DNA from: Gaertneriomyces semiglobifer
Lineage: Eukaryota; Chytridiomycota; Chytridiomycetes; Spizellomycetales; Spizellomycetaceae
Assembly: GCA_025558075.1 (NCBI GenBank)
Contig: JAHLKF010000025.1
Coordinates: forward strand, 240,689-304,688
Length of the DNA stretch: 64,000 nucleotides
Reading direction: 5' to 3'
Positions 1 to 64,000 of this stretch are shown here, in pieces. The notes under the pieces are model-generated. The model had not been told where the DNA came from. It saw only the letters and a program-made list of their open reading frames with translations, and did no database searches. A program made the position numbers and the translations under genes. Positions within the stretch are counted from its first letter, which is position 1, and the number at the start of each line of letters is the position of its first letter.

Positions 1-2
1 AG

Positions 3-497
3 TCATTGTTGACCAGTTCCCCGCTTCCTACCACCTTCAACTCCTGCCCCTCTGTAATGGCCATAACATAATGAGCGGTAACCAATGTGCCTATTTATGC
101 ACAATGTGATCACCCTACTCAAGATCAATGCGGTGCGAAGCATCGTTGCCACAGAATCGACGCGCATAGGGCTGGATCTGGATCGGATCCTACCAAACTC
201 CGTCAACATACCTTGCCTTACGCCAAACTCCGGTGAAGCAACACACACACCCGCAGGTAGTAGTACTTGATCCGCTGAGACAAGGACGGCAGCAACCGCA
301 GTGTGTTGGGGGAGATAGGACCTACGAAACGTATCAGTCAACAGATTAATCGATAACTGAGGGCTGACATAATCGTTGGACGCGGGGTTGTCCATCCTGT
401 GCGCGCTAAATGCGCTTTGGTTCATCCATAGCAATACTCGCTGGCCTCTCGCAGCAACGCACAGGCGCTGGTCCAACTGTACCCAGTTAACTTGCAC
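3..497 (-). CDS. hypothetical protein, divergent from the kinase gene
   Basis: An open frame of 164 codons begins 54 bp upstream of the MST-kinase start on the other strand, so the two could share a promoter. The first 110 or so residues have a mixed, globular-looking composition. The last part, rich in Arg and Gly, looks less like real coding sequence, and an intron may end the true exon earlier. The frame reaches almost to the window edge, so the gene may continue outside. I recognise no domain. The chance that this is only an open frame is substantial. Confidence 0.3.
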   Translation of the reverse strand: MQVNWVQLDQRLCVAARGQRVLLWMNQSAFSAHRMDNPASNDYVSPQLSINLLTDTFRRSYLPQHTAVAAVLVSADQVLLPAGVCVASPEFGVRQGMLTEFGRIRSRSSPMRVDSVATMLRTALILSRVITLCINRHIGYRSLCYGHYRGAGVEGGRKRGTGQQ

Positions 498-550
498 CAG
501 AAAGTAGCAACAAACAATCAGAGGTTTGCTGAATCAGCCTTCCTCGCAGC

Positions 551-2552
551 ATGGCAGCGCCAGCCAGGAGTTCCACTCTGCTGACGCAGGAAGAACTTGG
601 CATGGACCCAACCGATGTTTTCGAAATTGTAGGCAAGCTTGGTGAAGGGTAGGCCCTATGTGCTTGTACTCGTGCGAGGCGATAAACCATCCCAGAATCC
701 TCAATTGATTCATCCGTTCATAGGTCCTACGGTTCAGTACACAAGGCTCTGCATAAACGTACTTCCACTATCGTTGCGCTGAAACTGATACCTGTGGAGC
801 ATGACCTAGACGATACTATTAAAGAGATCAACATTATGCAGGGGACCGAAAGCCGACATGTCATCCAGTATTTCGGCAGTTATATCAAAGACAATTATCT
901 TTGGGTGAGAACCGCATCTCGACTATCACGCTTCCGTGCGTTAAAGCGTAGTTCTCACTCGGATATGCTACTTTTTGCTTATTGCAGATAGCATTGGAAT
1001 ATTGTGGCGCCGGCTCTGTATCAGACATCATGCGGATAACAGGGCATACACTTCAGGAACCTCAAATCGCCGTTATTTGCGGTCACGTACTTGAAGGTCT
1101 CAAGTACCTGCATGATAAGCGAAAAATTCACCGAGACATCAAAGCTGGCAACATCCTACTCAACACTCAAGGAGTCGCCAAGCTGGCGGACTTTGGCGTT
1201 GCAGGGCAGTTGACAGATAATCAGGCAAAACGAAACACAGTCATCGGGACTCCGTTCTGGATGGCGCCTGAAGTCATACAAGAGGTTGGGTACGGAGTCT
1301 TAGCAGATATATGGAGTTTAGGAATTACATGCATTGAAATGGCTGAGGGAAGACCACCCTATCACAAGATTCATCCTATGAGGGTGAGACCGTTTACCAG
1401 CTTTACATCACCCGTCTCAACGCACTAGTAACCAGATTCCAACGCAATGCAGGCAATATTCATGATCCCTACCAAGCCGCCGCCGCGCCTTGAGAAGGAG
1501 TCAAAATGGTCTTCCCAATTTATCGACTTTATCGCGCAATGCCTAACGAAGAATCCCGCCAACAGACCTAGCGCCGAGCAACTGCTCCAGCATCCATTCA
1601 TCAAAAATGCACCGGGTGTTCATGTATTGTCAGAGATTATTTCCGAAGCGATGGATTTGATTGCGCAGGGAGCATTGGAATCCAGTGATGAGGAAGATGA
1701 AAATGATAACACATCGGACAATGATGAGGCTCGTGGTACTATCCGTCCAACAAAAGGACGCAAGGCAAAGGATTCCACAATAGGACCAGGGGCGACTGCT
1801 CGAGCTATTACTCGTGAGCGGCGGAAGAGCCATGAGGAAACAGAAGTGGATGAAACGGACCCAGACGCCTTTGGCACGGTAAAGCTGAGTGAAAGCGGAA
1901 GAAATATAACGCAACCGTCTAGTAGCGGCGCTGCGATGCTTGAGAGCGATCCAGACGACTGGGAAAGTGGGACCATGATTCGTAACGGCGAAATGAGTGG
2001 AACCATGGTGGTGGGAACTATCAAAACCAACGAAAGCGAGAATGGACAAGGTAAAAGCGAGAATGAATTGGGTAGACAGTTGAATTACCAGAGTTGAAGT
2101 CCATTGACTTATCCATCCGTTTGTTGTAGACTCAGGCTATCAACCGGCGTTTATGCAGTATATGAAACGCAATCCAACGACCACGTCCGCGACGCAACCG
2201 AAACAGGCGTATGATTCCACTGTAAAGCTTGCCAAATCATCACAGTCGGTAAGCTCGTAAATGCGTACCGCGCTTTTCTGTTATGACCTGGGCTTGGGGC
2301 ATTATTTCTCACAGATGCATACAGTTCAACAATGCCGCTGCCAATCCGGTGCCGCGCGATGGTACGAGCAACACCACAACAACCCCGGATGTAGACGCCC
2401 TACCGGATGATGTGAAGTCGCTAGAGGAGCTGCTGGAGCTGTTGGATGTAAGCAGACAAAGAGAAATAGATGCAGTCAAAGAGCGGTTTGATACCAAAAG
2501 AAGAGTGGTGGTCGAAGCTATTGAGTGGCGGAGAAGACAGGGATTGGAGTGA
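551..2552 (+). CDS. Ste20-family serine/threonine kinase, MST1/2 (Hippo) type with SARAH domain
   Basis: Cytosolic protein kinase of the Hippo/MST group. Six exons can be read: 551-648, 724-904, 988-1383, 1453-2071, 2130-2248 and 2325-2552, giving about 546 residues. All joins keep frame and use GT-AG. Visible motifs in order are the glycine loop GEGSYGSV, the lysine in VALKLI, the catalytic loop [15 protein letters not shown], the activation-segment [11 protein letters not shown], and HPMRAIFMIP, which is characteristic of MST kinases. An acidic, Ser/Thr-rich linker follows. The C-terminal 45 residues match a SARAH coiled-coil dimerisation domain ([10 protein letters not shown]...[15 protein letters not shown]), which in this family binds scaffolds or Salvador. 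The start at 551 precedes the usual [12 protein letters not shown] opening. Kinase and SARAH together make the MST assignment secure. Confidence 0.88.
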
Positions 2553-3007
2553 TTACCGTTGTTCCTGTATCCAAAACCAGAAATCAGAAAGCTGCTGCTC
2601 GTTTAGGTGCTGCACTTTTTTGCAGAAAATACACAATGGCCATGGTTCAACTATCTGCTGACGTTTCTGCAGATACCTGCGTCATGCCGGCAAACTCGCT
2701 ATGGTGGAAAGAAGACATGCTTCGTATTGGCGTACGGCTAGTGAGAAATAAAAAACCGCCGGAGCTGATTTTAGACGAGAGTAGCGTTCGAAACTTTGCA
2801 ATGCCGTAACGCTTCCATTTGTGGCCTACGACATGGCTACGTGCCTTGAATTGTACTTTACTCGTCGTTTGACCATGTAATCGCTTTTGCAGCCGATGTA
2901 TTTCTGAACAATTTGACAGCACGGATTTTGTTGGTTTTAGTCTTCGTGCGTTGCTGCTGTTTCAATAGACAAAACGCACTTAACCCATTTCCGCACGATC
3001 GGCGCAG
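2553..3007. other. intergenic, between kinase and Yrb30-like gene
   Basis: Intergenic sequence of 455 bp. Open frames at its left end run in from the kinase 3' region and show no domain. It must hold the kinase terminator and the promoter of the next gene, but I see no clear motif. Confidence 0.5.
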
Positions 3008-4657
3008 ATGGATCAACTCTTTGCGACCCTTGCTGTGTCTGGTGGTAAGTAGCCGATGGCTTTCTGCCACATGAGCAGGCATCTCACTCGTGTATCATCC
3101 CCAGCCTCCCTGGTCTCTCGAGCTGCTTTCTCGTATGCTCAATCACTAGCGGTTAAGCAAATCAGTTCAATCGTACAACAGACTGTTGGCGACAAAAACC
3201 AAGCAAATGTGAAATTGGCACGTCTCCAACCAATCTTAGAACGAAAACTCGCAGTGCGTACCAATTGTGGCAAACGGAGCCTATGTATATGGAGACTAAC
3301 CCGTCGCACGAAATGGTGTTGGTAGGTCATTACGCCAGCCATAGACATAGCAGAACTTCTTGCCGCGAAAGGCAATACCACATTGGATTCAGTTCTTGTT
3401 CTATGTGGAGAACTGCGACGAGAGCTAACCAAAGCGGCAAACACCGCCCAAAACCAAGGAAATGAACAAGGCGTCCAAGCGAGCGTGGTTGAAGATGTGG
3501 AAAGAGTCATAGGGCTAATTGATGAGTTAGTGCCATATCTTCAACTGGCACTTCAAGTATCTGGTGCCCACGTCGGAACACGTTTGCCATCAGGCATATC
3601 TGCCAGTCGTCTGTTGCAGGCCTCCAATGCACTCACTCAAGCGTCAAATCGGTACGTTGCTAATGCAACATTTGGAGAGTCCAAGGAGCCATTGCGAATT
3701 GGTGAGACGTTCCCAACACGGGTCTACACACTTTTCCAAGCGTCAGCGCGCGCCAAGGGCGTCGCTGACTGGACTTGGAAAGAGGATTATGCGAAAGCTC
3801 AAGTGTCTGTCGAACGGGTACCCCCGTCCGTAGAATACTTGACCGAGGAGCAAAAAACCGCGGCGTCTGGCAGCATATCACGTACCCGGATAGTGTATGA
3901 ATTGGTAATCGTTGAAAACCTCAACGATGGTCGATACCATGAAGAGATGGAAGGGCGTGATGTGTCTTCGTGGGATGTAATACCTGGTCGCACACGGCGT
4001 ATCAAAGTTTCAGATCTACGGCGGTTGTACTATTCGCATTCTGGCAAACTTTTAAATATTGACGGGACATCTCCGGTGCTGGTCGTTAAAGTCGCCCCAG
4101 AGGTCATTTTCACTGGAGATGGAACGCCTAAGCGGGCACCTGATGGACCGATGGAAGAGTGGATCGCGTTTGAGCTCTCACAAGAAGAAGAAGAGGAGAA
4201 CAACGACACGGACGACAGCGAGCTTGATGGATCTGAGGATGAAGATGATGAAACGTACGACGCCACCAAAGCTGTAAGTAGAGCGGGTGCTCGATCATTA
4301 AGCTCCAGCAGAAACTCTCTTGGTCGACTGAGCATACTAGAGTATATTCTCAAGCTTTCCGCGCTGGAAATGTCAGAGCAGAAGTCACATTTGGATATCT
4401 GTGACGAAAAAGTGAACCTCTATTTGATGAACGAGCAGAAATCCAGTCAATTAGCCATTGAGCCACGCCCACTGTCCGGTGCTGGCCCAGGATCAAATGC
4501 CGGACCAGCACGTTCTGTTCGGCCAACGCCGGCAAGTGGTGCACTGGGTCCAGCTGGTATTGCAGAGAGCCCTTTGTCGCGTAAAGCCGGTGGTGGCCGC
4601 GAGCGCTTCATAGAAAAGCTGATGGGCTCGCGTAGCGAGGATAACCAGTCCAAGTAG
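3008..4657 (+). CDS. Ran-binding protein, Yrb30-like
   Basis: Likely a RanGTP-binding protein of the fungal Yrb30 family, which modulates Ran GTPase in nucleocytoplasmic transport. Three exons (3008-3044, 3105-3253, 3326-4657) give 505 residues. The first intron was chosen because the 1-nt remainder of GTAAGT at 3045 only fits the acceptor CCAG ending at 3104; the nearer AG sites break frame. Family-like features are a short hydrophobic N-terminus ending in AVKQISSIVQQ, ITPAIDIAELLAAKGNT, the strongly conserved LPSGISASRLLQASNAL, and a C-terminal LEYILKLSALEMSEQKSHLDI block. An acidic run (residues about 330-360) and a Pro/Gly/Ala-rich tail are probably disordered. Ran binding is inferred from the family. 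Confidence 0.75.
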
Positions 4658-4886
4658 TTTCCCTGATGGCATATAGATATGTAGGTTGGCTTACGGTGCA
4701 ACCCAGCGGTGACGTTAGATGTGCCCACACAATCTCCTTGGACATGACTACGTCGGGTGCAAGCCCCTCGATCGTTGGGTGTTTATCGGTCGATTGTGAA
4801 AGAGAAAATACCCCGAATACACGAGTCACTCTAATACAACAGAAGGCGATTATCTACATTGAGCTTTCTAGTTACATTTACTATCA

Positions 4887-7800
4887 TCAAATCTCAATCG
4901 GCTGGTATGTTGGTCGGCGGAAATGTCGCATTTGCGCACCCTTTTCCTGAGGGCGGAAAGGTGCATGGCCTCCATATGGTTTCGGAATGGGTAATTCACC
5001 GACAAGCCCCTTCCCAGCTACATCCGGAATGTAAGCGTTCGGTCTTGGTTCAGCTGTCGTTCGCAAATTGCTGTACACAAAGAATTCCTCATCCCTGGTG
5101 GTAAAATTGTCTCAGCGGGCCTGTTGGACCTTGCACTGAGATAACAAAGAGAGACTTACACATCCAAGTAGCCACCGGCTGCAGCCCTTCGTTGGCGATC
5201 ACGCAAGGCTTCCAATTCCTGTTCTCGTTGCGCACGTCGCCTTTCAGCGCGAATAAAGTGTTTCTCAACCTCTTCGGTAGGTACTTCTCCAGAGGCTAAT
5301 CGCTGACGGGCTTCCTCCAACAACTTCTCCTAAATAAGATTGCAATCAGTTGTAACTACATACACTACGCAATGACCGAAGGATTACCTTATCACATTTT
5401 TCCTGGTAGAGGCCCATTGTCAATGCTTGATGCATCGCCAACTCCGAAACGCGGGCCATCATTGCCTTAGTCACATGCTTGATACGCTTCGATAGGTCAT
5501 TGACCTTGCCGGACACTTCATTACTACCAGATCGCCCATCTAATGTCTGCCGCTTCAATCGGTCCGTCAAGGTCATGATCTCCTCAAGGATTAGGTCCTT
5601 CTCTAAAAGGCGTTCCTGTTCACGTTTGGTTTAGCTTACTTCCCCGCAAGCCCGCGAGAAGGAAAACTGACCTCCTTCTCAGCCAACTTCTCCTCCAGTT
5701 GCTGTATTTTTTCATTGAGCTGTTTCTGGCCGGGATCGGCACCACCGAGGTCACGCGTCCTTCCTTCCATATGCGGGCTCTCCATCCGCTCGCTGAGTTC
5801 AGCCACATGGCGTTTGACTGTCTGAACTTGCTCCGAGACCGTTTTCAGGCGCGATTCCCACTCTTCCACTTCAGGACGCGTAACTGTAGTCTTGCTCCAT
5901 TCCACTTGCCGACGCAGGTCATTTGCGATGATCTGAAGTTTGCGAATTTCGTCTTCACGATCCATGAGCTCCTTATCTCCTTTTAGCATCACATCTTGTT
6001 GGAGGTTGAGTTTTTCGTACAATATGCAAAGTTCGTCATTGCGATCCAACAATTGCATTCCAGCGGCGTTCCTTGTGTTTACAAGGCTCTCGTGGCGAGC
6101 TTTGAGGGCCACTAGATCAGTCTCGGCTGCAGTAATCATGAGCTGGAGAGCCTCTATCCGCGACAGATGCTGATCAATTTCATCTAAAACAGGATCAGTA
6201 CGCTATCTGTCGGCATGCATTGGTAACGGAGGTGCGCACCTCTCCGTTCACGGTATTCAAGTAAAAGTTTATTGGCTTCATTTTTGGCTGAATCCCGCTG
6301 AGCATATGCAGCTGTATTTGCTTGACGACGTTTCTTTAAAATGAAAAGCGAGCCATCAAAATTTGAAACCTCGAGTCTGACTCATTAGAAAAAGAGTAGT
6401 AACTCACTGCAAGTTCCCGATCTTTGTTGGCAATTTCATGCCGCAATATATCAATCTCATTTGATAATATACGTATTTTTTCCTTCATTTCCGCCGCTCT
6501 TTGAGTAGTTACTTGTATTTGATTCAGCTGGAGGTAAAGTAATTGGTTATCATCTCGCTGCAAGGGCATGTTGAAGATACTCACGTATTTGTTCCGCTCA
6601 TTCTTGACAACGTCATAAAGCTGAGCAAACTCGCGAAGACGCATTATCGCTTCCTGACACCTTTTTGATGCATCCAGTACGGCCACTTCCTTAACCGCAA
6701 GGTCATCCTTTATCGCCTTCATTTTATTCCGAATGCGTAGTATTTCCCGCGCCTATAACATAATGAAATTGATCAGGAGGTTTCCAAATGGTAATGGATG
6801 GCCTCAAGCGGAAAATTTACCTTGATCTCCTTCTCAACTGATACCTCGTCCAGCTGCTTACGCAGGCCGGCAGTTGCAGCAATCCGCTCCTCTAACTCTT
6901 CTTCCATTCGCCTGTTCACCCCCAGCTCTCGTGCTAACAGTTCTCCTTCTGCCCTTTCTCCATTATCGGCTTTCAGGAAATCGTACATCAGGAGATCTAT
7001 TTGCTTCCGCAGTTCCTGGCATTGCTTTCGAAAATGCTTTTCATCTCTCTTTGCGGACTCAACTTGTCTCTTGTGTTCCACAAGCTGCTGCTCCAAAAGC
7101 GGGGTGGACAAGCGAATATTGTTGACTGTAGTCTCCAATCGGCAGAACGACTTAAGCAGCGAATCCTTCTCACGCAATGTACGAAGCAGAACATCATGCT
7201 CTCGTTTGATCTAGCACCGCAGAGTGTTACTTATCCTGGCAGCTGGACGCAAGGAGTTCGTCGGGCAAACGAGCCTACCTCATGCACACACTTTTTCATG
7301 TCAAGGTCCAAACGCACACGCTCGGCTTGCTGCACTGCAAGCTGTTCTCTGGCCAGCTCATGCTGTTTGAAAATCTCATCACACTGTCGCTCCATTTCGT
7401 GAATCTCGGCGCGTCTTTGTTCATATTCCGCCGCCTGATCTAATTTGTGCTCTTCCAAATCCTACTTGCGGGACCTGGGGTAAGTCCGCTGGTGTTGCGC
7501 GTATGACAGGTGCGGCATAAATCTTGCCTTCCTTTTCTTAGCAAGTCGTTCCAACTCTTTGTCCAACTGTTGTGCCAGAGTTCCTTGCTTCACGTTTTCC
7601 ACAACTAACGAGTTGATGGCATCGCGAAGGACTTCAGAGTTCTTCCTATGAGCGAGAATTGCGTAAAGGAACCGCATTGTCTGTTGTGACAACCCAAACT
7701 GCGTACAATATCTTCTGCGGCATCTCACTTGCTTGGCTGAAGGCAGAGGCGTGCTTTTCCTTCTCAATCTCCAAGCGTTCCACCTCATGCATGACCATTT

Positions 7801-8775
7801 CATATGTTTGATCTTTTTCTTCTTGATCCTTCTCAAGGTTCTCAATCTGATGTCGTCGTTGTATCACTTCCAACTGTAATCAAATGAATAAGAAGGCAGT
7901 TCCTGACGTCTCTACTTGCATATGTAGCACCTTTAGCTCTTTACTTGATGCTAGCAACTGAGGCTCCAACATGTCAGCCTTATGACGACGAATCTCCTCG
8001 ATATCTTCCACTAGAGTCCGCTTCTTCTCTTGGGCTTCTTCAGTGTCCTGTTGCAACCGAACTTCACGTTCTTTAGCGAGCTTGACTTCATTCTCCGCCT
8101 AAGAAAACTGGCCTGGTCAATCATCATCATGCCATAATTGCAGACGCAACCTGACGTTTGCTCATACTTTCATAAGTTCTCGCCGAAGTTGTCCAATTTC
8201 GGTGTTCTCCGTAAACTGTTTGCTGGCCGTTCGATCAATTTCGAGCCTCTGCTTTTGTACATCTTGTGCGACATCTTTGACTTTCTTGATTAACTGCTTC
8301 TCGTATTCTGCGCATGACAAGAGAAAACCATGTAGTGACCGCATTCGATTTTCCAAATCATTGACCCTATATAGTCACATTGTTCAAGGCACACGTTATG
8401 ATAAAAGATTGTAGGTCAAACTTACGCATCCTCGCTAGCGTCTCCTTTCGCACGTAAGCTTTCTAGAAACTTGAACCCTGGCGAAATCTCTATATTGAAT
8501 AGCGCTCCCACGTAAAACTCCTCATCACCCTGCTGGTCGTCGCCGTCCCCAGCCAACGTGGTCGCAGACTTTCGAGTAGGAGATGTCAGGCTTCTCGGTG
8601 TGCGCAACGACGACCCGTCGCCTCCCGATCGCGTTGCATCAGGATCGTTTAGAGATGTATCTGCAGAATAATCAGAGCCTTAAGCGCTGGATCCAAGCAT
8701 TGATGCAATCTTGCGAAGTTCAAACCGACCTGCACTGGTGTTGTCGCGAGCTGGATCCTTACCAGACATGCTCAT
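4887..8775 (-). CDS. CCDC146-like flagellar/basal-body coiled-coil protein
   Basis: Long, almost wholly coiled-coil protein read as about a dozen exons on the minus strand. The start ATG is at 8775 (or 8769), with the first exon split after MSMSG. Conserved stretches resembling CCDC146 (MBO2 in Chlamydomonas) are YDVVKNERNKYVSIFN, ILSNEIDILRHEI, MQLLDRNDELCILYEKLN and the C-terminal LPIPKPYGGHAPFRP with MRHFRRP. The final intron joins LDV to DEEFFVYSNL at 5156/5096 or so. In animals and algae these proteins sit at centrioles and axonemal microtubules and are needed for motile flagella. The gene implies a flagellated life stage such as zoospores. Exon borders in the middle are only approximate, and the name rests on motif similarity alone. 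Confidence 0.68.
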
Positions 8776-9011
8776 GTGAGAAACCTGCCCAACAAGCGAA
8801 GCTCTTGTGCAGCAGACTCGCGGATTCCCGAGAAAATCTTGGGAGTTGAGTTAAGCATCCTGTATTCCTTTGCCAATTGTTACTATTTTAATGAACGGGT
8901 CTCAACATGTTTTGATACTCGGTGAAAAGGTTAACTCCGACGTGATGACCTTCGGCGCGATCTGCAACTTGCGCGTTAATAACGCCTTTACCGACAGCCG
9001 TTCAACGATCT
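8776..9011. promoter_or_regulatory. divergent promoter region
   Basis: Intergenic DNA between the minus-strand coiled-coil gene and a possible plus-strand gene starting at 9012. No TATA box or known motif is obvious. A short open plus-strand frame here (8870-9055) has no supporting features. Confidence 0.3.
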
Positions 9012-9354
9012 ATGAACTGGGAACAGTTGCCGGCTGCTCCACCGCCGGTACTTAACGTTATGAATCTTGATCTTGATCTTGAGAATAGGCTAGAATTTCG
9101 AAACTCACGAACTGGTTGAAGATGAAGCCCAAATCAGGAAGACTCGACTGGACGCCAACTTGCTTCGCCTGACGAAACTGATACGAGTGGAAAACTGGAG
9201 CTGCATGGGCTAAAGTCGCGCTTGGTTACCCGCTCTTCAGTTCACATACGATCAGCACAGCTCTATGAAACCCGTGAAAGAAATGCCGCCAGCTTCTGCG
9301 GCCAAGCATCAACCAGTTAAAGGTCCAATGGTCCCCCCAAATGATAAGTACCAG
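9012..9354 (+). CDS. hypothetical small helical protein (partial exon model)
   Basis: Three short exons (9012-9047, 9094-9186, 9241-9354) keep one frame across GT-AG introns of 46 and 54 nt. They encode an N-terminus MNWEQLPAAPPP, then a charged helical segment (VEDEAQIRKTRLDANLLRL), then a Pro/Lys-rich stretch ending in PNDKYQ at a GTTTGA donor. At least one more exon must follow before about 9680, but I could not place it. Composition changes from open to stop-filled exactly at the proposed splice sites, which supports coding. I do not recognise the family. The second donor (GTGGAA) is weak. Confidence 0.35.
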
Positions 9355-9690
9355 GTTTGATATCTCCCACGCCTAAAACGCTCAGAGCAGCATCAACAAG
9401 GCACCACAGAGCTGTCACACGCCGCATATCATTGGCCCATTGACCATTGCATACATCCGATTTCCGATGTGCTACGCTTCTAACAACAAAACGATCCGCA
9501 GATGTGCCGCCATTTCTTTCCAAAGTGCCACAGTGGGCAACATTTACGGAGTGCATCGGCGCATCATGCAACCTTGACAGATGCCGTAACTCTCCGAATA
9601 CTACAACATTCTGCCTCCCATTCCGTTGTCTACCCCGAACATTGAATGCGGACCACTAACAAGCGGTTTGTTTGCGGAACTTCACGGAAC

Positions 9691-10306
9691 TCATTCCGCC
9701 TGCCCAAAGGGATTGGCAATTTCCTCCATACCGTCCGCTGGTGCGATCGTAATGAGTGCAGTGCCCCGGCAGACCACCAAACCCAGCGGTCGCTTCTGAT
9801 CAGTCACACGAGACAAGTCTTCCGGGTCTGTGTAAGAATCGGAAGTTAATTCCTGCATTTCCTGAGTGATGGTGCGTAGATCTCACACACCTCGCAAGAA
9901 CTCTTCCGTGTCATCCAACACCAGATTGAGCAGTGGGTCGTAACCTTTGAGTATTCCAATCACTAATAATCAAATGCATTAGTCCGCATTGTACGCTGAT
10001 GCGTCTGGAAGGTGACGGACGCTTTTGTACCTTCTCTCCCGCCAGAGTACTTTACGTAGATCTTCTTATCCATGTACTTTGCGAGGTCAACAATCGACTC
10101 CTTCTTTTGCGGGCCACCACCACCAGCATGTCCCCCTCGCCCCCCTCGACCAGCATTCCCTCCTCCACGGCCTCCACTGTGCCCACCACGCGCTCCTCGA
10201 TTCCCACTTCCGCCCTGGATATCAAAAAGATCATATTTAGTCTCGAGCTCAGAAAGACATACATCTTGTCACATGGACAGCGCACTTAACTAACCCTTTC
10301 TGCCAT
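9691..10306 (-). CDS. LSM7: U6 snRNA-associated Sm-like protein LSm7 with RGG-rich N-terminus
   Basis: Subunit of the Lsm1-7 (mRNA decay) and Lsm2-8 (U6 snRNP) rings. Four exons (10306-10295, 10214-10031, 9962-9891, 9827-9691) sum to exactly 405 nt, 134 residues. The Sm fold is clear: QKKESIVDLAKYMDKKI, then the Sm1 motif VIGILKGYDPLLNLVLDD, and the Sm2 motif RPLGLVVCRGTALITI, ending DGMEEIANPFGQAE. Intron phases all agree. The first exon encodes only MAER. Unlike the compact yeast and human proteins (roughly 100-115 residues), residues 5-38 form a Gly/Arg/His-rich segment with RGG repeats, probably disordered and RNA-binding. Confidence 0.88.
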
Positions 10307-10497
10307 TGCTTATGGAGGTATATCCCTGCAGGTGCGTGCTTATAGATGCATCCACATCCAGATGCTGTTAATTTCCTAAGTCGCAAACGGGGGACAAAAT
10401 GCCCAACGCTGAACGCGACCCCTAACACTCTCAACTTAAACCCGCATCAAAGGACAACTGGGGACTCCAAACGGCCATTAGGAACAATGATCGAAGG

Positions 10498-12039
10498 ATG
10501 GCCAGTGATATAAGAGATATTCTAGCTCTCGGCGCTGCCTCGGCGCCGCAGACGCCGTCAGCCACGTCAACTATACGACAGGCTGCTAAAGTGGCTGCCG
10601 TCTCTAATCAAGCAGTGCGAAAATCTGGTCAGTACAATGTCTCATGTTTTCCCAGCAATTGATGGCTGATATTACCACCCTGCACAGATGCGCTGAATCG
10701 GGAGCTGCTACAGCTGACAGGCGGGGTACCACCTTTAATAGAAGTCAAGCGCAAATACAAAGCGCGCCCAAACTTCACCAAGAAGCAGGTTGCGAGATGG
10801 GTTTGGAAGGAGTTCAACAACCCAGCACGGACGGATCAGTTGCGATTGAAACATTGGGTGAAGGCCGATGATGTTGAAGGTAGCATAAAAAGTTGCGAAA
10901 ATGCTTGTGGCATTTCAATGGCTGAACCTGCTCGTAGAATACTATTTTGCCAAATTCAACAAGTCCGTGGACATACCAACACCTACAGACGATGAATACG
11001 AGCAAATAACCAACGATATAGCATACACAGGAGACGACGCTTGGACGAAAGAGGAAACAATGCACCTTTACTCGCTGTGCAAGACATATGACTTGCGATG
11101 GCATGTCATTATGGACCGATTCGAAAGCTCCCGTCCCCGCTCAATGGAGGTAGTGCTATTTTCTCTATTTGACGCTCTTAGCACTGCCCACGCTAATCTC
11201 TCTTGCAGGAGCTGAAGGATCGCTATTACATGATGACACGTCATTTACTGCAGCTCCGAGATCCTACTGCAGACGTTACACCCTATGCATTCCCTTTGGT
11301 CCATGAGGTGACTCGCAAGCACAACCTTGTCAAGCTGTACTCACGTACGCCTGCCCAAATCCAAGAGGAGGAATATTTATATACTGAGCTGCGGAAAAGG
11401 GAAGCTAGGGAAGAGAAGCTCCTTGCTGATCGAGAGGCGCTTTTGGGACTTCTAAGGAAGTATGAAACAGAGAACGCCATTCCTGTCAAGGACTCACCGC
11501 CGCCCACGGACAAGAAGAAGACAATACGGAAAGCACCAAAGAAGCCAGATGAACCAGTTACCGCCAAAGAACCGGAGCCTGCACCTGCAACTCCAGTTTT
11601 CCGGAAGCCACCAGCCAAGCGGGCTAGTACCCGCACAGAGTCGGAAGAGCCATCAGCCTTTCTTAAAAAGTTTTCTCCGGGTGTTTATGCAAGATCTACA
11701 AAGCTTCCAGCCAAGAGCTCAAAAGTCGAAAAGATGTTTGTCGATCTTGGACTACCGATGCAACCTGAGATGCCAACGGCTGCCGTCTGCAACAAGTATG
11801 CAGAGCTTGTCACGAACGTTAATCTCCTGTATGAAGCCAAGAAGACTACAGATGGGCGCCCCGGCGGGAAAGTTGTAACGACGCCGGGAGCCCCTCCTTC
11901 CGTAAGTAACCGCTTAGCAACTACAGCCACCAGGTATTCATTCATGCTTATTAACATATTGATATAGGCTCGCAAACGGACGTCCACGTCAGGACCCGCT
12001 GGAACGCCGAGGGAAACGAAGCGTGCGAAGCGCGAGTGA
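10498..12039 (+). CDS. SWC4: SWC4/DMAP1-like subunit of SWR1 and NuA4 complexes
   Basis: Chromatin protein shared by the SWR1 H2A.Z-exchange and NuA4 acetyltransferase complexes. Five exons keep frame from ATG 10498 (MASDIRDILALGAA) to TGA 12037-12039, for about 430 residues. Family marks are the N-terminal DIRDIL motif, KRKYKARPNFTKKQVARWVWKEF, and a SANT/Myb-like segment (TKEETMHLYSLCKTYDLRWHVIMDRF), followed by ELKDRYYMMTRHLLQLRDP. A Lys/Pro-rich linker follows, then a helical C-terminus and a basic tail ending KRAKRE. Introns of about 60 nt have donors GTCAGT, GTAGCA, GTAGTG and GTAAGT. It is convergent with DDX41. Confidence 0.88.
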
Positions 12040-12344
12040 TTATCTCTTGCCACAGCGCTATCTTTTTATTTATACATTTCTCCTGTAAATAGTTAATCGC
12101 TTCACATAAACATTGGGAAGCGTCCGTGATATCCATATCATCTTTGACTTATGGTGCGGTACATTGAACATTTATTTCGGCGAAGGCTTCTCTCTCACCA
12201 AAGCGAACAGCGCTAAACATCAGTGGCCTCCAATGCTGACTGCGAGAAGTCAGACTCCGCGTGAAGTCCGGCCAAGTCCATAAAACGATTCCGAAGTAGC
12301 AACTGCAATTTGTATTTTCTGAGTGGCACGTCTACAGTTACAAT
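12040..12344. other. convergent intergenic region
   Basis: Spacer of 305 bp between the 3' ends of SWC4 (+) and DDX41 (-). It contains AT-rich stretches suitable for polyadenylation on both strands, but no gene is visible. Confidence 0.5.
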
Positions 12345-14309
<1,965 letters not shown>

Positions 14310-14348
14310 TCAAAAGTCGTTGGCCTTGTTAATGTTCCCGCACTAGTG

Positions 14349-14356
14349 TCACGTGA
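14349..14356. promoter_or_regulatory. TCACGTGA (Cbf1/bHLH-type) box upstream of DDX41
   Basis: A perfect 8-bp palindrome lies 88 bp upstream of the DDX41 start. CACGTG cores bind bHLH factors such as Cbf1 in fungi. The same core occurs near the starts of SOF1 and the gene at 48969-51694. Regulation is inferred from the motif only. Confidence 0.4.
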
Positions 14357-14516
14357 CCCGCTCACTGAACTTGAAAGTAGAAACAGAAGCAGAAACCGAC
14401 GAAAGGAGATAATTGCAAAGGACTCCAATGCTCATTATGCCATGCTTCTATATTAATTTAATGGTGGGAAATAATTTAATGACAACCGCAACTCGGAAAG
14501 CTCACGAAGAGGTTGA

Positions 14517-15981
14517 CTAGCTTGGACCCAAATCTTCGTTCAACGCTCTAGCAATGAGTTCCAAGTCTACCGGGCCGTCCAATTTGGTAGATGACTCTGA
14601 AACAGCTTGCACTTTGGTATCATCATCGCCTCGAGGCGTGTCTTGAGGCACGTCCACAAGACTACCGCGATCCCTCTCCGCATCGGGGACTTCATCTACA
14701 TAGGTTACTTCATTTGCTCCTCTGTCGATAATGATGTCTGAACTGGGTACATTATGTTCTTGAACAATTGTGATGTCTGCAGGTTCTTCCGCGTAAACAA
14801 CAATGGTTGGAAACTCTACTATACTCTTGCCCCGTAAATTGTCTCGTATCGACCGCGTCATATCCAGCTTCCACAAAGCTCTCTCATTCGCCTGCAGTAA
14901 GAAGACATCCGTCAGGACCCGTCAACAAAGTATATCTAATGGAGTAACATACCTGCTTGTCAGGTACTTCCATGTAAACGAAGAGATTGCTCAGACCGGC
15001 ATCACAGTATCGCTTAAGCTCATGCCGTTCCGCAGCATTGCCCTCATGTTCATCAATGTGCTTTGACAGCGCATCCGACAAGGAAGTGTTGTCTTTCACG
15101 CGATGATCAACTTTTGTTAGACCAAGTTCCGCGAACTTCCATTCGATCGTCCACGAGATGAATTTGAACTTTTGTATAAATATCGATTGATTCAACTCAT
15201 GTCGTTTCATACCAGCAGGCATGAATCGGATCCTAATTCCTAACCAGCGACACTGTCGTAAAAGAAGTTGCTGACGCATTTGATGTGGTTTCATCTCGCT
15301 CTTGATACGGTGAATATCCCGTGTTGCATTATCGGCTATCCGATATGCTTCTTCAAGGAACACATAGTCTGTGTCAACAGATAGCTTAGAAGTTGATATG
15401 AGGCATGTGGAGACGGGCAAAGTGTGACGCACCGCTTGACATATGGTTTGGAGTGTACTTTGACATTGGTACAAACTCAGTTTTGTTCCTTTGGCCAGTG
15501 CAAGAGCTTTGTACTTTGTGCTCTTTCGAGCATACGAGTGAACAGGACCTGCAGAAGCATCTAGGGCATTTATACTGAAAGCGAATGCGCATATAAGTCA
15601 GAGCTGCGTGAAAGTAAAAGCAAACGGTGAGCAAGTACAACGTACTTTAAACGGATGAGTTCCACAAACATCGCATAAAGCCGCTGTAGCGCTTTTGGCT
15701 GCCGAGTGCTCAGCTAACGGTTCCGAATCGTCTGCTCCCGAAGCGACAGTGCCACTCTGTTCATTGCTATTGACATTGGACTCGAAACGGGGGCTTAAAT
15801 GTTGATCGGTCCCAAGTAGCTTGGGTTTGGGTCCGTCTCCTACATCATCACTTTCTCGTTTACGCTTTCCATCTATGTCCGGTAGCGGCGACTGCTCAGC
15901 TGATCGGGGTCCCCTTTCTATTTCATGAGCAGGTTTCTCTGCATCTTTACCTTCAGCAACATCTGTCGGATTCGATGCCAT
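14517..15981 (-). CDS. BCD1: box C/D snoRNP assembly protein BCD1 / ZNHIT6-like, HIT zinc finger
   Basis: Assembly factor for box C/D snoRNPs, which guide rRNA 2'-O-methylation. Four exons read on the minus strand from ATG 15981. After an acidic N-terminus, a zf-HIT domain is visible: CDVCGTHPFKYKCPRC, split by a GTACGT intron, then CFCRSCSLVCSKEH and SSCTG. Conserved BCD1 blocks follow: DYVFLEEAYRIAD, LLLRQCRWLGIRIRFMPAGM, and KFISWTIEWKF. Three further introns (GTGCGT, GTATGT and the HIT intron) keep frame to ALWKLDMTRSIRDNL and VEFPTIVVY. The tail is acidic. It is divergently arranged with the gene at 16396. Nucleolar/nuclear location is expected from the family. Confidence 0.85.
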
Positions 15982-16395
15982 TGAAAACCGCCAGCGAGAC
16001 TAGCTACAAATTCACTGCTAAGGAACGTAGAAGCCTTAGTTTTCTTATTATTAGTGGAAGGAAAGCTGCGACGACGCCGGTTTCGAGAGTCAAAAAGGGA
16101 AAACGCGAAAGGCTTCTAACTTTTCGCTGGTCGCCTCGTCAAAACCACCAAATGCCCATGAAGTAGAGTGGTTGCATAAGTTATTCTCAAGCCCGGCATC
16201 AGAGCCGCGATACCTTTCGAGAGGATGGTGCCTGACATTCTGGTTCCCCTGGCCATGTAGGCCTCAAGGTTCCGCTGTATATATTTGGAGCGCCCTTAAT
16301 TTAGAAAAATGTCCGCGGTTTGCTCCAAGAAGCTCTTGCGGCATCTGCTTCAAACTTCTGTCCTTTTCAACTTAATGCTGTGATATCGTTACGTG
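15982..16395. promoter_or_regulatory. divergent promoter region
   Basis: 414 bp between the starts of BCD1 (-) and the zinc-motif gene (+). No canonical TATA box at a convincing position and no tRNA or repeat seen. Confidence 0.35.
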
Positions 16396-17751
16396 ATGTC
16401 AACCTATGATTGGTTTTGCGGGTTGCCTTCAAAAAAGGTCGTTGGAGCATATCCCAACTCTAGCACTACCGTCTCGTAAGTTCCATCCCAGTGCAGCGGC
16501 CACGCGATGAGCGTTTTACTTAGGCGCTTTGCGATAGGTTTAATCCAACACGACCATATCGACACCGTCCTAAAGGCCCTTCGTTTGGTTACGATGACCT
16601 GAAAGATCCAGCGCTAAAGGAATACTTTGCCCGTCCGGGAGTGCGAAAATGGGTTGAGGGATCAGTAAGCGGACCTGTGATCGCCTAAGTACGAGAATTG
16701 GAGCTCATCTGCAATGCAACAGTTTGCGGCAATGGGCGTCTGCAGCAGATGTCACCAAAAAGACGACAATAAGAGTAACCGGACAGATCGCGTCTTTGGC
16801 TCTCGAGCCCGTATGGAAGATTACGATGATGAGAGCCGCTTTGCCGCGAACCGTTCAGGTTGGATCAACTGATAGCGATGGTATAAGTCAATTGACTGAT
16901 ACGATACAGTACAGGTCGAGCAAGGACGAGCCCTGAGGGCGGTTATCTTTGTCAGAATTGTGTATGTGACGCTGTAGATGTTCGCACCTGGCCGATCTTG
17001 AACTCACTCGCACTATCAGAGAATGCATATTGCCGAGCAGAATTCGGCGTTCCGTAATAGTAGAGTTAGTAGACGCCGCGAATCCATATCTCATCGTGCT
17101 AGTAGCCCGCCGCGACCACCGACGAAGCACGGCCCTTCCAGTACGACAAGAGCCCCAGTACAGGTTGGAGCTTGTCGCATTGTTTGTCATTGTACTCCAT
17201 ATTACGTGCTGACAGTTGTATAATAACAGTTTGGTGCCTTCTTCCCACCCCTTCTCAACAAGCGCACAGGCGAAGTTACAGCGAAGAAAACCGGTAGAAA
17301 AAACGTTGTATTGCCCAGAGTAGACCAGACTGGTGCCAGAAGTGCCGGACTGCAGCACAAGCGACCAGGGGGTTTATATTATGAGACCCCCGAGCCTGAA
17401 TCAGAGTCAGACGTACCAAGGAGATTGCGACCGGAAGGTGCCGGAAAGGTAAGTGTCGAGTCTCTGTGAATGTGAATTCCAGCGGGCGCTGACACATGTG
17501 TGCAGGGATCACGCCAGCCAATTCTCTCTGATTCGACTCGGGATGCCGCACCTGATACCTTTGCCGCGCTCGCTGATCAAGACTCTGCCAACGGGCAATC
17601 GCTACCTCGCAATGAGTGGGGTGCTAGCGTACAAAATTTGGAAAATAAAAGGCACAGCCTGTCCGTTGAAGAGGCAAGTGGAAGTAAAACTGGAAGTATG
17701 GTCTCACTCTCGGCTCCGGCCGCTAGTGTTGAGACGACTCCGAACGATTAG
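16396..17751 (+). CDS. uncharacterised multi-exon protein with split CxxC zinc motif
   Basis: Seven short exons can be chained in frame from ATG 16396 to TAG 17749-17751. The N-terminus is MSTYDWFCGLPSKKVVGAYP. A conserved-looking segment follows (SFGYDDLKDPALKEYFARP). The next exons carry CSRC and, across a splice, CQNC-x-CDA, which together could bind zinc. The second half is low complexity: an SR/Pro-rich linker (RRRESISHRASSPPRPP), an acidic YYETPEPESESD patch, and a Ser-rich tail. All joins use GT-AG, and out-of-frame alternatives hit stops, which supports the model. I do not recognise the family. Confidence 0.5.
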
Positions 17752-17852
17752 TTGCTAGAGTAGCCCTTACCGTGGGCCAATTGCAATTGTGCGGGCTTAA
17801 CTAGCGTAAGCAGTTTAAAATTGGGAATCTGGGCCAAACATTTGATAGACAA

Positions 17853-18661
17853 CTAAGCAAACAGTCCCTTCTTTCTGTCCGCCTGTACAAACTCGGTCTC
17901 TTGTAATATCTGAGCCATAAAATCTTCATCTGATGCATCTAAGAAACGGAGATCTTCGTCCTCTTTGCGTTTGACCTCTTTGTGTGATAACGGTTGATTA
18001 CGAAATATCACCGGAAGCTCTTCTGTTAAGGCCTACAACGTAGGTTAGCAGTTGGTAAACATGCCTCGCAGGATGTACACACACGTACTCCTTCTTTGTT
18101 GGCTTTTCTAAACTTCTCTTTATCAAATTTGGGTTTATAGTTCTGGCACAATACACGTCAGTATGATGGACATTAGTCAGAAAGAGCGAACGTTACGTTA
18201 CTTCATCGTCATCCTGATCAATGGCTGTATCTCGATATTTCGCACTTCCTTTGTTCGACGCTGTGATGTGAGAAGACTTGGTACCTGGGAATCTATCATC
18301 AGCTCCCCTGTATTGTTGTCGTAGGATAAAATGGATTACCTTCCGTATGAGAGGATCTCACAGGCCCATAGGTGCTCTCCGAAAATCCTGGTCTCACGTC
18401 TTCTCTTTCCTCCACTCGCTTATAGGATCGAAACTTCTTGTCATCTCTTCCCTCGTATACCTTCTGAATGTCAGCTTGCTCCTGTGTTGACCCCGCTGCT
18501 CTCTTGTCTCCCTTGTTTAATGGCCCAGACGCCGGCGCTGCTACGGGTAATGCCTGATCCGTTGATGTGACATATTTATCAATAGTTGGAAGAGGAGCAG
18601 CTGGACCTCCAGACGTCGGACTGTGTGCTGTTTGGGTCTTCTTGCTCGCGCCTGCCCCCAT
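17853..18661 (-). CDS. uncharacterised protein with N-myristoylation-type start
   Basis: Four exons on the minus strand. The start MGAGASKK has Gly2 and Ser6 with following lysines, a good N-myristoylation consensus, so membrane tethering is likely. The remainder is charged and probably disordered: SSHTEG joins TKSSHITASNKG by skipping a 3-frame trap (donor at 18329 region, acceptor TTCCCAG). Then follow the acidic DQDDDE, a NYKPKFDKEKFRKANKEG exon, and a final exon with KRKEDEDLRFLDASDEDF and QETEFVQADRKKGLFA. The last exon is the most regular and may form a helix that docks a partner. Family unknown; a role in cilia or signalling would be guesswork. Confidence 0.5.
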
Positions 18662-19281
18662 ACTGGACGATAATCAATTAGCGTTAAAAAAATGTTGGTG
18701 ATGTTTTTACCATAGGGGGAATGTGAGGGCGCTATTTTAAGCATCGGAAAATAGTCCAGACTTGACGGGTCGCCCTAACTGTCCCATACTCCTCATGAAC
18801 AATAAGCACCATGTGATGTACTAAATAAAGGAAAGACCTTGTACGCAGCGAGCTGGGAGAAGACATCTACTCGTCGACGGGAGTGTGAAGGACGAACCTG
18901 GGACTGACATAACTTTATAAATATGATGCCTGGTGCTCCTTGGAAGCGAAATTATATTGAGGAGGAAGCACAATGTCAAATCCATCACAGTTTGTACATT
19001 GCTCTCTGGTGATGCTTTTCAAGAGCCTATAAGATGGCATCAACAACAGAATGGCAAGCAGAAAGAAGATAGCTTCCGCTACTCAAAAAGCCAGTTGCAG
19101 AGTTACGCGTATCGGAGTTTGTGTGGTCACGTGTATTTCCATGCATAAGCAAAAATGATCACGTGTTGTCTCGATGTTTTTGGGCGCGCCATTGTCGAAT
19201 TTCAACAACGCATTTTTAACAGCAACAGGCCAAAGCCAAAGGGCAGAGAGGTTCGCCAAATTCACAAGGAAGGGAGCGAAG
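18662..19281. promoter_or_regulatory. promoter region shared by 17853-18661 (-) and SOF1 (+)
   Basis: 620 bp divergent intergenic region. Two CACGTG cores lie close to the SOF1 start. An open plus-strand frame here is continuous with the SOF1 intron and is not independent evidence for a gene. Confidence 0.4.
19127..19166. promoter_or_regulatory. two CACGTG boxes upstream of SOF1
   Basis: CACGTG cores at 19128-19133 and 19160-19165, 32 bp apart (three helical turns) and about 115-155 bp upstream of the SOF1 ATG. A paired arrangement suggests a bHLH-type activator of ribosome-biogenesis genes, as proposed for other fungi. This is inference from spacing and motif. Confidence 0.4.
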
Positions 19282-20728
19282 ATGGTAACTACTGCGTTGA
19301 ATGTTGGTTCACAACCTTGATGTCATGCTCAAGTGATCTTTCAAATTGTCAGAAAATCAAAACGATAAGCCGCAGCCACGACCATGCGCGAGAGCGAACA
19401 GGGGATATTTTCAAAGTACAGCGGAACCTGGACCCGACATTGCATCCGTTCGAGAGGGCAAGGGAATACACGAGAGCTTTGAACACGGTTAAACTGGAAA
19501 GGCTGTTTGCCAAGCCGTTCGTTGGAGCATTATCTGGGCATATTGAAGGAGTTTATTGCGTAGCCAAGCACCCCACGAAGCTCACAACTCTCTTCTCGGG
19601 AAGCGCCGATGGAGAGGTGCGAATATGGTCGTTGGCGAGCCAGAAGTCGACTTGGACGGCGCGTGCACATCAAGGATTTGTCCGAGGAATAGCACCAGTA
19701 CCCTTCAGCGATAATTTTGTGACGGTCGGTGAGGATAAGGTTGTCAAAATGTGGAACGCCGAGCAGACAGACCCTTTAAAAACCTACATATCTCGATTCA
19801 CGTTTACCGGCATTGATCACCATCGGTCACAAAATCTCTTCGCTACATCCAGCTCTCAAGTCGACATCTGGGACCATGACCGCGCGGAACCCTTGCACTC
19901 GTATTCTTGGGGAGCGGAAACAGTCACATCAGTCAAATTCAACCAAACGCAACAGAACGTTTTTGCCAGTTGCGGGACTGACCGGACCATCATCCTCTAC
20001 GACTTGCGGACAAACTCACCGTTATCAAAGACATATATGGCATTGCGCACGAATGCTATTGCATGGAATCCAATGGAGGCGTTCAACTTTACTACCGCTA
20101 ATGAAGACCACAATTGTTATACCTTTGACATGCGAAAGATGGAGAGTGCGATAAATGTTCACAAGGACCATGTTTCGGCGGTGTTGGACATTGACTACTC
20201 ACCGACAGGAGAGGAATTCGTTACTGGGTCGTACGATAAAACACTTCGCATATTCAAAAGCCGTGAGGGACACTCTCGGGATGTATACCACACCAAGCGC
20301 ATGCAAAGAATTTGGTGCGTCAAGTTCAGTATGGACGCAAAATTCGTTCTGTCTGGCAGTGATGATGGAAATATTCGACTATGGAAAGCATCTGCCTCTG
20401 ATAAGCTTGGAACGGTACGTTTGAGAACATTGAGCCACTTTGTTTGTTACGGCCTGGACGCTTACTGCTTTGTTAGACGAGTAATCGTGAGCGTACTGCA
20501 CGCAATTACTCTCAAGCCGTTAAAGAACGATACAAGAACATGCCGGAGATTCGCAAGATCGATAGACATCGTAAAGTTCCGAAGTCCATCGCGAGTGCGA
20601 AGAACACGAAACGGATCATGTTGGAGTCGATCAAACGGAAAGAAGACAATCAACGTGCGCACAGCAAACCTGGGGCTGTACCTTTCAAAGCGGAACGAAA
20701 GAAGCATATCATTGGGCAGGAGCAATGA
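19282..20728 (+). CDS. SOF1: SOF1/DCAF13, U3 snoRNP WD40 protein
   Basis: Nucleolar WD40-repeat component of the SSU processome, needed for 18S rRNA processing. The first exon appears to be just the ATG (19282-19284), followed by GTAACT. Exon 2 starts at 19353 with KIKTISRSHDHARERT, which restores the conserved family N-terminus. Then come LDPTLHPFERAREYTRALN, LERLFAKPF and seven WD repeats (GHIEGVYCVAKHP, FSGSADGEVRIWSL, HQGFVRGIAP and others). A second intron after DKLGT (GTACGT to TTAG) leads to the basic Sof1-specific C-terminus: RTARNYSQAVKERYKNMPEI, RHRKVPKSI, KRIMLESIKRKEDNQRAHS. The long single frame through both introns is not the real product. Confidence 0.9.
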
Positions 20729-21061
20729 TGTCTGTCGCTGTTTTGCCTTGTTTCTTGTAGATATTATAATTGGATGGAATATACATTTTGACCAGCCTTG
20801 GGTTTCCGTGGACAATGCATCAACTTCATTACATGTGTTGCGCTACCTTATCCCGACAAAGTTCAGGCTGCCGTAAATGGGACATGGTCGGTGCCTTACC
20901 GCACCCGGCAGGTTTTAGAGCTTGAGCTCTCAGGAAGTCGTCAGCAAATGTGATATTCACAAAGGAACCATCATAATAAAACGCCAACTGAACGCATTAG
21001 CGCTTCGCACCACTGCTTTTGAATTGGGGCCATGAGGGTACTGAGGCGGTTGCAGCAGTGA
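20729..21061. other. convergent intergenic region
   Basis: 333 bp between the 3' ends of SOF1 (+) and the hydrolase gene (-). Nothing recognisable beyond presumed 3' UTRs. Confidence 0.5.
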
Positions 21062-21809
21062 TCACTCCTCTTTGGGGGGCTTCACGAGGTATTTGGTGAT
21101 ATACTTAGCGGCGATGTCTGCAACTTCCTCCAACTTGCCTGAATTTATTCATTAGTTAATGCTCAGTTCTTCCAAATATGATGCTACCACTGATACCTTT
21201 CTCCTCAAACAAGTGCGTCGCACCCTCCACGACTTCTACCACACAGTGGTCAATGGCCTTCGCTGCCGACCAATTCATCTCCAAGACTTCCACATCGTCG
21301 CCGCCGACTATCAAGACGGTTGGGACCCGTACTTTCCGCAAATCAGACGCGGGCACAAGGTCAACTCGACCTCCGCGGCTTATGGCAGCTTTCACAAATG
21401 ACATATCGCCACCGTTGAATCCTGGTTCGCAAGGGATTGTACACCATACAGCAGCTGCACCACCAGTTGACGCCCCAAAAGTCGCCACGTTCACGCCTTT
21501 CATTCCCTCCAGCTCGCGATTGACATAGATACAGACATCACGTACACGGTTTGTCAACATTGGTATATCAAACCGGTACTGCCTCGTTCGTACGTCAATC
21601 GCTTCCTCGGACGGAGTGAGAAGATCAAGGAGTAGCGTCCCACATCCTGTAAGTGATCGCAGTTTGCTGGCAAGGTATTGGTTTCGTGGGCTAAACCGAG
21701 AGGAGCCCGAACCATGGACAAAGATGAGGAGTCCGTGGGAAAGAGATACAGGCGGGTGAAGGTCGCCGGTGATCTGCGCGGTACTTGTGGGAATATGGAC
21801 GGTCGTCAT
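21062..21809 (-). CDS. alpha/beta hydrolase, dienelactone-hydrolase-like
   Basis: Two exons from ATG 21809. The intron after FEEK (GTATCA to TTCAG) joins GKLEEVADIAAKYITKYLV, the terminal helix. Hydrolase features: the oxyanion strand LLIFVHGSGSSRFSPRNQYLA, TLLLDLLTPSEEA, a nucleophile elbow GASTGGAAA (G-x-S-x-G with Ser), the Asp-bearing PTVLIVGGDDVEV, and the final His in EGATHLFEE. So a full Ser-Asp-His triad is present. Such stand-alone dienelactone-hydrolase-like enzymes are common in bacteria (often next to or fused with phosphoribosyltransferases), so bacterial ancestry is possible. Its substrate cannot be told. No signal peptide. Confidence 0.78.
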
Positions 21810-22139
21810 CTTTTCAATTGTAGGCCAGATACGCAGGCAAATTGGATTATCGCAAATGTAGCGACAAACCTCCTCTGCTGTTGTCCAAAGTGCTGGCTTT
21901 TAGGGGTGTCCGCGCGGCTTTGTATCCGTGCGTATGTGTGAACCGGCTGGGCCCCAGAAACCAAGCCATAGTACCCTGTAAGTATGACATCGACTTGTTG
22001 CTGATGCTAGAGAAAAGTCGATGTTACGACAGCAACCGACTTTGAAAGACATTTACAGGTCTCTCCCGGCTGTTATAAGGTGCACAGTGGGAAAGTTCCA
22101 AGGCTGCATGTTCAGTTGACCGGTATCATTACATTAATT

Positions 22140-22367
22140 CTAGACCTGACCGCACAAGGAATCGATGAAGTAGTTATCTGATGCATTTTTAGCAACTTCT
22201 TCAAGTTTCCATATGACTGTCTTCACATCTTGCCTATGCACGTCTTTACTATTTCTCAAGCCTTGCAACCCATGTGGACGAGAGGCATTCGAGCTCATTA
22301 AAAGACTTGGAGTGGCGGTTGCGTGAATGCCCAGCAGCGAAGACCTACTGTGCACGTGAAGTGCCAT
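22140..22367 (-). CDS. possible small protein or terminal exon
   Basis: A short frame (from an in-frame ATG at 22367) ends with a regular, charged C-terminus (KTVIWKLEEVAKNASDN) followed by a stop at 22140. Amino-acid usage looks coding-like, but there is no domain and no clear promoter. It could be a separate small gene, a final exon, or chance. Confidence 0.22.
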   Translation of the reverse strand: MALHVHSRSSLLGIHATATPSLLMSSNASRPHGLQGLRNSKDVHRQDVKTVIWKLEEVAKNASDNYFIDSLCGQV

Positions 22368-22761
22368 GGTCCGAGCTAACCTCCTGATGCTATTAGTAAG
22401 GTACTTCCGACTTCCTTGTCCCTGTGTACTAGTTCCAATATCGCGGTGCATTTCGCTCTCGGTTGGTCGTATTCTGGCGGTCTTCCGCTGGAAGCATGCA
22501 TTAAACGGTAGGAGCAACGATACGCAGCCTAAATCGTTTTCCTCCTTCGGAAAGGACATTGGTATCCCCGAACTCCCGCAGGAGTCAAATGCCGTGGAGG
22601 GATGGTGGAACTGCATTTTAATCGGTCCATTTTACACTGTCTGTTTACAGAAGGTCGAAACAAATACTGCACCCAATTGAGTTCAGAATGGTCAGTACTC
22701 GAGTGAACCTTTCGCCTAGAAATTGTACTCCCATCCATTTCTCGATCTAATCGCATCTACA

Positions 22762-24340
22762 CTACTTGGTGCCCCAAAATGGAAGCAATCCTCGGGTATA
22801 ATCCGCCATAATACTCCAAGCACTCATCTTGTTACCACCCTTTCTCCATTCCAATTTAGACTTGTACTGTGGGTCAAGCTTCATTCGTTCCAAAACCGAC
22901 CAATGAAAGTGCTGCTCCATGTTTTCCCACTGTTCGGGAGGCACATATCTGTAATTGCCGACATTCGGTCGTCTACCAGAACACCAAACCTTCTTTTCCG
23001 GAGACCCGCTTGCGTACTGGCTGAGTGACGAGTACTCTTGTACACTATATAATGCGATAAATGAGTTGCGTCCATGAGATGTGACCAAGATTTTGATAGT
23101 ACCTTCCAATGGCAGTATCGCTTTTGCGAGGGTAAAAGCTGATAAAGGGTGTAAATTCCAAAGCCCACCAAAACAGGTGCATCCCGAGTCGGTTTTCCCA
23201 GCTTGATCCAGAACGCGGAACCTTTGTCGCATCGAGATCATCATGAAGCGGAGCCGCCAAGTCACAAACTCGGTCTCGGATGTCAACTGAGTCAATGGTC
23301 ACATTCGGATCCTTCAACTTGAGGCCTTTCTCTTGAGCTTTGGATAACATCCAAGTGAGCGGAATGTTTGATGTCAGCCCTTGGTATTCTTCCAGCTGCG
23401 GTCCTGCAGGCGCGTATCCCCCGCCAATATCGCAATGATTTCCAGGAAACCACAGCTGCGTGAACTCCTGGGCACCAGCCAGATATGGTTCAAGTTTCCT
23501 GGCTTTATATTTCACACGCCTTTCGTCGAGAGATACGGCGTGACATAAGGTCTTCACTATGGACAACTTGAGAGTCCATGGATACCGTGTCGGTGGTGTG
23601 ATGATTCCATCTCCCACACTGGACACGGCATCGAAAAGTCCGAGGAAATGGATTTTGACATCGCTTTGACAGTACGTGTTCTTGTAGCTCTCGGCAGTAC
23701 GCTTGGCCTTTTCTCTCTCGGCATCGTTTGCGGTTTGGATTGCCATGTAATTCGTGTAAGCGAATTGGGCTTCGTGTTCATTCCCGCGACTGAGCAATCC
23801 AACGGCGCTGATCATGGCGCAGGTAATAACCGCCGTATACGCCCCACGCGAAAAGCCAAACATGAAGACGCGATCGCCGGGCTCATATCGGTTCATCAAG
23901 AACTTGTAGACGCCTAGGACTGCCATGTCGATATCAGCACCGGTTAAGACCGACAGCTTGTAGCTAATTCTCTTGCGCAGAGTAACGGAGGACAGCTTGC
24001 CAAAGGTTCCAATGCCCTAGGATGAGGATGATACATGATACATAGTAAGGCTTTGCCCAGGTCGTATCGACGTGACAGTATCAAAACCTACACTCCGATG
24101 ATAGATATTCTCCTCCTGCACATACGAACGATCGAGCAACTGTGAAATCTTGACAATGTTGGTATTCTGATTATCTCCTCGAAAGGTGTTGGACGTGCCG
24201 TTGAGCAGAATGACAATATCCTTTCCTTTTCCATCGGTAACGGGCTCTGGAGAACCGCCAGTATCGGTATGCTTCACGGTAGCTTCCTTGCGCAATGTTG
24301 CGTCGCCCGTGAAATTCCCCATGCTGAACATTGCCTCCAA
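22762..24340 (-). CDS. DUF2235-domain (Tle1-like) alpha/beta hydrolase
   Basis: Three exons from ATG 24340 (or in-frame Met codons 24331, 24322). DUF2235 motifs: IVILLNGTSNTF near the start, YHRSGIGTF across an intron (GTAGGT to CCTAG), a GVYKFLMNRYEPGDRVFMF stretch and the serine elbow GFSRGAYTA (G-x-S-x-G), FLGLFDAVSSVG, and WFPGNHCDIGGGY, which carries the His. A third exon (acceptor near 23000) ends LPFWGTK. The family includes bacterial phospholipase effectors of type VI secretion (Tle1) and many fungal proteins of unknown role, so lipase activity is inferred. No signal peptide or clear membrane segment is visible. Confidence 0.82.
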
Positions 24341-25287
24341 GTTACAAGCTGTCTAGCACTACCGCTTGCTGCTTGGAGGAGTAAGGGGAATCTGCAGGCC
24401 GAGTAAAACGCTTGCTCCTGAGACGTCGGAGCCCCCTGCCTAGCGTCCACTGCCCGCCTGTATTAAATTGGACATCTTCCATGCTCTCAATAAGCGTTGA
24501 GTTCTTTGAGAAGTCCAGATTGCTCTGCATGCCGGACGTTGATTGTTGTAAAATGGCGGGAATCCAAAGGGTTGCCTGCGCGGAAGAGTTCCCGGGGAGA
24601 TACCGCGCAACATGGCCAGAATGGGGTACAACAAAGAGTGGACCTTCAGTTAAGCAAAGAGTTCGTCTATAACTATCAATAGAAAAATGCATTTCAGAGT
24701 ATGTGGGTTGTATTCTACGCAACGAAGATCCAGAGTATGAAAGGACGCGGACTTTCACCCTTTGTTCAATGAGTTCGGAACTAAAAAAGCCATTGTCCTG
24801 GCCGGCGGGACAACCAAACCTGCAAAACCGGGAAGCTAAAAGAGCATAACAGGTGGCGTAGAAACTTGGGTGGATCTCTGCATACGTCTCGCACGACAAC
24901 TGAAGCACCAAGCGTTTACGCGTGGAACGGCTCCAGGAAGCATCGAACGAGACAAACGTTCGACTGGTAGTTAGGCAAGCTACTGGGAAGGAAAGCGAGC
25001 AATCTCAAGCATGAACGTTCTACTCACTCGATGCGCTGCGAGCTCCTCGAACTTGGAGTTGGACATCGCAACATGTCAAAGGCCGCGCACTCCGCTCTTA
25101 CTAACCGCTTAGGCGATATCAAAATGTGCAAAAAATCAAGTCGACATCAAAGGCGACGTCGAACCCATACGACGATCTCACTTTGTAAAGGATAGATGCC
25201 CAGTTTTCTACAAGCCGAAGAGGTTGCAACAACTCAGGAATTACCTAGGATCAAACTCCGGAATCTCCAGCGTCACTAACCGTCGAA
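24341..25287. other. intergenic, no convincing gene
   Basis: 947 bp between the DUF2235 gene and the gag relic. A minus-strand open frame (24342-24911) abuts the DUF2235 start. Its last 60 residues look somewhat coding-like and could be an upstream exon or leader, but no splice link is evident. Confidence 0.4.
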
Positions 25288-26434
25288 ATGGACATGGAAG
25301 CGTTGAGGCCGCTGTTAGAACAGGCGATTAGGCAACTTACCGACTGGAACGCCAAGATCTCAAGTCTCGAGCAATCTTACGCAGCCCGATTTCTTGAGCT
25401 TGAGCATCGCCTGGATCGCCTGGAAGACCTGTTAACAGCAAGAAAAGCGTCAACTCTGCAAACCACAGAACCTGACGTCCGTCTTGTCGTTTAAAGATCC
25501 ACCTCTGTTCCGACGAACCCGACACCTAACAGATTGCTGCACGACAAATTGATGCACAAACTTTTGTTGAAAGCGATCCCCACGTTTGATGGTGAACCCG
25601 ACACCAATGGACATTTCAATGTTGGAGGTTTACACGATTACATCTACAGAATGGAGGAGTATTTGAGCATAGCGGACATCGCACCCGCAACTGCCGTCAA
25701 GCTTGCTGTAGCCAAACTCTCAGGTGCTGCATGGACCCATTGGTCCGTTTCCGCGCGAGACCCCACCTGGCGGAACGGCATCAAAGACTGGACCGATTTC
25801 AAGGAACAGTTCTTACTCGCTCTCTTTTCCCCGGATTGGTGCGATGAACAGACCATCAATAAGTTGCGTGCTCTCAAGGCCACCGAACTCTCCGGCATGA
25901 TTGAATACAACCAAAGGTTTAATTTCCTCCGGAGCCTTTTGTTCGACGTCGAGTGTCGACGTGAACTCGTCGAGATGTACCTGAAGGGCCTCGATCGACG
26001 CATAAGAGTCCGTGTCGAAACCAGCATGAACAATATACCTGCGAATCAGTGGACTGTGAATGAACTGCAACGTAGAGCGATTGACACGGAGGGGTTCATC
26101 CGACAATCCGAACGATTTAAACTCAGAGAAAAGGAGGACGACAAACCAAAGGATGCCCTCTATGCTGGAAGAGGTAGAAGACGTGGTCGTGGTAGGGGAG
26201 GTCGAAGAGGAGGCCATCAAGGCGAGCATTAGACACTCGAACCTCAGAAAAGCGTACACTGTGCCTGGTGAACATACGTTCAGAAATTGCCCGGACTTTT
26301 GGAACAAAGCGAACGCCATGAACGGCATTAGAGGCCGTCCATCAGGCACCGGTGCCATAGCTGCGGAAGATAAACCTGCTGCCCACCTGCCGGCTCTGCA
26401 CTGGTACCATCCATCGGTACTTTCACGCAACTGA
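25288..26434 (+). pseudogene. Ty3/gypsy-type gag relic
   Basis: A retrotransposon capsid (gag) domain without any pol. The first part (25288-25494) is a coiled-coil N-terminus ending in an in-frame TAA at 25492-25494. The same frame resumes immediately and carries the core capsid: AIPTFDGEPDT, LAVAKLSGAAWTHW, KDWTDFKEQFLLALF and YNQRFNFLRSLL, typical of Ty3/gypsy gag, then an Arg/Gly-rich tail. After 26232 the frame shifts, and a zinc-knuckle remnant is seen in another frame (GEHTFRNCPDFW) in which the upstream cysteines are lost. No LTRs, primer-binding site, protease or reverse transcriptase were seen nearby. It is a dead, solitary fragment. Confidence 0.72.
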
Positions 26435-26946
26435 AGCCCTACCGATAAACGTAACATCTGGGGAGGTAGCGCAGAAGGCCCTTCTTATACACTATGTACA
26501 TCGACTTGATTGGGGTAATATTTTCCCCCTTTTGGGAACAGGGTTCCCTTTTGGGTAGCGACATATCGCTTACACATACACACGAACAGAGCTCGCCATC
26601 AAAATCAACATTCTTCATGCACACACACACAAACGTTTCATGAAATGTCTGCTCCCGACAGTCCGGGATCCTCTGCTAGTGCCCACCCATCGGTGAGCCT
26701 GTTGTTGAGAGAGTTGGATAATTACAGGAACGACTGTTTGATTCAGATCGGCTAAGCCGGTACCATTCAGTTATCGATATCGAATGAAATTCAGATGCCT
26801 GCTTAGCCAAATGGCTTAGCTAAAGCTCAGTGCTGAGGTCTCAGGCGACAGAATAACTAAGCCAGTTACCGATATATGTGGTAATTGATAGACGGACTGT
26901 TGCAAGGGAGGTCCGCCAACTCCCAGCAGAAACAGAGTCTAATGGC
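26435..26946. other. intergenic with short CA repeat and GCTTAG-rich stretch
   Basis: 512 bp. Contains a (CA)n run near 26620-26632 and several copies of GGCTAAGC/GCTTAGC in both orientations between about 26750 and 26865, which could form short hairpins. No gene seen. Confidence 0.4.
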
Positions 26947-28424
26947 TCATACCCAAACCCTCCACCACTCTCTCACTCCTAACAAGCCCCTCCAAACAAT
27001 CCACATTGTTATCCCTCTCCCCAAAACTGTCGACCCGATTGCGCACTTCACAACTGTATTGGTGGTGAAGCCTTCTCCATTGACCCGTCGCCCACGCGAC
27101 CGTCTTCCTCCCGACTCCAATTTGGCCTGCACCCTCCCTACTCCTTCCCAAACCCGGACCCATACGCGAATATCCCACTGTGAGAACCGAGGCCTGCCCA
27201 AGTCTTTCAATGGAGGATCCAAAGGGTAGTACAAATCGACAATCTCGGATGTCATGCTCAACGTGAGGCCCCAGAGCAGCAAGTGCCCCTCGGACGATTG
27301 TCCAGTAGCTTCCTTTGCCGTCTTCTTCCCTGTCTTCGTAAGCGCCACACGGTGGTGTGTGTCGGAATTTTCATGCGGCAAGAGCACGCCAAAGGGTGTG
27401 TAACTGCCTAACCACCACCCCAGCACCTTTTCCACTCCGCGCTTGAGGTGCGCTGTGAGGCCTAGCGCCATGTGTTGTGCGTGGCGTCCCCAGATCAGGA
27501 TACGTGCCATGGAGAACCGGATGCCGACCCATTGCGCAGGATCGCGGGCGAGCGAAAGGAAAAAGTGGATGGGGATCCAATGGACGGATGCGATTTCGGA
27601 TGGTTGCGGTGTGAGAGGAGGTGTGTAAGGTAGCAGTTGTAGGTAAACTGGAGAAATCAACAACAAAACAAACTATAGGTAAGCTTGTGAGGACGTTTGC
27701 AGGTATCTTTTTTCCAATTTAGCGTACCGAAACAGGATAGAATCATCACGGGTCTGCGACCTCCCATTGGCGTCACTTCGCGATCACCTATCTCTCCTAT
27801 GCACACAAATCCGTCGCTTCGTAGGTCCAGATTAAGCTCTTCCAGCACTTCTCGCTCAACGGCTTGTTGGTCTGTTTCATTGCTCTCAGCTTTGCCGCCT
27901 GGGAACGCCATCTATGGAAAGGAAAACCCAATGCGTGAGATGCCCGGTTCTAAACCGTCGCGAAAGGCACAAGATGGGGAAACGTACATGTCCACTCCAT
28001 TTGTCCCTCTCATTAACTGCTCGCCGGATATATAATATCTCTACATCTCCCTGTTGAACCCACTGCACTACATGCACATAGATCCACGTCAAAGAAAAGA
28101 AACAAACATAACACAAGAACCGTCAGTATTTCCACGTCACAGTGCTTTCTTTAGAATGTGAAACCGCTCATTGTAGATGGGCTCACATTTGAAAAAATCA
28201 TCTAATGTCCGTACGGCTTCGCCAGATCCATCCCGGCTTTGAGCGCCTTTGGGACGTACCCGCAGAATGGCGGCGACGCTTGCGCGACGAGAACTTGATG
28301 TGAGCTTGTGCGGTGCGAGAGCTTGAATCCGCGCGGAAAGGGTGTGGAGAGGATGTGGAAGGACGGGAGACGGTGGCGTTGTCGTTGCTGCTGTGACTGT
28401 TGCAGCCGGCGGTGGAGGAGGCAT
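26947..28424 (-). CDS. Nudix hydrolase, peroxisomal CoA-diphosphatase type (PCD1/NUDT7-like)
   Basis: Likely hydrolyses CoA or CoA esters to 4'-phosphopantetheine derivatives and 3',5'-ADP. Four exons: a Pro/Ala/Thr-rich N-terminus with RASVAAIL; an exon GDVEILYIRRAVNERDKWSGH; then MAFPGGKAESNETDQQAVER with EVLEELNLDL, a complete Nudix box GX5EX7REUXEEXGU except that the final Gly is replaced by Leu/Asn; and a last exon with VHWIPIHFFL and LLLWGLTLSMTSEIVDL, conserved in this subfamily. The W-S-G-H before the Nudix box is also typical. The junction between exons 1 and 2 is uncertain. The C-terminus runs past the conserved part and may be shortened by an unseen intron. No clear SKL-type PTS1 at the predicted end. 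Confidence 0.75.
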
Positions 28425-28891
28425 TGTTTCCTCTTTTGTGTGTTGAAATGTGTGAGTGATGAAACTGTTAAGAATTTAAGGCGGCGTTGTCGAGATCGCC
28501 ACAAGGACTTGCACACGAACGAGCAAGGATGGGCGTCGCCGATTGTTACGGAAGTTCAAGGGCCAAAGAAGCAGCATTGTTTTCGGAAGGAAACATGGTT
28601 GATCATATTGAATCTAACTTAAAGCTACCTTTTGAACCAAAAGTGAACCATTAGGTGCCGCAGCGAACAATAGTGAGAAGCGGCAAAAAGGCCGTAACTA
28701 ATACATCATTGGGCAGGCTTTTATTAGCAAGACTCGCAAGATGTAGAACAAGGGATCTTTCTGGGTTAGGACGATGAATCCCCGTTCAGCTCGTAGTCAT
28801 TGCGAGTGTGTGCAGTTTCTGGTGGTATATATGGAGGGAGCCTATTTACCTTGCTCTCTATCGTTTCTCGGTGAAGATATTTACTAGAACA
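28425..28891. promoter_or_regulatory. divergent promoter region
   Basis: 467 bp between the Nudix gene (-) and the membrane-protein gene (+). A TATATATGG stretch around 28828 could serve the plus-strand gene about 60 bp downstream. Confidence 0.3.
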
Positions 28892-29908
28892 ATGAGTTCA
28901 GCAATTCGTGTTGCTTTTGGCTATCTCTTGATTTTGGCAGGTAGGTCACCCACTTATTTCTAGTCCGGTCCATCTGGTGCGAGCGAGATGGCCTCCAACG
29001 AGAATTCTTCTTTTCAAACTGGGTTTCCTTCCCTCGTTTGCCCCCGACAGTTTCGAGCGTCCCGACTGCAGCCCAGAACATTCCTTACCCGTCTCTCCAA
29101 ATCGAAAACCACGATGTGGATTGCAGTAATTCAAGCGGTGGCATTTCCTGGTGCAAGTCGACCTGCGAGTCTGGTTCATACGGCAACGTCTTGCCCTTTC
29201 TGGGTTATATGTGCACGAAGATGTTACCGCTGGCTTACGTTCCACCCGAATACTTTCCGATTAAGGATAAGGACCAGGCTTATTGTTTTTGCAGCGCCGT
29301 GGGCACATCGATCGGAGGTTGTTTAGATGACGATGGATATGCGAGATGTGCAGCTACGTGTGGCGATCAGGGAAAACTGGTTGCGGAATGGACTTGTTGG
29401 AATAATGATACTTGGAAGCCAGCGGTGTGTGGGTTGGATGACGCCGTGCATTCACATTTTCAGTTACCTTATATGCTTCAATCACAATAGTGCGAATGTG
29501 TCCGTAAAGATGAAACCTTTATTCCAGGTAATGTGGAGACGGCCTTCTTTCCGTGGTCATGTACACTACAGGTTTTAACTGAATCTTCTTCCATCTTGCT
29601 AAAATGGATTCAAATGCGAAGCCTGCTCTGCCGGCTACGAAAACGCTGTAAAGGCCTGCGAAAATCAGAAGCCAGTCAGATATAGCTGCTTCACGCAACC
29701 TGATAATTACACTAGAGCTGCTTGGCAGTGCCCCAATGCTCCCACCACCACCCTCACCACCTCGACGTCGCCATCTCCTACAGACGTGAGCACCTCATCT
29801 GTAAGCAGTTATCAGCCGTGGCACATTCCCAGTGTCATTGGTGGTAGCATTGGCGTAACGGTATTGACCAGTGTCGTGGTAATACTTTTGGGAATCTTAC
29901 TGTTGTAG
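28892..29908 (+). CDS. cysteine-rich type I membrane protein with signal peptide
   Basis: Exon 1 encodes a signal peptide (SSAIRVAFGYLLILA) and splices at GCAG/GTAGGT to QNIPYPSLQIENHDVDC. The ectodomain is Cys-rich with CSNSSGGISWCKSTC, YMCTK, YCFCSAVG, GGCLDDDGYARCAATCGD and WTCWNNDTW. Small exons carry CECVRKDETF and CSAGYENAVKACENQ, so at least four exons are needed. A Thr/Ser/Pro stalk (TTTLTTSTSPSPT) leads to one C-terminal transmembrane helix (SVIGGSIGVTVLTSVVVILL) and stop at 29906-29908. Several N-x-S/T sites are present. It is probably a glycosylated cell-surface protein of zoospore or sporangium; no known domain name fits. Middle exon borders are tentative. Confidence 0.6.
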
Positions 29909-30508
29909 AGGACTTTGATCTCTCTTCCACACTATATTTAAAGTCTGCCACGTACGTGATTGGCCAGCCTAATCAACCTGTCGCCGAGGGCCGAGTGGTT
30001 ACAATGAGGACACTTTTTCCCATGGCACCGTCTTCAGGTCGAACAATCATGTAGATTTAAGCCCACTAGCGACACTCGAAGCTTTGAAGCGTGACAACTA
30101 CTGGTATAACCGGACCGCAGCCCGCTGTAAATAGGAAGGCGAGTACTATATCCTGGGTAATAAACAAACGATTCCGCCCCGACCATACTTGATCCCAGCC
30201 GTCCCCATCACTCGCGAAAGGCCCTTTACGACGGACGCATCGAAGAAGCATTGAACCTAACTGCAACAGTGAAATGTTGAACCCACCTCAGTAATGATAT
30301 AATTCCTTCGTCGAAGGGCAGACTATAATCTTGTTTGGTGGTTACAGGGAAATCTCGCATGTCAAACATACTACGCCTAAAGACGGACTGATGGGATCAT
30401 CACCGCCATTAAAAGTGATCATTATCCCAGATAAATCGTACAGGTAAGTCACAAGTACGTCGGCTTCGACAACAACGTCTGCAAGGCCGCAGTAATCACA
30501 CGCCGCAG
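29909..30508. other. intergenic, no gene seen
   Basis: 600 bp between convergent genes. A short minus-strand frame (30066-30266) has no supporting feature. Confidence 0.5.
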
Positions 30509-32337
30509 CTACTTTCCACTCGCAATACCCTGTTTATATGCATTCAGCGCCCGCTCCCGGCAACCCTTGTGCTCGACAATCGGGCGCGGGTACCCCATTT
30601 TCTCCGCTTTTGCTGCAGCTCCTCGATGAAATGGGTCATGTACAGCTTTGGCCGCAATGTTAGCCAGTTCGGGCACCCATTCACGGATATAATTGCCGTC
30701 GGGATCGAACTTCTCACTCTGAAGGAGAGGATTAAAGATTCGAAAATAGGGCTGTGGGTCAACGCCGACGCTGGAACTGAAGCCCCAGCCACCATTGTTG
30801 CTGGCAAAGTCGCCATCGACCAAATGTTCCATAAAGTAACGTTCGCCCTTGCGCCAGTCGATGAGAAGATCTTTGGATAAGAACGAAGCCACGATCATGC
30901 GGCACCGGTTATGCATATATCCCATGTGGTGCAGCTGCCGCATGGCGGCATCCACAATGGGAAAGCCAGTCTTGCCTTCACACCACGCGGTAAAGTGATC
31001 CTCGTTGGAGGACCATGGAATATTTGAGAACTCTGGCTTGAACGGTTTATTCATGCTAAGAGCCTGTGAGACAATGTGCTGCTGGAAGACAAGGACGGGA
31101 CACCGGGCACTCACCAAATATGCGGCCAGTTGACCAGGACATGCTTGTAAAAGTCTCGCCAGGCAACCTCTTTCATCCAAGTCGCAATCCCGTCGGTTCC
31201 TCCATCCAGCTTTTTCGTGACATTCCTGTCTCTGGCTGTGCGAATGCAGGTGCGGGCACTGATGGTTCCGCTTGCCAGATGAACAGAGAGGCAGGAAGTG
31301 CCACTTTTGGCTGGAAAGTTTCTAGCACCCGCGTACCCGCCTATGCGTTCCTGACAGAACTGGTTCAGACGTTTCATTGCTTCGTGCTCTCCACAGGCCC
31401 ATAGGCTGCGGAACCGAGCCTTCTCTTCGTCATTGAGTGCTTTGTTCGCAGGAGCCTCTGGAATAAGGCAGTCAAAGAGGTATTTATACCTGTCGCGAGC
31501 CACTTCAGAATTTCTACAGGGCGGTGGAAATAGTTCCAATACGTCCAGGTTCGCATGGAGATATGCTACCCAAGAGCGATACCATGGACTATACACTGCG
31601 TATTGTTTTCCGTTGGCCGTTTGAAGCTTCCCCGGTGGTACCACGCAAGTGTCATGAACGACTTCAAAAGACTTGCCGTTGTCGGCGAGCAATCGTACCA
31701 GCCGCGCTTCTCTCCGGAGTTCGTCAACCTCGTACTCCATGTTGGCGAATAAGTGGTTCGCGCCCCAATTGTTCAGCAACGTCAGGACACGATCTGGCAC
31801 CTCCTGTCTCCTTTCCACTGTCTCGACGTATAGAGGTATATCGAGCTTGTCAAGATCCTGTTTGAGCACTGCAAGTGTTCGAAGCATAAAGTCGATTCGC
31901 ACAGGCGCCCTCAAATGTGCTTCATAATCCTCCGGGCTGATGAGGTACATGCATATCAAAGGCACACCGGCTTCCTTCGCTTTTGCGCTAGCAAGCGCCA
32001 ACGCCGTGTTATCCGTCTGGCGCAAGTCCATTTTGAACCAGTGCACGACGGCATCTTTGACTTGGACCGACTTTCGTGCCGCTGCAGTATCTAACAGGGA
32101 AGTGTAAAGCCCTTCGATGGGGCGAGTGATCAGTCCGGTGGAGTAGGCCCGAGCACGTGCATTGGTCATCTCTGGAGGATAGTACTTTCGAAGCACCACG
32201 CCGCGCTCGTGGGTTCCGCCAGCCAAATAAGGTTGATCATCGGTGACCTGTTCCGTCTTGACTTTCTTTATTATGCCAACGGTGGAGGCGGTTACAGGAG
32301 TAGTGAGCTTGCGCTTTACCGCCGTCTTCCTTAGCAT
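30509..32337 (-). CDS. PHR1: class I CPD photolyase
   Basis: Light-dependent repair of cyclobutane pyrimidine dimers using FAD and an antenna chromophore. Two exons (32337-31115 and 31055-30509) give 589 residues. N-terminal photolyase domain: VVHWFKMDLRQTDNTALALA. FAD-binding domain: FPAKSGTSCLSVHLASGTIS, ATWMKEVAWRDFYKHVLVNWP, then after the intron CMNKPFKPEFSNIPW, AWCEGKTGFPIVDAAMRQL, MHNRCRMIVASFLSKDLLIDW, YFMEHLVDGDFASNNGGWGF, all canonical. The exon junction restores the HICMNKPFK motif of fungal enzymes. A basic N-terminus (KRKLTTP...IIKKVK) may direct nuclear or mitochondrial import. Sunlight-exposed aquatic zoospores would benefit. Confidence 0.93.
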
Positions 32338-32681
32338 GGTGCAGTTGTGACGGAAGAAAATGATGCGCTGCGACTCTATTGGATGGATGTGACGGTCTCG
32401 CGGTCAGGATTCAAGAGCCAGTCTGACTTGTAGAGTAGGACAGATATCGAAGTGCGTGGATTGAGCGGCTATTTCGTATGATCGTACCGGTAACCAGCAG
32501 TAGCGCTTAAGTTTCTTCTTTAAGTTCCACTTGTTCCAAACGAAAGTTACATCAAATGCGCAAGAACAAGGTTCGATTTCCGGTGTATCGCGGAGACCCT
32601 GAGATCGATCGCAATGCCGTCTGGCGCTTACTCATGCGTAGCAACTCGGAAAAACCGAATACATCAAGGGACCAGTGACGG
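32338..32681 (+). other. photolyase upstream region with a coding-like scrap
   Basis: Upstream sequence of the photolyase gene on the minus strand. On the plus strand a short frame from ATG at 32558 reads FPVYRGDPEIDRNAVWRLL. After a possible acceptor at about 32642 a second frame continues into the direct repeat with PNADCQLQHTY. This may be the remains of a host gene cut by the following element. I do not recognise it. Confidence 0.25.
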
Positions 32682-32962
32682 CCCGTCCCAATGCCGACTG
32701 CCAGCTGCAGCATACCTACACCATCTTCAACCCACTACGACCTTGCCGGGTTTCGTTGATGACGGCGATGCAATTTTAAAGGCAGGTTAAAAAAGAAGAA
32801 CAGTTGACTACGCCCTACTCCCATAAGATCGGAGTTCTCCTATCGATAGACCAGCTTCCATATTACGTAGCCTTGTGGTATAACAGTAGTTCCTCTTTAT
32901 GGCCAGCGCCGTGCGGCATGGCATATCTGGGACCGACTTGTAACTTCTTCATTTTTCTCATC
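32682..32962 (+). repeat. direct repeat, left copy
   Basis: About 281 bp that matches 38788-39050 in the same orientation with small indels. Shared landmarks are CCCGTCCCAATGCCGACTGC, CAGTTGACTACG, AAGATCGGAGTTCTC and GTGCGGCATG. It contains a short open frame in the left copy that is broken in the right copy by a 2-nt insertion. Confidence 0.8.
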
Positions 32963-33164
32963 CGATCCGCCGTGCTCCAGCGTACAGTCCCGTGTGCCTC
33001 CATTCCCTTCAGCATCGAAAATATCATAATTGAAGTGTGCGTTCCGCGATTACGATTTGCAATTCTGTCGACCAGAACTTTCAACGAAACGATCGTGCTG
33101 CCGCAGGTCCCATCGATTTGGCAAAAAATGGCAGGGTGTCAGCCGAGTATTTATGACTTACTCC

Positions 33165-34450
33165 TCAGCTTGCTTCGTCTTCGGACTCCTCCGCAAAAGC
33201 CGCTCGTTCTGGCGGAAGCTGCTTGACTTCGCCCCGCTGCTCAACAAGCAGACCCAAAAAGATGGGACTCCCATCCGCGTGCTTGAAGCTGAAGGGTCAG
33301 ACGCTTGAATGAGCGACCGGCAGGGTTTTCAACAATCCGGGCTTCCACAGCATGGGTTTGCTGGAGCCCGCTCTCCAGAGTCAAAAAGCACAGCGGTTCC
33401 CCGGATAGCTCCTCGCACCAGAGCACGGCGGTCTTCGACACCGACAGCGAGTACTAGCTCGACGCGCGGTACATTGCCCGTCCGCGATAGTCAAGTTTCC
33501 CGAACCCCAGCACGTCAGCTATGTTGTCTTTCGTCTGCTCGAACAGCAAGTGGAGCTGCGTGCGCCTGCCGTTGAACAATTGTTTGGACGGTAACAAGTT
33601 TCCTGTCGTCAAAGGTCACCTTGTAGCGGTACTTGCCTCGGTCGTTCATCTGCCGTTCCACTTCATTGAGAAGGCTTTCCACGTCGTAGTCCCCGGGCTC
33701 GACTTCGAACGTGACCATCGGGTCGTCGTCTTCGGCAAAGTACATTCTGTTGTTGTTTGGGGTGATGGCGAAGCCGCTGACCGCGACATCCAGGTCAAGC
33801 AGTTCCATGCTGGTGACTCCTTCGAACTCGAAAGGTACCTGATAGTGAGAACTCGTCGGGAATTTGCTTTTGTCCCTGTCCGCTGAGCGGACGATGTGGG
33901 GGACCTTATGATCAGGAACCTTCGTGTCTCGCGGTTTGACTTGCTTCACCGGCTCTGGGTGCGGAGCAACGACGTCAGATATCCTTGTGCACCTGGAGAG
34001 TTTGGCAACCACGGGCCATTCTTCCCGCTCCGCTATGGGCGTTGCCCTGACGTCAGCCGCGACCGACTCTGGTTCCGCTGACCTTTCCTCTCGTTGCCTG
34101 CTTGGAAACGGAACACCGTCCGGACTGACGCCTCGTTTCTTCGGGGTCGCCTCGCACGGCGCCCGCTTCCTCGGGATGCGTTCGCTGACCAACTTCATCA
34201 GTTCGCCTACAGCGTGTTGGTTCAACCTCAAGATCGTCTCCCTCGGGGCTTTCAGATGTGCGTCGTTGATCCTCGGCGCCGCTTCCGCCCAGATATTGCG
34301 CACCGTGTCGGCGGCCAGAGTATTGAAGCGACTGCCGATGTCCACCTTCGACTTCTTGAAAAGGAAGAACACTTCCTCGTAAATGAGGGCGATGTTTTTA
34401 CCAGAGATGAACGCCCGCTGTACGGTCTCCTTGGACGCGCGCACAGACAT
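33165..34450 (-). pseudogene. giant-virus virion structural-like gene, broken
   Basis: The N-terminal half (ATG 34450) has a helical domain (MSVRASKETVQRAF, FFLFKKSKVDIGSRFN), then a Pro/Arg linker. A domain opening RSADRDKSKFPTSSHYQV follows and continues FEGVTSMELLDLDV and FAITPNNNRMYF. This ''RDtskyp... sIELl... NN'' pattern is typical of a structural protein family seen across Nucleocytoviricota. The frame breaks near 33590 (frameshift); the continuing frame holds the expected VLGFGKLDY segment, then meets an in-frame TAG at 33454-33456. It resumes in the same frame and shifts again near 33265 before ending at 33165. So there are two frameshifts and one nonsense codon in the C-terminal half. 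It cannot make a full-length product. The name is by motif resemblance. Confidence 0.6.
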
Positions 34451-34466
34451 TGTTTGCAACCTCTCA

Positions 34467-34622
34467 CTATTTTTTGTTGGCGCGCTTTGCGTTCGTTCGC
34501 TTCCTTTTGGCGGAGCGCCGGCTCTTCTTTGTGGCGGTTTTCCTTTTGCCCTTTCCACCACCAGACAGGCTGTACCTGGGGCTGTACGCGCTCACGGGAG
34601 GGGCGGAGTCGCTTTCGGACAT
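34467..34622 (-). CDS. small basic Ser/Lys/Arg-rich protein
   Basis: 51 residues from ATG 34622 (an in-frame ATG at 34667 would add 15). The second half is almost all Lys, Arg, Thr and Ser (GKRKTATKKSRRSAKRKRT), like DNA-condensing virion proteins. The stop is 17 nt before the start of the structural-like gene on the same strand, a tight viral-style spacing. Also could be a chance frame in GC-rich DNA. Confidence 0.4.
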   Translation of the reverse strand: MSESDSAPPVSAYSPRYSLSGGGKGKRKTATKKSRRSAKRKRTNAKRANKK

Positions 34623-34770
34623 GGAGCTCGACTCGATGTTTACTGGGATCCTAGTGAGATAGTCCATGGATGTCTACATATCGACGGGAAAAAAAAAGAT
34701 GCCATCGTATCGAAAGTGAGGCGGACGATTTTTTCTGCATACTACTATAAAGCAGTACGGTGACATTTGT

Positions 34771-35538
34771 ATGGACAACCGGCTACCAAAAAGAAAGCGC
34801 GCAAGGAAGGGGAGAAACGCAAACGCGCCGGAGGAGGAGACAGGTGCGGAGCAGCAGGTGTGCGTGAAGCTCAACGTCAAGTGTCCTTCGTACACGGATA
34901 ACTCTATACTGGAAACGAGCCGCATGCGGTACGATCCGGTCGTGCGCGATCCGGCTCCTCACGACCCGCTCGCAAATGCGTTCGGCGCACCGACGGTGCC
35001 GGTCGCTGAGGGCGACGGCCTCATCAGCTGCTACAACGAGTTCGACTTGCTGCAGCCTGACGTGCCCGCCAAGAAGGAGGAACCACAGGACGAAGCGAGC
35101 TACCCGTTGATGGGCAATCCGAAGGAAAACACCGGCTGGCCCGACTCCACGAGCGTGCACTGCTGGTGGTGCTGCGGGACGTTCGACACGCCGCCCTTGG
35201 GTGCGCCGGTCAGCTATTCCCAGCACTCGGACACCTTCGAGGTGCTTGGGTGCTTCTACAGCTTCGCGTGCGCGAGCGCGTTCATGCGAAACGATCGACG
35301 CAAGTCGCTCATCCGCCTGAGAAGTCCAACCGCCCTCTCCTTCACGAGCTTCCAGTCGGTCTCTTCGCCGACTGCCCCCGGTCCCAGCACCGAGCTGTCG
35401 CAGCCGTCGAGGTTCGACTGGCAGAGAATATGGAATGCGTCAAATGCTTCGACCTCTTCGACCAGTTCCGACAGGGTGCTCTTCCGGTCTCGAGCGAACT
35501 GCCACAGTTCCTCGAAGTATTCCTCTGTGTGTTCATAA
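34771..35538 (+). CDS. A1L/VLTF-2-like late transcription factor with zinc finger
   Basis: ATG 34771 opens with a basic patch (PKRKRARKGRNA). Acidic and Pro-rich middle. At about residues 128-172 lies a finger of the type in poxvirus A1L/VLTF-2 and giant-virus relatives: CWWCCGTFDTPPLGAPV, then FEVLGCFYSFACASAF. The C-x2-C, P-P-x-G-x-P and second Cys pair (C-x4-C spacing) fit that family; VLTF-2 activates late viral promoters. After about residue 180 (35310) the frame is Ser/Pro-rich and lies antisense to the gene at 35256-35867, so the natural end may have been earlier and the tail a read-through after a lost stop. Confidence 0.55.
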   Translation: MDNRLPKRKRARKGRNANAPEEETGAEQQVCVKLNVKCPSYTDNSILETSRMRYDPVVRDPAPHDPLANAFGAPTVPVAEGDGLISCYNEFDLLQPDVPAKKEEPQDEASYPLMGNPKENTGWPDSTSVHCWWCCGTFDTPPLGAPVSYSQHSDTFEVLGCFYSFACASAFMRNDRRKSLIRLRSPTALSFTSFQSVSSPTAPGPSTELSQPSRFDWQRIWNASNASTSSTSSDRVLFRSRANCHSSSKYSSVCS

Positions 35539-35867
35539 TGGAGTCGTCGCACGGCCTGGGCGTTCTCCTTCGACGGTTCCGTTGCGAACGCCAACAAGGA
35601 GTCAACGAGGCTGGCGAGGTACGTCTCCCTCTTACGCATAGCGTTGTCTTCCAACGGCTCCTCGAACAAGCTGTCGACGTGCACCAGCAAGACGCACTCC
35701 TCTACGTTCAAGCGGGAAAAGAACGCGGTGACCTTCTCGCGGGGAAACCGGACCATGTCGACGAAGCTGTCCAACACACCACGCTTCGAGACCTCCAAGA
35801 ACGATGAGTCCGGTGGACGGTAGTTGGAGGCAACCATCTGATCCAAATAGAAGCGGTCGGCGGACAT
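35256..35867 (-). CDS. uncharacterised helical protein in viral block
   Basis: 203 codons from ATG 35867 (MSADRFYLDQMVASNYRPP). Regular, helical, charged composition with balanced hydrophobics (FVDMVRFPREKVTAFF, YEHTEEYFEELWQF), so it looks like a real folded protein. Its last 283 bp overlap the 3' part of the A1L-like frame on the other strand. Family unknown. The frame is also open upstream to 36056, but that extension runs through the zinc-finger scrap and is unlikely. Confidence 0.5.
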   Translation of the reverse strand: MSADRFYLDQMVASNYRPPDSSFLEVSKRGVLDSFVDMVRFPREKVTAFFSRLNVEECVLLVHVDSLFEEPLEDNAMRKRETYLASLVDSLLAFATEPSKENAQAVRRLHYEHTEEYFEELWQFARDRKSTLSELVEEVEAFDAFHILCQSNLDGCDSSVLGPGAVGEETDWKLVKERAVGLLRRMSDLRRSFRMNALAHAKL

Positions 35868-35950
35868 GGCGAGCAGGGAAGTCGAATCAGAGAAGCCCAT
35901 GGGAATAAAAGGGGTTCCTAATGGCGCCAACTTTGTTGGGCCATTTTTTT

Positions 35951-36160
35951 TCAAAATTCTGCGCCCTCGAAATCTGCACGGTCCTTTCGGTGTCGTCGGT
36001 GTTTGGGGTGATGGACGCCGCAACCACATGACGGGCACACCGAGGACGTGTAGCATTCGACCACGGAGAAGGTTTCTCCCCTCTGCAGTCCTTGGGCGAC
36101 GGTGCGTCGCAACCCTGTGCCATTCATGAGACTCTGAGCGAGGGGAAGGCGTTCAAGCAC
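35951..36160 (-). pseudogene. zinc-finger scrap resembling a TnpB/Fanzor C-terminus
   Basis: A short minus-strand frame reads RGETFSVVECYTSSVCPSCG followed by CGVHHPKHRRHRKDR and a stop. A glutamate, then T-S, then C-P-x-C-G is the pattern of the C-terminal zinc finger in TnpB and eukaryotic Fanzor nucleases, which giant viruses often carry. The second Cys pair and the nuclease domain are missing here. It could also be an unrelated zinc ribbon. Only a fragment can be claimed. Confidence 0.3.
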
Positions 36161-36470
36161 ACCTCACTCACTCACCACCTTTGAATGGGCAGCATGACGG
36201 ACGGAATGACGCATGAACATTGGGTTTTGTTTTGTGATTACCCACACGCAATTGGAAGATCTTAGTAGGTGGTTTGTATCATATTTGGTAGTTTGTCACA
36301 TATGTATAAGGTCAACATTCTACATGATACGATCAGGGGGGTCATCAAGCAAGCACACGGGAGTCTGGCCAATTTCCTCAAACCTACAAACAGTTGCAGA
36401 ATGGTCAGATACAAAATACGGACTCAGTTGGTAAATGAGCATTGTGTGCTCACCTTCAAGACTGCCAGAA
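36161..36470. other. intergenic within viral block
   Basis: 310 bp, more AT-rich than the flanking viral genes. Open plus-strand frames here lack any recognisable feature. Confidence 0.4.
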
Positions 36471-37178
36471 TTACTTTTGACTCGCTTCCTTTGCCAGCGC
36501 CAAGAATTTCTTCAAATCAGCTTTCCTGTACCCTTTAGAGTAATCCCCCTCCGGCGTGCCATATTCGAATGTAATATACAGCCACGCACGTTTTGCCTCG
36601 CATTTCACCTTGAATTCCGCCCTGCCTTCGTTCACACGGTAGAAGCACCAAAGCGATACTTCCGAATCCGCAAAGAACGCATCGGTGAACGTGAGAATGT
36701 TTGTAAGATAGTGGAGTTGATCATCGCGTAGCAATCTATGACCGTCCGCAAATTTCTCCGCCTGCGTCGTGTAAAGATATCCGTCATTCGGTAACTTGAT
36801 GGAGGTAGTGGTCCAAACTTCGCTGTTGTGATTGATCCATTTGTGATGGATGAGGTTTCCACGCCACGTGAAATTCTCATATTGGAAGAAGACTGGCTTT
36901 GATCGCTTTGTGTCGTCGGACATACCATTGTAGGCATTCTTAACCGCATCGTCATATGTGAACTCCCCCGCAGCCGCAAGAAACGACCCGAACACGGTAT
37001 CCAAGACCGTTATGTTGAGTTTGTGCTTGTCAAGGACATACACCACTTGTTGAACCAAACTGGGGTTCCTCAGAGTCCGCCCGGGAAAATCGATGTTCGA
37101 AACGACGACGGGGATGGCGTCCGAGGAAGCCAAATCGGCCAGCGTCATAATGTTCATTCTCGTCTTTGTTGTGAGCAA
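36471..37178 (-). CDS. uncharacterised 235-residue protein in viral block
   Basis: Intact intronless frame; ATG 37178 or the in-frame ATG at 37157 (MNIMTLADLASSD). Mixed alpha/beta composition, rich in aromatic residues (FFQYENFTWRGNLIHHKW, LWCFYRVNEGRAEFKV), with no signal or membrane segment. It ends in a short basic helix (KADLKKFLALAKEASQK). Codon usage is less GC-biased than the structural-like gene next door, so it may have a different origin or age. Family unknown. Confidence 0.5.
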   Translation of the reverse strand: MLTTKTRMNIMTLADLASSDAIPVVVSNIDFPGRTLRNPSLVQQVVYVLDKHKLNITVLDTVFGSFLAAAGEFTYDDAVKNAYNGMSDDTKRSKPVFFQYENFTWRGNLIHHKWINHNSEVWTTTSIKLPNDGYLYTTQAEKFADGHRLLRDDQLHYLTNILTFTDAFFADSEVSLWCFYRVNEGRAEFKVKCEAKRAWLYITFEYGTPEGDYSKGYRKADLKKFLALAKEASQK

Positions 37179-37562
37179 GAAATAAAAAATGTCTGTGTTA
37201 TGGGCAAGAGATAAATATGAGTGTCAGTACAAGACAAGCTCTGACGCCCCACCTACTTCTTCTTCCTTTTGTATTCGCCGAGCGACAGACGATATGTTTT
37301 ATGTGAGCGGGGGACAAGTTTTTATGGTTTTGATGTTTTTGGCGAATGAATCGAGGGGAACTGCGGGGGAATGTATATATATCATATATATATTGATTGA
37401 TTACTCAGCTAGAAACGCGGGGAAGTTTGTGTTAACATTAGAAGAAATCTTATATGCAGCATTGGCTTGTACCGGCAACATCTGGTTCCATACATGGGAC
37501 AAAGTGACACATCAAGTACAGTACCGACAAAGGTCAATCCAGTCCTGTGACTTCTGAAAGAG
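37179..37562. other. AT-rich intergenic stretch
   Basis: 384 bp containing a TATATATATCATATATATATTG run at 37372-37393. It may serve as promoter or be neutral; no gene is visible. Confidence 0.35.
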
Positions 37563-37992
37563 ATGCTCGCTGCTGGAGAGGCCTCTGACAACCGTGTCTG
37601 GGAGCACCCTTCATCTGAGTTCGACTTGGACCTCCCTAAAGAAATCTTGGCCCCCCTACCTTTCCCTCGCGGGGAAAGCGGCCTCGGTCGCGTCCTGGAA
37701 AAAGTTGCATAACTACGTGGGTATTAGCGACTTGCGTCGGAAATCTGCGATGGGCAAAGAGGAGGCAAAGCGTATCGAGAAGGGTTGCGACGTATCCAGC
37801 GTCGAAAGCGTCGTCCACACCGTTTGCCAACTCAGCGAGGACCAGCTGTCTATCTACGGGATAAGAAAGTGTCCCATTTTGTACGTAACCACTGGAGCGC
37901 CGCGACGTGACCCTTTATGGTGCCTTATGGAACTTGCACGGGAACCCGGACTCCTTCCACCACTAGAGCACCGCGAGGTGACCATACCTTGA
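37563..37992 (+). pseudogene. uncharacterised frame with a frame switch
   Basis: From ATG 37563 a coding-like frame runs to TAA at 37710-37712 (WEHPSSEFDLDLPKEI, FPRGESGLGRVLEKVA). A second frame, offset by one and open from 37594, continues to 37992 with KEEAKRIEKGCDVSSVESV and CPILYVTTGAPRRDPLW. The change from one coding-like frame to the other near 37700 suggests a single-base indel in a former gene. No family recognised; coding status is uncertain. Confidence 0.3.
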
Positions 37993-38161
37993 CGCCTCAT
38001 TCATCGCCCATTTCGAAAACTTGCACTCAAGCCCCGAATCTTTCCAGTTCTCCGACGGTTCAGGGTGTCCTTTCCTGAACCCAAGATACCCGCTCAGAAG
38101 CACGACGAGCGGCATTTACTGAGACAGACTCCCGTGCCCTTATAGCCCATGGGACCACCGT

Positions 38162-38759
38162 TCAGTCGAGCACGACGATCCAGCGTTCGCCGACGGTCGC
38201 TCGGGCTCTCGTGGCGGTGACCGCGGGGACGCCGCTGGACCTTCGCCGGGACACCTTCCTGCAGGAGAAACCCTCGCACGGAGCGACGGGCTCGGTGCTG
38301 GCGGCGAGATTTTCTTTCATCGCCCGTGGCAATCCTCCCGAGATTGGCCTCGAGGTAGTCGATGATGCCCAGCCCCACCGCCCACTTCAGGAAGGACAAC
38401 TGGCCAAGCGTGGTCTTGTATTTCTCGTTGGGTTTGACGAACCAGTCCGTCTTCTGAGTGTTCTTGGTCTTCCTCGCGAAGGGATCGAACAGTTTCTTGG
38501 AGTAGGTCCGCAATTGCATCTTGTAGCACTTATGGACGTCTATGAGATTGTCGTCGAGCTTGTATTTCACCTCGTTGTACCTGCTGTAGTTCACCACGAA
38601 GTGGTCCAGCAGACGCAGGGATATCTTGCTGGTCCGGTTGATGAAGGGCAGGACCTTGTCCACGTTCTCGGGTTTGCTGTAAAAATCCACCAGAGAGTTG
38701 TGCAGAAGGTTCACGACGACGTCGGACGGTCCTCTTGCTCTGTCTGTTTTTTGTCTCAT
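38162..38759 (-). pseudogene. conserved Nucleocytoviricota-type gene (PBCV-1 A494R-like), frameshifted
   Basis: From ATG 38759 the frame contains VVNLLHNSLVDFYSKPENV, PFINRTSKISLRLLDHFVVNY, YKMQLRTYSKKLFDPFARK and TTLGQLSFLKWAVGLGIIDY, a string I associate with a conserved giant-virus protein of unknown function (A494R of chlorovirus PBCV-1). Near 38330 the frame slips: the annotated frame turns into an Arg-rich tail, while the +1 frame continues with sensible residues to a TGA at 38162-38164 (ending ERWIVVLD). One indel is enough to explain it. Homologues are usually about 200-350 residues, so the relic is nearly full length. Confidence 0.5.
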
Positions 38760-38787
38760 GATTCGCTTCGGTTAGCCCTGACGCGTA

Positions 38788-39050
38788 CCCGTCCCAATGC
38801 CGACTGCCAGCTGCAGCATACCTACATGCCATCTTCAACTCACTACGACCTTGCTAGGTTTCGCTGATGACGGCGATGCATTTTTAGAAGAGAAGAACAG
38901 TTGACTACGCGTACTCCATAAGATCGGAGTTCTCATATCGATAAACAACAAATTACGTAACTAACATTGCAGTAGTTCCTCTTTGTGACTAGCGCGGTGC
39001 GGCATGTGCAACATCGGCATATCTGGGACCGACTCTTCCTTTTCCTCATC
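38788..39050 (+). repeat. direct repeat, right copy
   Basis: About 263 bp in the same orientation as 32682-32962, lying 28 bp beyond the start codon of the viral-like gene. Differences are scattered substitutions and short indels; a 2-nt insertion near 38826 breaks the frame that is open in the left copy. Divergence between copies suggests an old event or old host repeats. Confidence 0.8.
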
Positions 39051-39719
39051 ACAGTGCATGTGCACACTTTCTCATCATGATCACGACCATTGCATGCGCA
39101 AGGCGGAGGCCGAGTCGCCGCTCAGCGTTGTTATGGTAATGTAATGACTCAAGTCAAGTCAATACAAGTGATACTGACTGCAGCAGTGCACCCGAGACGA
39201 GAGATGGAGACTCGAGAGTCAAGATTCGAGATGCCCCGCTGTCCAACGGTCCCAAGTCGGTTTTCCATTTCATTTTTTTTTTTTTTGGTCGGGTCGCCAT
39301 TTCTTTTTTTTATGGTTCCGAAACAGTTCTCAAACAAAAGGAGTCACTTTCGTCCGTCAAAAATATGTTCAGATGCAAAGTACGCGCGCGCGTTCTGTCA
39401 CCTGCAGCAGCGCACAAACTTCAAAATGGAGACCTGACGCGGGGCGGAAACTTTAACAGAGATGATCACCACGCTGCGAAAGCATCTTGGGGACTAGGGC
39501 CGTCAGTTTTGACAGTCGGCCGCATACGCCGAGAGTAGACGAGGTGGTAACGCGAGTGATGCATTGCACCCAGGCCCGTCGTCGTCACAGCTGCAGTCAC
39601 AGCTGCGGCGGGTATATAAAAGGCATGGGGACAAAAGGTCGGCAGAGGAGGTGCGGTTCATCATCCTTCACATCTCAGCTCATTTCACTACATCGACTAC
39701 CCTGGTACGAGAAAGCACT
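39051..39719. promoter_or_regulatory. upstream region of the AA9-like gene
   Basis: 669 bp. Contains homopolymer T tracts near 39270-39310, a direct repeat CACAGCTGCAG/CACAGCTGCGG at 39587-39608, and a TATA box at 39613-39622. No gene seen. Confidence 0.45.
39613..39622 (+). promoter_or_regulatory. TATA box of the AA9-like gene
   Basis: TATATAAAAG, 98 bp upstream of the ATG at 39720, preceded by paired CAGCTG boxes. Position and strength suit a strongly regulated secreted enzyme. Confidence 0.6.
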
Positions 39720-40940
39720 ATGAAGTACTCTTCTGTCATCCTCGCCAGTGCCTTCCTGGTTCTTCAAACCGCGACACCCATCCATGCTCACACTTTCCTT
39801 GACCGTCTCGTTCTCCCCAACGGTCAAAATGGTAACTGTGTCCGGCCCACAGCCGCCATCAACGGGCAGCGCAACTTTCCCATCAAAGATCTCACTTCCG
39901 CGGACATGACTTGTGGGTTCGCACCCACCCGCCCCGCCGCCGAGACTTGCCCGGTCGCAGCGGGCGACAAGGTGTCCATGATTTGGGGTCATAATACACC
40001 TCAGGACGATGTCATCGGTATGTAAATTTTCGTTGTGCGATTTTCTTGTGCCATGTACAATGTGCTTACTAGTGTCCTCCATTGCGGTTATCTCGCCAGA
40101 TCCCACTCATGCCGGCCCATGTAACATCTACTTGGCGGCAGTCCCCTCTAACGGTGCCATGCCCACGGGCGATGCTTGGTTCAAAATCTATGAGGAAGGG
40201 TTCAAGAACAACCAATGGTGCACTCATCGCCTCATCGCAACCAAAGGAGTTTTAGATGTGGTGATTCCGAAGGATGTTGCTCCCGGCAGCTACCTGATGC
40301 GTGCAGAGATTTCGGCCTTGCACGAGGCGGACGTGGCCGTGACTCAAAATCGCGACAGGGGCAACCAGTTCTGTAAGTGTTGACGTTTGTTTGTCCCGAG
40401 TGTCGCCACGTCATCTTTCTAATTTCCATATTGATTTTTTCAGATGTCTTCTGCTCCCAGTTGCAAGTGTCGGGTGGTGCGTCGGCCAATGCCTCACCCA
40501 AAGTCAGCATTCCTGGTCATCTCACCACGTCGTCGCCCGGAGTGGTATTCAACCTCTACGGAACGCCTCACACACAGTATCCTCAACTAGGCCCCAACGT
40601 CGCGACCTTTAACGGCGGAGGCGGTGCTGGTGCTCCGCCCGCTCCGGCTCCTCAACCTCCCGCACCTGCACCTGCACCCGCACCCGCACCCGCACCCGCA
40701 CCCGCACCCGCACCGGCTCCAGCTCCTGCTCCTGCGCCCGCGCCCGGCCTCCGCTGCCAAGAGCTTGTCCCAGCCTGCTGGGCTGCTCACGACCAGTGTT
40801 GGAAGGACTTCAACCAGTGCGTCCAATCAAAGGGTTACACCCAAGAGTGCCAGGCCGTTCAGACAAAGTGCGGTGAGAAAGGAAAGGAATGCCAGCAGCT
40901 TAACTGCAGCTGGACGCGTCGTAGCGCGAGGCGTCACTGA
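39720..40940 (+). CDS. AA9-like lytic polysaccharide monooxygenase, secreted
   Basis: Copper enzyme that oxidatively cuts cellulose or related glycans outside the cell. Three exons (39720-40017, 40100-40372, 40444-40940) give 355 residues. The signal peptide (KYSSVILASAFLVLQTATPIHA) ends exactly before H-T-F, so His1 of the mature protein supplies the N-terminal copper brace. The second copper His is in DPTHAGPCNIYL. The axial-type Tyr sits in NQFYVFCSQLQVSGG, formed across intron 2. After the catalytic domain comes a long Ala-Pro linker, then a Cys-rich tail (CQELVPACWAAHDQCWKDF, CQAVQTKC). That tail resembles fungal X-type appendages and may bind polysaccharide. AA9 is my best family; another AA family is possible. 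Confidence 0.8.
40661..40747 (+). repeat. GCACCC/GCACCT hexamer repeat (Ala-Pro linker)
   Basis: Tandem hexamers encoding an alternating Ala-Pro rod between catalytic domain and Cys-rich tail of the AA9-like enzyme. Such repeats vary in number between strains. Confidence 0.8.
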
Positions 40941-42664
40941 GAGAAAAGCGCCTTTCCATCTCGCGTTACGAGACCATTGAGAAGCCTAGAGTTTTGATAT
41001 AGATGTAGACCTGTTAGAATGGCCCAAAAGCGTCTCTATCATATGTTGATCATATGTAGCGCAAGCTAGCTTCTATGAGGAGCTTTTGGGTGCAGCATTG
41101 CAATATAGCCCCGTTCACAAGTTACCACGCACGCGCGCCATAGTATGGACATTGATGTCCACTGACCCTCTGTGCATACGGGTTCTACTGTCCATCCATA
41201 CCACTGAAATACTACATTTTAGCTTCGAGAGCTCACCGTCGTCGGGCGTCCACGTCCACGAACGAAGCAAGATGCCTGTTCCAAGTATGTCCGGTGTCTC
41301 TCGTGACAGCTTGATGAGCGAAAGATGGTGGTGCCTGTAAAGTAGAAGCAATGGGCAAAAATGGAGGGACGCCTTCATAATACGCGAGTCACGTCCACTG
41401 CAGCATTTTCATGACAGCCATGGTGATAATCATCTGCTATGAACACTTGATCTTGGAAAGGACTTCTTCTCCTCGCACACTTGATTGTCGCAGCCTTACA
41501 GCCCACAAGAGTCGAGATGTCGTGGCCGTGAATGAGGACGGTAACCGTTTGGTTTACTTGTGGGACTGAGACGGAGGTTAGCGAAAGTTGCCTCTCTGCA
41601 CCCGGGAGAGTGCTGTGAGAAAACTATCGGTTCACAGCTTCAAGGTCTTTTTCATTACAACGTTGAGATGGCTATATAAATATAGAGGGAGAAGGGGCAC
41701 TGCACCATCATCTTCGCAGGGATTGCAAGCAATTATTTTATTGTGATTTATGACGAACCCGGTTTTGAGACAGGACTGCTACATATGCAGGATATCAAAT
41801 ACATCAACTAGGGCCCAAATACGGACGTTCGACGGACATACTTAAGTGCGCGGATGTCCACATGCAGTGTGCTCCAAAAACATCCATGTCCTCCTGTACA
41901 CACAGTTGGATGGCCGTAAGATAAACTTGAGTTGTCCCTGGGCAATACCTGCAGGGCGTCCAATTGCTTGCGCTAGGATTAGAGTTATTAAGCGACACTT
42001 ACGTAGTCGCGCTACAGGAAGAAATTCTGCCTGCTCATGATCAGCTTTAAGTGCGCGGATACCCTCAAGAATAATTGACCCGTTTCCGGGCGAGGAGGGT
42101 TCCGCTGGTTATTGTTTTCGTCTGATAGCCTAACAATCAAGCTCAATCAATGCCATGTTCCAAGAAAGTCACCAGCAAATACTCACAATGTTTCTTCCTC
42201 GAATTCTCTGAAAAGCACACAATGACCCGTACCATTCTCAGCCCGAGGCGACGCTTTAAAAAGGGACACCATCCCCCGTCTAACCCACCCCATGCAAACC
42301 ACAAGATGAGCTGCCTCGAGCCGGCCACTGCACCACAGCGCCGTTTTCGGAACACGCCAGCAGGTAGGGTGCTCCCATCTTTTGCCGCGCTGTGTGAATC
42401 TGTGAATGTGAGAATGAGAGACGCGTTGCCCTTTTATATTGGACGCCCTCCCTTAGGGGTAGGGTTAATTAACTTTAATTACAGTTGTGTATGTAAGCGG
42501 ATTGTGAGTCGGAGTTTCGCGACATGAACGTCCGCTCCATCATAGTCATCTTTCTCCTTCGAATAAACGTAGCCAGAAAAGTCAGTAAAATGTCTAGGAA
42601 CACCGCTCAGAATGACCAGAACGTCCACCCAATGCTGATGCCCACAAAGATCAGTCTCCTTGGA
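40941..42664. other. long intergenic region, no convincing gene
   Basis: 1.7 kb. A TATATAAATATAG box at about 41667-41679 and a TTTAAAAAGG box near 42252 lack an obvious downstream gene; short frames after them show no domain. The sequence may hold a decayed gene or non-coding transcript. Confidence 0.4.
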
Positions 42665-43231
42665 TTAAGAAGGACTGACGGAACTTCCGCCCTTCTTAAG
42701 TGTGCTACTGATGTTTCCAACCATATCTGCATTGGCTCTAGGTACGCCAGGATGCTGCAGCTGCTCCACAATAGTGTCCCTTGTTGAAGCAGGTGCTGAA
42801 GGCGGAACACGTAGCCCATCTGTGTCGTCCACTGGAGCAGGGTTGGGGCAATTTGGAACTTCACACATGGGCACTCCAGACGGAGGCCCAGGAAGCCCAG
42901 CAGTTGAAGGCCCGGCAGTCGAACGCCCGGCAGTCCCAGCAGTCGAAGGCCCGGCAGTTGAAGGCCCAGCAGTCGATGGCCCGGCAGTTGAAGGCCCAGC
43001 AGTCGATGGCCAACTTGCTGCAGGCAAGAGGTCGCTGGCAATTTCAGAATGTTGAGATGATGCCAGTTCCAGAGGAGACAGCGGATTACGCTCCGAAATG
43101 GGTTCAGACGCAGACGACGGAGACAAAAGGACCGCTCCTTGCTGCGATTGACTCGACTGCGTCGTCGACGGATCGGAGAACTCTGCTCGTTGCCGTTTTT
43201 TCCTCCGGCCGCACTCCCCTCTTTGTGACAC
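42665..43231 (-). CDS. possible low-complexity protein with Ser-Thr-Ala-Gly-Pro repeats
   Basis: 188-codon frame with a basic start (RRKKRQRAEF), a Ser/Gln region, then repeated PSTAG pentapeptides encoded by 15-bp repeats, and a C-terminus with CEVPNCPNPAPV. The opposite strand is also open, as expected for a 15-bp repeat, so coding is doubtful. A fragment of a mobile-element protein is one alternative. Confidence 0.25.
   Translation of the reverse strand: MSQRGECGRRKKRQRAEFSDPSTTQSSQSQQGAVLLSPSSASEPISERNPLSPLELASSQHSEIASDLLPAASWPSTAGPSTAGPSTAGPSTAGPSTAGTAGRSTAGPSTAGLPGPPSGVPMCEVPNCPNPAPVDDTDGLRVPPSAPASTRDTIVEQLQHPGVPRANADMVGNISSTLKKGGSSVSPS
42896..43011. repeat. 15-bp tandem repeat
   Basis: About seven to eight units of GCCCRGCAGTYGAWG, in part forming a 30-bp higher-order unit (AAG then ATG endings alternate). 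The 15-bp period keeps any frame open on both strands. Confidence 0.75.
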
Positions 43232-45040
43232 TACTCACATGTGCAAGGGCATGCAGCGGAACAGCGGCATATCTCGGCCGGAAGGCGCTTCAAAGCCATT
43301 CGATTGGCCGTTCGGACTATCTCGTGACTGCTGCAGAAACACGCGGCCCAGCGATGGGCGGTTGAAGCCAGCAATCACCTGGACCCGTTCGCCCAGAGTG
43401 GTAACGGGTGCGAGATGCGCCACCTTTCACAGTCCATGACTATCTTATGAGTAAATACATCTGCACACATAAGATGGTCATGAACTATGACATTGACATC
43501 CCACGCCAATGAGCACACACGGCAATTATTTGAGGTCGATGAGACGATTGGGCGGCCCGTCGCATTCTTCAAGCTCATTATCTCAGCGTCGAGGCGATTT
43601 TTCTCCCAGACTTCGATCTAATCGCCATTTTTTCAGTCCGAGTTGACCAAGTGACGGAGAGCCCTGTCAAAGACGTTCCGTTTTCTTTCAGGCGAGAGCA
43701 CTGATTCAGAGTTTCGGGGCTCTACTTTGTAGTTGGTTGCACTACTTTCATCGGCTAAAATCCAATTGAGATGGCGCGAGACGAACGAGGGGACCGGCAA
43801 GAGGACGACCTTCTATTTTGTGAACGAATTGGCGGACGGGTTGGAACTATCAGGACAAGCAGCCTTGCAATGGTCGTAAAAAGAGTTGACGGTTCAAACA
43901 GTTCAAACGCGACGCGGACCTGTCAAGTCGTTCGGCTGCACACGTGACTTCGTTACATAATACTATTCATATTGGCAATGGCTGTGCCACATTGACCCTA
44001 ACCCTCCTTCAGGCCTATAAATTGACGCGGCCCATAGCGTTCACACACTTGTTAACTTAGTTGCAGGCCATTCTTACCCAAATGCTTGGGCGTGCATACG
44101 TAGAGCGACATGCCTTGGGTCGCCAAGTGCCATTAGCTTGCCTGCCCATGTTCCAGGTCGTCTGTGAGGTTACAGCAGAGCAAGGGAGGCAATCTCATTT
44201 GTAAGAGTCATCTCGATGGAATGGACTTCCACTTCGGGGCAAGCAAAAAACATTGCCGACGTTTGTGAATTTCTGTGAACTTTCAGATTATTTGCTGGCA
44301 TTGCGGTGGATTCTGCAGCAAAAAAGACGGTGTTGAAAAGAAACGTTTTTGGAACTCGCCGATATGCGACCGCGTACTTCCATCGTCGGAAAACCCGACT
44401 CGGTGGTATTACCGATATATACGTGCCTCCTTTCCGCACTCTTAAGTTACTCTTTGTTCATTCCGTTCATCTGCGAGATCAGCCGTCAGCATCAGCCTGA
44501 AGTTGAAAGATAGTGCATGCACTCTGAACTGAACACCGATTACACATGAGGGATAATCTTCAAACGTTAACTCATCTCCGAAGCAGCACCTCCACAGGTT
44601 CCGGTAGTCATCCAGCGTCCATTGAATGAGATGGTTCTGTGTAGCCTGTTTGTTGAGTTGAGGGTCTAAAAATCGCGAGCGCCTCATTCATCGGCAGAAT
44701 CCTCACCTTCCCACCACCTTATTTTGGGTATTCTCATTTCATCTCATATTGTTTGTATAAGTAATTCCGGTGTGGACGTCATGAGCCTCCGCATTCCGCA
44801 TTGGCTTCCGCCTCGTCGATGCGCATTCATAAGGTCTGTTTAGAACATTTTCTGAATCCCTTCTTTTCAGCCATCCGATCCCTGCTATAACGATTCAGCA
44901 AATGATTCCCCGAGTGTATGAAAAGTTTGGATATAATCCCGGTAACAGCTGTTAAAATGGGCTACCAACTTTGGTCGACTCCCGGTGAGGTTGAATGTCG
45001 CCTATCCGGTACCTAGGGAAATATCGATAGTTCTACTAGA
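43232..45040. other. long intergenic region, no convincing gene
   Basis: 1.8 kb. A CCTATAAATTG box lies near 44015 with no clear gene after it. Minus-strand frames at 44170-44439 and 44442-44687 have no recognisable domain. Confidence 0.4.
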
Positions 45041-48000
45041 ATGTCACGGATATTTGAAGTTTGCACGGTGTTGGTTGTTGTGTGGATGGTGTATTTGCGA
45101 GGGGCTCTTTCCGCGGTGACCACTGTGAGGATCGGATTGAGGTGAGGAGGTCTGTGGTCCTACTGTTGATTCGGTTCTAACGCTCACATTACAGTTTACC
45201 CTTCGAAGGCGCAAACAGTGGATGGACTGATGGCGCCAGAGACACCATGAACCTTCGTTTGCAGATGATGAAAGACTGCGAACATACCAATCCGTACTGC
45301 TACCCGCTCCATCCCGACCTAGATATCCAACTTGTACCATTAGCCAATCCTACTTTAACGCTCGTCGAAGCGGGCCAAAACGATCCCACACTGGCTTCAT
45401 CCATTCAGTCCGCTCTCACTGCCAATGCCAATGGATACGACGCCCTCGTCGGAGCGGGGTGGTCCGATGCTACAAAGGGACTTGCTGGGACGGCGGGGTC
45501 GCTAGGTAAATGGGTCTGCGATGGTAGTTCAACAGCCACCGAGCTCTCCAACAAAGTGGATTATCCCACCTTCTTCCGAACGACACCCGACGACAGTTTT
45601 GGTGCGCAAGCCATTATTGGGGCAATTCACGCCAGTGGGTGGAATAGGGTTGCTGTAATTGCCAGTACAGATTCCTTTGGAACAGGGTTGTTGGCAGGTG
45701 CACGGCAGGCTGCGGCGGGCTTGGACGTAAAAATCGTGTTGGAGCGGACCTTTGTGCCTGGAACCACAGATTTCACATCAACTGTCGCCGCACTCAGGAC
45801 GTCGGGCGCCACCGTCTTTGCTTTTCTTGGCGTCGCGGCGGATATGATTCCCCTCCTGAACGAAGCCGACAAACAAGGGCTCGTCACGCCTGGATACCAG
45901 TTTGTTACTACTGGAGACGCATTGTATGTTACATCGATATTGCAGAGTCAGGATGCAAGTTATACCCCGGATGCGTTGGAGCAGTTGGCGAGGTGGAATG
46001 GGGTTTGGAGTGTTAGCGCGATGGAAGGCAACGGACCTATTTATGATGAATTTCTGGAGCTGTACCAAGCTTTCCGGAACGATTTGACGGCGGCACCGGA
46101 TGTGTATATATCCTTTTTCGGGACATGGTACGTTGCGTCCTTTTCTCTTGAGATAATTGAGCGCAAAACTGACGTAAAATGATGCTTGTTGGTCTTTAAG
46201 TATTGAGATGTACGCGCTTGCTTTCAGCAAAGCTTTGCACGACGGCACCCCATTTACCTCCCTCACGCTCTCCGACTTCTCCTTCCCGAACAACATAGGA
46301 ATAACGGGATACCTCTCCCTGGACGCTAACGGCGACCGCGTGGGAGCGTACGAGGTTCAATTTTTCAACTCTTCTTCCGGCATTGCGGGAGAATTTGTTA
46401 AATTAGCCACCTGGGATCCCGCTTCGACATTTGCCGAGTCGTCGTCCTCGTTTGGAGGCGGCTTTACTGCCGTGCCGGGCCAACAAATGGTCTATCTTGG
46501 TGGCGTCACCACTAAACCCGCGGACACTTTGCAGATTATTGAGACGTTGGAAATCGTCCGTTGGGGAAGCGGGCTTGGGATTTTGGCGATTATTCTTTGT
46601 GCAATTTCTGCAGTGGTACTTGTGGGCTTGATGGGTATTGTGGGTTCAGCAAGGAATAATCCGATTTTCAAGGTAAATTGACTGCTGTTTGCTGCCTTTT
46701 TCCGATGATTTCCGCTAATACCTTACTCCTTTCATAGGCCACCAGCCCTTTATTCCTTGTTTTCACGCTTCTCGGAACTCTTGTTGGCAGCGTATATCCC
46801 CTGACCTTGATTGGAGTTCCGACCAAAGCCGCCTGCATTGCTTCAGCATGGCTCGTTCCCTGCGCACTCGGTCTCGTCTTGGGTAGTTTGCTGGTCAAGA
46901 CCCTGCGTCTTTTCTACATTTTCCGGCAACAGGGAGCGAGGAAACTCGGGTTCAGTGATAAGCATATGTTTATGTGGTTGTGTGGGATTTTAGGGGTATA
47001 CTTGGTATGTACATGTGTTTGCTCTTACTTTGGGCGAGTTATCTCCATTGAGCTAATGCGGGGTTTTCGTAGGTTATTGTTTTGGTTTGGACAGCCGTTG
47101 ATGCCCCTCACCCGGTCAAACACATTTACCAATATACGAGCACCACCAGCATTACTACCCAAGCCTTCTGTTCCTCCACTTACCAATGGGGTTTCTTCGG
47201 CACTCTCATAGCCTACACCGTCATCCTCCTGGTAATTTCCGGGTTCATGGCCTTTGTTACCCGTAAACTTCCCCGTCAGTTCAGCGAAGCCAAGTCGTTG
47301 GGGTACATTATCTATGCCGGTTCCGCCATACTCGTCTTTGTAGTGCCGATTCTGTATTTGCTGGACTTGAGTTATGGAGGATACGTTTTGATCAAAATCT
47401 TTGCGACGTATGCTGCGGTGATTGTGACCGTTGCGGTGCTATTTGGGGATAAGTGCTACCGATTGTGGCAAGAACGTCAAGCTCGGAGCCACACGGACTT
47501 GTTGAAGGGAGGTGGGTTGGCCAAGAAAAGCACCAAAGACGAGACGACAGACAGTTACATGATCAAAACCGTCGTCAAAAGCGCGACGAAATCGGGTACG
47601 GTGTGGGTTCTCAACAAACAGTCCATGGTGTCATACTGGGCCGAACGCACCATTCTCCTTTTTGCTGATAAGCATATCCTCCTTATTACCGGCGGATCTC
47701 AAGAGAAATCGGCAACAAGCGGCACGGCCTGCCAGGTCTTTGCCCTGCAACATTACGAAGTACATACGAGCTCAGACGAACAGTCGGGTATCTACAGTAT
47801 CAAACTCGTGAATCCCAAACACAGCCGACTCAGCATCGTCTTCCGAGTAGAGAGCTCCGAAGTACTGGAAGACTGGGTTGTGATTTTGGGCAAGCTGTGC
47901 CTGCACGGGTCTCAGAAGGGTGCGACAAGCAGGAACGGACGGCCGAGCGTGGATTTCTCTAGTACGAACAACAGAAAGACTGTAATGGCGACGACGGGAG

Positions 48001-48044
48001 TTATGAAGACGACGAGATTGGAAGAAGAACTTGAACCGGTGTGA
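45041..48044 (+). CDS. class C G-protein-coupled receptor (GABA-B-like) with periplasmic-binding ectodomain
   Basis: Cell-surface receptor. Five exons from ATG 45041; introns at GAG/GTGAGG, ACATG/GTACGT, AAG/GTAAAT and TTG/GTATGT all keep frame, giving about 910 residues. A signal peptide (VCTVLVVVWMVYL) precedes a Venus-flytrap ligand domain (IGLSLPFEGANSGW, WNRVAVIASTDSFGTGLL, ATVFAFLGVAADMIPLL, YEFLELYQ-like end). Seven hydrophobic helices follow: ILAIILCAISAVVLV, LFLVFTLLGTLVG, CALGLVLGSLLVKTLRLFYIF, MFMWLCGILGVYLVIVLVW, GTLIAYTVILLVISGF, AGSAILVFVVPILYLL and ATYAAVIVTVAVLFG. The cytoplasmic tail has a region resembling a PH-type fold (WVLNKQSMVSYWAER to VLEDWVVILGKL). The ligand is unknown. 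Families like this are expanded in chytrids. Confidence 0.85.
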
Positions 48045-48968
48045 AAAATGATATAGAGTAGAGGTGTGGATGCAGTCGGACTTGACATAAGGATACCAGT
48101 TTATAATATCGGTTGCTCAACATTAACATGGAAGGTTCTGCTGATTTGTCGCGGGACAATGCGCAGTGTTGTCATTTCTACCATTTTTCACGATAGTTCC
48201 AGAAAATAGCCCTTTTTAACAATAGAAAATTCGAAGGATGTGCGGATCCTGCTCAAGCAGTGCTTACGAATCCAAGTGGTAACCAGAGACCGCATGTTAT
48301 AAGCGACGCCTGAGGCCGTCAAATCATGCGTGGGGGAAGGACTGGCGAGAGTGTGCTGAGTTATGGCAGCTGCTTTTATACTCTGACGCGCTTGAGCACC
48401 GAAACGCGTGGATGGCACAGTTTGCTTGCAGCGTACGCGTAGTAATGGGCAGCACACACTGCATTGCGATAAAAGCCAAATCCACCACCTAGGCAAGCTC
48501 GAACCAAGCAACTATGGATGACCGCCTGGAGGTGGAAAACTTCTGATAAAAGATTCCTGAGAGTGCGACTGAGGAGCACCAGTAGTACGTATGGGACACG
48601 AAGGGCAGACTTTGTCGCCGAGGAACGGAATGAATCAAACATATAGGGAGGCAAGGTTAACATTGGTTGAAGAACTACCGCCGGGACAATGAGGATCGCA
48701 AACTGGCACAAACGGGTGCATTGGGTGCAACAAGGCAGGGTGTGTATGCTATTGATAAAGAACCTGGTGATGTCGCCCGCCTTGCATGGCTCAGATAACA
48801 AGATGACTCCCAGAAAAGAAGATGCTTCCATTGAGACTGTGTGGGAGGAGGTGCTTTCCGACTGGATTGAAATGAAAAATGACCCAGGGACTATGAAGAA
48901 TTTGCAGCGACGAGCAAATGACATCCGTGCAATTGATGAGAACCCAATGACAGAATTGAAGCAACTGT
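48045..48968. other. intergenic, no convincing gene
   Basis: 924 bp between the receptor and the next minus-strand gene. An open minus-strand frame in 48376-48924 has a disordered, Ser/Leu-rich composition without domains. Confidence 0.4.
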
Positions 48969-51694
48969 TTATTCTTGAGGATAAAGAACTCGCATTTCAT
49001 TGTCGGAGAGATATCCGAGCCTGGTGGCGCCTTGTGGCCAAAAGTCCAAGATCTGGCCGTCGGCATCGATATGAAGCTCACCGGAGGATTCGTTATCGGC
49101 ACCAGATTTCGCGGTTGGTTTCACCAATTGGAATTCTAAATAGGGCATCACGGTTCCGCCTGTTGCTCTATTCGTTGATGCGTTGAGAACCTTTAATTTG
49201 GTGGATGGGTGGTGCCGTGTGAAGGTCGAAGGTGAAATTCGTGGAGACCAGGGTTTGCGTGTGCGTTCTGGAGACGTGGTCAAAAGCGGCACCGCAGAAC
49301 GAAGTCTGTTGTCTCGGCTCATAGGGATGTGAGCAACCATTCCTATATACAAGTAAATGGCTTTCTAGAATGCATGACTTTGTTAATATGCACCAAAAAG
49401 GCGTTCGGCGTTCGCTTACCGCACTGGGCTCTTTTCACAACTCCTCTGCGAGCCTCGGTATGATTACTAGGCGGTGCACTCACTGCATACGCAAGCAGAT
49501 TCGAAGACTCGAACGATATATATAAGTCATCGACGAGATCGTCCGTGCGTGCGTATACACTGCGGTCCAAATGTAACATGTACCGGCTGACATTTCGCCG
49601 ACGATAAAGCCAGAAAGGACCTGCACGGAGGTCATTTATGGCTTTATAATTATCCTCCGTCGCATACTCCATCTGAGTGTACGGTTTTCCGGGAGCGTAT
49701 GCGTGGTGCAATAGGGCATTTAGCAGTAAATCCTTTCGCTCGTTTATCTAACCGGGAAGGGTTTTATTAGAGTAAAGGCTGCAACAACAAAGTCATCGGG
49801 TACGTAGACGAGAGAGATCTGGATGGGGAATCGTCTTTGAAAGGCGAGCAGTTCAGAGCCCGAATCAGGGTGAGGTTGGCGCCTCCCGACTAGTGCGTGC
49901 GTGGCTACATGCTGGATAGTGTAGTCAGCCTCACTGCTCTTGTCTGGGAGCAATGAGGATGAGTTGGCAAACAACTCATTGAGGAATGTTCCTCTGGCTA
50001 CATCCAAAGGATCCTTCTCTTCCTGCTCCGCTGTTGGTAAGCTGCCGTAGAATTCTTTGTGTCCATCTTTGGCTGCGATCATTTTTTTCACCTCAGTGCG
50101 AAAGTGCTTGGACACTTTGCCACTTTTGAGGACATAGTCCTTAAATTCTTTGACGAGGGATGCATAATTGGACCGAGACAATGCGCCCTCGTACTCTGGA
50201 GGAAAGGTATCATCCAATAGTATGCAGCACCGAGTGGCTAAAAGGGCAACCGTGTGTTGCTGCTGTATCCGAGCGCTCACAGCGACCTTGCCAGCCACAA
50301 TATTCTTCTGTACTCCAAAAAGAATATCTTGCAAGAAGAGTCCTGCCACTTCTGTCTTTTCCTGGTTGCCACCGTTGTCCCGGAGATCAGCAATAGAGGA
50401 GATCGAACGCCTCTTTGATTCGGCGTCAAGAAGAACATGCGTGCTGTCAACACTGCTCTCCGATGCAGTGTCCCTGATGACGAGCACCTTTCCCAAACAA
50501 GGCACCTTTGTACGTGGTTTCATTGGAGTGGGTGCATCCTTTCTCTTTGTAGCTGGAGATGAACTTTGCATTGGTGAGACTGAAAGTGCTCCACGTCCAA
50601 ATCCAGTTGTTGGCCGGGGCCCAATATCGTCAACGTTATTGAGCTTGGAAATGTGCTGGGCCTAGTACAGGCATCTGTGTTGGCGTCGGAACACTGGAAC
50701 AGCTGGTGGTCCTCAACGCATTGGGTGCGTGAGCGGCTTTGCAAACGGAGCAGCGCGTCGCATCCTTCAGAGCTTGTCCATCCATATTTCCCAAGGTCAC
50801 TCTCTGAATGGCCAACTAGAGCGCAAGACATACTACCCCCTCCTCCACCTGGCCATCTGGAGCTCAAGGCGGGTTTGGGGACACATAGCCAATGTTTGAA
50901 CAAGCTGTACAGCGTGGGTAATGAACATACCAAGCTTTTTTGAAACCTCTTGGTCCTCCGCAACAGCTTGGCGTCTCCTTTGGCGGCATAGAAACGTCGC
51001 AAAGCAGCAACCGAGTCACGATATGCGCATACTACATTCTCCACATCCAGTACCGCAAGCACTTGCAGGTCGGTTTCGGGTTCGCTCAGAAAGAGCTTAT
51101 GCCTTTGGATGAAACCGCCACCTTTCAATGAGTTATTCTCTAAGAATTTCCTGCACATTTGTAATGTCGATTCTGCTTTGATAGAACCGGAAAATGGGGT
51201 GCACATCGGGCTGGGTGCCAAACGAACCCGTCGTCATTGTCGTGGGCGAGTAGTAGGTCATGAAGGGATTGCTCCCCGGATCGAGAGCGACCAGATGTCC
51301 TCCAGAGCTGTGGGTACGCGTCAGATCACACGCAACGTTCGTTTACGATGCAACGGCATTACTCACCCTCGATACGTTGCGCCTTTTCGGCGCAGTCTTC
51401 ACACGGCTTTGCTTCTGCAAGTGCCTCCAGCTGCACAAGAGCAGCTTCAATGTCGTTGTTCATAATGATGACTCGGCTTTGTGAAGCAACTTGTCTCTTC
51501 TCCACGTAGAGCGGCACGTGCATGAAGTACCGCCCCGCCGTCTTCGTCATGGTAATTTTCACGGCCCTCGGAGGACCTTCGGGATGTTTGTCCAAGATTC
51601 TCGCGCCTGTCTGTCGGTCCTCTGCATGCAAGGTTTGCCAAACAAAGGAGGAGATCTGTGAGAAAAGAGCGCAGGTAAAAGGGAGACAAGCCAT
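48969..51694 (-). CDS. uncharacterised multi-exon gene with PAS-like C-terminal segment
   Basis: Minus-strand series of coding-like exons that I could not fully chain. It starts at ATG 51694 with a hydrophobic N-terminus and HAEDRQTGARILDKHPEGP. A GTGAGT intron follows IE, then GHLVALDPGSNPF and DVHPIFRFYQSRIDI. Later exons carry VVCAYRDSVAALRRFYAAK, KVPCLGKVLVIRD, LVKEFKDYVLKSGKV and RFPIQISLVYVPDD. A GTTAGA intron leads to DLLLNALLHHAYAPGKPY and RNVSRYMLHLDRSVYAR. The end (HIDADGQILDFWPQGATRLG, stop at 48969) resembles the start of a PAS sensor fold. It could be two genes. Family unknown. Confidence 0.4.
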
Positions 51695-52257
51695 GATGCG
51701 TGTTTATGTCAGCCGATGGGTCACGTGACAATAGCTGGGCAATTGACTTGACTGTCAGTGGAGCGTGCGGATGGCATGGATCTGGATCTGGATCTGGAGG
51801 GAGGGTGTGAAATGGTTGATCGATGGACCTGCATGCCCTGCATGTGTACATGTATGTATCCACAATTGCCGTGCAAGATGCTCCTGCGACTGAAATGGAT
51901 ACCTTGCTCGAGTGTGAAACCGCATTCATTCATTTTATTTCAAACGAGCGTTACCAACCCGTGCTGGGATCGCCGGTAGATCTATATTCTATTAGTTGTC
52001 AACCTGTAAGCGGTGCCGACGCAACCAGCACAGATGCAAGTCGTCGTGCTTATTCCCGATTTGCTTTTTTCATTTGCCGTTTCCGGCCATGCAACGACGG
52101 ACCGACGGTGTTACGCGACCTTTTAAAGCTTAACCTTAACCTTAACGCTAAACTTTGATATGATGGTGTATGGAATCGCTGCGAACGTTTCCGAGTCCGA
52201 TCTTTTCATCTCGAATAATAAAACCAGAGCAGCAATCTCACGCCAAAGACACTCATC
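51695..52257. promoter_or_regulatory. divergent promoter region
   Basis: 563 bp between ATG 51694 (-) and ATG 52258 (+). It holds a TCACGTGA box and a short AACCTTAACCTTAACG repeat at 52132-52147. A plus-strand frame at 51823-52158 seems non-coding. Confidence 0.4.
51721..51728. promoter_or_regulatory. TCACGTGA box
   Basis: Perfect palindrome only 27 bp upstream of the ATG at 51694, the same motif as upstream of DDX41 and, in core form, SOF1. Confidence 0.4.
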
Positions 52258-52787
52258 ATGCGGCGGCCGCCAGTCCTCTTGGTTTACCGTACCTTGCTCT
52301 TCCTTTTGTGTTTTTGTGGAGGTCTCTATCTGGGCCTTCTAGCCAGTGGCCCACAGGAAGACTCGGGCCGGACGTCGCTTTACATCCACGTCAGTACATC
52401 TTTAGGCCTGGGCCTGATTCTTGTGGGTTTCGACCGATACTGCACTTCGAAAGGCAAGCCAGTCATTAAGCAGAGCTGCTTGGGCTTAATCGCGGTGGTC
52501 ATTGGTATGCATATACGTTGGAGAGGAACATTTGTGAAATTTAACTAACATTCGTGATTGAAGGTTCCTTTCTCAGTGCCCTCATTGCACTTGCCGTGCG
52601 CCCCCCGAGTCTCACTATCATTGCAGCCAGACTGACTCCATATTTCTGGGCTTTGTTGTGGATATCATGGACTCTTGAAGCTGCCATGTGGATCTACGTT
52701 CTAAAATACTACAAGTATGAGCTCCAAAATGCTGAGAACCAAAAAGGCACCTCTTACCGTGCACCGCGAAATGTCGGTATTATATGA
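52258..52787 (+). CDS. small four-helix membrane protein
   Basis: Two exons (intron GTATGC to TTGAAG after VVI) encode about 150 residues. Four hydrophobic segments are visible: LLFLLCFCGGLYLGLLA, STSLGLGLILVGF, LGLIAVVIGSFLSALIALAV and PYFWALLWISWTLEAAMWIYV. A short charged tail ends NVGII. The size and layout suit a small tetraspan protein of ER or plasma membrane. Family not recognised. Confidence 0.55.
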
Positions 52788-53167
52788 TTATTCCTACACT
52801 CCTAAATAGATAGTAACAATCCTGGCGCACTCCCATGTACTGAAAGCTCATACAGAGCTCAATGCGCTTGTTGGATTGCAAGGCAGTGGGTGCGTCGGCG
52901 GCTTTGCAAACATGACTGCGCTTATCGGATCATATGCAAACGGAGTAGCCAACTGGAATGAGCAACGGGGCCAGCAACGGTGCAACTTAACTTAAACCAA
53001 AGCAACTATAACGACGGGCATTGGTCCCTGCGCTTTGATCAAGGTGACGGACGAGCTGATGATCGCCGGCCTGGCTGTTCAAAAGTCGCTCCAGATCCAG
53101 CTATATCGTCCGCGTCACTACGCTGCATCAAACCAAATCCGCGCTTGCAGAAGCGGAGTAACAATCA
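52788..53167. other. intergenic
   Basis: 380 bp. A stretch around 52884-52907 (GGGTGCGT...GCGGCTTTGCAAAC) resembles 50724-50747, suggesting a dispersed short repeat. No gene. Confidence 0.35.
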
Positions 53168-54433
53168 ATGGAGGAAGACGACGCTCATCAATGGGAAGAT
53201 TATGAGCCTCCGAAGGAAATAAAGGGTCTACCGGCACATGTAGAGTTTCACACTTGCTGTCTCATCTGCGGCGGTCCTATCACCAACGTGTACGAGCTTG
53301 TCAAGGTGTACCTATCAGCTGGAGTATTAGACCCCTCCTTTTCGGAGATCCGCCCTGGCGACGGAACATGGTCCATGCTGGCCCGCGCGTTAGATGCAAA
53401 GAACACCTCACTCATTGGCGTGACTCCTTGGCCAGATGCCCGGGTCAATTATGAGTATGAGCCCGACGCGGGAAGATTCCTCATTCCAAGCTTACCACCT
53501 TTGGCTCTCCCCGATGATGAAGAGGATACGACTGTTATGATTGATCCTGATTGGTCTCTGATCCGTAGTTCTGCATCCGACCATCCTGGGCTAGAGAAGA
53601 TATATCTTGAACACGGAAGGAGTCCACAGCCGCGGCCTGCCCACGCGCTGGTTGCTTGGATTTAGCGTGCTCCTGGCATAACGTGCCACTGGAGTCTCGG
53701 CATGATATTTTTTTGGACAAGCGAGTCACAATCACCGAAGAATACTTTGATGATCCTGGGACGGTGGTGCCCAGCGTGCTGTGTGATTTAGATCAGGAAT
53801 TTCCCGGATGTCACAATGTCCAAGGAAATCACGTATCAGGCATTGACTATGGTGGTATTGTCCCTCAGGATAAGCGAACCCTGCAATTTTGTGTGCATTC
53901 CTGGGACGTACCGGGTGATGATCCGTATGGAAGCTTCATCTTACTTCACCCATGTGTTAAACCGTGGATGCTCGTAAGACCTGACAGGTTTCCGGAACTT
54001 TACGAATTTGATGACGTCTTGCTTTGCAATGAAGGTATTAGAGAAGTGGACCTTTGCCCAGGTATACATACCATACATGCGGATGCTTTTCTCGAAATTG
54101 CACGGTACCTCTCTTTGGAAGGCTTGGAGAAAGCCTCTCGGGTCTTCACGATGGCGCAACCTGTTCCATTATTGGGTAGCCCCAGTTTGGCGTCAAGCAT
54201 GCGAGGAGCTCGGGTGGATCCCCACCGCTGTTGACACCAGAAGAACAGCTGCGGCAGTAACCGCAAAAAGTTTGGAAGAATCTGAGCGAAATTCGAGATG
54301 TCTGGACTGGGGCCGGTATTACCATGACTGCAAGGCATCTATGAGCATGAGGAATCGAGCCAGGATACGGCGCATCGCTCGTGACCTATGGGAAAAGCTG
54401 AATGTGGGTCCACCATGGTCCTTAACTAACTAA
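53168..54433 (+). pseudogene. F-box-like protein gene with two frame breaks
   Basis: From ATG 53168 the first frame has a Cys pair (CCLICGGPI), LIGVTPWPDARVNYEYEPD and an acidic patch, then stops at 53663-53665. A second frame continues from about 53655 with ACSWHNVPLESRHDIFL, SVLCDLDQEFPGCHN and HPCVKPWMLVRPDRFPELY, then the F-box-like opening HADAFLEIARYLSLEGLEKA. Near 54145 it slips again, and the frame used at first resumes with RWRNLFHYWVAPVWRQACEEL and a basic C-terminus, ending at 54433. Two compensating single-base changes would explain it, so the gene is either dead or the sequence carries errors. The layout (other domain first, F-box last) resembles fungal F-box proteins with an N-terminal region of unknown role. 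A similar fold in ubiquitin-ligase adaptors suggests a degradation role. Confidence 0.5.
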
Positions 54434-55388
54434 GTACTTACGGGTTACGGGGCGACGTCAAATGCAGTACATGCTGCGCTTTGTCATAAAGTTATTGCTC
54501 TCCATTTGCCTGCGCCCCGCGACGACATAATACTACGCTGCTCTACGCAGCGCTGCCTGCTCTAAAACCTACTTGTGCGTCGCCTGGGGAAGGCGAACTC
54601 CCCTCCCAAGAACCGCTGTTCCGTTGGTCCGTTTCGACCTCCTGAAGAGCAGAGCGCTTACGGGGAATGGTGCCGCATGATTGGAATGCGCAGATCGTTG
54701 GCCACATCAAACTGTCGAATTCCCTTTGCAGCCTCTGGGAAAAAGGCTCGTCGACCTTAGAGTACCGTGGAACCGGGCGTTGGACTCAGATGCTGCTGCT
54801 AGCGTCGGCCATGTTGCGGATGCCGCATGCGAAAAGGAGTTGAAATTCCAAATTCTTATGCTTATCATGTTTGGAGGCATTCGCAACCAATCCATGTGAT
54901 GGGCTGGACATTTTGGCCGAAATTTACAATTATCCACCCCAAAACTTTCTATTACGCCAAAAATGAAACTTGACCAAAAAGTAATGTAAACCTTTTTCAG
55001 AAGATACGCTCTGAAAACATGGCCAACATGGCGCATTGATCAACTGGGTTAATCAACTTTTAAAGTTCTCACAATATTACGCCTCCTCAAAACTATCCAT
55101 CATCTCCACGATCCTTCTGACCATGAGAGAAGGGGGTATGATAGTTTGTAACACCTTTTTCGGTATCAATAACGCAAAAGTGGGCGCGGAAGCGGAGTAA
55201 ATTTCAATAGATTTCAATGGATTGCGATATATTTCATATGACACGCCTCTTATTATGAAACAAACGGAAAGAATCGGAAATATATGAAAGATTCGTGAAA
55301 GAAATAAAGTTTGCATTGACGCGGGACCCACGGGGCCGGGAGAAGGTGACACCGAGTGAGCGGGGGTGACTCAGTTGAACACTACATA
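54434..55388. other. intergenic region upstream of tRNA-Asp
   Basis: 955 bp. The left part is GC-rich, the right part from about 54900 is AT-rich. No gene is evident; a minus-strand frame at 55234-55485 is the antisense of the tRNA and its flank. Confidence 0.45.
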
Positions 55389-55460
55389 TCCCAGATCGTA
55401 TAGTGGTTAGTATCTCTTCTTGTCGCGGGGAAGGCCTGGGTTCGATTCCCAGTCTGGGAG
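55389..55460 (+). tRNA. tRNA-Asp (anticodon GTC)
   Basis: 72-nt cloverleaf. Acceptor stem TCCCAGA (55389-55395) pairs perfectly with TCTGGGA (55453-55459), with discriminator G at 55460. The D arm contains TAGTGGTTAGTAT, as in eukaryotic tRNA-Asp. The anticodon stem TCTTC/GGGGA encloses loop TTGTCGC with anticodon GTC. The T arm CTGGG-TTCGATT-CCCAG is perfect. No intron; CCA not encoded, as usual in eukaryotes. A run of T is not obvious just downstream. The stop of the first viral gene lies 24 bp past its 3' end. Confidence 0.93.
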
Positions 55461-55484
55461 CTCCATCTGTTCTTCCATGTGGCA

Positions 55485-55940
55485 TTATTGTGGAAAGGCA
55501 CCATCGAGACGAATGTGCGTGCTGAGAATGTTCACTCCACCGTCTAGCTTACACTGGATGCAGCACATATAGTCCTTATTGATGGTACGGATAAAACAGT
55601 CTCTGCAGTAGAGATGGGAACATCCTGGAAGTTTCAAGAGACCGGCAACCTCGCTTTTACAAAGGCAACAGCAGACCGTTTCGACAGGGCGGCTTAGAAT
55701 CGCCGAACAAAAAGGACCGCTGCATACCATACTAGGAAGCGTAGCGACACAGCGGAGGTGGTAAAAGTGGTAACAATTGGTGTAGGCCCGAGGAGCGTCG
55801 GGGGAAATGGCTTTGAGACAGGCGGAACAACGGAGCAGCGACCTGGCACCTTTTGGAGTGGCGACGTAAGGTGGTGGAGGAGGAGGAGGAGGAGGGTGAG
55901 AAGAGGAAGAATCATCGTGAATAGTATTGTGATTGGCCAT
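55485..55940 (-). CDS. RING-type zinc-finger protein
   Basis: 151 residues from ATG 55940 (MANHNTIHDDSSSS); an in-frame ATG at 55991 is less likely because it lies in the promoter. After a poly-Pro run there is a first Cys cluster (CSACLKAISPDAP, NCYHFYHLRC), then a C-terminal RING: CCLCKSEVAGLLKLPGCSHL, YCRDCF, CCIQCK. Spacing fits C-x2-C-x11-C-x-H-x2-C-x2-C-x11-C-x2-C. Many DNA viruses encode small RING proteins that act as ubiquitin ligases on host proteins; that role is inferred. Closest gene to the tRNA, so it marks the left end of the element. Confidence 0.7.
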   Translation of the reverse strand: MANHNTIHDDSSSSHPPPPPPPPPYVATPKGARSLLRCSACLKAISPDAPRAYTNCYHFYHLRCVATLPSMVCSGPFCSAILSRPVETVCCCLCKSEVAGLLKLPGCSHLYCRDCFIRTINKDYMCCIQCKLDGGVNILSTHIRLDGAFPQ

Positions 55941-56059
55941 GTTTGAGAGATGTGAGGCAGAGAACAGGAAATAGGAGAGCCTTTGCAGCATAAAAGCTTT
56001 CGCAAAAAATTTAAGGGGTAGTCAAACACAAACATTCATGTTCTAATTATGAAAGTGAG

Positions 56060-56443
56060 TCATACACATGTACTGTCGTGTTGAATCGCGTATGTGTTTC
56101 CATTGGGACCTTGAACTTGAACTTTGAAGGTTGTCGGTAACACTTTCCAAACACTACCGTAAGGATAGGGGCGAGCGGTGTAGATACAATGGTCCCAGAA
56201 AAAGATCAATCGATTGAAGCGAGGATCAAGTGCTGCAAACAGGTGCAGTCCAACAGCAGAATCAAGAGAGTGGAGAAGGCGTGTAAATGCAAAAGAATCA
56301 GCATTCATGAAGCGACCACTCAAAGGTGTTTTGACAATAACAACGTGTCTATAAGCAAACGCTGCAATAGGGTCGGTGACTCTGAGGGTATGCTTGAGGG
56401 CATCGTCGTAAGCATCATCGGCTTCGGTTTTACGCTTGACCAT
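56060..56443 (-). CDS. uncharacterised viral-type protein, paralogue A
   Basis: 127 residues from ATG 56443 (MVKRKTEADDAYDD), 65 nt downstream of a TATA box. Clearly related to its neighbour 56547-57074: both have a basic start, then H-V/I-x-x-V-K-x-P-L-x-G-R, a V/L-H-x-L-D-A/S segment, L-F-x-x-x-D-x-x, I/L-F-W-x-H and a C-terminal N-x-Y-x-x-x-H-x-x-x-C. It is shorter than its paralogue by about 48 residues, missing the middle insertion. Function unknown. The longer in-frame extension to 56581 overlaps the TATA box and is unlikely. Confidence 0.62.
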   Translation of the reverse strand: MVKRKTEADDAYDDALKHTLRVTDPIAAFAYRHVVIVKTPLSGRFMNADSFAFTRLLHSLDSAVGLHLFAALDPRFNRLIFFWDHCIYTARPYPYGSVWKVLPTTFKVQVQGPNGNTYAIQHDSTCV

Positions 56444-56507
56444 GAGTGAGAATGAGAACTGAAATAACACTATAGAAATGTTTCGAGGGAGTGGCGAACA
56501 GTGTAGA

Positions 56508-56517
56508 GCTTTTATAT
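56508..56517 (-). promoter_or_regulatory. TATA box for 56060-56443
   Basis: ATATAAAAGC on the minus strand, 65 nt upstream of the ATG at 56443. Confidence 0.5.
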
Positions 56518-56546
56518 TTTTTACATCGTTATTTAAAACCATGGTC

Positions 56547-57074
56547 TTATTGTTGGATGTATCCGACAGGTTGTTCAACACAACAGATATTATGGTGTTT
56601 CAACATGTAAATATTCCCTTGACGATCTTGTGCTTGAATGCGACGCCTATGCGGTTTAATCTTCCAACACATGACTTCCAACGGTTTGGTGGGACAGTCG
56701 TCGTTGGAAATTTTGTCGATTCTTCTAGCAAGTTCGAGTTCATCTGGAAACCCTTCGATGTACAACGGACACAATGGAATATGTTCGTTGATCCATGTGT
56801 ATCGTTTTCCGACCGAGTAGACAGCATGGGCCCAGAAGAGGATACGTCGTCCAATACCGCGATCGAAATAGGTGAACAACTGGAGCTTGGTGATTGCATC
56901 GAGGGTGTGAACAATTCGGACATCGTAGAAGAGTTCGTTGGAGACTCGCCGACCATCTAACGGATGTTTGACAAAATCAATATGTCTTGCTACAAAGCGT
57001 TGAATGTTGTCGTAAGCCGAAACAGTTCGTTTCAACGTGTGGTCTGGTCTGTCTTGGGCTTGTCGTTTGCCCAT
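56547..57074 (-). CDS. uncharacterised viral-type protein, paralogue B
   Basis: 175 residues from ATG 57074 (MGKRQAQDRPDHTLKR). Shares the ARHIDFVKHPLDGRR, TLDAITKLQLFTYFDRGIG and RRILFWAHAVYS core with paralogue A, then has its own middle segment (IPLCPLYIEGFPDELELARR) before the common QGNIYMLKHHNICC end. Start is 54 nt downstream of a TATA box. Its first 43 bp overlap the end of the upstream gene (57032-57868) on the same strand. A second copy of a gene in tandem is typical of viral genome expansion. Confidence 0.62.
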   Translation of the reverse strand: MGKRQAQDRPDHTLKRTVSAYDNIQRFVARHIDFVKHPLDGRRVSNELFYDVRIVHTLDAITKLQLFTYFDRGIGRRILFWAHAVYSVGKRYTWINEHIPLCPLYIEGFPDELELARRIDKISNDDCPTKPLEVMCWKIKPHRRRIQAQDRQGNIYMLKHHNICCVEQPVGYIQQ

Positions 57075-57868
57075 TGTAAGACAGGATTCTGCTCCTTCAT
57101 GTTTGAAAGTAGTTGGGAGAGTTGCTTCCTTTTTATACTTGTACGAGCCCAAGGGATCCGATAGGGTGGTAGGATAGTATGCCGATGAAGTAGCATGAGC
57201 ACAACGTACTGGACCTTGGGAAACCGTTGGCGACCAAGCGATCCTTGTTTTTTGAGGTAATCAAAAGTCCGATGAAGTTGAAAGGCATCTTCCAGAACAA
57301 GTTGCACCTTATGGTACGGAACGTTCCACCGTGGACCACCAAGCCGGGAAATCAGTAGGGGTATAGCGGGATAAAGATGAGGGAGCTTGCGTTGCTTTAG
57401 GTACTTTCGAATAACTTCATAGATATTGCGAGACATCAACAGGGATCCGTGGATGTGTTTCTTTAAGTCACTTTCCAATGTGGGCGGCAGTTTGGTGGTC
57501 GCATGTCCTAGAAGCTGAAAGAAGGTTCTACGTATTCGATAAAGTCGATCATAGTGGTGTGTACGTTGGCGGTTCATTTTCCATTGTTGTTCGTCTTGAT
57601 AATCCATAACCATGGGATGCGCAGTTTCTTCATCTTCAACAACACAGTACCGGTGGTACCCAAAAGGTTCAGGGTCGCACCAAGCAATCTGCGACGACGT
57701 GAATATCGGAAGATGATCGTCGTCTGAGTCATAATACGCCGGCTCAGAGGGTAACAATGGTGGGGAACGTGGCGCAGGATCATTAGGAACGTTGTGGGCC
57801 GAGTTCCATTCATCAGGACTGACCTCGATCCCCAACTCGGCAAGCATGGACAGGTATGTGTTGGACAT
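57032..57868 (-). CDS. uncharacterised protein, possibly VLTF-3-like
   Basis: 278 residues from ATG 57868 (MSNTYLSMLAELGIEV), 53 nt downstream of a TATA box. The first third is acidic and Pro/His-rich. Then comes a helical domain: HHYDRLYRIRRTFFQLLGH, NIYEVIRKYLKQRKLPHLYP, PLLISRLGG, then FPKVQYVVLMLLHRH and RTSIKRKQLSQLLS. The order and spacing (short Lys-Lys-x-x-K helix, a P-x-I-x-x-x-L-x-G turn, then a long R-x-x-F-x-x-x-x-Y-V-L-x-x-L helix) recall poxvirus/giant-virus late transcription factor 3. No zinc ribbon is visible at the start, so this is a tentative structural resemblance. Confidence 0.4.
   Translation of the reverse strand: MSNTYLSMLAELGIEVSPDEWNSAHNVPNDPAPRSPPLLPSEPAYYDSDDDHLPIFTSSQIAWCDPEPFGYHRYCVVEDEETAHPMVMDYQDEQQWKMNRQRTHHYDRLYRIRRTFFQLLGHATTKLPPTLESDLKKHIHGSLLMSRNIYEVIRKYLKQRKLPHLYPAIPLLISRLGGPRWNVPYHKVQLVLEDAFQLHRTFDYLKKQGSLGRQRFPKVQYVVLMLLHRHTILPPYRIPWARTSIKRKQLSQLLSNMKEQNPVLQWANDKPKTDQTTR
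57128..57137 (-). promoter_or_regulatory. TATA box for 56547-57074
   Basis: TATAAAAAGG on the minus strand, 54 nt upstream of the ATG at 57074, inside the coding region of 57032-57868. Confidence 0.5.
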
Positions 57869-57920
57869 GTTTTGGAAAAAGCTCGGTAACCCGGAAAAGA
57901 GATGAAAAAAGTGTATCGCC

Positions 57921-57930
57921 CTTTATATAT
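57921..57930 (-). promoter_or_regulatory. TATA box for 57032-57868
   Basis: ATATATAAAG on the minus strand, 53 nt upstream of the ATG at 57868 and just past the stop of the fibre gene. Confidence 0.5.
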
Positions 57931-57937
57931 TTTTTAT

Positions 57938-60900
57938 TCAACCAACTTTAGTTACTATAAACCAGGACATGGTAACATCATCGAGTGCGAACGGTGCAGC
58001 GTCAGGTATATCCGTAGTAATCGTAGTATAAGGGTAAAGCATTCTGAACATAACGGTGTTCTGGTAATTCGTCACCTCCTTTATATGAACACATATATCG
58101 AATATGAGTGACTGGTTAGATCCAGCCGTAGTAGTCGTCACTCCAGATTCTTTGAATGTCAACTGATTGCTTTGACCCAACAACGTCGAAACTAAATAGG
58201 TACCATTATCGGCGCGCACAACATTGTTTGCCTGTAAACGCCACTCGTAGGTAGTGGATTGGTTACGTAGTGGTGATTTCCAAGTAAGGTGTACTTTGAA
58301 AGCGTACACACCCGTTGGTAACGTCACATAACCTAAACGGATGCTTCCCGATGGTGCGGACATATATGTTACTGCAGGTACGAAATCCCCTGTCGGAACA
58401 CCTGATATCGCTTCGAAAGCGAAATACCCCAGTGTTCGGTCCGAAGGAGGTGCCCAAGTGTAGTTGGTAAATCGAAAGACTGCGGAATTCTGAGTCGTAG
58501 CCACAGGGAGAACAGGTTTACCAGTGAGCTCCTCATAGGACAGCGTATTTTTGAAAGCCAAATCGCCCAGTTGTCGGTTTTGAACACGAAACTCGTTGGA
58601 GACGTGAGCCTTCCCACAATGAACAGTATCCACAACATTCAACGATGTATCCAAAGAGATACCGTTTTTCGATATCAAGTCTCCGGTGAACTTGACCATC
58701 TTCAAAATCGCATCGCCATATGTTTGTGCAGCGTTCGTGCGCAAAATAACCAATCTCAAATAGGAACATGGTTGGGCACTGCTCACAGGCACTGTGGAGG
58801 TCTGACTTGGGCTCAGTTGAGCGTCCGCCACAGAGAGTAGAACATTCCAAGTAACACCGTCGATTGATCCGCATAGAGTATAAGCAGCAGGCACTCCGAT
58901 TGTCACCAACGTAAAAGTGAGCTTCTTACATAAGATGGGTTCTGGCAATCGTAGTTGAAACCATTCACCTTTTAGATCTCCTTGGTTACTTGGGGTTGTT
59001 GCATTCAATACATATGCTCCTGTAGCTGCATTGTATGCGGTGGTGACTGTCCTCCACGAAGGTGAACCTCCGTTCCCAGCATATCCAAAACCACCTCCAG
59101 GACCCGTATTTACGTAGAACGAACTACTCGCTGACGCCTCATAAGTACCGTTCCCATAGGGTAAATCAACGAATGTCGAAGTATGGGTGGATTGAAATGT
59201 TGCCGGGGGGAAGACCAAGTCTCGATTGTCCCAGTTGGAAAGTGTTCCCAACGGGAACTTGGCCTGGTTAACCGTGATAGCGCCATTGTTGTCCAAAGTA
59301 GCAAGTGTCGGTTTGTTGATGATATCGTCGCTATTCCAGTCCAGACTCTGTTTAAGTGCCAGGGCACCTATGGGCACACCCTTCACTTTCAGGTTACCCA
59401 ACATGTTCACATCCCCCGTCCCAGGTTCCACGGCAATTCCGCCGCTCACATTGTCGGACTGTAGTAGCAGAGACCCTCCACCGGTATTACGCAACATACA
59501 GGTGTTCGGTCCACCGTTGCCAGTGTATATAGATGAATTGTATTGGAGAAAAGCCCCCTTGGTGGTGTCGTTAGCAAGGCGTACTTGTGTAAAAGCATTC
59601 GCATGCTTGAATCGGTTGGTGCATATCATTTGAACCAATGTGGTATTCACAGCCTTGCTGCCAACGTTCATGGAACCTGTTGTTTCAATGTTGGTGTATT
59701 CCATGTAATGCGTGGTATCGTTGGTTGCAATGGTAACTGGCGATTTCGGAACATAGTATTCAATGTAACCTTGATTCACACCGTTGCTCAACAAAGTCAA
59801 GTGTCCGAGACTTAACCAAGGTGTGTTGGTCACATTGGTGAATGTGTACAGAAGCACTCGTGGTGACGCAACTAATTCGGATCGGGTGTTACCGACGTAT
59901 ACTGAAAGCTCGACCGTGTTGGAGATCGTCTGACGCACGATACGGAAATAGAGATGGCGCGGATCCGTTAGAGTGTGGGTTGCAGAAGCCACTTTTGTCG
60001 GCTCACTGTTAAAACGTGTATATACATCCACCACACGATTGGCCCGGAAGAGGATATTGATTTGCGGTGGTCGGCTCCCAGGTTGGTCGTCAACTTCGTA
60101 CGTATCAAACATACGAATAAGGACACCAAACCATCTGGTGCTTTCACCAACAGCGTTGAGCCGGATACGTCCTTCAACGGTTGCATCGAGATTGTAGTTG
60201 TGAAATACGGCCCCATACATCTGATCGAAATTGTCTGGCGATCCCGCAACAGACAATCGCGCTGCCCATTTTTTCGGTAGCCAATCGTAACGAGCGAACC
60301 GCGGCTTGCCAGCTGCACCATAAAACAATTTCGTGGATACGTATCCGTTGAGAGGATCCAAACATTCCCAATGATACGGGGCAAATGATCTGTACCATTG
60401 TGAAACCGGTATGGGTGCATCTGCGTACGCGCCAACGACACGCTCATACTCTTCTCGGTAGGTCTTCCACTGATGAGGTGAATCCAAAGTGTATAGGAAC
60501 AGATACTTCTCCAAAGTGTCAACGACAGGGTACATTGTACTCAACTGATCGTGGGAACAACAGAGGTGGTCATACGTTGTAGGATCTTGAGCTTGGACAA
60601 GGGTTGGGTTGTTGACCATCCACACAGTGAGATATCCAGCTGCTTTGAACAAGGCCACTTGTTGAAGTTCAAAGTCAGAGAACACCATTCGGTCCGGAGT
60701 CAATCCAATGGTTCGACATTCATTCAGTAAGGCAGTAGGGTCTCCATTTTTGAGTTCCAAGAAAATGATAACCTGAGGATACTTTCTCAAAGCGTCCCAA
60801 GCTTCACGTAGGGTGGGTAAGGGTTGTCCATCAAAGAGATGGGACCATCCAGTTTTGAGGTGCCCCTTTTGGAGTTGTCCAGAAGTATTTCCAGGGTACT

Positions 60901-62971
60901 CGTATTCTTCCATATCATTGTGTGACAGGTACCAGACACCATCCACGGTACGGCAAACATCAAATTCGATGTACTTGAGTCTCCCCCTTTGAATCAGACG
61001 TTCCACATTGGATAATGAATAGATAGGAATCGACAAGGGTCCAAAACGATGGGCAATGACAATGTTACGATCGGACATGTCGAGTTCCACTGTCTTGATT
61101 TGATCATCATCATCATCATCATCTGGGACACCACCATCATCACCACCCTGATCAATGGCTTTTTGAATTTCCTGTTGCAATGTACGATAATTGACCAGTT
61201 CTGTTCCTTCATACGCTGAGCCCGGATCACCCGTAGCATTATGATCGTAGAATGCTCGAGCATTGCTATCCTCGTCTACAATCACTACAAAGGCGTCCGC
61301 GCCGTTAGAACCGCCATAAGCTTTAGCAATGGCTGCGGTCGATAGTCCTAAACACGCTGCCAAAGCACCCATGGTAATGATGGTACCGTTGTTGGCATAC
61401 CAAGAGACAACACTGTTTGCTAAACCTCCCAAAGATCCAGCAACACCTTCCTTGACAAGATCTCCAGCTGCCGAGCTCCCTTGTCCTGGAGCTTTTGTCG
61501 CTAAGCTGATGACACCGTTGCTGATGCTTATTCCAGTTCCACCACTGTAATTTCCAGAGATTTTGCCGGTGTTGTTATCCACACTGATACCTCCACTGCC
61601 ATGATAATTTCCTTTGATGATGTGATGAGAACCATCCTGTGAGGTTACCGTTGTTAGAGTCGCATTGTCCACCAGTTTGGTTAGGTCCACTTTGATCTTC
61701 ACTTCTTCCGTGTCCGGATGAGTGTCAACGTTCAATGTCTGATTGTCAATCAGGTTCTTGACATCCACTTCAATTAAATACAAAGGACGGTTGGATACAT
61801 CCTGGGTTGTTTTGATACGAAGTGTCCTCTTATCAATCAATCCTTCAGTACGAGCCGCTAGACGACCAGCAGCGTCCGGATCGGGATATTCAGCTGGTGG
61901 ACTTAACAACTGCTTCATCATTGTGTTGGTGTCAAATTGAACGCCAAAGCTTGCCAACTTGGCCGGTTTGGTGGTATCATTGTCTGGTTGGGGATCGTAT
62001 GTGTGAAGTGTCCAGTCATGGTTGATGGACATTTGAAACTTAGCTTTGTCATAAGTCAGGGTTTTTCGATCCAGGACATGATGAAAATTGATGCTAAGAC
62101 CGGGCGGTTTCTCGATATTGTTGGCAGGTAATACAACCAGTGTATCGTCGTGGATGACTGTAAGCGCTTTCGGTTGATAGGGCATTCCAGTGTCATCATC
62201 CAATGGAAGCTCTTCGTCGGTGTAGAGATCCTCAGTATCCACAACATTCAGAGGGGGTTTGTAACGAATGTTGAGTTCCTTTTTCTTGAACGTCCCCGCC
62301 TTTCTTGGAGTAGTTGTAATAGATACAGGAGAGTCTTTCCCCGGTCGCATGAATCGCCAGACGTAGAAAACAGGTGCACACACATTGTCAGGGAACTCCA
62401 TCACATTGAGAATGTTGAAACCTCCCGAAGTGATGTATATCGGTGAGTAGACAGCACCTAAACTGATCGGTCCCAAGGGAAGCTCTCCAAAAAAGAATTC
62501 CTTGCTGCATTCGTAACCGTCAGGGTTGTTGGGGTCATCCCTGTCGGAACCGCTTCCAAAAAGAACTTGGCGGGCACCGATATTTTTGATCGTGAGTGTT
62601 CCGTCTTCTTTGACCTTGAAAAAGGTATCATCTGATTTGAGTTGGATCTTAGGATTCCCCGGTGTTTCTATAATGGGGGCGTCAAACGATTTGGTAGTCG
62701 ACAGAGCTCCTTGAGGTGTGACTCGAAACTTCTCACTGTCCAGTTTGAGTGTTACAACGGCATTCTCTTGGTCGATGAGTAAAGGTGGTGCATGGTCAGG
62801 TATAAGGGCGGGGATGTCGGCCTTCACTGCTAACTGATCGTCCTCATTGATTTTCAACGACGTTGGATCCAAACGAAGCGTAATCTTGTTGTTACTATCC
62901 ACAACGAGAGGAACATCGGCACTCACACCGCCTACTCCGCCCGGTCGACGTCCAATAGTGGAGCCACCCAT
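57938..62971 (-). CDS. giant fibre protein with adenovirus-like shaft and glycerophosphodiester phosphodiesterase domain
   Basis: Intact frame of 1,677 residues. After a Gly-rich start, three shaft repeats (residues about 21-130) read PLVVDSNNKITLRLD, PLLIDQENAVVTLKLD and PIIETPGNPKIQLK, the triple beta-spiral pattern of adenovirus fibres. An unrecognised region follows, then Gly/Asn repeats (GNYHGSGGISVDNNTGKI) and a hydrophobic stretch at about 523-550. After an Asp run at about 617-623 comes a GDPD domain (about 630-890): AHRFGP, YIEFDV, LSHND and FLELK give the catalytic His, Glu/Asp, His and Glu. The rest is tail-fibre-like: DGRIRL-type beta sheet, DDIINKPTLA, a discoidin-like segment near 1300-1400 (EWFQLRLPEPI), YEELTGKPVLP, and a beta-rich C-terminal knob. 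Likely binds the host surface and cleaves a glycerophosphodiester or phospholipid there. Confidence 0.75.
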   Translation of the reverse strand: MGGSTIGRRPGGVGGVSADVPLVVDSNNKITLRLDPTSLKINEDDQLAVKADIPALIPDHAPPLLIDQENAVVTLKLDSEKFRVTPQGALSTTKSFDAPIIETPGNPKIQLKSDDTFFKVKEDGTLTIKNIGARQVLFGSGSDRDDPNNPDGYECSKEFFFGELPLGPISLGAVYSPIYITSGGFNILNVMEFPDNVCAPVFYVWRFMRPGKDSPVSITTTPRKAGTFKKKELNIRYKPPLNVVDTEDLYTDEELPLDDDTGMPYQPKALTVIHDDTLVVLPANNIEKPPGLSINFHHVLDRKTLTYDKAKFQMSINHDWTLHTYDPQPDNDTTKPAKLASFGVQFDTNTMMKQLLSPPAEYPDPDAAGRLAARTEGLIDKRTLRIKTTQDVSNRPLYLIEVDVKNLIDNQTLNVDTHPDTEEVKIKVDLTKLVDNATLTTVTSQDGSHHIIKGNYHGSGGISVDNNTGKISGNYSGGTGISISNGVISLATKAPGQGSSAAGDLVKEGVAGSLGGLANSVVSWYANNGTIITMGALAACLGLSTAAIAKAYGGSNGADAFVVIVDEDSNARAFYDHNATGDPGSAYEGTELVNYRTLQQEIQKAIDQGGDDGGVPDDDDDDDQIKTVELDMSDRNIVIAHRFGPLSIPIYSLSNVERLIQRGRLKYIEFDVCRTVDGVWYLSHNDMEEYEYPGNTSGQLQKGHLKTGWSHLFDGQPLPTLREAWDALRKYPQVIIFLELKNGDPTALLNECRTIGLTPDRMVFSDFELQQVALFKAAGYLTVWMVNNPTLVQAQDPTTYDHLCCSHDQLSTMYPVVDTLEKYLFLYTLDSPHQWKTYREEYERVVGAYADAPIPVSQWYRSFAPYHWECLDPLNGYVSTKLFYGAAGKPRFARYDWLPKKWAARLSVAGSPDNFDQMYGAVFHNYNLDATVEGRIRLNAVGESTRWFGVLIRMFDTYEVDDQPGSRPPQINILFRANRVVDVYTRFNSEPTKVASATHTLTDPRHLYFRIVRQTISNTVELSVYVGNTRSELVASPRVLLYTFTNVTNTPWLSLGHLTLLSNGVNQGYIEYYVPKSPVTIATNDTTHYMEYTNIETTGSMNVGSKAVNTTLVQMICTNRFKHANAFTQVRLANDTTKGAFLQYNSSIYTGNGGPNTCMLRNTGGGSLLLQSDNVSGGIAVEPGTGDVNMLGNLKVKGVPIGALALKQSLDWNSDDIINKPTLATLDNNGAITVNQAKFPLGTLSNWDNRDLVFPPATFQSTHTSTFVDLPYGNGTYEASASSSFYVNTGPGGGFGYAGNGGSPSWRTVTTAYNAATGAYVLNATTPSNQGDLKGEWFQLRLPEPILCKKLTFTLVTIGVPAAYTLCGSIDGVTWNVLLSVADAQLSPSQTSTVPVSSAQPCSYLRLVILRTNAAQTYGDAILKMVKFTGDLISKNGISLDTSLNVVDTVHCGKAHVSNEFRVQNRQLGDLAFKNTLSYEELTGKPVLPVATTQNSAVFRFTNYTWAPPSDRTLGYFAFEAISGVPTGDFVPAVTYMSAPSGSIRLGYVTLPTGVYAFKVHLTWKSPLRNQSTTYEWRLQANNVVRADNGTYLVSTLLGQSNQLTFKESGVTTTTAGSNQSLIFDICVHIKEVTNYQNTVMFRMLYPYTTITTDIPDAAPFALDDVTMSWFIVTKVG
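61103..61123. repeat. ATC trinucleotide run
   Basis: Seven ATC units on the plus strand, encoding a poly-Asp linker just before the GDPD domain of the fibre protein. Confidence 0.85.
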
Positions 62972-63054
62972 TGTTGGTTGGTTACGTATACTGTCGGTTG
63001 CATACTATCTAGCTGATCTTTTTGTGTGCATCTCATCATATTGGGGCGAACAAA
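62972..63054. promoter_or_regulatory. divergent promoter between fibre and truncated gene
   Basis: 83 bp between the ATGs at 62971 (-) and 63055 (+). TAGATAGTATGC and GTATACGTAACC occur, but there is no TATA box like those of the other element genes, suggesting a different expression class. Confidence 0.35.
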
Positions 63055-64000
63055 ATGAACGCCGACCCACGTTCGCAGATCCTCTTGAACCAATTGGGAG
63101 ACGTCCCAACGATTCCTCAACGCAAGCTGGCTGTCTTTGTGGCGCCATTAGAGAAACTCAAGTTCAAAAAACGACGAGGGCGTGGGGGTACCAGCTACAA
63201 CAACCCAAATAACCTCGTCAAGGAACACGTGAAGAAAGACCTCCCCGACAAAAAGGAGGAAGAGGAAGAGGATGATGAACCAAAAGTACAAGTTGATCCA
63301 AAACAAAAGGTAACGAATTGGTTAGACAAACTAAAACAGGACACGCTGCTGCCGCCGACACCTTCTCTACCGAAAAGACGCACGACAGTACCCAACAAGG
63401 AAAAACATGGTGTTCCATCAGTGGACGAGAAGGAGGCACAAGAAGAACGGAAGCGCTTGATCGCCCATCATGGCGGGCCGGTAGCATATATGAACAAAGT
63501 TCAATCAGGAAAGATCAACGTCCACACACTTGTACCTGAAGGCGACATAGCACGACCTATGGTCGTGGACTCGAGTCCAACAAATGAACCAGCCAAACAG
63601 AAAAGAGGGGGCAAGGCTGCAAAGAAACAAAGTCACAGCAAACCAGAACCCATGGAAGTGGATAAGAAATCGAAAACCCAGAAGAAACAGAGTGTGACGA
63701 AACCAGAACCCATGGAAGTAGATACAACATCAAAAGCCCATAAGAAACCAGAACCTGTAAAGGATCAGGTCAAAGCAAAGAAAAGTGTTTATGAGGAGGG
63801 AAAGGAGCTACAACAGCAACCACCGTCCTCTCTGATAACAAAAAAGACACCGGAAAATAAACGCCATACGAAAGAAGCGATCACGGACGTTATACGTACA
63901 AAGGTCATATCGAAGGGGAATGCCGGTGGAACTACATTAGGCAAACACACCAGTAGTGATATGTATGAACTCCACAACATTTTCGGGGGCAAAGTGGACT
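63055..64000 (+). CDS. lysine-rich protein, truncated by window end
   Basis: Open frame from ATG 63055 (MNADPRSQILLNQLGDVP) with no stop in the remaining 946 bp. A short folded-looking start (QRKLAVFVAPLEKLKF) leads to a basic, RG-containing patch (KKRRGRGGTSYNNP). Then follows a long Lys/Glu-rich, probably disordered stretch with two KPEPMEVD repeats (around 63645-63720) and a short ordered segment (EAQEERKRLIAHHGGPVAYM). Such an N-terminal extension could precede an enzyme or virion protein. Nothing visible identifies it. Confidence 0.55.
   Translation, partial: MNADPRSQILLNQLGDVPTIPQRKLAVFVAPLEKLKFKKRRGRGGTSYNNPNNLVKEHVKKDLPDKKEEEEEDDEPKVQVDPKQKVTNWLDKLKQDTLLPPTPSLPKRRTTVPNKEKHGVPSVDEKEAQEERKRLIAHHGGPVAYMNKVQSGKINVHTLVPEGDIARPMVVDSSPTNEPAKQKRGGKAAKKQSHSKPEPMEVDKKSKTQKKQSVTKPEPMEVDTTSKAHKKPEPVKDQVKAKKSVYEEGKELQQQPPSSLITKKTPENKRHTKEAITDVIRTKVISKGNAGGTTLGKHTSSDMYELHNIFGGKVD

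What the first reader, a model, noticed from the sequence alone, without database searches (positions are those of the whole stretch)
57938..62971. Viral-type fibre that carries its own phosphodiesterase
One intact 1,677-residue frame combines adenovirus-like shaft repeats, a GDPD domain with its His, Glu-x-Asp, His and Glu catalytic positions all present, and phage-like tail-fibre segments (DDIINKPTLA, YEELTGKPVLP). Fibres with lipid- or glycerol-phosphate-cleaving activity are known as ideas in phage (cell-wall enzymes), but I know of no described eukaryotic virus fibre with a GDPD domain. It could let a virus strip a host-surface lipid or glycerophosphate polymer at entry or exit. Function is inference; the motifs are seen.
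Basis: partly seen in the sequence, partly recalled or inferred. Interest (0 to 1): 0.9.

Follow-up and report, generated by a model that had tools for sequence, protein, structure and literature searches.

The report
Fungal-virus fibre with built-in phosphodiesterase
An integrated virus-like element in a chytrid fungus encodes a long attachment fibre with an enzyme-like module of a kind that cuts glycerol-phosphate bonds built into it, an arrangement resembling some bacterial-virus spikes.

Summary
One intact 1,677-residue frame lies at 57938-62971 (-), in a repeated polinton-type element of the chytrid Gaertneriomyces semiglobifer, not in an animal virus. Residues 1-140, scanned alone, match the avian-adenovirus fibre family over its cut-off (a cadherin family also passes there, so this part is suggestive). 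Residues ~632-863 are a divergent GDPD: bacterial GDPDs align over the first half with His641, Glu669, Asp671, His684 and Glu739 in register, and an AlphaFold2 model gives a TIM barrel whose best structural matches are mostly GDPDs plus two phage spike/tail domains. Pfam's GDPD model does not report it. The five residues are kept in the 7 genomic copies that cover them and in a relative's protein; dN/dS there is about 0.08 between the window copy and copies C7, C38 and C5. The tip (1226-1677) is exchanged: four copies carry another, shorter end, and a distinct virus family in the same genome shares the long one. Modular polinton-like-virus fibres are published, one kind with a phospholipase; I found no published GDPD-bearing fibre of a eukaryotic virus. 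Catalysis, trimerisation and a role at entry are inferred; the capsid genes were not confirmed.

The parts
57938..62971 (-). intact 1,677-aa modular fibre ORF
   Evidence: copies
62552..62971 (-). residues 1-140: adenovirus-fibre-like tail/shaft (PF06536 over cut-off on this segment, residues 16-50)
60383..61078 (-). residues 632-863: GDPD TIM-barrel module
61049..61051 (-). His641 codon (end of strand 1)
60959..60967 (-). Glu669-x-Asp671 codons (strand 2)
60920..60922 (-). His684 codon (after strand 2)
60755..60757 (-). Glu739 codon (third barrel strand)
59297..60382 (-). residues 864-1225: uncharacterised stretch ending in phage-tail-like segment
57941..59296 (-). residues 1226-1677: exchangeable tip with a discoidin (F5/8C)-like part; replaced by a shorter end in 4 copies
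57032..57868 (-). neighbouring VLTF3-like gene (PF04947 E 1e-3, below cut-off)
63022..63999 (+). neighbouring Lys-rich, repeat-containing ORF, runs off the contig end
55485..55991 (-). RING-like ORF of the element (matches below cut-off)
55125..55185 (.). conserved terminus of the element

Best explanation
This is the fibre of an endogenous polinton-type virus of Gaertneriomyces. The N-terminal adenovirus-fibre-like segment anchors a trimeric shaft on the capsid (inferred). An exchangeable C-terminal tip with a discoidin-like part binds a glycan or protein on the chytrid surface (exchange shown, binding inferred). A GDPD TIM barrel set in the middle behind an Asp/Gly-rich linker (linker, predicted barrel and selection shown) hydrolyses a glycerophosphodiester or related phosphodiester at the host surface, such as a lysophospholipid, a GPI-type anchor or a phosphoglycan, during attachment or release (inferred). 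It works like the GDPD modules on phage tails, with a membrane or fungal surface in place of a bacterial wall polymer.
Against: HRG reads HRF and PEN reads PIY, and PF03009 misses it. Sequence detection covers only the first half of the barrel. The AF2 alignment held eight database GDPDs beside four fibre rows, so the model is not independent of them; residues 620-623, 647-650, 686-710 and 853-900 are below pLDDT 50. A cadherin family passes its cut-off in the same scan as PF06536. Neither the MCP-like nor the penton-like neighbour was confirmed. The annotators' model of the C5 copy (P0004) skips the H641 region, though the DNA encodes it. No particle, trimer or activity is shown.
Confidence: 0.6

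Rival explanations
1. The GDPD barrel is kept as a binding or spacer domain that recognises a phosphate-containing ligand but no longer cuts it.
For: Glycine of HRG and the PEN motif are lost; Pfam's model misses it; the tip is related to proteins with a discoidin binding domain.
Against: All five catalytic positions are kept in 7 of 7 covering copies and in P0002, and sit at the expected barrel strands; a mere binder need not keep the metal ligands (inference).
Confidence: 0.22
2. The enzyme acts mainly at exit or after uptake, as a receptor-destroying or endosome-weakening activity, and not at first attachment.
For: PMC12220804 suggests cell entry or endosomal escape for combined discoidin and patatin domains.
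Against: Nothing here separates the steps; no expression or particle data.
Confidence: 0.2
3. It is a surface or adhesin protein of a transposon or of the host, not part of a virion.
For: MCP-like and penton-like genes are unconfirmed; only the window copy is open over the full length, the others being interrupted or partial, some at contig ends.
Against: Adenovirus-fibre-like N-terminus; VLTF3-like gene beside it and A32 ATPase and PolB further along the element in C38; purifying selection in a dispersed element.
Confidence: 0.1

Closest known systems
Modular fibres of polinton-like viruses (PMC12220804, section 13 part 1 of 2 read)
   Same: Large modular proteins with PF06536 avian-adenovirus fibre domain, phage tail repeats and discoidin; in one kind discoidin fused to a patatin-like phospholipase.
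   Different: No GDPD is named in that part, and the paper is not among the two that hold both 'polinton' and 'phosphodiesterase'; its supplements were not seen. Hosts there are algae and other protists; here no Peptidase_S74 was reported in the Pfam scans.
Phage spike domains: phi812 central spike 9eul and phage K gp155 C-terminal domain 9f5m (titles only)
   Different: Bacterial viruses; 12-13% identity; the titles do not say GDPD, and action on wall polymers is recalled, not read.
Phage baseplate/tail GDPDs: enterococcal survey PMC10194240 (passages read); Ld17 baseplate enzyme (seen only in its reference list)
   Same: GDPD domain in phage tail modules, in one kind fused to a baseplate protein; the same five residues are named.
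   Different: Proposed to act on bacterial teichoic acids; different structural partner.
Chytrid polinton-like virus group of Spizellomyces punctatus (PMC7805220, passages read)
   Same: Polinton-like element in another chytrid; 52% of the group carry a chitinase, another surface-degrading enzyme.
   Different: 'fiber' and 'fibre' are not in that paper's main text; chitinase is not reported as a fibre domain in the passages read.

Membership tests
GDPD superfamily | Two catalytic His and three acidic metal ligands (HR, ExD, H, E) | tested here: met
GDPD superfamily | (beta/alpha)8 barrel with those residues at the first strands | tested here: met
   AF2 model; 8 of the 12 alignment rows were database GDPDs
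GDPD superfamily | Canonical HRG and PEN motifs (not part of the catalytic set) | tested here: not met
   HRF and PIY; PF03009 not reported. Hence described as a divergent, GDPD-like member of the fold and not filed as a canonical PF03009 enzyme
GDPD superfamily | Metal-dependent phosphodiesterase activity | not testable with these tools
   needs protein
Adenovirus-type fibre | Fibre N-terminal/shaft sequence family | tested here: inconclusive
   PF06536 26.7 bits, cut-off 22.7, on residues 1-140; under cut-off on the full protein, in P0001, P0003, P0004, and not reported at E<=1 for P0002; a cadherin family passes in the same scan; 0 PDB hits for this segment
Adenovirus-type fibre | Triple beta-spiral trimer on a penton | not testable with these tools
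   no trimer prediction available
Polinton / polinton-like virus | Packaging ATPase of the A32 kind | tested here: met
   PF04665 E 5.9e-9 in the C38 copy, in a stretch shared with C7
Polinton / polinton-like virus | B-family viral DNA polymerase | tested here: met
   PF03175 E 1.2e-7 on one piece of a broken frame in C38; it lies beyond the end of the C7 contig, so its place in this element rests on C38 alone
Polinton / polinton-like virus | Double-jelly-roll MCP and jelly-roll penton | tested here: inconclusive
   MCP-like model pLDDT 37; no capsid match in PDB by sequence; penton-like ORF PF19254 E 1e-4, below cut-off
Polinton / polinton-like virus | Terminal inverted repeats and integrase | tested here: inconclusive
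   one conserved terminus seen; other end and an integrase of this family not reached

The most novel reading that the evidence does not exclude
First attachment fibre of a eukaryotic DNA virus that is itself an active glycerophosphodiesterase: it trims a phospholipid, GPI anchor or phosphoglycan on zoospores at entry, with the enzyme module constant while the receptor-binding tip is traded between virus families, a logic convergent with phage spikes.
Probability: 0.4. Interest if true: 0.78.

Novelty: new variant of a known kind. Interest (0 to 1): 0.64.

Why it matters
Little is known of how DNA viruses enter fungi (recalled). A conserved, selection-maintained enzyme module on a fibre, with a swappable tip, gives a concrete, testable entry mechanism for chytrid viruses and a eukaryotic counterpart to phage tail enzymes.

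Tried and rejected
Rejected: animal virus or adenovirus. The hit proteins named Gaertneriomyces semiglobifer lie on contigs of 164520, 924567, 1210509, 69588 and 52748 bases, the lengths of C32, C7, C5, C45 and C49 of this assembly. Rejected: a GDPD in the other fibre family; phmmer of the GDPD against ten element and window proteins found only its own fibre. Capture from the host's own GDPDs: PF03009 in the own genome was found at two places only, C7:733k and C15:429k; I built no tree, so origin is open. Led nowhere: viral-contig scans with VLTF3-like, MCP-like, GDPD, penton-like and tip queries, 0 relatives in 5 scans, which reach close relatives only; protein search with the excised GDPD, 0 hits; the profile search listed 120 of 162 proteins, those named being lactobacilli and kin because of one seed, so it says nothing on the nearest relative; MCP-like model too poor to use; PDB search with residues 1-140, 0 hits at E<=10; no Foldseek search of BFVD was obtained.

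Literature: searches. The statement that no GDPD-bearing fibre of a eukaryotic virus was found rests on these, on the passages or sections opened and; subscription papers and supplements are not covered.

Full report
WHERE IT IS. The window is 240689-304688 of contig C25 of a 20.86-Mb, 66-contig assembly. The closest database protein, P0001 (97% identity), is named Gaertneriomyces semiglobifer, and hit proteins of that name sit on contigs whose lengths equal C32, C7, C5, C45 and C49 of this assembly. So the host is that chytrid fungus. A protein of Gaertneriomyces sp. JEL0708 is 81% identical (P0002); its gene model runs on into the VLTF3-like neighbour.

THE ELEMENT. DNA comparison with fetched stretches of C7, C28, C38, C32, C5 and C63 breaks at window 55120-55125 in each. 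There a conserved terminus begins; one search printed nine such ends (window, C7, C28, C38, C5, C32, C1 and two on C63) with seven distinct flanks, C38 sharing one with C63 and C1 one with the inverted C63 end. C1 and C7 also share about 3 kb further out at 86%. From the terminus the order is RING-like ORF, two small ORFs, VLTF3-like gene, fibre, and a Lys-rich ORF on the other strand cut by the contig end. On C7 and C38 this continues (and on C1, where the fibre is absent, resumes) with an MCP-like ORF, often interrupted, a penton-like ORF (PF19254 E 1e-4, below cut-off), an HNH-like ORF (below cut-off) and, on C38, an A32-type ATPase (PF04665 E 5.9e-9, over cut-off; its stretch is shared with C7) and pieces of a B-family DNA polymerase (PF03175 E 1.2e-7, over cut-off; seen on C38 only). 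This is the layout of a polinton or polinton-like virus. The capsid assignments rest on position only: the MCP-like model is poor (pLDDT 37) and neither protein matches a solved capsid protein by sequence.

THE FIBRE. The frame is intact for 1,677 residues. The own-genome search lists 34 matching stretches, a lower bound; those at 70% identity or more lie on ten contigs (C25, C32, C28, C7, C58, C38, C63, C5, C45, C49). Only C25 is open over the whole length; the others are in pieces or partial, some at contig ends, and C49 and one of two C45 places match only the tip. Modules: (a) residues 1-140, PF06536 avian adenovirus fibre, 26.7 bits against a cut-off of 22.7 when the segment is scanned alone, under the cut-off on the whole protein; PF08758 Cadherin_pro also passes in that scan; the second fibre family has a weak PF00608 adenovirus-shaft hit, E 0.0016, below cut-off. 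(b) residues 141-620, no family over cut-off. (c) an Asp/Gly-rich linker and the GDPD, about 632-863. (d) residues to 1225, no family. (e) the tip 1226-1677; F5/8C discoidin is seen below cut-off in P0002 and P0005 and above it in P0006, which shares this segment, but is not reported in the window's own copy; phrog_16348, function unknown, E 3.4e-6, covers 1305-1431.

SELECTION. Nei-Gojobori counts on codons in register, gaps and stop codons dropped, region 625-890: C25 against C7, 266 codons, 79 synonymous and 32 non-synonymous differences, dS 0.69, dN/dS 0.077; C38 0.078, C5 0.083 (C7, C38 and C5 are close relatives here, so these are not independent); C63 0.126; C45 0.126 (195 codons). For C25 against C7 other regions give 0.119 (141-620) and 0.22 (891-1226); the shaft has too few changes. 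The GDPD is not the lowest region everywhere: the shaft is lower in C25-C5, C25-C28 and C5-C63, and the tip in C25-C28. The five residues are kept in 7 of 7 copies covering them (C45 covers only E739; C58 none). Synonymous divergence jumps along the gene, a sign of recombination between copies.

TIP EXCHANGE. In C7, C38, C5 and C63 homology stops at residue 1226 and a different end of about 180 residues follows (interrupted in C38). Conversely, the fibre of a second, distinct virus family nested in C38 shares the long tip (29% identity, E 9e-29) but not the GDPD (the MCP-like proteins of the two families do not match at E<=1, the ATPases at E 0.001), and P0006 and P0007 on C49 and C45, otherwise different fibres, share part of it at 65-68%. 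So the enzyme was seen only in this family while tips are shared across families, as expected of receptor-binding parts.

MECHANISM. Shown: intact frame, GDPD barrel (predicted) with its residues, selection, modular exchange, viral-type gene neighbourhood. Inferred: trimer on a capsid, surface binding by the tip, hydrolysis of a surface glycerophosphodiester, and the infection step. Chytrids spread by wall-less zoospores (recalled), which would expose membrane lipids and anchors to such an enzyme.

WHAT IS KNOWN. PMC12220804 (section 13, part 1 of 2 read) describes modular polinton-like-virus fibres with PF06536, phage tail repeats and discoidin, in one kind fused to a patatin-like phospholipase. 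PMC7805220 (passages) reports a polinton-like virus group with an integrated member in a chytrid and with chitinase. PMC10194240 (passages) reports GDPD domains in phage tail modules. PMC10120064 (passages) left fungi out of its genome survey. PMC12584671 (passages) names a GDPD orthogroup in Micromonas viruses, not as a fibre. PMC12721341 (passages) has no 'fiber' or 'fibre'. I therefore file this as a new variant of a known kind.

Noticed in passing
L016, L018, L019 (contig C38:20001-60000): A second, distinct polinton-like virus family interrupts the C38 copy: long fibre with F5/8C domain, capsid-like ORF, ATPase-like ORF, helicase-like ORF, rve integrase with chromodomain (F5/8C, rve and Chromo over cut-off; the rest by look).
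   Followed up: partly
window 33515-34561 and 38094-38759 (-): ORFs matching PF19254 (E 1e-9) and PF23827/DUF7197 (E 5e-28), both over cut-off, near a GC-richer stretch; the first has one match in the genome. Possibly another viral remnant.
   Followed up: partly
fibre gene 57938-62971, copies compared: Synonymous divergence between copies jumps several-fold along the gene, pointing to recombination among endogenous copies.
   Followed up: partly
window 55389-55461 (+): A predicted tRNA-Asp lies just inside the element terminus, in a stretch that does not align in the C28, C38 and C5 copies.
   Followed up: no
L031 (contig C1:719000-728000): A copy in which the RING-side end runs directly into the MCP-like gene, the fibre and VLTF3-like genes being absent.
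   Followed up: no
fibre residues about 529-554: A hydrophobic, Ala/Gly-rich segment ahead of the GDPD; its role in a fibre is unexplained.
   Followed up: no
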